From positions 1-34,520 of the forward strand of contig CALRGC010000009.1 in assembly GCA_943357105.1 (NCBI GenBank): a stretch of DNA of 34,520 nt, given 5' to 3'. The notes below the pieces were generated by a model. It was not told where the DNA came from. It worked only from the letters and a program-made list of their open reading frames with translations, and made no database searches. Each line of letters starts with the position of its first letter. The first letter of the stretch is position 1. Positions 1 to 34,520 of the stretch are shown in pieces. This DNA comes from Candidatus Magasanikiibacteriota bacterium. GTDB taxonomy: Bacteria > Patescibacteriota > Patescibacteriia > Magasanikbacterales > GWA2-37-8. A program made the position numbers and the translations under genes.

Positions 1-996
1 CACTACTTCGTTGAGATCAGAGGCAGATAGTTTGGCGTCTTCGAGCGCTTTCTTTACTGGACCCAAAGTTTTTTCCACCAATCCACCTACGAGCTCTTCC
101 AATTTAGAACGAGTCAATTTCAAAACTAAATGTTTTGGACCATTGGCATCGGAAGTAATAAACGGTTGGTTGATTTCACTTTCTTGTGCGGTAGATAATT
201 CGATCTTGGCTTTTTCCGCGGCTTCTTTAATGCGCTGCAAAGACAACGGATCTTTACCCAAATCAATACCTTGATCTTTTTTAAATTCATCCAAAATCCA
301 TTGAATAATTACTTGATCAAAATCATCACCACCAAGATGGGTATCACCATTGGTAGAAAGCACCTGCACATTGTCCGGAGCGACTTCAAGGATAGATACA
401 TCAAATGTACCACCACCCAAATCATACACCACAATTTTTTGTTCGGTCTTTTTATCAAAACCATAGGCCAAAGCGGCGGCAGTTGGTTCGTTGATAATAC
501 GCAAAACTTTTAGACCAGCAATTTCACCGGCGTCTTTGGTTGCTTGGCGCTGAGAGTCGTCAAAATAAGCGGGCACGGTGATTACCGCTTCAGTCACTTT
601 TTCTCCCAAGCGTTCTTCCGCGTCCGCTTTCATTTTACCCAAAATCATCGCAGAAATTTCTTGCGGAGAATATTCTTTGCCTTGCATCTGCACTTTCACA
701 CCTTCACCAGATTTTACAATCTTATAAGGCATGAGTTTGAGATCGCGTTGCACTTCTTCGTCATTCCAATTGCGACCGATCAGACGCTTGATGGAATACA
801 AAGTGTTTTCCGGATTGGTCACCGCCTGACGTTTGGCCAACTGACCAACTAAGCGTTCACCGGATTTGCTCACAGCCACAATAGACGGTGTGGTGCGTGC
901 GCCTTCTTTATTTTCGAGAACTTTTGGCTGACCACCTTCGATGATGGACATACAGCTATTGGTTGTACCCAAGTCGATTCCTAATACTTTTGACAT
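1..996 (-). CDS. dnaK: Molecular chaperone DnaK (Hsp70), N-terminal part, truncated by window start
   Basis: Minus strand from 996 translates as [15 protein letters not shown]..., the Hsp70 phosphate-1 motif; the listed + ORFs here are antisense to it. Confidence 0.95.
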
Positions 997-1006
997 ATAT
1001 GTTATG

Positions 1007-1510
1007 TTAATTAATTTTATTAATAAAATTATTTTTTAGATTATTATTTACAATACCAAAAATTTTTAAAGCAATACCAAGCAATAAAACATAAGCGCAA
1101 AAAATAAAAATATACGATGGGCTCATATGAGATTCTCCGACTTTACCAGCTGGGGTTAAAAATCCATTATCATACAAATAATTATAAAATATCACATAGA
1201 CAATTAATTCATATGTTGAATAAATAAGACTACCAATAATAAATAAATTACCGAGTAGCTTATTTTGTTTAAATGGCTTATTTTTTATATAACGGATGCT
1301 AACCAAAATAAATTTAATAATTAAACTAGACCAAAATATCAACCATAAAAAACTTAAAGATACTATATCATGTAAATATAAACTATCTTCAAAAACATCA
1401 CCAAAAAAAATAAACCAAATCCACAGAGGAAAAATCACCAAATAAACAGACGTGACCAGCATTAACGAGCCAAACAATTTTATTTTATTTATTTTTTCTA
1501 TTATGCTCAT
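1007..1510 (-). CDS. Hypothetical multi-pass membrane protein
   Basis: ORF with several hydrophobic segments; MSIIEKINK at 1510 is a plausible start (ORF extends to 1546). Confidence 0.6.
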
Positions 1511-1537
1511 ACACTTAACAAATTTTAATAATATTGA

Positions 1538-1641
1538 TATAATCACTTTATCACGATGGGAGGACTATCAAAGAGTTCTGTCCCGCGGAAATGCCTCTTA
1601 TAATAACCTTTTGATTAATTTCAAGAGGTTTTTTATTTTTT
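1538..1641 (+). ncRNA. Candidate small RNA (promoter to intrinsic terminator)
   Basis: TTAACA(1515-1520)-17 nt-TATAAT(1538-1543); terminator AACCTTTTG-ATTAATTT-CAAGAGGTT followed by a T-rich run (1605-1641); no convincing ORF. Confidence 0.4.
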
Positions 1642-2184
1642 ATTCCATTCAAACTTACTCAACTCTTCTATCAGCAATAACCTCGATCTGGTAGCCGCGG
1701 TTTGCAGAGCTAGTGTCGGTTGATGCCCGAAACCAACATACTCTATATTCTTTTTTAACTCTTTTACTTTTTGCATCGCGGGAAGCAAATCAGTATCGGA
1801 TGAAATTACGATAGCGTCATCATACAAATTTTCATAGGCGCCTACCAGTAAATCCGTTGCAATCTTTACATCCACGCCTTTTTCGTGATAAACACCATCG
1901 TTTTTCATCAGATAACCTTTGTGTACTGTAACTTTATTATCTCTTAAATGATTAAACAATTTTCTTTGGGCCAAACGCATTTTTTGCCCTTTCATATCAT
2001 TAGGCAAGGCTCTAACCACACCAACATAATAACCAACTGAAATTACCTCTCTTTCACCCGCCAGATTCTCACATATACCACGATAATTGTATCTACTTAA
2101 ATTTTTTATTTCCAACGACTTCATTTTGAAGTAAAAATTACTTCCATCTATGAATATCGCCGCCCTCCTCTTATTTTCTGACAT
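1633..2184 (-). CDS. NYN (PIN-like) domain protein, LabA/DUF88 family
   Basis: AAIFIDGSNFYF... and DAIVISSDTDLLPAMQKVKELKKNIEYVGF motifs typical of NYN domains. Confidence 0.8.
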   Translation of the reverse strand: MSENKRRAAIFIDGSNFYFKMKSLEIKNLSRYNYRGICENLAGEREVISVGYYVGVVRALPNDMKGQKMRLAQRKLFNHLRDNKVTVHKGYLMKNDGVYHEKGVDVKIATDLLVGAYENLYDDAIVISSDTDLLPAMQKVKELKKNIEYVGFGHQPTLALQTAATRSRLLLIEELSKFEWNKK

Positions 2185-2202
2185 ATAATTTAGCTTAAAA
2201 CA

Positions 2203-2246
2203 AAAACCCCACCGGGCTCTCTTGCGAGAGCGGGGTGGGTGGTTTT
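2203..2246 (-). terminator. Strong intrinsic terminator downstream of hsp20
   Basis: GC-rich hairpin CCCCACCGGGCTCTC-TTGC-GAGAGCGGGGTGGG; minus-strand copy ends in a T run. Confidence 0.8.
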
Positions 2247-2307
2247 AGTTAATTACACTTTACCACCACACCCGATATTTGTCAAGTGGATAAATTGTCA
2301 ATGTTAA

Positions 2308-2739
2308 TTATTTTTTCTTAGTAATTTTAATCTCCACTTTTTTTGGTTCAGAAAGTTGCACTTTTGGACAACTGATTTTTAATATACCATCTTCAAAACT
2401 AGCTTCTACTTTATCCTCGGCTACCGCTGTGGGCAAAGCAATCTGACGAAAAAACGATCCACTGCGAACCTCTTTGCGATAATAATTTTTTTCTTCGATT
2501 TCGTGCTCTTTGTGATTTTCACCTTGCAAAGTGAGCACACCTTTTTCCACGCTCACCTTTACATCTTCCGGACTAAATCCGGCCAGCGGTGTTTCTACCA
2601 CTACGGATTTATCGGTTTCATACATATCTACCGCGGGTGTAAACGCTTTCATACTGGAATTTACCGCCGGCAAACGATTAAACGCTTCATCTACTTGATC
2701 AAATGGGTCCCACATCGGGCTCCAACGAATTAGAGTCAT
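2308..2739 (-). CDS. Hsp20 / alpha-crystallin small heat shock protein
   Basis: VVVETPLAGFSPEDVKVSVEKGVLTLQGE...GSFFRQIALPTAV...ASFEDGILKISCPK; alpha-crystallin domain. Confidence 0.93.
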   Translation of the reverse strand: MTLIRWSPMWDPFDQVDEAFNRLPAVNSSMKAFTPAVDMYETDKSVVVETPLAGFSPEDVKVSVEKGVLTLQGENHKEHEIEEKNYYRKEVRSGSFFRQIALPTAVAEDKVEASFEDGILKISCPKVQLSEPKKVEIKITKKK

Positions 2740-2762
2740 ATTAAAAAGGTTAATTATTAAAT

Positions 2763-3635
2763 TTATTTTGAAATTATTACTTTGGCGGCTTTGATTACTT
2801 TTCCTCCCATTTTATAGCCACCGATTAATTCTTTTATTACCATACCGGGCTCTTGGCCTTCCACTTCTTCTTCGCCCATACTCTCATGCATATTGGGGTC
2901 AAATTTTTCACCAACGGTTTTTATCTCTTCAATGCCGTGTGATTTTATCACATCGCCAAATTGCTTCATGATAAATCCGATACCGTCAATCCAATTTTTC
3001 ATTTGCTTATGCTCTTCGTTATCGGCTTGCAGAATTGGATGATGAAAGAAAGCAGATTTGAAATTGTCATATACCGGAATAAAATCTTCCAAAATTTGTG
3101 CCTTACTCATCTGCGCCCATTCACCGCGGCGCTCGTTGGTTTCTTTTTGTAAATTTTTGTAATCCGCTAGAGCGCGTTGCCAATCTTTTTTGTATTCTTC
3201 TGATTTATCCAAATTTTGTTTTTTAGACAGAAAAAATTCTTCAATGTGTTTTTTAACTGTTGGTTTTACATCTTGTCTAATCAACAATTCTCCTGGAGAT
3301 AATACAATAAAATCTGTGGCTTCATCAGGCTGTAAAACCGGCTTTTGCTCATCATCTACCATTTCCGCTCTATAGCGTAAAGCTATATAATGAATACCTT
3401 CTTCTGTTCTAATAGACTCACTAGTTGTCACATATTCCAAATTTTTAATATCCAATCCAGTTTCTTCTTTTACTTCTCTTAATACTGTATCACTAATTTT
3501 TTCTCCATATTCAATATGCCCACCCGGAGCCGTAAACATATCGCCTTCTTTCGGAGATTTAATTAAAAATAATTTTCCGTCTTTATCAAAGATATATACT
3601 CTAACAACAATGTGAATTTTTTGTTCGTCAGTCAT
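2763..3635 (-). CDS. grpE: NUDIX hydrolase domain fused to GrpE nucleotide exchange factor
   Basis: N-terminal Nudix box GHIEYGEKISDTVLREVKEETGL; C-terminal GrpE-like RALADYKNLQKETNERR...FDPNMHESMGEEEVEGQEPGMVIKELIGGYKMGGKVIKAAKVIISK in one ORF. Confidence 0.88.
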   Translation of the reverse strand: MTDEQKIHIVVRVYIFDKDGKLFLIKSPKEGDMFTAPGGHIEYGEKISDTVLREVKEETGLDIKNLEYVTTSESIRTEEGIHYIALRYRAEMVDDEQKPVLQPDEATDFIVLSPGELLIRQDVKPTVKKHIEEFFLSKKQNLDKSEEYKKDWQRALADYKNLQKETNERRGEWAQMSKAQILEDFIPVYDNFKSAFFHHPILQADNEEHKQMKNWIDGIGFIMKQFGDVIKSHGIEEIKTVGEKFDPNMHESMGEEEVEGQEPGMVIKELIGGYKMGGKVIKAAKVIISK

Positions 3636-3636
3636 A

Positions 3637-4317
3637 TTATTTGTTCAAAATTTCTTTAACTAATTGTAAAAGCGAATAGTTGCGTTTGTAATCGGTACGA
3701 GTCGGAGCAAGCAAAGCCAACAAACTGTCGCCAAATCTAAAAGACGCGACCGATAACATATTTCCAAATGGATGCTCCGTACCAACAAAAAACTGAATAT
3801 CATCAGAAACAAGATCATAAAAACCAGGAATGCAATCTTCACAACGATCAAAAACTTGTGACACGTCTCCGACTATCCCCAGCTCCACAAATTCCGGTTT
3901 GGAAAATAGATTGGACAGACCGGTGTAGTAAATAGAATTTGGAGAAAATGCGAATATCACGGTTTCTTGAGTGATCGCCGCAAGCACTTTGGCTAGATTT
4001 TTTTGAGCTTGAATTTTATCTTCAAAACCAAAAAAACTTTCCAGAGCGTCCGACTCTTTTTTGCCAACTTTCAATTTTTCCCAATCGGTTTTGCCAAGAT
4101 AATATTTATATCCTGATTCAGTCGGGATACGACCGGCCGAAGTGTGAGGATGAGTCAAATAGCCCATCTCTTCTAGATCACGCAATTCATTGCGCACCGT
4201 GGCTTCACTCCAATCCAAACCAGCCTCAGATACCAAAAACTTCGACCCAATTGGCTGGGCCGTAGCGATGTATTTTTCAATAACTAGGGTCAAAAGTTGC
4301 TCTTGACGAGTATTCAT
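3637..4317 (-). CDS. hrcA: Heat-inducible transcription repressor HrcA (short form)
   Basis: N-terminal winged HTH: QLLTLVIEKYIATAQPIGSKFL...SEATVRNELRDLEEMGYLTHPHTSAGRIPTESGYKYYL; 226 aa; preceded by CIRCE. Confidence 0.88.
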   Translation of the reverse strand: MNTRQEQLLTLVIEKYIATAQPIGSKFLVSEAGLDWSEATVRNELRDLEEMGYLTHPHTSAGRIPTESGYKYYLGKTDWEKLKVGKKESDALESFFGFEDKIQAQKNLAKVLAAITQETVIFAFSPNSIYYTGLSNLFSKPEFVELGIVGDVSQVFDRCEDCIPGFYDLVSDDIQFFVGTEHPFGNMLSVASFRFGDSLLALLAPTRTDYKRNYSLLQLVKEILNK

Positions 4318-4323
4318 AAAATA

Positions 4324-4350
4324 TTAGCACTCTAACCTTATGAGTGATAA
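4324..4350 (-). promoter_or_regulatory. CIRCE operator (HrcA binding site)
   Basis: TTAGCACTC-N9-GAGTGATAA, one mismatch from consensus TTAGCACTC-N9-GAGTGCTAA, directly upstream of hrcA. Confidence 0.93.
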
Positions 4351-4377
4351 TATACCAGAACTTATCCACACTGTCAA
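4349..4377 (-). promoter_or_regulatory. Sigma70-type promoter of the hrcA operon
   Basis: Minus strand TTGACA(4377-4372)-17 nt-TATATT(4354-4349), adjacent to and overlapping the CIRCE edge. Confidence 0.8.
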
Positions 4378-4394
4378 GGGTAATTCTGCATAGC

Positions 4395-4518
4395 AAAAAT
4401 AAAGAAAAAGGCGCAAATAGTGACTTTTTCGCTTTCCTCGGCCGCGAGGCCTCAGGGAATCGCCTGCGGGCTCATAACCCGCTCAAAAGTAACTATTTGC
4501 GCCTTTTTCTTTATTTTT
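4395..4518. repeat. Large inverted repeat with two apical GC-rich hairpins (possible family 3)
   Basis: 27-bp arms AAAAATAAAGAAAAAGGCGCAAATAGT / ACTATTTGCGCCTTTTTCTTTATTTTT; interior hairpins GGCC-GCGA-GGCC and GCGGG-CTCATAA-CCCGC. Confidence 0.85.
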
Positions 4519-4521
4519 TGT

Positions 4522-5091
4522 TTATTTTATAGTCTGAACCTCATGTAACAATACATTCTCTACGTAGATACCCCGCGCATAAAAGATGCGTTCAAGCTCA
4601 TTTTTAAGATCCATTTCAACAGCATCACGTTTAGTACTGACAATCTCATTCTGATCAAACTTACTAAACACCATGCGCACACGACTGCGGATAGTAGGGC
4701 GGATAATCTTGGCCACGAAATCCTCGCCAATCTGCTGCCAGATACTTGGGATCTGATGCACATCCAAACGCAACAACACCGTGCCCTCTACCCCCACTCG
4801 CACGCCGTCCTGAGTAACAGCGGCAATTGGAATATCACCCAAAGCTTTTTCATTCTGCACATTAAACTGACGATTTATAGAATATTCCAAAGTCTGCACA
4901 TTGAACAGTTTGGCTTTCTGCCAAAAAGGAATTTTGAGATGAAGCCCTGGGGTCAAAACTTTTTTCAATACCCCGCGGCCCAAATCATAAACACAAGCCA
5001 CATAACCCGGTGGCACAGTGATGAAAAAACCTTTCAACACATCGTCCACCACGAATGAGTACATTAATTTATCTAAAGAATCTCCAGCCAT
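4522..5091 (-). CDS. SPFH/prohibitin (Band 7) domain protein, minimal
   Basis: FFITVPPGYVACVYDLGRGVLKKVLTPGLHLKIPFWQKAKLFNVQTLEYS...; SPFH core without a long coiled-coil tail. Confidence 0.8.
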   Translation of the reverse strand: MAGDSLDKLMYSFVVDDVLKGFFITVPPGYVACVYDLGRGVLKKVLTPGLHLKIPFWQKAKLFNVQTLEYSINRQFNVQNEKALGDIPIAAVTQDGVRVGVEGTVLLRLDVHQIPSIWQQIGEDFVAKIIRPTIRSRVRMVFSKFDQNEIVSTKRDAVEMDLKNELERIFYARGIYVENVLLHEVQTIK

Positions 5092-5096
5092 AAATT

Positions 5097-5825
5097 TTAG
5101 TGATGGCCTCCCCCGCCCGCATCTTTGGGTTTGGCGGAGAAAAGCACATAGATTAATATGCTGATTATATCAGAAAATACCATAGAAGTCAAAATAAACA
5201 GTGATTTGACCATCGGCAATATCCACAAGGCGGTAAAGGTAAAAAGTGGGAACAAAAAGAGAAAAACCACCTGACTATTTTCCCAATGTTTTTTATGGCG
5301 ATTTTCAAAGACAATATAGGCAAACATATAAACAGCGCAAATTCCAGCCCAAATCCAATCATGAATACGGCCGATCTCAAAACCATAGAAGTTGGTATTA
5401 ATTTTGCCGGGAAAATCTATTGAAGGATATAAAATTTTAGCTAGTCTATCGCCAGTAATACCGCGCACAAATACTTGATAAAGCAGTACCAAAACCAGCA
5501 ACTGAATTAAAAGAGTAAGCACTTTTGCCCAGGGAGAAATCTTATTTCTCTTAATAATTTTGCGAATTTCCTCATTCTGAGCAATGGTATCATGGCGAAA
5601 ATCTTTGGCGGCTTCGAGTGCTTCTTCTTGAGCTTTTTCTTGCTTGACGGCATTACGTTCGGAAATAATGGTCAGCGGTAGCAAAATAAAGCGCAACAAA
5701 ACCGTAAGCCAAACCACGGCCCAACCCAGATTGTGATCGGTCAAATTATTGTAGATCCAAATCAAAGAATTCACGAGCGGTACCAACAGATACTGATTCC
5801 AAATAATATCTAACAAGTTAAACAT
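5097..5825 (-). CDS. yidC: YidC/Oxa1-family membrane protein insertase
   Basis: MFNLLDIIWNQYLLVPLVNSLIWIYNNLTDHNLGWAVVWLTVLLRFILLPLTI...; start chosen at 5825 rather than the longer ORF. Confidence 0.8.
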   Translation of the reverse strand: MFNLLDIIWNQYLLVPLVNSLIWIYNNLTDHNLGWAVVWLTVLLRFILLPLTIISERNAVKQEKAQEEALEAAKDFRHDTIAQNEEIRKIIKRNKISPWAKVLTLLIQLLVLVLLYQVFVRGITGDRLAKILYPSIDFPGKINTNFYGFEIGRIHDWIWAGICAVYMFAYIVFENRHKKHWENSQVVFLFLFPLFTFTALWILPMVKSLFILTSMVFSDIISILIYVLFSAKPKDAGGGGHH

Positions 5826-5884
5826 AATATGATAATTATAGCATAAAAGAGTATTTTTGACAACAAACTCTAAAGTAGTGGAAA

Positions 5885-5913
5885 TTGACCAAAAGCGATT
5901 TTTGTGGTACAAT
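5885..5913 (+). promoter_or_regulatory. Promoter of ABC-F gene
   Basis: TTGACC-17 nt-TACAAT. Confidence 0.65.
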
Positions 5914-5942
5914 TTGCCGGTAAAATCGACTAATTTCAATAT

Positions 5943-7418
5943 ATGGAACACGGTGATGTAATTCTGCGTTTTGAGGATGTGACATTTTATTATGATGAAA
6001 ATAAAGTGCTTCTGGAGGAAGCCAATTTTTCCGTCCGCAAAAATGCCAAAATCACTATAATGGGACAAAACGGTGCGGGCAAAAGCACTATCTTTAAAAT
6101 GATTACCGGTGAACTGAAACCAGAAAAAGGTCAGGTACATATTGGCCAAGGCGCTACGATTGGTATTGCTACTCAGGTGATGAAGCAAGAAAATTTTGAA
6201 AAAACTTTGGAAGAATTTTTTGCTGGAGCATTCGAAGACAAAAAATATGATCTACCAAAAAGAATAAAAGATATATTGGAAGTAGTGCGCCTCAATGTAA
6301 AACTTGATAAAAAAATAAAGGAATTTTCCGGTGGCCAGCAAGCGAGTTTGCTTTTGGCTTTTGCTCTGATCCAACAACCGGATATTTTGTTACTTGATGA
6401 GCCGACCAATAATCTTGACGCTGACGGCATTGGTCACCTTACTCAATTTTTGATGGACTATCCGAAAACTTGTCTGGTAATTTCGCATGACGCGAATTTT
6501 CTCAATGCCTTTACTCACGGCGTGCTTTATCTAGATTCCTATACGCATAAAGTTGAGCAATATGTGGGCGACTACTATGAAGTACTTGGTGAAATTGAAG
6601 CGCAAATCGAACGTGAACGCGCCAAAAATGCTCAACTCCAAAGAAGTATTCAGGACAGAAAAGATAAAATAAACTTTTTTGCGCACAAAGGTGGTAAGAT
6701 GCGCGCGCTAGCCAGTAAACTCCGCGACCAAGTAGAAGAAGCGGAAGAAAATATGGTAGATGAACGCCAAGAAGATAAAACTATTCGTGATTTTATTATT
6801 CCTTCGCAGACTGATATTGTGGGTACGGTGGCCGAAATAAAATTCGTCGGTATTATGGTAGATCATGAGCCAGTACGCAAAAATTTACTCTCCCCTATTT
6901 CGCTACGCAAAAAACAAAAATTAATTATTCAAGGACCAAACGGAATTGGTAAAAGTACTTTTTTGCAGGCTTTAGCTATGGGCACTGAAATTGGAGCCAC
7001 TATCAGTAAAGATGTAAAAGTGGGATATTACCGTCAAGATTTTTCCGGACTTGATTTTGATAAAACCGGCTATCAGGCCTTGGCTGATATGATGGTTGAT
7101 CCGTGGAATCAGGAAATTTACGCCACCGCGGCGCAATTTTTGCTATCTAGCGAAATTCTAAAAAATAAAATCGGTTCTTATTCCGAAGGTCAGAAAGGCT
7201 TACTCTGCTACGCGCGCTTTGTATTACAAAAACCTGGCCTACTAATAATGGACGAGCCGACCAATCATATTAATTTCCGTCATCTGCCGGTCATTGCCGA
7301 AGCTCTAAATAATTTTGAGGGGGCGATTATTTTGGTAAGTCACGCCTATGAATTTGTCGATCAAATTAAAATTGATCAAACTTTGGATCTGGGCGCGGAC
7401 AATACTTTTGAGAAATAA
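5943..7418 (+). CDS. ABC-F family ATP-binding protein
   Basis: Two ABC domains: GQNGAGKST / LSGGQ-like FSGGQQASLLLA / LLLDEPTNNLD, and GPNGIGKST / YSEGQKGLL / LLIMDEPTNH; no TM segments. Confidence 0.93.
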   Translation: MEHGDVILRFEDVTFYYDENKVLLEEANFSVRKNAKITIMGQNGAGKSTIFKMITGELKPEKGQVHIGQGATIGIATQVMKQENFEKTLEEFFAGAFEDKKYDLPKRIKDILEVVRLNVKLDKKIKEFSGGQQASLLLAFALIQQPDILLLDEPTNNLDADGIGHLTQFLMDYPKTCLVISHDANFLNAFTHGVLYLDSYTHKVEQYVGDYYEVLGEIEAQIERERAKNAQLQRSIQDRKDKINFFAHKGGKMRALASKLRDQVEEAEENMVDERQEDKTIRDFIIPSQTDIVGTVAEIKFVGIMVDHEPVRKNLLSPISLRKKQKLIIQGPNGIGKSTFLQALAMGTEIGATISKDVKVGYYRQDFSGLDFDKTGYQALADMMVDPWNQEIYATAAQFLLSSEILKNKIGSYSEGQKGLLCYARFVLQKPGLLIMDEPTNHINFRHLPVIAEALNNFEGAIILVSHAYEFVDQIKIDQTLDLGADNTFEK

Positions 7419-7429
7419 AAAAACGGTGG

Positions 7430-7435
7430 TATAAT
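7430..7435 (+). promoter_or_regulatory. -10 box (TATAAT) 6 nt from VKOR ATG, probable leaderless start
   Basis: TATAAT AGTAAT ATG. Confidence 0.55.
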
Positions 7436-7441
7436 AGTAAT

Positions 7442-7915
7442 ATGTTGGAAAAAATAAAACAATTTATTTACCGACCGACGATAATTGATATTAAATGGAA
7501 GAAAGCTATTTTAGCGCTTGCTTCTATTGGCCTCATAGATACCGGCTATCTCACTTACTCACACTATCAAGCTCAAATTCTACGCTGTTTTGGCCATACG
7601 GTAGTCAATGCCTGCCAGGTAGTGACGGAAAGCATCTATTCCACCATTTTAGGCGTCCCGGTAGCTTTAATCGGACTTTGTTTTTATATTTTTTTGATCA
7701 CCGTTACCATCTTAAGCTTTAAAAATAAATATAATTTTCTTTTAAATCTACTTTTGCCAATTACCACGCTGGCCATGCTGATGAGTTTGCGTTTTGTCTA
7801 TTTACAAGTCGCCGTAATCGGCTATATCTGCTACTACTGCATGCTTTCGGCAACTTTGTCACTAACATTATTTGTTATTTCAATGGTAATTTACAAAAAA
7901 ATAAATAAAATTTAA
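7442..7915 (+). CDS. Vitamin K epoxide reductase (VKOR) family protein
   Basis: Four-TM protein with NACQVVTESIYSTILGVPVALIGLCFY and YICYYCMLSA (CxxC). Confidence 0.88.
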   Translation: MLEKIKQFIYRPTIIDIKWKKAILALASIGLIDTGYLTYSHYQAQILRCFGHTVVNACQVVTESIYSTILGVPVALIGLCFYIFLITVTILSFKNKYNFLLNLLLPITTLAMLMSLRFVYLQVAVIGYICYYCMLSATLSLTLFVISMVIYKKINKI

Positions 7916-7919
7916 AACT

Positions 7920-8095
7920 AAAAAATAAAAATATCTCATAATTTTTACCACATAAAAGTGAGCCCCTAATTGGCGTAAGTAAATTTGAGTGGTGCCCCAC
8001 AGGGCAACGGCTCTACCCTTAGAGCCGTAACGAAAATTTATAGCCAATTATGCGAACTTTTATCAGGTAAAAATTATGAGATATTTTTATTTTTT
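7920..8095. repeat. Family 1 palindromic element, copy 1
   Basis: 30-bp perfect arms 7920-7949/8066-8095; inner imperfect stem (ATAAAAGT/ACTTTTAT, TAATTGGC/GCCAATTA, AAATTT/AAATTT); apical hairpins TGCCC-CACA-GGGCA and ACGGCTCTA-CCCT-TAGAGCCGT; core nearly identical to copy 2. Confidence 0.93.
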
Positions 8096-8332
8096 GACCA
8101 GAGATAATTTCTGAGTACGAGATAATTTCTTAATAGCAACCTCACGCTTCAGAGCTCTAGACAAAGTACGGAAATTTTCACTATAGATCAATTTCACCGG
8201 CCGACGCGAGCGCGTATACTTCGCCGCCGTTTTGGAAAAATTATGATCGTGAATTCTTTTTTCCAAATTATTGGTATAGCCGGTATATAAAGTTTTGTCT
8301 TTACAGCGCACAATATAGACCGTGTAAAGCAT
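8087..8332 (-). CDS. GIY-YIG domain protein (UPF0213/YhbQ-like)
   Basis: MLYTVYIVRCKDKTLYTGYTNNLEKRIHDHN...AAKYTRSRRPVKLIYSE. Confidence 0.93.
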   Translation of the reverse strand: MLYTVYIVRCKDKTLYTGYTNNLEKRIHDHNFSKTAAKYTRSRRPVKLIYSENFRTLSRALKREVAIKKLSRTQKLSLVKK

Positions 8333-8335
8333 AGA

Positions 8336-8971
8336 TTAAATTTCAGTTTCTTGGCCAATTTCCAATTTAATAAACTTCATACCAAGCGGCTCAAGCAAAG
8401 TGGCCGGCCAACGTGATCCAAAGTCGGGATCTTTTAGCATACCATCATGGGCGGCGAACCAAAATTGTGGGTGTATAGCCTGCGCGTAATCCAAAGTTTC
8501 GGAAATTTTCAGCCACGGCGCGGCTACCGGTAAAGCCAAAACTGGCACCGATTTACCGGGATTAATAAAATTATCGCCGGGATAAAATAATTTGTGGTTG
8601 ATAAAATAACCGGTGTTTTGAATTTGCGGAATTGAATTATAAATAACACAGTGTCTGTCGCCAAACGCTTCAACTAAAACATCTTTGTAGGTTGTCTGTT
8701 CGCCATCTTCTAAAATTTTATATTCAATCCCCTCTTTGTCCAGCACCGCTCCCACACCATGATTGGTAAAAATTTTTACCGTCGGATTATTTTTTAAAAT
8801 ATTTTTTATTGACTCTGGATCACAATGATCAAGATGCTCGTGAGTAATCAAAATAATGTCCAAATTCTGCACCGAATCTTGTAGATTGGAAAAACTGCCC
8901 GGATCAAATAAAATCCTAACACCATTTTCTTCTACCAACAAACATGAATGTCCAAATTTGGTAACTTTCAT
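8336..8971 (-). CDS. MBL-fold metal-dependent hydrolase (UlaG-like)
   Basis: GHSCLLVEENGVRILFDPG...ILITHEHLDHCD...FYPGDNFI...FAAHDG. Confidence 0.9.
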   Translation of the reverse strand: MKVTKFGHSCLLVEENGVRILFDPGSFSNLQDSVQNLDIILITHEHLDHCDPESIKNILKNNPTVKIFTNHGVGAVLDKEGIEYKILEDGEQTTYKDVLVEAFGDRHCVIYNSIPQIQNTGYFINHKLFYPGDNFINPGKSVPVLALPVAAPWLKISETLDYAQAIHPQFWFAAHDGMLKDPDFGSRWPATLLEPLGMKFIKLEIGQETEI

Positions 8972-8973
8972 AA

Positions 8974-9372
8974 TTATTGATTTAAAAGCATCTCGCGAAT
9001 TTCAGGATTAATCATGTCCTTATTCCAAACCGGAGTCCAGACTACATTTACGTTCACATCTTCAATGCCCGGATAAGCTTCCATTTCATAGCGCGCGCGA
9101 GCAATGATATTTGGCCCCACCGGACAGGCCATACTGGTGAAAGTCATAGTAATATTAGCTGTAGTACCCTCAATTTTGACATCATAGATCAAGCCCAGAT
9201 CCACAATACCCACGCCCAATTCCGGATCCAAAATATTATTAAGTTGTTTCCAATAATCTTCGGTGCGCATAGATGGCGGTACAGGAAAAGGACGAACTGC
9301 CGGTTTGGCGGAATTTTTTTTAGTTTTCTTTATGATCTTTTTGACAACTGTTTTTTTAGCAACTTTTTTCAT
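8974..9372 (-). CDS. sufT: SufT/MIP18-like (DUF59) protein with Lys-rich N-terminal extension
   Basis: LNNILDPELGVGIVDLGLIYDVKIEGTTANITMTFTSMACPVG; basic N-terminus MKKVAKKTVVKKIIKKTKK. Confidence 0.87.
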   Translation of the reverse strand: MKKVAKKTVVKKIIKKTKKNSAKPAVRPFPVPPSMRTEDYWKQLNNILDPELGVGIVDLGLIYDVKIEGTTANITMTFTSMACPVGPNIIARARYEMEAYPGIEDVNVNVVWTPVWNKDMINPEIREMLLNQ

Positions 9373-9390
9373 AATTACTAGAGTTGAATT

Positions 9391-9416
9391 AAGAAAGAAA
9401 ATTTATTTTCTTTCTT
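9391..9416. repeat. Perfect A/T-rich hairpin between sufU and sufT
   Basis: AAGAAAGAAAAT-TT-ATTTTCTTTCTT. Confidence 0.7.
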
Positions 9417-9457
9417 GTGAAACTAGACGTAATTTCAAGTTTCGCAGAAACTTATAA

Positions 9458-9826
9458 TTATTTTTCAAAATCTTTTAAGGCGTGCTGCAGAGTGGCATAT
9501 CCTAACAGCGCACATTTTACTCGGCCGGGACTAATTGGCACCTGCAACAAATCATAAACTTTTTGTGTCTTCATTTTTTTGAGTATGGATAATTTTTTAC
9601 CTTTAATCTCATCACTGAGCATCGACATCGACGCTTGACTAATGGCGCAACCATTACCAATAAAAGCAATATCTACTATAGTATCATTTTTAATTTTTAA
9701 ATCCATCTGGATAGTATCGCCGCACAAAGGATTATTTTCAAAAACTCGCGCCGTACGATCGGTAATTTCACCCTTATTGTGCGGGTGTTGATAGTGATCC
9801 AAAATATTTTCGGAATAAAGATCCAT
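9458..9826 (-). CDS. sufU: SufU/NifU-like Fe-S scaffold protein
   Basis: MDLYSENILDHYQHPHNKGEI...NPLCGDTIQMDLKIKND...FIGNGCAISQASMSMLSDEIKGK; start placed at 9826. Confidence 0.93.
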   Translation of the reverse strand: MDLYSENILDHYQHPHNKGEITDRTARVFENNPLCGDTIQMDLKIKNDTIVDIAFIGNGCAISQASMSMLSDEIKGKKLSILKKMKTQKVYDLLQVPISPGRVKCALLGYATLQHALKDFEK

Positions 9827-9827
9827 A

Positions 9828-11054
9828 TCAATTTTTGATCTTAAAAATTTTGAGAGTTTTTTGCAGAGCTTTGACGGCAGTGTCCACATCCGCTTTGGTA
9901 TTATAAAGATAAAAACTCATTCTGGCAGTAGACGGTACACCCAGACGGCGCACGAGCGGCTCAGCACAGTGAAAACCGGCGCGAATCGCGACACCTTGAG
10001 AATCAAAAACACTGGCAATATCGTGGGGATGAATTCCTTCTACCACAAACGATAATACTGGTCCGCAATTTTTAATATTTTTGGGGCTAAATAATTTTAC
10101 TTGTTTAAATTTAGAAAATTTGGCTTTGGCGTAAGCGAGCAATTCACGATCGTGCTTTTCAATCGCGCTCATACCGATTTTTTTCAGATAATCCAGCGCA
10201 GCGCCAAACGCCACCACATCGGCCACATTTTGGGTGCCGGCTTCAAATTTGGCATAATCGGTTTTGTATTTCGAGGTATATTGCTCGACAGTTTCAATCA
10301 TATCCCCACCATACATATATGGCGACATCTCAGCGATTAAACTTTCTTTTATATACAAAACACCCACACCCATTGGCCCCAGCATCTTATGAGAAGAAAA
10401 AGCCAGAAAATCACAGCCGATATTTTGGACATTGGTCTGACTATGCGCGATACTCTGCGCCGCATCTACCAAAACTTTCGCGCCCACCGCGTGAGACAGC
10501 TCAGTAATTTGTTTCACCGGCACAATACTACCGGTGACATTGGACATACCGGTCACGCAAACCAATTTTGTATTGAGATTTAATAATTTTTGGAAACCTT
10601 CTATATCCAACAAAAAATCTTCAGTAAGTGGAATAATTTTTAAAATTGCTCCGGTTTCTCGACAAAGCTCTTGCCAAGGCACCAGATTGGCGTGATGTTC
10701 CAGTGCACTCACAATTACTTCGTCACCTTTTTTAATATTTTTTTTGCCCCAACTTACGGCCACACAGTTTATCGACTCAGTAGTATTTTTGGTAAACACA
10801 ATTTCACCGGCCGATTGAGCGCCGATAAATTTGGCGGTTTTTTCACGCACGGCTTCGTAAGCACCGGTAGATTCTTCCGACAAGGTATGCACGCCGCGAT
10901 GAATATTAGCGTTTATCGTCGTGTAATATTTTTGCAAAGCATCCAGAAATATTTTTGGTTTTTGACTTGTCGCCGCATTATCCAAATATACCAAGCGTTT
11001 ACCGTGCACACGGCGTTTGAGAATTGGAAAATCTTTTTGGATATTGAGTGGCAT
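9828..11054 (-). CDS. sufS: Cysteine desulfurase SufS
   Basis: DFPILKRRVHGKRLVYLDNAATSQKP...FSSHKMLGPMGVGVLYIK...RAGFHCAEPLVRRLG. Confidence 0.96.
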   Translation of the reverse strand: MPLNIQKDFPILKRRVHGKRLVYLDNAATSQKPKIFLDALQKYYTTINANIHRGVHTLSEESTGAYEAVREKTAKFIGAQSAGEIVFTKNTTESINCVAVSWGKKNIKKGDEVIVSALEHHANLVPWQELCRETGAILKIIPLTEDFLLDIEGFQKLLNLNTKLVCVTGMSNVTGSIVPVKQITELSHAVGAKVLVDAAQSIAHSQTNVQNIGCDFLAFSSHKMLGPMGVGVLYIKESLIAEMSPYMYGGDMIETVEQYTSKYKTDYAKFEAGTQNVADVVAFGAALDYLKKIGMSAIEKHDRELLAYAKAKFSKFKQVKLFSPKNIKNCGPVLSFVVEGIHPHDIASVFDSQGVAIRAGFHCAEPLVRRLGVPSTARMSFYLYNTKADVDTAVKALQKTLKIFKIKN

Positions 11055-11056
11055 AA

Positions 11057-11680
11057 TTATTTAAAAAGAAATTTAGTGATGGCTGAGCGAATAGCGCTTT
11101 TTATATATTCGTCTTCAATCTCACTCATTTCAGTTTCAAAAAATCCTTGTACCAACAATGCTTTGGCATCTTTTTCTTTGATCCCGCGCGATAATAGATA
11201 AAACAAAGCTTCTTCATCGACTTTGCCTACACTGGCGGCATGTCCGGCTTTCACGCTATCGCTTTTTATCTCCAAATTGGGCGCGGCTTTAGCGGAAGAA
11301 TTTTCGGATAATAATAAAGTGTGATGAGAAAAATATGAATCAGCGCCGACTATTTTTTCTTGCACTTTGGCCACACCGGAAATATTACAAACCGCACTAT
11401 CGGTAAGCGCGGCACGCACGCGCGTGTGAATTAGAGTATTGTCAGCATTATGAATAGTCGTAATGTTTACCAAAAAAGAATCGCTCTTTTCTCCCAGGAC
11501 AAAAAATATTCCTCGAAAACTACTACTCTCGCCTGAAGCGTCCACTATAAATTCTCGCGTCCCTTCCCAACCTTTAGTAATCAAACCAACTAAAATCAAA
11601 TCAGACTTTGGTGCCAAAGTAATAGTTTCGTTCGGGATAGTATCAATAAAACGAATTTCTGGTTTCATAAAATTATCCAA
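11057..11680 (-). CDS. sufD: Short SufD-like (SufBD core) protein
   Basis: [49 protein letters not shown]; 207 aa; overlaps sufB end by 8 nt. Confidence 0.85.
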
Positions 11681-13091
11681 CTGAGCCGGTCATCTCCAGT
11701 GCCAATAAACGATTGAGCTCGACCGCGTATTCCATTGGTAACTGTTTCACAATCGGCGCGGCAAAACCATTCACAATCATCGTGGCGGCTTGTTCCTCGG
11801 TAAGACCGCGACTCATCAAATAAAACAATTCTTCTTCGCCAATTTTGGCCACCGTGGCTTCGTGCGCCACAGCCACATCCTGCTCTTTGATATCCATTGT
11901 CGGATAAGTATCACTGCGAGAAGATGAATCGAGCATTAGCGCGTCGCAGACTACGCGAATTTTTACATTTTTGGCGCCTTTGACTACTTTTACCATACCG
12001 CGATAAGTCGAACGGCCGTTATCTTTGGAAATAGATTTGGACACGATGGTAGAGCTGGTATCTGGAGCCAAGTGAATTACTTTTCCGCCAGCGTCTTGAT
12101 GTTGTCCGTGCGCGGCAAAAGCAAGAGATTGAATTTCACCTTTGGCCCGTTTGCCTCCCAAAATAATACTGGGATATTTCATCGTTACCTTGGATCCCAA
12201 GTTGCAATCTAGCCAAAACATTTCCGCGTCTTCATGCGCGAACGCGCGTTTGGTCACGAGATTATAAACATTGCTGGACCAATTTTGAATAGTAGTATAT
12301 TGCACACGCGCGCCTTTTTTCACAATAATTTCTACCACCGCGCTATGCAGTGAATCGCTAGAATAAGTCGGCGCGGTACAGCCCTCGACATAATGCACAC
12401 TACTGCCTTCGTCGGCAATAATCAGCGTACGCTCAAATTGGCCCATGTTTTCAGTATTGATGCGAAAATACGCTTGCAATGGCAATTCCACATGTACGCC
12501 TTTGGGAATATAGATAAAAGATCCACCGGACCACACCGCTGAATTGAGCGCGGAAAATTTATTATCATGCGCCGGAATAATTGTACCAAAATATTTTTTG
12601 AAAATCTCGGGATGATTTTTCAATCCGTCATCGGTCGATTCAAAAATCACCCCTTGTTTGGACAAACTTTCATGCACAGAATGATAGACCATTTCCGATT
12701 CAAATTGCGCGCCAGTACCAGATAAAAATTTTCTTTCCGCTTCGGGAATGCCAAGCTTCTCGAAAGTATCTTTAATTTCCTCTGGCACATCTTCCCATTT
12801 AGTCTTGGCTTTGTCTTGCGGGCGCACATAGTAGCGAATATTTTCAAAATCGATACCGGACAAATCAGCGCCCCAGGTCGGCATGGATTTTTCTAGAAAA
12901 ATTTTGTAAGCCTTAAGACGATAATCGAGCATCCATTGTGGTTCATCTTTAAAAGCGGAAATTTCACGAATCACGCGCTCGTTCAACCCGCGCTTGGATT
13001 CAAAAAAACTCTTGGTTTGCGTTTTGAAACTAAAAGCAGAAGTATCGCCCGTATTGGCCAGTAATTTTTTGGTTTTTTGCGGGACGGCCAT
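11673..13091 (-). CDS. sufB: Fe-S cluster assembly protein SufB
   Basis: [58 protein letters not shown]...[22 protein letters not shown]. Confidence 0.97.
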
Positions 13092-13100
13092 AGGCTTAAA

Positions 13101-13868
13101 TTATTTTTTTAGAAAAGCATCGTAACCGCCTTTTTCAATTTTTTTCACCAGATCTTTGCCGCCGCTTTTCACAATCTTACCTTTGGACATCACATGCACT
13201 TTTTTTGGCGACAAGAGTGCAATTAATTTTGGATTGTGGCTGACTACTATCAGTGCCATCTTTTGTTTTTTGTGTATAGCGACTAATTCACGAGCGACAA
13301 TTTTGAGCGCATCAATATCCAGACCCGAATCGATTTCATCCAAAAAAGCAATTGTTGGCTGAAGCATCGCCATCTGTAACACTTCGGATTTTTTCTTTTC
13401 ACCACCGGAAAATCCTTCATTCACGGAGCGGGAAATAAATATCGGATCAATTTTTAATCGACCCATCTCTTCTTTCATCGCTTTGGAAAAATCCATTGGC
13501 GATATTGCAACCGCTTTTTTATCACGTGCCATTGCCACCGTATTGCGCGCCGTGCGCAAAAAATTTCCATAAGAAACTCCAGCCACTACTTGCGGATGTT
13601 GGAAACCCAAAAATAGTCCGGCCTGAGCGCGTTCATCTGGAGACATTTTGAGAATATTTTTTTTGTCGAGCGTCACAATGCCGCCATCGACATCATATCT
13701 GGGGTGACCCATGAGTACCGAAAGCAGAGTGGATTTTCCCGAACCATTTTGTCCCATTATGACATGCACTTCGCCTGAAGACACCTCTAAAAACACGCCA
13801 TTTAAAATTTTAATGCCGTCAATTGAAGCTTGGAGATTTTTAATTTGCAAGGTGGTTTTTTTGAACAT
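13101..13868 (-). CDS. sufC: Fe-S cluster assembly ATPase SufC
   Basis: ABC ATPase: GQNGSGKSTL, GFSGGEKKKSEVLQMAMLQPTIAFLDEIDSGLDIDAL. Confidence 0.97.
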   Translation of the reverse strand: MFKKTTLQIKNLQASIDGIKILNGVFLEVSSGEVHVIMGQNGSGKSTLLSVLMGHPRYDVDGGIVTLDKKNILKMSPDERAQAGLFLGFQHPQVVAGVSYGNFLRTARNTVAMARDKKAVAISPMDFSKAMKEEMGRLKIDPIFISRSVNEGFSGGEKKKSEVLQMAMLQPTIAFLDEIDSGLDIDALKIVARELVAIHKKQKMALIVVSHNPKLIALLSPKKVHVMSKGKIVKSGGKDLVKKIEKGGYDAFLKK

Positions 13869-14811
13869 GGTATTTTTTGATTATACTCTCTATTTTATAG
13901 TAAAAACGCTCGAAAGTCAAAGCAACTGGCCCAAGTTTTTCTTTTATTTTACAAACTATACCGCAATACCCTTCCTCAGAAACTTCACATTCATCGCAAC
14001 AGATAAAATGACGCTTACCGCGACAGTGCAGATAGCTACAATCCAAATATTTTTCCGCCGACTTCTGACAGAGCCAACATTTACCGACCACTTCATGCTT
14101 GGGATCAGTCAAATTAAAACCCATGGTGACGCGACCATCAAAAACATAAAGCGTACCTTTGAAATCTTCATTAGGAAATTTTTCCATATAGGTGACGATA
14201 CCGCCGTAGAGCTGATAGACATCACTAAAACCATTGTTCACCAAAAATCCGGAAGCCTTTTCACAACGCACACCGCCGGTGCAGACTGTGACAATAGTTT
14301 TATCTTTCAAACTTTTGATGCTGGGCAAAATTCCGGCCAGATCACGAAAATTTTTCAGCGGCGGTAAAATTGAACCGGCAAAATGACCAACTTCAAACTC
14401 ATAATCATTGCGCATGTCGATAATATAAAATTCGCGGCCGCCATGAATCCATTGATGTAATTCTTCAGCTTGAAGATATTTACCGGTGGTCGTGCGCGGG
14501 TCGATGTCTTTTTCACCCAGATGCGAACTCACAATTTCATTGCGCACTTTTATGGATAATCGTGGGAAAGCATCGCTGGTGCCAGCGCTTAATTTAAAAT
14601 GAATATCGGCAAAACGAGCGTCTGATTTAAGCGCTTCAATATATTTGGCAATATTTTCTTTGGTACCTTCAAAAGTGCCGTTGACGCCCTCGGTAGCAAT
14701 AATCAGACGACCCTTGAGGCCAAGCTGTTGGCAGAGGGCACGCTGAGAATTCATCAGAGCCTCCGGATCAGCTATCTGAATGTATTTATAAAATAAGACA
14801 ATTTCGTACAT
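13840..14811 (-). CDS. trhO: tRNA uridine(34) hydroxylase TrhO (YceA/UPF0176 rhodanese family)
   Basis: GRLIIATEGVNGTFEGT..., rhodanese active-site VCTGGVRCEKAS, C-terminal cysteine-rich CWLCQKSAEKYLDCSYLHCRGKRHFICCDEC. Confidence 0.93.
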   Translation of the reverse strand: MYEIVLFYKYIQIADPEALMNSQRALCQQLGLKGRLIIATEGVNGTFEGTKENIAKYIEALKSDARFADIHFKLSAGTSDAFPRLSIKVRNEIVSSHLGEKDIDPRTTTGKYLQAEELHQWIHGGREFYIIDMRNDYEFEVGHFAGSILPPLKNFRDLAGILPSIKSLKDKTIVTVCTGGVRCEKASGFLVNNGFSDVYQLYGGIVTYMEKFPNEDFKGTLYVFDGRVTMGFNLTDPKHEVVGKCWLCQKSAEKYLDCSYLHCRGKRHFICCDECEVSEEGYCGIVCKIKEKLGPVALTFERFYYKIESIIKKYHVQKNHLAN

Positions 14812-14872
14812 ATATATTACTTATCAACCCCTATCCTACACAAAAAAAGTGGTTTTGTATAGGGGAAAACAA

Positions 14873-14934
14873 AAAACCGTTCGCCTGCTTTATCTCTAAA
14901 ATTTAGAAATAAAGCAGATTTGACGAACGGTTGT
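14873..14934 (-). terminator. Family 2 hairpin H1, terminator of GC-rich ORF 14989-15477
   Basis: AACCGTTCG.../...CGAACGGTT lower stem, upper GCTTTATctcTAAAatTTTAgaaATAAAGC; T run on minus strand. Confidence 0.82.
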
Positions 14935-14988
14935 TTGCCCTAACTGCGCCCTTTACCAGGGCGGACCACGAATGAACATCCTTCCTCC

Positions 14989-15477
14989 TCATTTGGTGGT
15001 GGGTTCCGCGGGTGGAACCTTGGTGAAACGGAGCCATTTTTCTTCCCAATCAACGCCATTGGCCTGGAGGACCCTGGCGATGGTTGGGCCAAGCTCTTCG
15101 ACCTGACCTTCCACAAACACCTTGGCAACTTCTTCGGGAATGTTGGTACCGAAAAGAGCTACCAGGATGATTTCCGTTGACAGGGCGCAACGACCACTCA
15201 GACCTTCCATGCCGACGGCCATCATCTGCAAGTCCGACACAGCCTCACTGGCAAACCAGTTGGCCGCATGGTCCATGATGAAGATGTCGTGGACACCCAT
15301 GCCTTCAAAGGCCAGACCCATTCCGAACCTCTCTGCCTTGCGAAAGGCACGAGAGATGATGGTCGGGGTGTCGCCGATCATCTGGCCATGGTGCCTGGCG
15401 CAAAAGAAAATAACTGCCGGGACTGCATACACAGCGACCTCCAAAGAAATCACCTTTGCTTTTGGCAAACCCTCCAT
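14989..15477 (-). CDS. Hypothetical protein, GC-rich, no recognised family
   Basis: 162-aa ORF MEGLPKAKVISLEVAVYAVPAVIFFCARHHGQM...; has an upstream TTGACA-17-TATTAT promoter and a downstream terminator. Confidence 0.7.
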   Translation of the reverse strand: MEGLPKAKVISLEVAVYAVPAVIFFCARHHGQMIGDTPTIISRAFRKAERFGMGLAFEGMGVHDIFIMDHAANWFASEAVSDLQMMAVGMEGLSGRCALSTEIILVALFGTNIPEEVAKVFVEGQVEELGPTIARVLQANGVDWEEKWLRFTKVPPAEPTTK

Positions 15478-15503
15478 CGGTGTTTCTCGGTTAAGTTGGA
15501 GTT

Positions 15504-15561
15504 ACGAAGGGGAATATTCATCTAAACCAATTTAGAAAAATATTTCCTTTCGTAACTATTT
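15504..15561 (-). promoter_or_regulatory. Long hairpin in the 5' leader of GC-rich ORF 14989-15477 (H3)
   Basis: Minus strand GTTACGAAaGGAAATATTtTCTAAA-TTGG-TTTAGAtgAATATTCCccTTCGTAAC. Confidence 0.75.
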
Positions 15562-15576
15562 AAAGAACAATGAAAA

Positions 15577-15605
15577 ATAATATCATGAATAATTACTTTT
15601 GTCAA
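15577..15605 (-). promoter_or_regulatory. Promoter for GC-rich ORF 14989-15477
   Basis: Minus strand TTGACA-17 nt-TATTAT. Confidence 0.8.
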
Positions 15606-15624
15606 TGCTTGATTTGTAATAATA

Positions 15625-15690
15625 AAAAATCACGCGCCCTATTTTATCTCCAAAATATTTAGAAATAAAATAGGTCAGCGCATGATTTTT
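15625..15690 (-). terminator. Family 2 hairpin H2, terminator of GC-rich ORF 15752-16198
   Basis: AAAAATCAcGCGcCCTATTTTATcTC...GAaATAAAATAGGtcaGCGCaTGATTTTT. Confidence 0.82.
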
Positions 15691-15751
15691 GTTTCACACC
15701 CCTCCCTACCCGCCACTATTTGGCGGTCCAGTGGAAATTTTCATGATCTCC

Positions 15752-16198
15752 TCACTTGCCAGGCCGCTTGGCATTACAGCGGCGACAGTGAATGAAATTC
15801 GGCGCATTCCTGGAGAAGCATGTGCCTTCTCCCTGAATCAACGCGTAGCAGGTCCACGGAGCCGACGACCACCTGGCATCCCAGAATTCACCCAGATCCA
15901 TGGCGGGCTGAGTCGGTGGAACCGCCGGCCTGGTCGCGAAGACGCGCGGTTCGATCTGACCCTTCTTCGGAACCTGGGCCGCACGAGCACGCACCCGCTC
16001 TTCCTGAGCGCGGACGATCTGATCGATGCGCTCCTGAGCGAGCTTCTGCCGAATGTGTTTGCGTTGGCCCTTCGAGAGACCAGACTTGGTCTTCCTCGTG
16101 CGGTACCACCGCCTTTCCTTCTCGGGTTTGATCGGAGCATACCAACCCTTGGATTGAAGGATCTGCTTGCGGAACTCAAAACGAGCTGAAGTTGACAT
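15752..16198 (-). CDS. Hypothetical basic protein with C-terminal Cys motif, GC-rich
   Basis: MSTSARFEFRKQILQSKGWYAPIKPEKERRWYRTRKTKSGLSKGQRKHIRQKL...CYALIQGEGTCFSRNAPNFIHCRRCNAKRPGK; flanked by terminator H2. Strand choice is less certain because several overlapping ORFs are open. Confidence 0.6.
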   Translation of the reverse strand: MSTSARFEFRKQILQSKGWYAPIKPEKERRWYRTRKTKSGLSKGQRKHIRQKLAQERIDQIVRAQEERVRARAAQVPKKGQIEPRVFATRPAVPPTQPAMDLGEFWDARWSSAPWTCYALIQGEGTCFSRNAPNFIHCRRCNAKRPGK

Positions 16199-16272
16199 GA
16201 CACCCTCACACTGCGCGTGAATTGCGCCAGTCAAAACTACCAAATCTCTCTCTGTAAGTCAAATTATTTACA

Positions 16273-16302
16273 AAAAATCCCGATTAAAATCGGGATTTTA
16301 TT
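16273..16302 (-). terminator. Intrinsic terminator downstream of VOC gene
   Basis: AAAATCCCGAT-taaa-ATCGGGATTTT; minus-strand T run. Confidence 0.82.
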
Positions 16303-16316
16303 TTTATTGTTTTAAT

Positions 16317-16715
16317 TTACACCGCCTTCTCATCCGCCTGATGCAAACCAAAGATATTTCCATCGGTATCTTTGAAGTATCCTTGCCAAGCCATTCCCGC
16401 TATCGCCATCTTGGGCAAAGCAACTGTGCCACCGGCCGACAAAATCTTTTCCGCGTACGCGTCAAAATTATCTACCACCACCGTACAGACATAGCCGCTA
16501 ACACAAGCACCATCCTCTGGCGGATTTCCTTTGCGACGGGTCAAACCACCGTTGATACCTCCGGCTTCATCTTTGCCACCAGTCATCACCATCCAATATT
16601 CAAACTGACCGCCTTCCCACTTTTTTATCTCCCAACCAAAAACTGTGGTGTAGAATTCGGCGGTTTTTTCCGGCTGACTGGAATGTATTTCAAAATGCGC
16701 GACACGATTGGACAT
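16317..16715 (-). CDS. VOC (glyoxalase/bleomycin resistance-like) family protein
   Basis: MSNRVAHFEIHSSQPEKTAEFYTTVFGWEIKKW...GYFKDTDGNIFGLHQ. Confidence 0.92.
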   Translation of the reverse strand: MSNRVAHFEIHSSQPEKTAEFYTTVFGWEIKKWEGGQFEYWMVMTGGKDEAGGINGGLTRRKGNPPEDGACVSGYVCTVVVDNFDAYAEKILSAGGTVALPKMAIAGMAWQGYFKDTDGNIFGLHQADEKAV

Positions 16716-16720
16716 AAAAA

Positions 16721-16780
16721 TTATTTACTTTTCTTTGGTTTCTTTTTTTCTTTCTTTTGCGCGTTGTTTCCTTTGGCCAT
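16721..16780 (-). CDS. Possible 19-aa Lys-rich microprotein
   Basis: Minus strand ATGGCCAAAGGAAACAACGCGCAAAAG...AGTAAATAA = MAKGNNAQKKEKKKPKKSK; just upstream of the VOC gene; TATAAT immediately upstream. Confidence 0.5.
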   Translation of the reverse strand: MAKGNNAQKKEKKKPKKSK

Positions 16781-16846
16781 ATGATTATATATAAATTAAT
16801 TATATTTTAAGTATAGCATAATTTGTCCAAACAATCTACAAAACAA

Positions 16847-16872
16847 AAAACACCGACTATTGTCGGTGTTTT
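16847..16872 (-). terminator. Intrinsic terminator after tRNA-Ser
   Basis: AAACACCGAC-TATT-GTCGGTGTTT-like hairpin with T run on minus strand. Confidence 0.8.
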
Positions 16873-16909
16873 GGAATATGAACACATTGTCCATATAAGC
16901 GTGACCCAG

Positions 16910-16994
16910 CGGAGAGAGAGGGAGTCGAACCCTCGATACCTTTCGGTATACATGCTTTCCAAGCATGCGCCATCGGCCACTAGGCGACCTCTCC
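16910..16994 (-). tRNA. tRNA-Ser(GGA)
   Basis: GGAGAGGTCGCCTAGTGGCCGATGGCGCATGCTTGGAAAGCATGTATACCGAAAGGTATCGAGGGTTCGACTCCCTCTCTCTCCG; long variable arm, anticodon GGA. Confidence 0.95.
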
Positions 16995-17777
16995 AGTGCT
17001 AGTTGAATCGGGTTTGATTTTATCAAAACAAAGAGAAAAAGTCAATCCTACAAAAATCACGATCATCCCCCATTGCGCTGGCGTGAGATGATAATAACGA
17101 ATATCGGACTGCGCCAGATCAGACGCGCGCAAAAAATCCAGCCAAAACCGCACAAACGCGTAAATCATAAAAGAAATTTTGGATACCAATCCGTAGCGCA
17201 GTTTAATTAATTTTTTAAAAGATAAAATCGAAACAAAAAATATGAAAAAAGCCAAAATAGAATCAAGTAGCCCCAGATCAAAACGCGCGCCCTCGGGAAA
17301 TTTCACAGCCAGCAAGGAGTGAGAAAGTGTGCCTGGATGATCATGAATAAGAAAACAGCCGATACGCCCTATAGCCCAGCCCAGCCAAAGCCCAAGCGCC
17401 ATCACATCAAAATAAGGCAAAAGTTCCGTCAGAGAAAAATTTTTCACTTTAGCAAAAATATATATTGCCAATGCCGCGCCGACAAATCCACCGATGGATG
17501 ACGCTCCGCCCTGCCAAAAATAAACTACTTCCGACGGATGTAAAAGATAATAATCGGGCGCGTAAAAAACCACGTGAAACACTCGCGCCATAATAAAACC
17601 ACCAACAATACTCCACATTGCCAAATCCAAAATTACTTGCTCGGATAAAAAATATTGCCGAGCATATTTGTAAGAAATTATCAAACCAGCTAATATTCCA
17701 AGCGATACCATCAATCCCCAGACTTGAATAATAATTGGCCCGATCGCGAAAGCATTGGCTTGGAAATATGGGATCAT
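16980..17777 (-). CDS. lgt: Prolipoprotein diacylglyceryl transferase
   Basis: FAIGPIIIQVWGLMVSLGILAG...WQGGASSIGGFVGAALAIYIF...GWAIGRIGCFLIHDHPG; ends inside tRNA-Ser. Confidence 0.9.
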   Translation of the reverse strand: MIPYFQANAFAIGPIIIQVWGLMVSLGILAGLIISYKYARQYFLSEQVILDLAMWSIVGGFIMARVFHVVFYAPDYYLLHPSEVVYFWQGGASSIGGFVGAALAIYIFAKVKNFSLTELLPYFDVMALGLWLGWAIGRIGCFLIHDHPGTLSHSLLAVKFPEGARFDLGLLDSILAFFIFFVSILSFKKLIKLRYGLVSKISFMIYAFVRFWLDFLRASDLAQSDIRYYHLTPAQWGMIVIFVGLTFSLCFDKIKPDSTSTGEVA

Positions 17778-17778
17778 A

Positions 17779-19152
17779 CTACTTGATAAATTTCAAAATC
17801 TCATCCGGTCTATCTACTACATTTACCAACTTTTGATCTACCATACTGATAGTTTTGAAATTACCATAAAGCATCCGAAAATATTCAATCATCGGATGCC
17901 AAAAATCTCGACCAAATAAAATCACCGGAGTCAGCGGCATCTTGCCGGTTTCTTGCAAGGTGAGTAATTCAAATAATTGATGGAGAGTGCCAAATCCGCC
18001 AGGGAAAAATATAAACGCTTTGGAAGGGGCGGTAATAATTAATTTGCGCACAAACGGAAAAGAAAAACCAATTGATTTGGTAAGATAATTATTATTGATA
18101 ACGGTGTTCTCGCGCGTAATGTACATGCCAATACTTTCGCCACCTGCCTCAAACGCGCCGCGATTGGCGGCCTCCATGGTGCCGGATCCGCCGCCGGTAA
18201 TAGTGGTGAAACCATTTTGGGCTAATAATTTACCGACTTCTTGAGCGGCTTGATAATATGACGAACCTGGTAAGATACTTTTGGTGCCAAAAACAGTCAC
18301 ATCATTTTTCATCTGCGCCAAAAATTCAAAACCGTCTACCAGTTCGGCCATTATACGAAAGACACGCCAATCCGGACCACCTTTGGTGGCGGTAGCGGTT
18401 TGATCAAAATCAAATTCGTTTGGTCTATCTTCCGCGTCTTTGATAAATTCAAAAGCTTCGGCGGCGGTATGGGCCACTTTCCAACTATCGATAATTTCTT
18501 CAGACACGGAATGCACCATGTTACTGGAATTTTCTCGTAAAAATTTTATTACTGGATCCCAAAAAGTACGTCCTACCAAAACGATTGGCGATTTTGGCAT
18601 ATACCCCATCTCCATATAGTCCACTACTTCAAAAAATTCATCCAGCGTGCCAAAACCACCAGGGAAAAATATAAAAGCATTGGCCGGTGAAGTGAGCATT
18701 ACTTTACGCGTGAAAAAATAATAAAAACCGACTGAATGTTTCACATACGGATTGATACGTTGTTCAAATGGTAATTGGATATTGATACCCACGGTTTCGC
18801 CGCCGCCCTCAAAGGCGCCGCGATTGGCGGCCTCCATAATACCGGGGCCACCACCGGTAATGGTAGTGAAACCGTGTTTGGCCAACATATAGCCGAGCTC
18901 TTCCGCGTCTTTATAATAGTGATCATTTTTGGGCAAACGCGCGGAACCAAGAATCGTGACTTCACGTTTGAATTGTTTTAAAAATTCATAACCGTCGATA
19001 AACTCGCTGATAATTTTAAAAATTCTCCAGCTGTCACGAAAATTTACCACCGCGCCGGCGGTAGAAAAATTTTCCGGCGGTAAAATACGATCAGTCGGCG
19101 AAGTAATAGTCGCCGTTGGAGCTGGTGCAATTTTTTCTTTATCTTTTGGCAT
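17779..19152 (-). CDS. Tandem-duplicated LOG-family (TIGR00730-like) Rossmann fold protein
   Basis: Two repeats: GFTTITGGGPGIMEAANRGAFEGGGETVGI...PGGFGTLDEFFE and GFTTITGGGSGTMEAANRGAFEAGGESIGM...PGGFGTLHQLFE. Confidence 0.9.
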   Translation of the reverse strand: MPKDKEKIAPAPTATITSPTDRILPPENFSTAGAVVNFRDSWRIFKIISEFIDGYEFLKQFKREVTILGSARLPKNDHYYKDAEELGYMLAKHGFTTITGGGPGIMEAANRGAFEGGGETVGINIQLPFEQRINPYVKHSVGFYYFFTRKVMLTSPANAFIFFPGGFGTLDEFFEVVDYMEMGYMPKSPIVLVGRTFWDPVIKFLRENSSNMVHSVSEEIIDSWKVAHTAAEAFEFIKDAEDRPNEFDFDQTATATKGGPDWRVFRIMAELVDGFEFLAQMKNDVTVFGTKSILPGSSYYQAAQEVGKLLAQNGFTTITGGGSGTMEAANRGAFEAGGESIGMYITRENTVINNNYLTKSIGFSFPFVRKLIITAPSKAFIFFPGGFGTLHQLFELLTLQETGKMPLTPVILFGRDFWHPMIEYFRMLYGNFKTISMVDQKLVNVVDRPDEILKFIK

Positions 19153-19159
19153 AAAAAAT

Positions 19160-20584
19160 TTATAATTTTATTTTATCAGCGACCCGCATTACCAGACATT
19201 CACTCAAACGCGGACCCATTATCTGTGCACCAATCGGCAGACCGGATTTGGTCATTCCGGCATTGACGGAAATTCCTGGGATGCCAGCACTACAAGCAGG
19301 CGAGACAAATACATCGGCCAGATACATCTGAATAGGATCAGAAGATTTTTCTCCAATATTAAAGGCGGCAAATGGCGAGGTCGGCGTGATGAGTACGTCC
19401 ACTTCACTAAAGACGCGATCAAAATCGCGGCGAATTAAAGTACGCACCTGCTGAGCTTTTTTATAATAAGCGTCATAATATCCGGCTGACAAAGCATAGG
19501 TGCCGATAAGAATACGACGCTTTACTTCTTCCGGGAATCCTTGTTCGCGACTATTGGCATAAAGATCAAATAAATCTTTGCCGCCAGCCCGCACGCCGTA
19601 GCGGACACCATCCATACGCCCTAAATTGGAACTATCTTCACTTGGCACCAAAATATAATAAACCGAAATGGCGTATTTGGTCAGCGGCAAAGACACATCG
19701 ATAATTTTTGCGCCTCGCGCTTCCAAATTTTTTATCTGTTTCTCTATCGCCTGCTTTACTTCCGGATCAATACTTTTGTTTTCAAAATATTCGCGTGGCA
19801 CACCGATCCGCAAACCTTTGATATCTTTTTTTAGATCTTCAGAATAATCCGGCACGCTATCTGGTACAGTAGTGGCGTCAAGATTATCTTGACCAGCGAT
19901 TACTTGCATCACGACGGCCATATCATCCACTGTTTTGGTCATTGGGCCAACCGTATCAAAAGACGAAGCCATTGGCATAATTCCAAAACGAGAATTGCGA
20001 CCATAGCTGGGGCGCAGACCAACAATGCCACAAAAACTAGCGGGCTGACGAATTGAGCCACCGGTATCTTCGGCAATCGCGAACAGACACATATTATCAG
20101 CCACCGCGGCGGCCGAACCACCAGATGAACCGCCGGCAACTTTTTTCAAATCATGGGGATTGGCGACCGGACCATACATACTATTTTCATTACTGGCACC
20201 ATGACCAAAAGCGTCACAATTGGTTTTGCCAATCATTACCGCTCCTTGATCCAAAATTTTCTGAATCACGGTAGCGTTGTATGGCGGAGTATAATTATCG
20301 AGAATTTTGGCCGAAGCGGTAGAGCGCACACCGGCGGTGCAGATAGCGTCTTTAACCGCAAATGGAATACCGGTGAGTGGTAGCTGTTTACCGGCGGCGA
20401 TTAATTTATCCGCCGCGCGCGCTTGAACAAGTGCCGAATCGTCCGCTACCGTGATAAAGGCATTGATTTTTTTATCTCTTTTGCTTATCTTGTCCAAACA
20501 CGCTTGAACTAATTCTACCGCGGTAAATTTTTTAGCATCCAAACCGGCGCGGGCTTCTTTGATTGTCAGTTCGTTTAATTTCAT
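19160..20584 (-). CDS. gatA: Asp-tRNA(Asn)/Glu-tRNA(Gln) amidotransferase subunit A
   Basis: Amidase signature GGSSGGSAAAVADNMCLFAIAEDTGGSIRQPASFCGIVGLRPSYGRNSRFG. Confidence 0.96.
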   Translation of the reverse strand: MKLNELTIKEARAGLDAKKFTAVELVQACLDKISKRDKKINAFITVADDSALVQARAADKLIAAGKQLPLTGIPFAVKDAICTAGVRSTASAKILDNYTPPYNATVIQKILDQGAVMIGKTNCDAFGHGASNENSMYGPVANPHDLKKVAGGSSGGSAAAVADNMCLFAIAEDTGGSIRQPASFCGIVGLRPSYGRNSRFGIMPMASSFDTVGPMTKTVDDMAVVMQVIAGQDNLDATTVPDSVPDYSEDLKKDIKGLRIGVPREYFENKSIDPEVKQAIEKQIKNLEARGAKIIDVSLPLTKYAISVYYILVPSEDSSNLGRMDGVRYGVRAGGKDLFDLYANSREQGFPEEVKRRILIGTYALSAGYYDAYYKKAQQVRTLIRRDFDRVFSEVDVLITPTSPFAAFNIGEKSSDPIQMYLADVFVSPACSAGIPGISVNAGMTKSGLPIGAQIMGPRLSECLVMRVADKIKL

Positions 20585-20880
20585 ATTACTTCATCTTTAA
20601 AAACCGCCGGCACTTTGAGCAAATTATTTTCTACTTGTGGCATTTGCGCCAATAGTTCTTTTTTGTGAGCGCAATCACGCGACACATCGGCACGCGAGAC
20701 ATCTTCGAGGCCAGTCACCTGGGCGGTTGGCTCTACCCCATCGGTATCTACTTCATTTAATTGGGCGACAAATTCCAAAACGGTGGAAATAGTTTCCGCG
20801 TGACGTTTTTCTTCGGCCGGGCTCAATTTGATACGAGCCAACTGAGCGATTTTCCTTACTTCTTCTATTGACAAAGACAT
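20581..20880 (-). CDS. gatC: Asp-tRNA(Asn)/Glu-tRNA(Gln) amidotransferase subunit C
   Basis: MSLSIEEVRKIAQLARIKLSPAEEKRHAETISTVLEFVAQLNEVDTDGVEPTAQV. Confidence 0.93.
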   Translation of the reverse strand: MSLSIEEVRKIAQLARIKLSPAEEKRHAETISTVLEFVAQLNEVDTDGVEPTAQVTGLEDVSRADVSRDCAHKKELLAQMPQVENNLLKVPAVFKDEVI

Positions 20881-20970
20881 AAATTTCTATAAAAACGATG
20901 TGGCTATTATACAAAATATTGGCGAAAATGGCAAACTTGATAATTTGATTTTTACAGAATTTATTGATAG

Positions 20971-20976
20971 TATAAT
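20971..20976 (+). promoter_or_regulatory. -10 box (TATAAT) 4 nt from tsaE ATG, probable leaderless start
   Basis: TATAAT TTGT ATG. Confidence 0.5.
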
Positions 20977-20980
20977 TTGT

Positions 20981-21406
20981 ATGCAAATAATTACCAAAAC
21001 CACAGAAGAAACAACTGAATTTGGAAAAAATTTAGCCGCTCAATTAAATGGTGGCGATATTTTATTACTCGAAGGCGAACTCGGTGCCGGTAAAACCACA
21101 CTGGTGAAAGGACTGGCCGCTGGACTAAACATCAAATACGAAATCACCAGTCCAACCTTCACTCTGATGAATACTTATCCGGTAGACTTGGAAAAAATAA
21201 AAAATTTGGTACATATTGATACCTATCGTCTCAAAGATGAGGAAGAATTGATTGAAATTGGCGTGGAAGATTATCTAGGCAAGCCAGACACATTGTGCAT
21301 CGTGGAATGGCCGGAGAAAATCGCCAAATTATTAAATGACAAAAAAACTACTATCGTAACAATCGAACACTTAGAAAATAATCAGAGGAAAATAAATAAA
21401 AAATAA
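20981..21406 (+). CDS. tsaE: tRNA t6A biosynthesis ATPase TsaE
   Basis: LLLEGELGAGKTTLVKGLAAGL...ITSPTFTLMNTY...HIDTYRLKDEEELIEIGVEDYL...IVEWPEK; start set at ATG 20981. Confidence 0.94.
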   Translation: MQIITKTTEETTEFGKNLAAQLNGGDILLLEGELGAGKTTLVKGLAAGLNIKYEITSPTFTLMNTYPVDLEKIKNLVHIDTYRLKDEEELIEIGVEDYLGKPDTLCIVEWPEKIAKLLNDKKTTIVTIEHLENNQRKINKK

Positions 21407-21575
21407 TTTCAGAATTTTTACCGCATAAAAGTGAGCCCCTAATTGGCGTCAGTAAATTTGAGTGGTGCCACGTAGTGGCAACGGCTCTACCCTTAGAGCC
21501 GTAACGAAAATTTATAGCCAATTATGCGAACTTTTATCAGGTAAAAATTCTGAAATTATTTTTTATTTATTTTCC
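21387..21575. repeat. Family 1 palindromic element, copy 2
   Basis: 36-bp perfect arms GGAAAATAAATAAAAAATAATTTCAGAATTTTTACC at 21387-21422 and its reverse complement at 21540-21575; core shared with 7950-8065; apical hairpins TGCCAC-GTA-GTGGCA and ACGGCTCTA-CCCT-TAGAGCCGT. Confidence 0.95.
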
Positions 21576-22799
21576 GAAATATTTCTTGCCCTTCAACTGC
21601 TCTGGCAAATAATCCTGCTCCACCGGCTCAGCAAAATCCGGATTGTACTTATAATCTTTTCCATAACCGATCTCTTTCATAAATTTCGTCGGCACGTTGC
21701 GCAGATGAATTGGCACACCCAGATGCGATGTGGCCAGCGCGTCTTGCTTGGCTTCTGTATAGGCAGTATAAAGTAAATTGGATTTTTTGGATTTGGCACA
21801 ATACACTACGGCCTGCGCCAGATGCACGCTACATTCCGGATAGCCGATTTTGTGACATGCGTCATAGGCGGCATTAGCCTGGATCATTGCCTCACTATTG
21901 GCCATACCGATATCTTCACTAGCAAAACGCAATACGCGCCGAGCGATATATAACGGATCCGCCCCACCCTCAAGCATCCGTGCCAACCAATATATACTAG
22001 CATTCGCGTCACTCCCGCGCATACTTTTGTGTAACGCGGAAATAAGATTATAAAATTCTTCACCCTTTTTATCAAAAACCAAATGCGTTTTTTGTAAAGC
22101 TTCTTTGATATCCTCGACCGTAATTTTTAATTCTTTATTTTTTCCAATTTTTTTGGCTTTGACCGCCAGATCCAAACTATTGAGCGCGGCGCGCGCGTCA
22201 CCGGATGCCAACTCAGCCAACATCTCAATCTCTTTTTTATCTATCTTAATATTTAGATTTCCCAATCCCCGCTCTTTGTCTTGAATTGCTTGATTAATAA
22301 TTTTTACCAAATCATTTTTTTCCAAATATTTCAAAATAAAAACGCGGGAGCGTGATAATAAAGCGCCGTTAATTTCAAAAGAAGGATTTTCGGTAGTGGC
22401 GCCAATTAAAATTATTAAACCTTTTTCTACATATGGCAACAGCGCGTCTTGCTGAGCTTTATTCCAGCGATGAATTTCGTCAATAAACAAAACCGTGCGT
22501 TTGTTTTCCAAACGGCGATGAAACTCAGCGTCTTCCACCGCTTTGCGCAATTCGTCTTTGCCACCCATCACGGCGGAAATGGACACAAAATGCGCTTTGG
22601 TTTGTTTGGCAATTATTTGAGCCAGGGTAGTTTTGCCAACTCCCGGCGGACCCCAAAAAATTATCGAAGATATTTGATCCGATTCAATTAAATTTCGTAG
22701 CATCTTTCCTTTACCAACAATTTCCTCCTGACCAAAAAATTCTTCGAATTTTGTTGGACGCATTCTGTCTGGCAACGGAGCAAAAGAGGTCATATCCAT
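21567..22799 (-). CDS. rarA: Replication-associated recombination protein A (RarA/MgsA AAA ATPase)
   Basis: PLPDRMRPTKFEEFFGQEEIVGKGKMLRN...IIFWGPPGVGKTTLAQIIA...LFIDEIHRWNKAQQDALLPYVE...LIGATTENPSFEIN. Confidence 0.95.
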   Translation of the reverse strand: MDMTSFAPLPDRMRPTKFEEFFGQEEIVGKGKMLRNLIESDQISSIIFWGPPGVGKTTLAQIIAKQTKAHFVSISAVMGGKDELRKAVEDAEFHRRLENKRTVLFIDEIHRWNKAQQDALLPYVEKGLIILIGATTENPSFEINGALLSRSRVFILKYLEKNDLVKIINQAIQDKERGLGNLNIKIDKKEIEMLAELASGDARAALNSLDLAVKAKKIGKNKELKITVEDIKEALQKTHLVFDKKGEEFYNLISALHKSMRGSDANASIYWLARMLEGGADPLYIARRVLRFASEDIGMANSEAMIQANAAYDACHKIGYPECSVHLAQAVVYCAKSKKSNLLYTAYTEAKQDALATSHLGVPIHLRNVPTKFMKEIGYGKDYKYNPDFAEPVEQDYLPEQLKGKKYFGK

Positions 22800-23893
22800 C
22801 CTCCCAGATGTTTGCCGAGCCAAGCTTTAATTTTGGTTTTTAAAGATGATTGGGTCAGAATTTCTTCATTCAATTGCAAAGAATTTTTTTGCAGATCATC
22901 AAAAATCTGATCAAGTTCCTCTACCATCGCTTTTTCCTCAAACAACACTCCGGCTTCTTCATTATAAAAAAAACTACGCGGGGTAAAATTTACACTGCTA
23001 ACAAATCCCACTTGTTCGTCGCTGGTCATGGCTTTGCCGTGATTCATTTTAGGAGACAAAAAAATATTGGCGCCGCTTTTGTGAGCCAGACGATTATAAA
23101 AACTGGCGATCCAATCAGTAAACCGATAATCGGTATAGCGTGGCAAAAATAAATTAACTTGCGCCCCGCGTTCTTTGGCTTCAGACATCAAATTAAAAAA
23201 TTTTTTATCTGGTACAAAATACGGCGTCATCAAATTAAATTTTTTCTTGGTGGATTCCAGACTTTTCAAAAAAAATTTCTTAGCGGAAGAATCCTTAAAT
23301 GCCACCGGAGAATGTAAAATAAAACGCAAACGATTTTTTACTCCAATTAATTCTTCTTTGATGCCCAAAATTAAAAGATGCGCTACTTTTTTACGATCGC
23401 CGCCGCTACGAATATATGAACGGGCAAACGAACGCAACAAAATATTCACCGGACGACCGGATAAACGCACATGCAAATCATCCCACTCTGAATACAGTTT
23501 GGCCACATTAACACCACCAACAAAAACAACATCTTTGTCAATAATCAAAACTTTACGATGATTACGATACCACAAACGAGTCAACCAAACATGCAAAGCC
23601 GGCCGTGGTGCCAGAGAATTATAAAAAACCAAATCTACTCCGGCTCCCCGCAAACGACTTATGCTCAAACGACTCATTTCAAAACTTCCAACCGCGTCTA
23701 CTACTACCTTTATTTCCAAACCTTGCTGAGCTTTAAGACAAAGAGCATCAACAAAAGATTGACCAAAATCATCATCAATAAAAGAATATACCTCCCAATA
23801 AATTGAATATTGTGCGCCCAAAATCGCCTCTTTCATGGCGGTGACGGCTTCGTGAGTACGACGATAAAATTTGTAAGTAAATTCTTTGCTCAT
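22790..23893 (-). CDS. Phospholipase D / cardiolipin synthase-like protein
   Basis: HxK motifs NHRKVLIIDKDVVFVGGVN and NHGKAMTSDEQVGFVSSVNFTPRSF. Confidence 0.9.
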   Translation of the reverse strand: MSKEFTYKFYRRTHEAVTAMKEAILGAQYSIYWEVYSFIDDDFGQSFVDALCLKAQQGLEIKVVVDAVGSFEMSRLSISRLRGAGVDLVFYNSLAPRPALHVWLTRLWYRNHRKVLIIDKDVVFVGGVNVAKLYSEWDDLHVRLSGRPVNILLRSFARSYIRSGGDRKKVAHLLILGIKEELIGVKNRLRFILHSPVAFKDSSAKKFFLKSLESTKKKFNLMTPYFVPDKKFFNLMSEAKERGAQVNLFLPRYTDYRFTDWIASFYNRLAHKSGANIFLSPKMNHGKAMTSDEQVGFVSSVNFTPRSFFYNEEAGVLFEEKAMVEELDQIFDDLQKNSLQLNEEILTQSSLKTKIKAWLGKHLGGWI

Positions 23894-23932
23894 ACCCTTA
23901 GTTTAAACCGCTTTAGACAAAAGATCAAATTA

Positions 23933-25132
23933 TTATAAAACATTTACTTGCGCGTCTTCGTCCGGCACGGCATTAGCCAACTTTTTCCGATGAACGTAAA
24001 TTATCGCGAAAGCGATAAACATATAGCTGGCGCTGAGAATAAAAGAAAGATTATTTTTATAATTATAAACCGGACCGGTCACGAGCGGACCAATTACCAT
24101 TCCTAAAGACGTTACTGAACCAATCATGCCCATTACTTCGCCTTTGATGGTTGGCGGTGCCAATCCGATGACTTCGCTAGTAAATAAGGCTCTTAAAACC
24201 GACTGGGCGAATACCGCGAATAAAATACCTAAGAAGAAAAAAATCGCATACACTAATCCCATCAATAAATAACCACAAGCAAAGACAAAAAACATTAGTA
24301 AAACCAATTGTGGCTCTTTGAAACGTCGCAACCAAAAATGTTTCAACCCTACCATCTGATTAAGTGCCATTATTATTCCTTGTATTGTCATAATTACACC
24401 AATAATAAAGGCGTTAAAACCAAACCGGTCAGCAAAATAGATAGAATTTACAGCATAAGCCCCGGAAGTGGCCAGACCAAATAAAAACCAAACAATAAAG
24501 TATGGCAATAATTGTTTATTGTCCAAAGCGCGCAGGATCGGACGAAAAGGATTGATAGACATTTTTTCGGTATTGCGCGTATGATTCGTTTCCTTCAAAA
24601 AGAAATAAGCGGCGATAAAATTCAACACCGCCAAGCCGCCCGCAGTCCAAAAAGGCAACGACGGTGAAATAGCGCCGAGCATTCCACCGAGCATTGGTCC
24701 AAAAATAAAACCAATTCCAAATAGAGCACTGACCATACCGAGATTATGAGTGCGCTCTTTTTCATCTTTGGAAATATCCACCAAATAACTCTGTGCTGTA
24801 GAAAAATTTCCGGCGGCCAAACCATCAATAATACGTCCTAAAAATAAAATTGGTAAAGTTTTGGCAGAGGCAAATACTAGCCAACCCAAAGCGGTGCTAC
24901 CGATACTAACCATCAACACCGGGCGACGGCCGATTCTATCCGACAGCGCGCCGAGCATCGGGGTGCTTAAAAAAGAACAGCTAGCGAAAGTGGCAAATAA
25001 ATAAGTGATTTCTATGGCCGATCCGCCAAATCTGGAAATATAAAAAGGCAGAGACGGCAAAACAATGCCAAGTCCCACCACATCCATTAAAACCGTAAAG
25101 GCAATGGTTAACTTTTGTTTAGACATAATCAC
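23933..25132 (-). CDS. MFS transporter (TetA-like drug efflux group)
   Basis: About 12 hydrophobic segments; MLGALSDRIGRRPVLMVSI motif A; GFIFGPMLGG motif C-like. Confidence 0.9.
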   Translation of the reverse strand: MIMSKQKLTIAFTVLMDVVGLGIVLPSLPFYISRFGGSAIEITYLFATFASCSFLSTPMLGALSDRIGRRPVLMVSIGSTALGWLVFASAKTLPILFLGRIIDGLAAGNFSTAQSYLVDISKDEKERTHNLGMVSALFGIGFIFGPMLGGMLGAISPSLPFWTAGGLAVLNFIAAYFFLKETNHTRNTEKMSINPFRPILRALDNKQLLPYFIVWFLFGLATSGAYAVNSIYFADRFGFNAFIIGVIMTIQGIIMALNQMVGLKHFWLRRFKEPQLVLLMFFVFACGYLLMGLVYAIFFFLGILFAVFAQSVLRALFTSEVIGLAPPTIKGEVMGMIGSVTSLGMVIGPLVTGPVYNYKNNLSFILSASYMFIAFAIIYVHRKKLANAVPDEDAQVNVL

Positions 25133-25146
25133 CTTATATTACCTCA

Positions 25147-25497
25147 CTAGGCCTTTTTAAATTTCACCGAAAAAACCGGTTCGTAATTATTGTTATATTC
25201 ATCAGTGACTTCCACCGTCTCCCCTTTCATCAGTTTGGTCATCGCGGCATCCGACAGCATTGTCATATCGGATTCCAAATCTACTTTATAATCATCCAAT
25301 TTTTGAAACTCTCCGGAAAAATCCGACTTCACCGACATCTCAATCTCCTTTTTGCGCGCGCGCAATTCTTTGGATTTATCTACCAAATTTTTGTATTCAC
25401 TGCTGGCGGCCAGCGCATCGCGATAAGCGGCTTTGATATCTTTCTGTTTTTTCTTGATCTCCTGAATGTGATTAAAAATTTGTTGCAGGTCTTGCAT
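25147..25497 (-). CDS. Hypothetical coiled-coil protein
   Basis: MQDLQQIFNHIQEIKKKQKDIKAAYRDALAASSEYKNLVDKSKELRARKKEIE... Confidence 0.75.
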   Translation of the reverse strand: MQDLQQIFNHIQEIKKKQKDIKAAYRDALAASSEYKNLVDKSKELRARKKEIEMSVKSDFSGEFQKLDDYKVDLESDMTMLSDAAMTKLMKGETVEVTDEYNNNYEPVFSVKFKKA

Positions 25498-25536
25498 AAA
25501 ATATATATTTAAAAGTTGCTATATTTTAGCACAAAA

Positions 25537-25564
25537 AAAGAACTCTGACTAGTCAGAGTTCTTT
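25537..25564 (-). terminator. Intrinsic terminator of HU gene
   Basis: AAAGAACTCTGAC-TAGT-...-CAGAGTTCTTT with T7 on minus strand. Confidence 0.88.
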
Positions 25565-25577
25565 GATTGAATTTTGA

Positions 25578-25859
25578 TTACAAAACAGCTTCTTTAGCAG
25601 CTTTGGCCACGCGGAATTTTACCACAGTCTTGGCTGGAATCTGAATAGTAGCGCCGGTAGCTGGGTTACGACCCATACGAGCGGCTCTCTTGATCTTTAC
25701 CAATTTGCCCAAACCTGGGACTACGAATTCACCACTCTTTTTGACTTCCTTGTAAGCCAAGTTAGTCATTTCGGCCAAGAAGCCGTCTACCTGTTTCTTG
25801 CTCAAACCAGTGGATTCGGCAAGAGAAGCGATGATCGCTGACTTTGTCATTTTAGCCAT
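25578..25859 (-). CDS. hup: HU-family DNA-binding protein
   Basis: MAKMTKSAIIASLAESTGLSKKQVDGFLAEMTNLAYKEVKKSGEFVVPGLGKLVKIKRAARMGRNPATGATIQIPAKTVVKFRVAKAAKEAV. Confidence 0.97.
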   Translation of the reverse strand: MAKMTKSAIIASLAESTGLSKKQVDGFLAEMTNLAYKEVKKSGEFVVPGLGKLVKIKRAARMGRNPATGATIQIPAKTVVKFRVAKAAKEAVL

Positions 25860-25900
25860 ATATTTGGTTAAAATTAATTAATAATTAAAATTACTCTAAT

Positions 25901-25929
25901 ATTATAAGGGGTTTTTGAAAAGCCGTCAA
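25901..25929 (-). promoter_or_regulatory. Promoter of HU gene
   Basis: Minus strand TTGACG-17 nt-TATAAT. Confidence 0.75.
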
Positions 25930-25975
25930 GTGCTTGCCCAATAAACATTGGTTTTTTGTCAAGATATACGAGCGA

Positions 25976-26725
25976 TCACTCAAACCACTCACCAAATAAT
26001 TTATTTACCAATTCCCTGTCCTCATCTTTTTCAAAAATATGGTCGGCTCCAGGGATAATCACCAGTTCAGCGTTTGGAAAATTTTTCACCAAACGTTTGC
26101 TATATTCAATATCCACTACGGTATCGGCATCGCCATGGATGATCAATGTGGGACATTTTATATCTTTGACTTTATCAAACATTATATAATTTTTATAATC
26201 TTCAAATACAGAATAATCTACTTGGTATTCTTTACCACTTAAACTTTTATAGACGGTAGACCCTGTATTTTTCCATTTTTCTATTTCTGCTTCTCCTTTT
26301 CTTTTTGTTTTTTGATCCACATAATCCGACACCGGACATTTCAAACCAAGTCTGGAAACTTCAGGGTGTTTCAAGGATGCGGCCATCGCAGTAAGCCCAC
26401 CGGCACTCGACCCAAATAAATCAATTTGAGTATAACCGAAATTTTTCAAATAATTTATGGCCGCCTCTACATCATCAACCGTGCTGGTTATTGTTTGAAA
26501 TTTAAAATCGCCTTCACTTTCACCACAGCCATTCAAATCAATTCTTAGTGAATTAATTCCTCTCTTAGAGAATTCCTTGACTACCGAAAGAGTTGTTGGT
26601 CTATTTTTATTACTGGCATAACCATGGATCACAACAACAACTCTACCTGAATTTTTATTTGGTTCTTCTAAAATGCCGCAAATTTTCTGACCTTTTGAAT
26701 TTTGGAAAAAAACTTTGGTAGTCAT
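25976..26725 (-). CDS. Alpha/beta hydrolase family protein
   Basis: VVVVIHGYASNK...GSSAGGLTAMAAS...TLIIHGDADTVVD...PGADHIF. Confidence 0.92.
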   Translation of the reverse strand: MTTKVFFQNSKGQKICGILEEPNKNSGRVVVVIHGYASNKNRPTTLSVVKEFSKRGINSLRIDLNGCGESEGDFKFQTITSTVDDVEAAINYLKNFGYTQIDLFGSSAGGLTAMAASLKHPEVSRLGLKCPVSDYVDQKTKRKGEAEIEKWKNTGSTVYKSLSGKEYQVDYSVFEDYKNYIMFDKVKDIKCPTLIIHGDADTVVDIEYSKRLVKNFPNAELVIIPGADHIFEKDEDRELVNKLFGEWFE

Positions 26726-26736
26726 AGTTTTAATTG

Positions 26737-26808
26737 TAGCCCGTAGGGGAGTCGAACCCCTCTTCTAGCCTTGAGAAGGCCATGTCCTAGCCGATAGACG
26801 AACGGGCC
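26737..26808 (-). tRNA. tRNA-Glu(CTC)
   Basis: GGCCCGTTCGTCTATCGGCTAGGACATGGCCTTCTCAAGGCTAGAAGAGGGGTTCGACTCCCCTACGGGCTA; anticodon CTC. Confidence 0.95.
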
Positions 26809-26832
26809 AAATTAATATACCAAGTGACAAAA

Positions 26833-26861
26833 AGTATAACAAAATCAATCATTACAGTCAA
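26833..26861 (-). promoter_or_regulatory. Promoter of tRNA-Glu
   Basis: Minus strand TTGACT-17 nt-TATACT. Confidence 0.75.
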
Positions 26862-26898
26862 ATAATCCTTGACTTTTGAGTGCATTTAATGTAGTGTC

Positions 26899-27111
26899 AG
26901 TGCAGTTGCTCTGTTGACTGTTGCTCGTTTTGGATTGCCTAGGCGCACCAAATTCATTGAGCCGCTCAACGCGGTATCTGACGTGACGATTTCATCGTCT
27001 TTCCAGTACCAAGCAACCAAAGCGGAGGTGGGGGCGTTTTCTGCCATGGGACGCCCACCACCTCCGCCGAATCCCCTTTTTACTAACAATGCCATCTATG
27101 GCATTTTTTTA
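26899..27111 (+). ncRNA. Candidate structured ncRNA of about 210 nt, unknown family
   Basis: Upstream TTGACT(26869-26874)-17-TAGTGT; internal hairpins CCGC-TCAA-CGCGG, GACGA-TTTCA-TCGTC, and a long GCGGAGGTGGgGGCGT...ACGCCCaCCACCTCCGC stem; terminator AATGCCAT-CT-ATGGCATT-T7. Confidence 0.6.
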
Positions 27112-27599
27112 TACATAAAAATCCCTTGTTCATTGGCAATTGGCTTATAATTATGAAATTGGAAAACGTATGACAATATCTTCACTTCCGTTTTGGCTTC
27201 ATTAAATATTTTCGTTTCCAATTTTTTCATATGGGGTGGATATAAAAACATCATGATCACATCGGCATCACCAACATCAGCGTCATAAATTGACTTGTAA
27301 AAAACTTTTATCTGTCCCCTTTTGCCTTTTAAAAAAATCAGCAGCTTGGTCCAAATGACCAAAAATGGATTCAATTCATAACCGGTAGCTTGTGCTCCTG
27401 ATTTTGCAGCCAAAAATAATAGTCGTCCGGCACCTGAACCTAAATCAATTACTTTCATTCCTGGTTTTATTTGTGCCAACTCCATCATCTTGCGCGCTTG
27501 TTTGCGGTGAGTTGGTAAAAATGGCACACCCAAAAATAATGGTGAAAAAACAAAGGCCACCAAAATAAATACAACGCAATATAACAAAAAACTAAGCAC
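27096..27599 (-). CDS. Membrane-anchored SAM-dependent methyltransferase
   Basis: N-terminal TM segment; motif I KVIDLGSGAGRLLFLAAKSG, ATGYELNPFLV. Confidence 0.85.
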   Translation of the reverse strand: MLSFLLYCVVFILVAFVFSPLFLGVPFLPTHRKQARKMMELAQIKPGMKVIDLGSGAGRLLFLAAKSGAQATGYELNPFLVIWTKLLIFLKGKRGQIKVFYKSIYDADVGDADVIMMFLYPPHMKKLETKIFNEAKTEVKILSYVFQFHNYKPIANEQGIFMYKKMP

Positions 27600-27610
27600 G
27601 TGAATTTTAA

Positions 27611-28405
27611 TTATTTTATCCTTCTTATTTCCAAAATCTTGGCTTGTTTGGCTTCAATAAAAGTTTCATTTTTTTCTCCTTCAAAATTTTGTTCTACCCA
27701 CTGCTGTTCGAGCAATGATCCGTTTGGTTTGATTATTTTTATCTCGCCACTTGAAACACCGTGGCCATATTTTCCTTCACTATCCCAAGCACGCGCGTGG
27801 GCGTATTTGATAGTGTCGCCAATTTTTTCGGTAATCAATAAAATATGATTTAGATTATTTTTTTTACCGGTTTCAAGCATCACTATTACATCGCCGCTCT
27901 GCGCCTGATCCAAAGAAATTTTTTCTGTGTTAAAATCATTGGCATAATGTCTCACCCCGATATTTTCCACCGGACGCAAGAGAGAAATAAGATATCGCAA
28001 AATATGTCGTGGCGAAACAATAAAAAATTTACGGACAATATCCACGCCCGAAGTTTCCAAAAAATGCGCGCGTAAAATTTGCGTGACAAAACCGGAGCAT
28101 TCAATCCCAAGATTGTGATCGATCAAAAATTTACGGATATCTTTAGGTGATATTTTTTCACCGGTATGTTCATTGTGCAAACAACAATGACCGGTTTTAT
28201 CAAAAAGCCCGGCGTGATATTGCACGGAAATAATTTTTGCCTCTTCCACGATTTCCGACGGGGTTCCCTTACCTACCAACACTCGCAATTGCGCTCGTTG
28301 TTTAAGACGAAAATTATTAAAATAGGGACAACGCACGCCAGACAGACCTTCAAATGGAAGATTGAAATAATCGTTTAATATTTTTTGAGCTTTGGCGGAT
28401 AACAT
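27611..28405 (-). CDS. NlpC/P60-like (papain-fold) cysteine hydrolase, putative
   Basis: IECSGFVTQIL (cf. DCSGF), SGDVIVML, NHILLITE; start MLSAKAQKIL at 28405. Confidence 0.6.
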   Translation of the reverse strand: MLSAKAQKILNDYFNLPFEGLSGVRCPYFNNFRLKQRAQLRVLVGKGTPSEIVEEAKIISVQYHAGLFDKTGHCCLHNEHTGEKISPKDIRKFLIDHNLGIECSGFVTQILRAHFLETSGVDIVRKFFIVSPRHILRYLISLLRPVENIGVRHYANDFNTEKISLDQAQSGDVIVMLETGKKNNLNHILLITEKIGDTIKYAHARAWDSEGKYGHGVSSGEIKIIKPNGSLLEQQWVEQNFEGEKNETFIEAKQAKILEIRRIK

Positions 28406-28407
28406 AA

Positions 28408-29640
28408 CTAATTTTTTAGGATTGATAGGGCAAAATTTCTGCATTTTTCACCAGTTGAATTTAAAGTATTTTGGTCTTTTAAAATTCCATTATCTGACTG
28501 TACCCTGATCCAATCGGCTTCGGCCTCGGTATTTTCATAGACAAAAACCTGAAAATTATCTTTGGAAAATTTGGAAATATTTTCTAATAATTTTTTGCCA
28601 GAAATATTATTTTTTGTGGGCATTACCTTTTGAGTAATTTGCGCCCCCGCTTTAATTGTGGTTAATTTCGCTTTGGTATTTTTTCCTTCGATCAAAGCCA
28701 TAAGATGCGCCTGAAAAGTGGCCAAACCATTTTTATTTTTTCTTTGTTGTAATTGCGATTCAAAACTGGTGCTGGCCGGCTGACGCGCGTTTATTTCTAT
28801 TAGAAATAATCTGCCGGTTTTGGCTTCCAGCATCACATCAATGCCAAATAGTCCGCGCCAACTATTTTTGGCCAGCTTCTCCCCTACGGCTTTGGCTATT
28901 TTTTCGTACTCTTTTTTTTGTTTGGCGTTCAAAATTTTATTTGCATAGGACCAATCGTTTCCCACGGTGGCAAACTCTCTATTGGTAAACGGCCGGATTC
29001 CGGTAATCTGCGCGTTGATATTGCCGACCAATACTTTCTTTCCCCAGACCACATTATTATTAGTCAACATTACACCCTCTATATATTTGGTCACCCGCAC
29101 TGGCCGATCGGGAAAATTTTTCTGTATCTGTTCAAGTTGTTGTCTATTCTCTATCAACACCGTACCACTACCGGTATGGGCGCGATTGAATTGCAAAATA
29201 AATTTTTGTCCTGCCCACTTTATATCTTTGGCCACTTTCACCTCATGCGGTGGTAAAAAAATTTTTAATTCTCCCAGCCAACTTACTTGAGAAATTTTTT
29301 CTTCTACCAAATTTGACAGTTCGGCACTGGGATTGAGCAGATTATACCCCATTTGCGCGCAAATTTTTTCGAGTAGTGGTGTATTTTTAAACACCAAAAT
29401 ATTTGGATTTTTAAAAGCACCAATAAATTTCTTGGCCTCAGGACGAACCAATAAATCACGTGTGTCCAACAGCTCCTTATTTTTTATAAGCAAAACATTC
29501 TTCTGTCCTTTAGATAAACTATTGGCAAAGTTGGTATAATTTGAGATAATATAGTAGCCTTTGGTATTCAATGGCAGACCGAGCGCTCGCTCCAGATCAC
29601 GCGCTACATATACTATTGGCTGTTTGAGGGAAAATGACAT
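28408..29640 (-). CDS. ATP-grasp domain ligase
   Basis: GQKFILQFNRAHTGSGTVLI...VRVTKYIEG...GLFGIDVMLEAKTGRLFLIEINARQPAST; start MSFSLKQ at 29640. Confidence 0.82.
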   Translation of the reverse strand: MSFSLKQPIVYVARDLERALGLPLNTKGYYIISNYTNFANSLSKGQKNVLLIKNKELLDTRDLLVRPEAKKFIGAFKNPNILVFKNTPLLEKICAQMGYNLLNPSAELSNLVEEKISQVSWLGELKIFLPPHEVKVAKDIKWAGQKFILQFNRAHTGSGTVLIENRQQLEQIQKNFPDRPVRVTKYIEGVMLTNNNVVWGKKVLVGNINAQITGIRPFTNREFATVGNDWSYANKILNAKQKKEYEKIAKAVGEKLAKNSWRGLFGIDVMLEAKTGRLFLIEINARQPASTSFESQLQQRKNKNGLATFQAHLMALIEGKNTKAKLTTIKAGAQITQKVMPTKNNISGKKLLENISKFSKDNFQVFVYENTEAEADWIRVQSDNGILKDQNTLNSTGEKCRNFALSILKN

Positions 29641-29647
29641 ATAGGAG

Positions 29648-29676
29648 ATTATACTAAAATAACCCCTTTTTGGCAA
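29648..29676 (-). promoter_or_regulatory. Promoter of ATP-grasp operon
   Basis: Minus strand TTGCCA-17 nt-TATAAT, -10 only 7 nt from the ATG. Confidence 0.75.
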
Positions 29677-29683
29677 TTATTCT

Positions 29684-30625
29684 ATGGTTGAGCTGTATCA
29701 AGAACTGCAAAATTTCGGCGACGTCAAAACCAACGTATCGTTCAAAAAAATGACGACCTTTGCCGTGGGAGAAATGGCCCAGTGTTTAATCACTGTTACC
29801 GACACGGAAAAATTGATTGGGTTGCTCAATTATCTCAAAAATAATGGGGTAAATTTTTTTATTTTAGGTGGTGGCAGTAATCTGCTGATGCCAGACCGCG
29901 ATATTGAAGGCGTGACCGTACGAATTCAAACCAAAAAAGTAGAGATGGCGGATGACACCACCATCATGTCCGATGCGGGAGTGGGTTTTGGTACTTTGAT
30001 TAATCTTTCATTAGCGCACAGCCTTGAAGGATTGGAATGGGGCGTGGGTGTGCCCGGTACTGTCGGCGGCGCGGTGCGTGGCAATGCTGGCGCGATGGGC
30101 AGAAATATTGCCACTTGTCTGGAAAAAGTGCAGGTTTGGCGCGATGGTGAAGTAATTGAATTACAAAATTCTGAATGCGGTTTTGATTATCGCGAAAGTC
30201 GTTTTAAATTTAATGGCGATATTGTGCTACGCGCTTGGTTTAAACTCAAACCCGGAGATAAAAAAGAAATAATGTTGCGCGCCACGACTTATATGAAGCA
30301 AAGATCCGGACGCTATCCGCACACACCCTCAGCCGGAAGTTTTTTCAAAAATATTCAGATATCCAAATGGCCGGGCAAAGTGGAAGAGTTGCCGGAACTA
30401 TTTCGCGAACGTGGCATGATCCCGGTCGGCTGGGTAATGGAACAACTGGATCTCAAAGGCCTTACCATTGGTGGCGCCAAAGTATCCGATGAGCATGGAA
30501 ACTTTGTAATCAATTTCAATAACGCCACCCAGGAAGATGTTTTAAAAATTGTTGAAGTGATGAAAGAAAGGGCGTATAATAAATTTAAGCTAGAGATTGA
30601 GCCGGAAGTAGAAATAGTTCAATAA
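29684..30625 (+). CDS. murB: UDP-N-acetylenolpyruvoylglucosamine reductase
   Basis: FILGGGSNLLMPDRDIEGVTVRI...GVPGTVGGAVRGNAGAMGRNIA...YRESRFKF...SAGSFFKNI...ISDEHGNFVIN-like. Confidence 0.96.
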   Translation: MVELYQELQNFGDVKTNVSFKKMTTFAVGEMAQCLITVTDTEKLIGLLNYLKNNGVNFFILGGGSNLLMPDRDIEGVTVRIQTKKVEMADDTTIMSDAGVGFGTLINLSLAHSLEGLEWGVGVPGTVGGAVRGNAGAMGRNIATCLEKVQVWRDGEVIELQNSECGFDYRESRFKFNGDIVLRAWFKLKPGDKKEIMLRATTYMKQRSGRYPHTPSAGSFFKNIQISKWPGKVEELPELFRERGMIPVGWVMEQLDLKGLTIGGAKVSDEHGNFVINFNNATQEDVLKIVEVMKERAYNKFKLEIEPEVEIVQ

Positions 30626-30660
30626 ATTAATACCAATTTTATTCATTAATCATAGCGGCT

Positions 30661-31014
30661 ATGCAAATCCAAATTACAGGCAAAGGAATGGAGCTCACCG
30701 AAGCGATTCACGAATATGTGGAGAAAAAAATCGGCGCTTTGGATAAATTTTATGATAAAATTATTCGCGCTCATGTGATTGTGGGCGTGGAAAATCACCA
30801 CCATCTGAAAGGACAAATTTTTATCTGCGAATGTAAATTGGAAGTGACCGGCAATAGCTTATTTGCTTCTAAAAATGAAAAGGATTTGTATAAAGCCGTA
30901 GATAAGGTCCGCGATTATTTGGAAGGTGAAATTAAAAAACACAAAATATTACAGCGGGAAAAAGACCGAAAAGACAAACGCCAAGTGCGTAATAATAAAG
31001 AATATAAGGACTAA
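30661..31014 (+). CDS. hpf: Ribosome hibernation-promoting factor (HPF/RaiA family)
   Basis: MQIQITGKGMELTEAIHEYVEKKIGALDKFYDKIIRAHVIVGVE...LFASKNEKDLYKAVDKVRDYLEGEIKKHK. Confidence 0.94.
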   Translation: MQIQITGKGMELTEAIHEYVEKKIGALDKFYDKIIRAHVIVGVENHHHLKGQIFICECKLEVTGNSLFASKNEKDLYKAVDKVRDYLEGEIKKHKILQREKDRKDKRQVRNNKEYKD

Positions 31015-31017
31015 ATT

Positions 31018-33243
31018 ATGAGTCTGAATCTACTTGATGAAAAAGTTTGGAAAAAATTTTCCAAAGATGAGAAAAGAGTAAACGGCAACTATGTAAATTT
31101 AATGGGCGCGGATCTGGAAGAATTAGCAGGAGTGGATGTAAAACGCTTGCAACACTTGGCCGCAATTTTGCGTGGCTTTATTTTTGCGGCCGTGGAAGCC
31201 GGACAAAGTGGCCACCCAGGTGGTAGCAGTGCTAAGGTAGAGCAACTTTTGGCCTTGGTACTAGGTGAAAATTTGGCTTTTGATCCGATTAATCCCAAAA
31301 ATCCCGGGCGTGATCGTATTATTTGGAGCGCTGGGCATTGCACTCCCGGGCTGTTCGCGATGAATTCCCTTATTTACGAAATTTTGCGCCGCAGTGGTCG
31401 ACAATTTTCTGAAGCCGCGGTCCAACCGGTACTACCAGAACATCTTTTGCGTTTTCGCCATAGCGACGGCCCGCAAGGCCACGCCGAAGGTCATTATCCC
31501 CTAGCCGATACTTCTACCGGACCATCCGGTCATGGCTTGTCCGGCGCTGGTGGTATGGCGATAGTGCACAAGTCTTGCGGCCTACCAACCAAAGTATATG
31601 TGATGATGGGCGATGCCGAGAGCGAAGAAGGGATGACCTATGAAGCCCGCAATGTGCTAGCGGCTACGGGCACAGACAATATAATTGTGAGTTTGGATTA
31701 TAATCATTTTGGCATTGACGGTCCGATAGAAGAAGCGATGAATTCCACTTATATTGATCATTGGCGTGGTATGGGCTGGAATATGATCGAGGTGGACGGA
31801 CATAATGTGCTGGAAGTTTTGTATGCCTATCGCCTGGCGCCAAAAATTTTTAATAACTCACGACCGACCGTGGTAATTTGTCATACCCTCAAAGGTAAAT
31901 TGTATGGTAGCAAAGAAAACACTGCTGCCAGCCACGGCGCGCCGATAAAACACGATGAATATATTGAAGTGATGAAAAATCTTGGCTTTGATATTCCCGG
32001 GATACCAAAAGAAGTAATGAAAGATATTGAAGTAATTCTAAAAAATATTTCACCGGAAGATGAAAAATATGTTTTAGAAAAATTGGATATTGGCGCTAAA
32101 AAAATAAAACCAGAATCCGAGCTGGTCCGCCAAATGGCGGTGACTTTGGGTAATCGAGCTTTGGTAAATCCTACTTCGCTACGCCGTCCTGACACACTGC
32201 CGCCGGAATTAATTTTCGAAGAAGGTTCAAAGGTGGCAACGCGCAAAGCGGCCGGAGCTTGGTACAAATGGCTCATGGGTCAAACGGCATTTTTTTATGC
32301 CGGCGCGGGTGATCTGGGCGGATCGATAGTGACCGCTCCGGCAGAAAATATGTATGGACTGATTACCGCCAAAAATCCCCTTGGTCGTGGTATTCGTTTT
32401 GGCATTGCCGAACAAAATATGGCCATGATGAGCGCGACTTTGACTCAAGATATTTTACCAGGCGGATTTCATCCGGTATCCGTTTTTGGCACCTACGCGG
32501 TATTTACCACGATGATCGGCAACTGTGTGCGTCTGGCCGTGATAAATAATCACCTCTACCCTGCTCACAAAGGTTTCTTTATTATGTACGCCGCCCACGA
32601 TGGACCGGAAACCGGCGAAGATGGCCCTACTCACCAAGGTTTATATTGGATGAGTCTTTATAATGCCATTCCAGGAATAAAAGTATACAAACCAATGGAT
32701 GCCAATGAAATGGTAGAGATGTTGTTTTATGCTCTAGAAAAAGGCGAACCAATCGCGCTCTCGGCTATGCGTCCGGATACTCCGGTAATCAAGCGCGGTG
32801 GCGATGTGCCACCAGCGATGGCGGCCACTTGGGGAGCGTATGTCTACAAACCTTTCAAAGAAAATGACAAACAAAAAACCGTGCTTGTGATTTGTGGCGC
32901 GCAGATGTTGTTTAATACTTTAGAAATTTTGCCAAATCTGGAAAAAAATTATGACGTAAAAATTATTTGCGTCACTTCTCCGGAATTATTTGAAGAATTG
33001 CGTCACACCAACGAACGCGTGGCTCAACAAGTGTTACCGGATCATGAGCGTGAATTGGTGGTGGCTTTGCATAACGGTTGGAAAGGTTTTTTATATCCTT
33101 TTATGTTGCCGAAGAATTATGAGAAGCGGTCTGTTTGTATCGATACTTATCTCAAATCCGGGAATGTAGAAGAAGTGTACGAAGTGGCGCATTTGACGCC
33201 GGCGGAGATTGAGCAAAAGATTCTCAATGCTATTATCAAATAA
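31018..33243 (+). CDS. tkt: Transketolase
   Basis: AGQSGHPGGSSA...RDRIIWSAGHCTPGLFA...GPSGHGLSGAGGMAIVHK...MMGDAESEEGMTYEARNVLAATGTDNIIVSLDYNHFGIDG...FGIAEQNMAMMSATLTQDILPGGFHPVSVFGTYAVF. Confidence 0.93.
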   Translation: MSLNLLDEKVWKKFSKDEKRVNGNYVNLMGADLEELAGVDVKRLQHLAAILRGFIFAAVEAGQSGHPGGSSAKVEQLLALVLGENLAFDPINPKNPGRDRIIWSAGHCTPGLFAMNSLIYEILRRSGRQFSEAAVQPVLPEHLLRFRHSDGPQGHAEGHYPLADTSTGPSGHGLSGAGGMAIVHKSCGLPTKVYVMMGDAESEEGMTYEARNVLAATGTDNIIVSLDYNHFGIDGPIEEAMNSTYIDHWRGMGWNMIEVDGHNVLEVLYAYRLAPKIFNNSRPTVVICHTLKGKLYGSKENTAASHGAPIKHDEYIEVMKNLGFDIPGIPKEVMKDIEVILKNISPEDEKYVLEKLDIGAKKIKPESELVRQMAVTLGNRALVNPTSLRRPDTLPPELIFEEGSKVATRKAAGAWYKWLMGQTAFFYAGAGDLGGSIVTAPAENMYGLITAKNPLGRGIRFGIAEQNMAMMSATLTQDILPGGFHPVSVFGTYAVFTTMIGNCVRLAVINNHLYPAHKGFFIMYAAHDGPETGEDGPTHQGLYWMSLYNAIPGIKVYKPMDANEMVEMLFYALEKGEPIALSAMRPDTPVIKRGGDVPPAMAATWGAYVYKPFKENDKQKTVLVICGAQMLFNTLEILPNLEKNYDVKIICVTSPELFEELRHTNERVAQQVLPDHERELVVALHNGWKGFLYPFMLPKNYEKRSVCIDTYLKSGNVEEVYEVAHLTPAEIEQKILNAIIK

Positions 33244-33410
33244 ATATTTCCATTCTCTCGCCTTTGAAAATACTCGGATAATTTGCAACCCGCCAAAGCT
33301 CTGGCCGTGAACTCGCCTGTGGGCTCAAACAACACGGCCAGCCACGCTTCGTCGGCTCACAAATTATTTCCGAGAATTTTCAGAGGCTCGTTCAGGGGAA
33401 ATATTTATTT
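33243..33410. repeat. Large imperfect palindrome with internal hairpin downstream of tkt (possible family 3)
   Basis: Arms AAATATTTCC...CGCCTtTGAAAATaCTCGGaTAATTTG / CAAATTATTTCCGAGAATTTTCAGAGGCTCG...GGAAATATTT; internal hairpin CTGGCCGTG...CACGGCCAG; contains TCGCCTGTGGGCTCA (TCGCCTGCGGGCTCA in 4395-4518). Confidence 0.75.
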
Positions 33411-33421
33411 TCTTTATTTTT

Positions 33422-34520
33422 ATGAAATTGTCAGATAAATTTTTACAAAATGACGCGTTGTCGCCAAAAGTGGATTATAATCATGATCTGGATTTTTTGG
33501 GGACTGAGATTGCTTTTGCTTTTGGGTCGGAGGTGGCGGAATTGGAAAAAGCCAAAAAATTTCCTCAGATATATAAATTCCATATTGGGGATACCGGGCC
33601 AAAAACTCCCGAGCCGATTATTGAAGTGGCTATCCAGGCGCTCAAAGATAAACAGACTAAATACGGACACTATTTAGGTTATCCGCAAGTGCGTGAAAAT
33701 ATCGCCAGACATTGGACAAAAACCCGCGGTGTGGAGATTAAAAAAGAAAATATTTTATTGGAACCGGGCGGCAAACCGGCCATAGAGCTGGCAATTCAGA
33801 CACTAATAGGAAAAGATGATCAGATAATTGTACAGGATCCGAGCTATCCTATTTACGCGTCCTTGGCCAACTACTACACGCGTGGGCAATGTCTATATTG
33901 GAAAGCGCGCCAAAATCCAACCGATAAAACTCTGCACTTTGATCCGGAAGATTTAAAAAATCTGTTGGCACAAAATCCCCGTGTTAAATTATTATTTCTC
34001 AACACCCCCCAAAATCCCACCGGCATGGTCATGCCGCGCGCTACTATCGAAGCGGTGGCTGATTTGGCGAAAAAAAATAAATTCATGGTAGTGTTTGACG
34101 ATATCTACGATCAAATTGTTTTTGAAGGCTATAAACATTTTAGCATACTCTCGGTGCCGGGAATGCTGGACCATACTATCAATCTCAACGGCTGTTCCAA
34201 AAATTACGCGATGACCGGTTGGCGCGTTGGCTTTGTGATAGCACCAGAGTGGGTCATTGAAATATTTGGGCAGTTGGCCGTCAATAAATGGAGTTGTTTG
34301 AGTCGCTTCAACCAAATCGTGGCCGGCACGATTTTTGGCGATGTTGATCTGGATGGTTTTCACTACCCTAGCGTCGCGGAAAAAATCCAACCAATTTTAC
34401 AAAAAGATTTTGTTGAATACGAAAAGAAAGGCAAATTTATGTCAGCGGCCCTAAAATTACTTGAGCCGTATATTTATTGCAACGAAGCGCAGGGCGCGTT
34501 TTATTTATTCGCCGACTTCG
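33422..34520 (+). CDS. Class I/II PLP-dependent aminotransferase, truncated at window end
   Basis: MKLSDKFLQNDALSPKVDYN...YGHYLGYPQVRENIARHW...LFLNTPQNPTGMVMPRATIE...VVFDDIYDQIVFEG...NGCSKNYAMTGWRVGFVIAP. Confidence 0.94.
   Translation, partial: MKLSDKFLQNDALSPKVDYNHDLDFLGTEIAFAFGSEVAELEKAKKFPQIYKFHIGDTGPKTPEPIIEVAIQALKDKQTKYGHYLGYPQVRENIARHWTKTRGVEIKKENILLEPGGKPAIELAIQTLIGKDDQIIVQDPSYPIYASLANYYTRGQCLYWKARQNPTDKTLHFDPEDLKNLLAQNPRVKLLFLNTPQNPTGMVMPRATIEAVADLAKKNKFMVVFDDIYDQIVFEGYKHFSILSVPGMLDHTINLNGCSKNYAMTGWRVGFVIAPEWVIEIFGQLAVNKWSCLSRFNQIVAGTIFGDVDLDGFHYPSVAEKIQPILQKDFVEYEKKGKFMSAALKLLEPYIYCNEAQGAFYLFADF

Follow-up and report, generated by a model that had tools for sequence, protein, structure and literature searches.

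Few co-chaperones are as highly conserved as GrpE. In the window (the whole 34,520-nucleotide stretch of DNA analysed here, from a Candidatus Magasanikiibacteriota bacterium), one open reading frame appears to encode a Nudix hydrolase and GrpE together, and the locus thus raises the question of whether this fusion is real and, if so, what a nucleotide hydrolase might be doing on the exchange factor of DnaK.

Results

A Nudix domain and GrpE share one reading frame in a CIRCE-controlled operon

The features of the locus are as follows.

2763..3635, minus strand: Nudix-GrpE fusion gene, 290 aa, one unbroken open reading frame with no internal stop
3264..3614, minus strand: Nudix hydrolase domain, aa 8-124 (PF00293, AlphaFold2, Foldseek)
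3453..3521, minus strand: Nudix box, G39 to L61, all catalytic positions present
3207..3263, minus strand: junction, aa 125-143, from the last Nudix helix toward the long GrpE helix
2766..3218, minus strand: GrpE domain with coiled coil, helix bundle and C-terminal beta domain (PF01025)
4324..4350, plus strand: CIRCE operator TTAGCACTC-N9-GAGTGATAA, in front of hrcA
3637..4317, minus strand: hrcA, 226 aa (short), first gene of the operon; HrcA C-terminal domain PF01628, 2.8e-07
2308..2739, minus strand: hsp20 (alpha-crystallin; PF00011, 2.9e-21), 23 bases 3' of the fusion gene
1..996, minus strand: N-terminal part of dnaK, cut by the contig end; the remainder is the start of contig C26

An earlier note on this DNA had claimed that a complete Nudix box and a GrpE domain lie in a single frame, directly after hrcA in a CIRCE-controlled operon, and each of these claims held up. 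Pfam places NUDIX (PF00293) at aa 8-124 (E = 4.5e-19; 69.2 bits against a curated cut-off of 21.1) and GrpE (PF01025) at aa 140-290 (E = 2.4e-35; 122.1 bits against 25.8), both far above threshold, with the GrpE match spanning profile positions 25-165 of 165, from the coiled coil to the C-terminus. The box, G39-x5-E45-x7-R53-E54-V-K-E57-E58-T-G-L, is complete, and comparison with 22 GrpEs from several phyla showed that the residues invariant in this family are kept, among them G242, E243, F245, D246, P247, H250 and G273. The operator deviates by one mismatch from TTAGCACTC-N9-GAGTGCTAA (chance expectation 0.01), and a CIRCE-like site with no more than four mismatches was present at 75 of the 78 grpE loci scanned, window included. 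The start of the fusion is well fixed, because its ATG sits one base past the hrcA stop codon. The earlier note had further named an independent grpE elsewhere as evidence that would speak against the fusion; a GrpE search of the whole genome (925 kb, completeness 98.8%) found no second copy. Beside the fused domain, this genome, a metagenome-assembled genome (MAG) in 34 contigs with MAGs of Candidatus Magasanikbacteria as its closest named relatives, carries four further Nudix genes.

Two other ways of producing these domains were considered and rejected. Expression of a separate GrpE from an internal start would have to use one of only two candidates, a TTG at codon 142, which lacks a recognisable ribosome-binding site, or an ATG at codon 176, which already falls within the coiled coil. 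Read-through from an adjoining nudix gene is at odds with the relatives, fused or unfused, in nearly all of which the upstream gene, where readable, is hrcA.

Downstream of the fusion, the same strand carries hsp20, a NYN-domain gene, a gene for a putative membrane protein and dnaK, the last 1.8 kb away. As the C-terminal part of dnaK begins contig C26, the window contig and C26 probably adjoin. Between hrcA and an SPFH gene lies a 125-bp palindromic element (window 4395-4519) with inverted-repeat arms of about 25-30 bases; it looks like a dispersed repeat, since about eight other genome sites match it at 73-87%.

The fusion recurs across the class

A search of the order with the GrpE model returned 77 GrpE loci above the cut-off, 20 of which, the window's included, encode the Nudix-GrpE fusion. 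Reading of the proteins showed that every one of the 20 loci with an open frame of at least 290 aa has a Nudix domain before GrpE. Ten more fusions were found in other families of the class, nine with a profile built on the fused Nudix sequences of alignment A1 (G393, G236, G254, G335, G402, G310, G420, G207 and G324) and one by the GrpE search (G244), such that the architecture recurs in at least ten families; Pfam confirmation of the fused set was obtained on three examples. Outside the class, 380 sampled genomes of the phylum were searched with a strict threshold, which weaker relatives could escape, and no fusion was detected. The domain search across relatives suggested by the earlier note thus returned 29 other genes, which argues against an assembly join. 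An assembly or frameshift artefact, for which the fragmentation of the MAG into 34 contigs could be invoked, is dismissed as having next to no chance of being correct, given the 29 further genes of the same architecture in other genomes, the 92-95% identity of the flanking hrcA and GrpE to those of sister species G003, and the single open frame without internal stop.

Other unusual architectures were encountered along the way. The GrpE of G236 (L192:978-2018) is part of a triple fusion, DUF1653-Nudix-GrpE. G431 (L130:2489-3361) encodes a GrpE-Hsp20 fusion (GrpE, aa 5-158; Hsp20, aa 188-287), which looks like a fusion of neighbours, since hsp20 directly follows grpE in the window. Finally, G389 (L189:3-1853) and G371 (L190) each carry an ORF of 617-625 aa combining adenine phosphoribosyltransferase, Nudix and S-methyl-5'-thioadenosine phosphorylase domains (APRT-Nudix-MTAP), a predicted three-domain adenine-salvage protein whose Nudix domain is of the same subfamily as those fused to GrpE.

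The Nudix domain looks catalytically competent

The Nudix box of the window, GGHIEYGEKISDTVLREVKEETGL, fits the consensus Gx5Ex7REUxEExGU. Across the 21 fused Nudix domains of alignment A1 the G, E, R and second-last E of the box are invariant, and the REx2EE core is complete in 29 of the 30 fusions, including the nine further ones of the class; the 20 fused domains compared with that of the window are just 20-39% identical to it. The one broken box, that of G047 (L082), reads RQIKEK in place of REx2EE next to an intact GrpE, and its decay indicates that a dead Nudix domain has been tolerated at least once. In the one close pair analysed (G075/G072), dN/dS was 0.115 for the Nudix domain and 0.083 for GrpE.

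An AlphaFold2 model of aa 1-140 yielded a Nudix fold with a mean pLDDT of 93.5. Separate Nudix and GrpE alignments were used for folding, and in the full-length model, where few Nudix rows were aligned, the Nudix half is poor, with a pLDDT of 34-69 by blocks. In this full-length model the last helix of the Nudix domain and the long helix of GrpE (aa 125-197) are continuous, which is tentative because pLDDT is only ~50-60 in aa 121-140. The best Foldseek match was 4kyx_A (E = 4.5e-11). The nearest solved relatives in PDB profile and fold searches, namely 4kyx from Rickettsia felis (annotated as an ADP-ribose pyrophosphatase MutT), NUDT15 and plant NUDX1, differ in their substrates, and an Aquifex Ap4A hydrolase was also among the structural matches. 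None of the NCBIfam equivalog cut-offs, among them those for the ADP-ribose pyrophosphatase, Ap4A hydrolase and MutT 8-oxo-dGTPase subfamilies, was reached by the window domain, the NudC, YtkD and MutT models scoring 28-38 bits against cut-offs of 98-158. Judged from its residues and predicted fold, the Nudix domain of the fusion looks like an active hydrolase.

The Nudix domain is patchily distributed among near-identical GrpEs

The Nudix domain is missing from 57 of the 77 GrpE loci of the order, including those of three species of the window's own genus (G003, G004 and G006), and is thus dispensable. These three unfused proteins begin with MTDEQ and continue with an acidic tail bearing an FFxRKCKNCE motif before entering the same coiled coil as the window protein, which itself reads MTDEQ, then the Nudix domain, then FFLSKKQNLDKSEEYKKDW. 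Identity between the window and G003 is 95% for hrcA and 92% for GrpE. By parsimony on these sequences, the window cassette is one gain or two losses within the genus. Likewise, the GrpEs of G079 (fused) and G078 (unfused) are 97% identical. On a tree built from 142 columns of the GrpE core, the fused and unfused states need 16 changes, at least 13 of them forced by well-supported branches, a number close to the 18.5 obtained with shuffled labels.

Immediately ahead of the GrpE coiled coil, 9 of the 21 fused and 23 of the 57 unfused proteins also carry a CxxC motif, often FFxRKCxxC (for example at L138, L142 and L082); in the GrpE N-termini of this order it is possibly a metal or redox site.

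Exchange of a cassette or repeated fusion

On the Nudix tree, fused and unfused domains are separated by three changes versus 24 for shuffled labels. A single clade of all fused Nudix domains was not rejected (AU p = 0.345), whereas a clade restricted to those of the order was (AU p = 0.0006); the Nudix domains of G014, G015 and G036 fall among fusions from other families of the class, whereas the GrpE cores of these three proteins remain with the order's own GrpEs. The same discordance is apparent in pairwise comparisons: G047 and G048, of one genus, are 83% identical in hrcA and 94% in GrpE but 40% in Nudix, and G036 and G014 are 61% identical in Nudix but 52% in GrpE and 45% in hrcA. By sequence, the fused Nudix domains are a narrow subfamily. 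Because the Nudix domain disagrees with its flanks, it behaves as an exchangeable cassette between the MTDEQ start and the GrpE coiled coil; the trees, built from short alignments of about 125-140 columns, suggest that it has entered and left the grpE gene many times over, and our interpretation is that the Nudix segment is exchanged within the gene.

Repeated independent fusion of close Nudix relatives to grpE, rather than exchange of one cassette, would also generate a patchy distribution, and is consistent with the existence of three clades of fused Nudix domains that have unfused relatives close by. Yet the fused domains of different families group together, and the best unfused Nudix of the order scored 84 bits compared to 142-178 for the fused ones, with a model that was itself built from fused domains. 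On balance, independent origin strikes us as rather unlikely, if well worth keeping in mind. Ancient polymorphism followed by many losses may also explain the distribution.

Viral contigs were considered as carriers of the cassette and rejected, since the Nudix sequences that matched there were all distant relatives, at 26-50% across short segments. Base composition in the window differs between the Nudix segment (GC 33.1%, GC3 19.2%) and GrpE (GC 38.8%, GC3 37.7%), a difference that goes both ways among relatives and is only suggestive.

Discussion

We favour, with a probability of about 0.55, the reading that the fusion causes a putatively active Nudix hydrolase to be made and positioned together with the exchange factor of DnaK under heat-shock control, and that this hydrolase is an exchangeable cassette. 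The product would be a two-enzyme heat-shock protein. Its C-terminal part would serve as the only GrpE of the cell, dimerising through the coiled coil and exchanging the ADP of DnaK for ATP, and its N-terminal part as a Nudix pyrophosphohydrolase carried where, in E. coli GrpE, a tail reaches the substrate-binding domain of DnaK. The dose of hydrolase would be fixed at 1:1 with GrpE, presumably with two copies per dimer if GrpE dimerises in the usual manner. Candidate substrates, of a class that is likewise predicted, are oxidised or otherwise damaged NTPs, stress dinucleotides such as Ap4A, or ADP-ribose. Since the fusion brings CIRCE/HrcA control and a 1:1 dose, nucleotide sanitation would rise with heat shock, near DnaK, the simplest benefit being that a nucleotide-cleaning enzyme is co-induced and co-localised with GrpE; housekeeping in general could be served by the four other Nudix genes of the genome, with no fusion needed. 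The cassette would be gained, lost and exchanged between lineages while leaving GrpE undisturbed. The architecture, the single GrpE copy, the CIRCE operon, the recurrence and patchiness of the fusion, the conflict between Nudix and GrpE trees and the conservation of catalytic residues are seen in the data; from these we infer the two activities, the dimeric display, the substrate class and the benefit of co-induction.

Compared to known GrpE proteins (E. coli 1dkg, entry 4ani), the window protein shares the coiled coil, helix bundle and beta domain, the hrcA-grpE order under CIRCE and the single copy, and differs in that a folded Nudix domain, placed after the first five residues, replaces the disordered N-terminal tail. 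With MutT, NUDT15, plant NUDX1 and 4kyx it shares the Nudix box, the fold and, following the box, a conserved H; unlike in these solved relatives, to which it is ~18-27% identical in the fold search, its Nudix domain is covalently joined to GrpE. Nudix domains fused to other proteins are found in nicotinamide-nucleotide adenylyltransferase/Nudix and in APRT-Nudix-MTAP, the latter (G389 and G371) with a Nudix of the same subfamily as in the GrpE fusions; the partners there are enzymes of nucleotide metabolism, whereas the partner in the window is a co-chaperone.

The earlier note had suggested that hydrolysis of stress-damaged nucleotides or ADP derivatives might be coupled to the chaperone cycle. 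A more intimate relationship of this kind between the two domains may be envisaged, in which the Nudix domain clears a nucleotide that interferes with DnaK (Ap4A or another adenine derivative) at the site of exchange, or senses it and adjusts GrpE. In E. coli, heat shock raises Ap4A, which cross-links to DnaK and is degraded by Nudix enzymes (PMC10148737), while the coiled coil of GrpE, into which the helix leaving the Nudix domain is predicted to continue, unfolds as a thermosensor (PMC12915176). The Aquifex Ap4A hydrolase among the structural matches, and the same Nudix subfamily inside APRT-Nudix-MTAP of two genomes, a second link to adenine nucleotides, point the same way. Ap4A hydrolases are nonetheless not the nearest relatives by sequence or by fold, the Nudix domain is easily lost, and the continuity of the helix comes with low confidence at the junction. 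Direct coupling is thus, in our judgement, an unlikely explanation, albeit one to be taken seriously. A broader and slightly less probable conjecture is that the GrpE N-terminus in this class of Patescibacteria is a swappable sensor or enzyme slot, with Nudix cassettes passing between lineages; the chaperone cycle would then be tuned by a small nucleotide, such as Ap4A or another adenine dinucleotide made under stress, that is bound or destroyed next to DnaK.

Alternatively, the Nudix domain could be a tolerated passenger that persists and spreads with little effect on fitness, having been able to land in the N-terminal tail of GrpE because that tail is disordered and permissive. The 16 changes on the GrpE tree, the near-identical GrpEs with and without Nudix (G078/G079) and the one decayed box (G047) are all in line with such an origin. 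Against it, 29 of the 30 diverged copies retain their catalytic residues, dN/dS is 0.12 for the Nudix domain (one close pair), and the same narrow Nudix subfamily is found each time, across at least ten families. We hold neutral persistence to be doubtful, and return to co-induction and co-localisation of an exchangeable hydrolase as our preferred reading.

The earlier note had regarded the domain combination as non-standard, in agreement with which the portions of the open-licence literature covered, on GrpE/Nudix fusion and on Magasanikbacteria GrpE, contained no description of a Nudix-GrpE architecture; as this coverage extends to open-licence papers, the fusion may already be on record elsewhere without comment. 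The two domain families are known; what is new is their combination, its recurrence and its behaviour as a cassette. Going beyond what the earlier note envisaged, and perhaps of most importance, is the recurrence across a class of Patescibacteria of a Nudix part that behaves as an exchangeable cassette.

The disordered N-terminal tails of E. coli GrpE bind the substrate-binding domain of DnaK and help release the client (PMC12915176), and this action of the tail is itself a recent finding. The natural replacement of this tail by an intact Nudix domain, in a cell's sole GrpE and repeatedly across lineages, would provide a direct handle on the old question of whether Ap4A and other stress nucleotides act on DnaK, and the locus is also a clear example of apparent domain exchange within a core gene of bacteria with minimal genomes. 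Altogether, the fusion hints at an unrecognised link of nucleotide clean-up with the chaperone machine.
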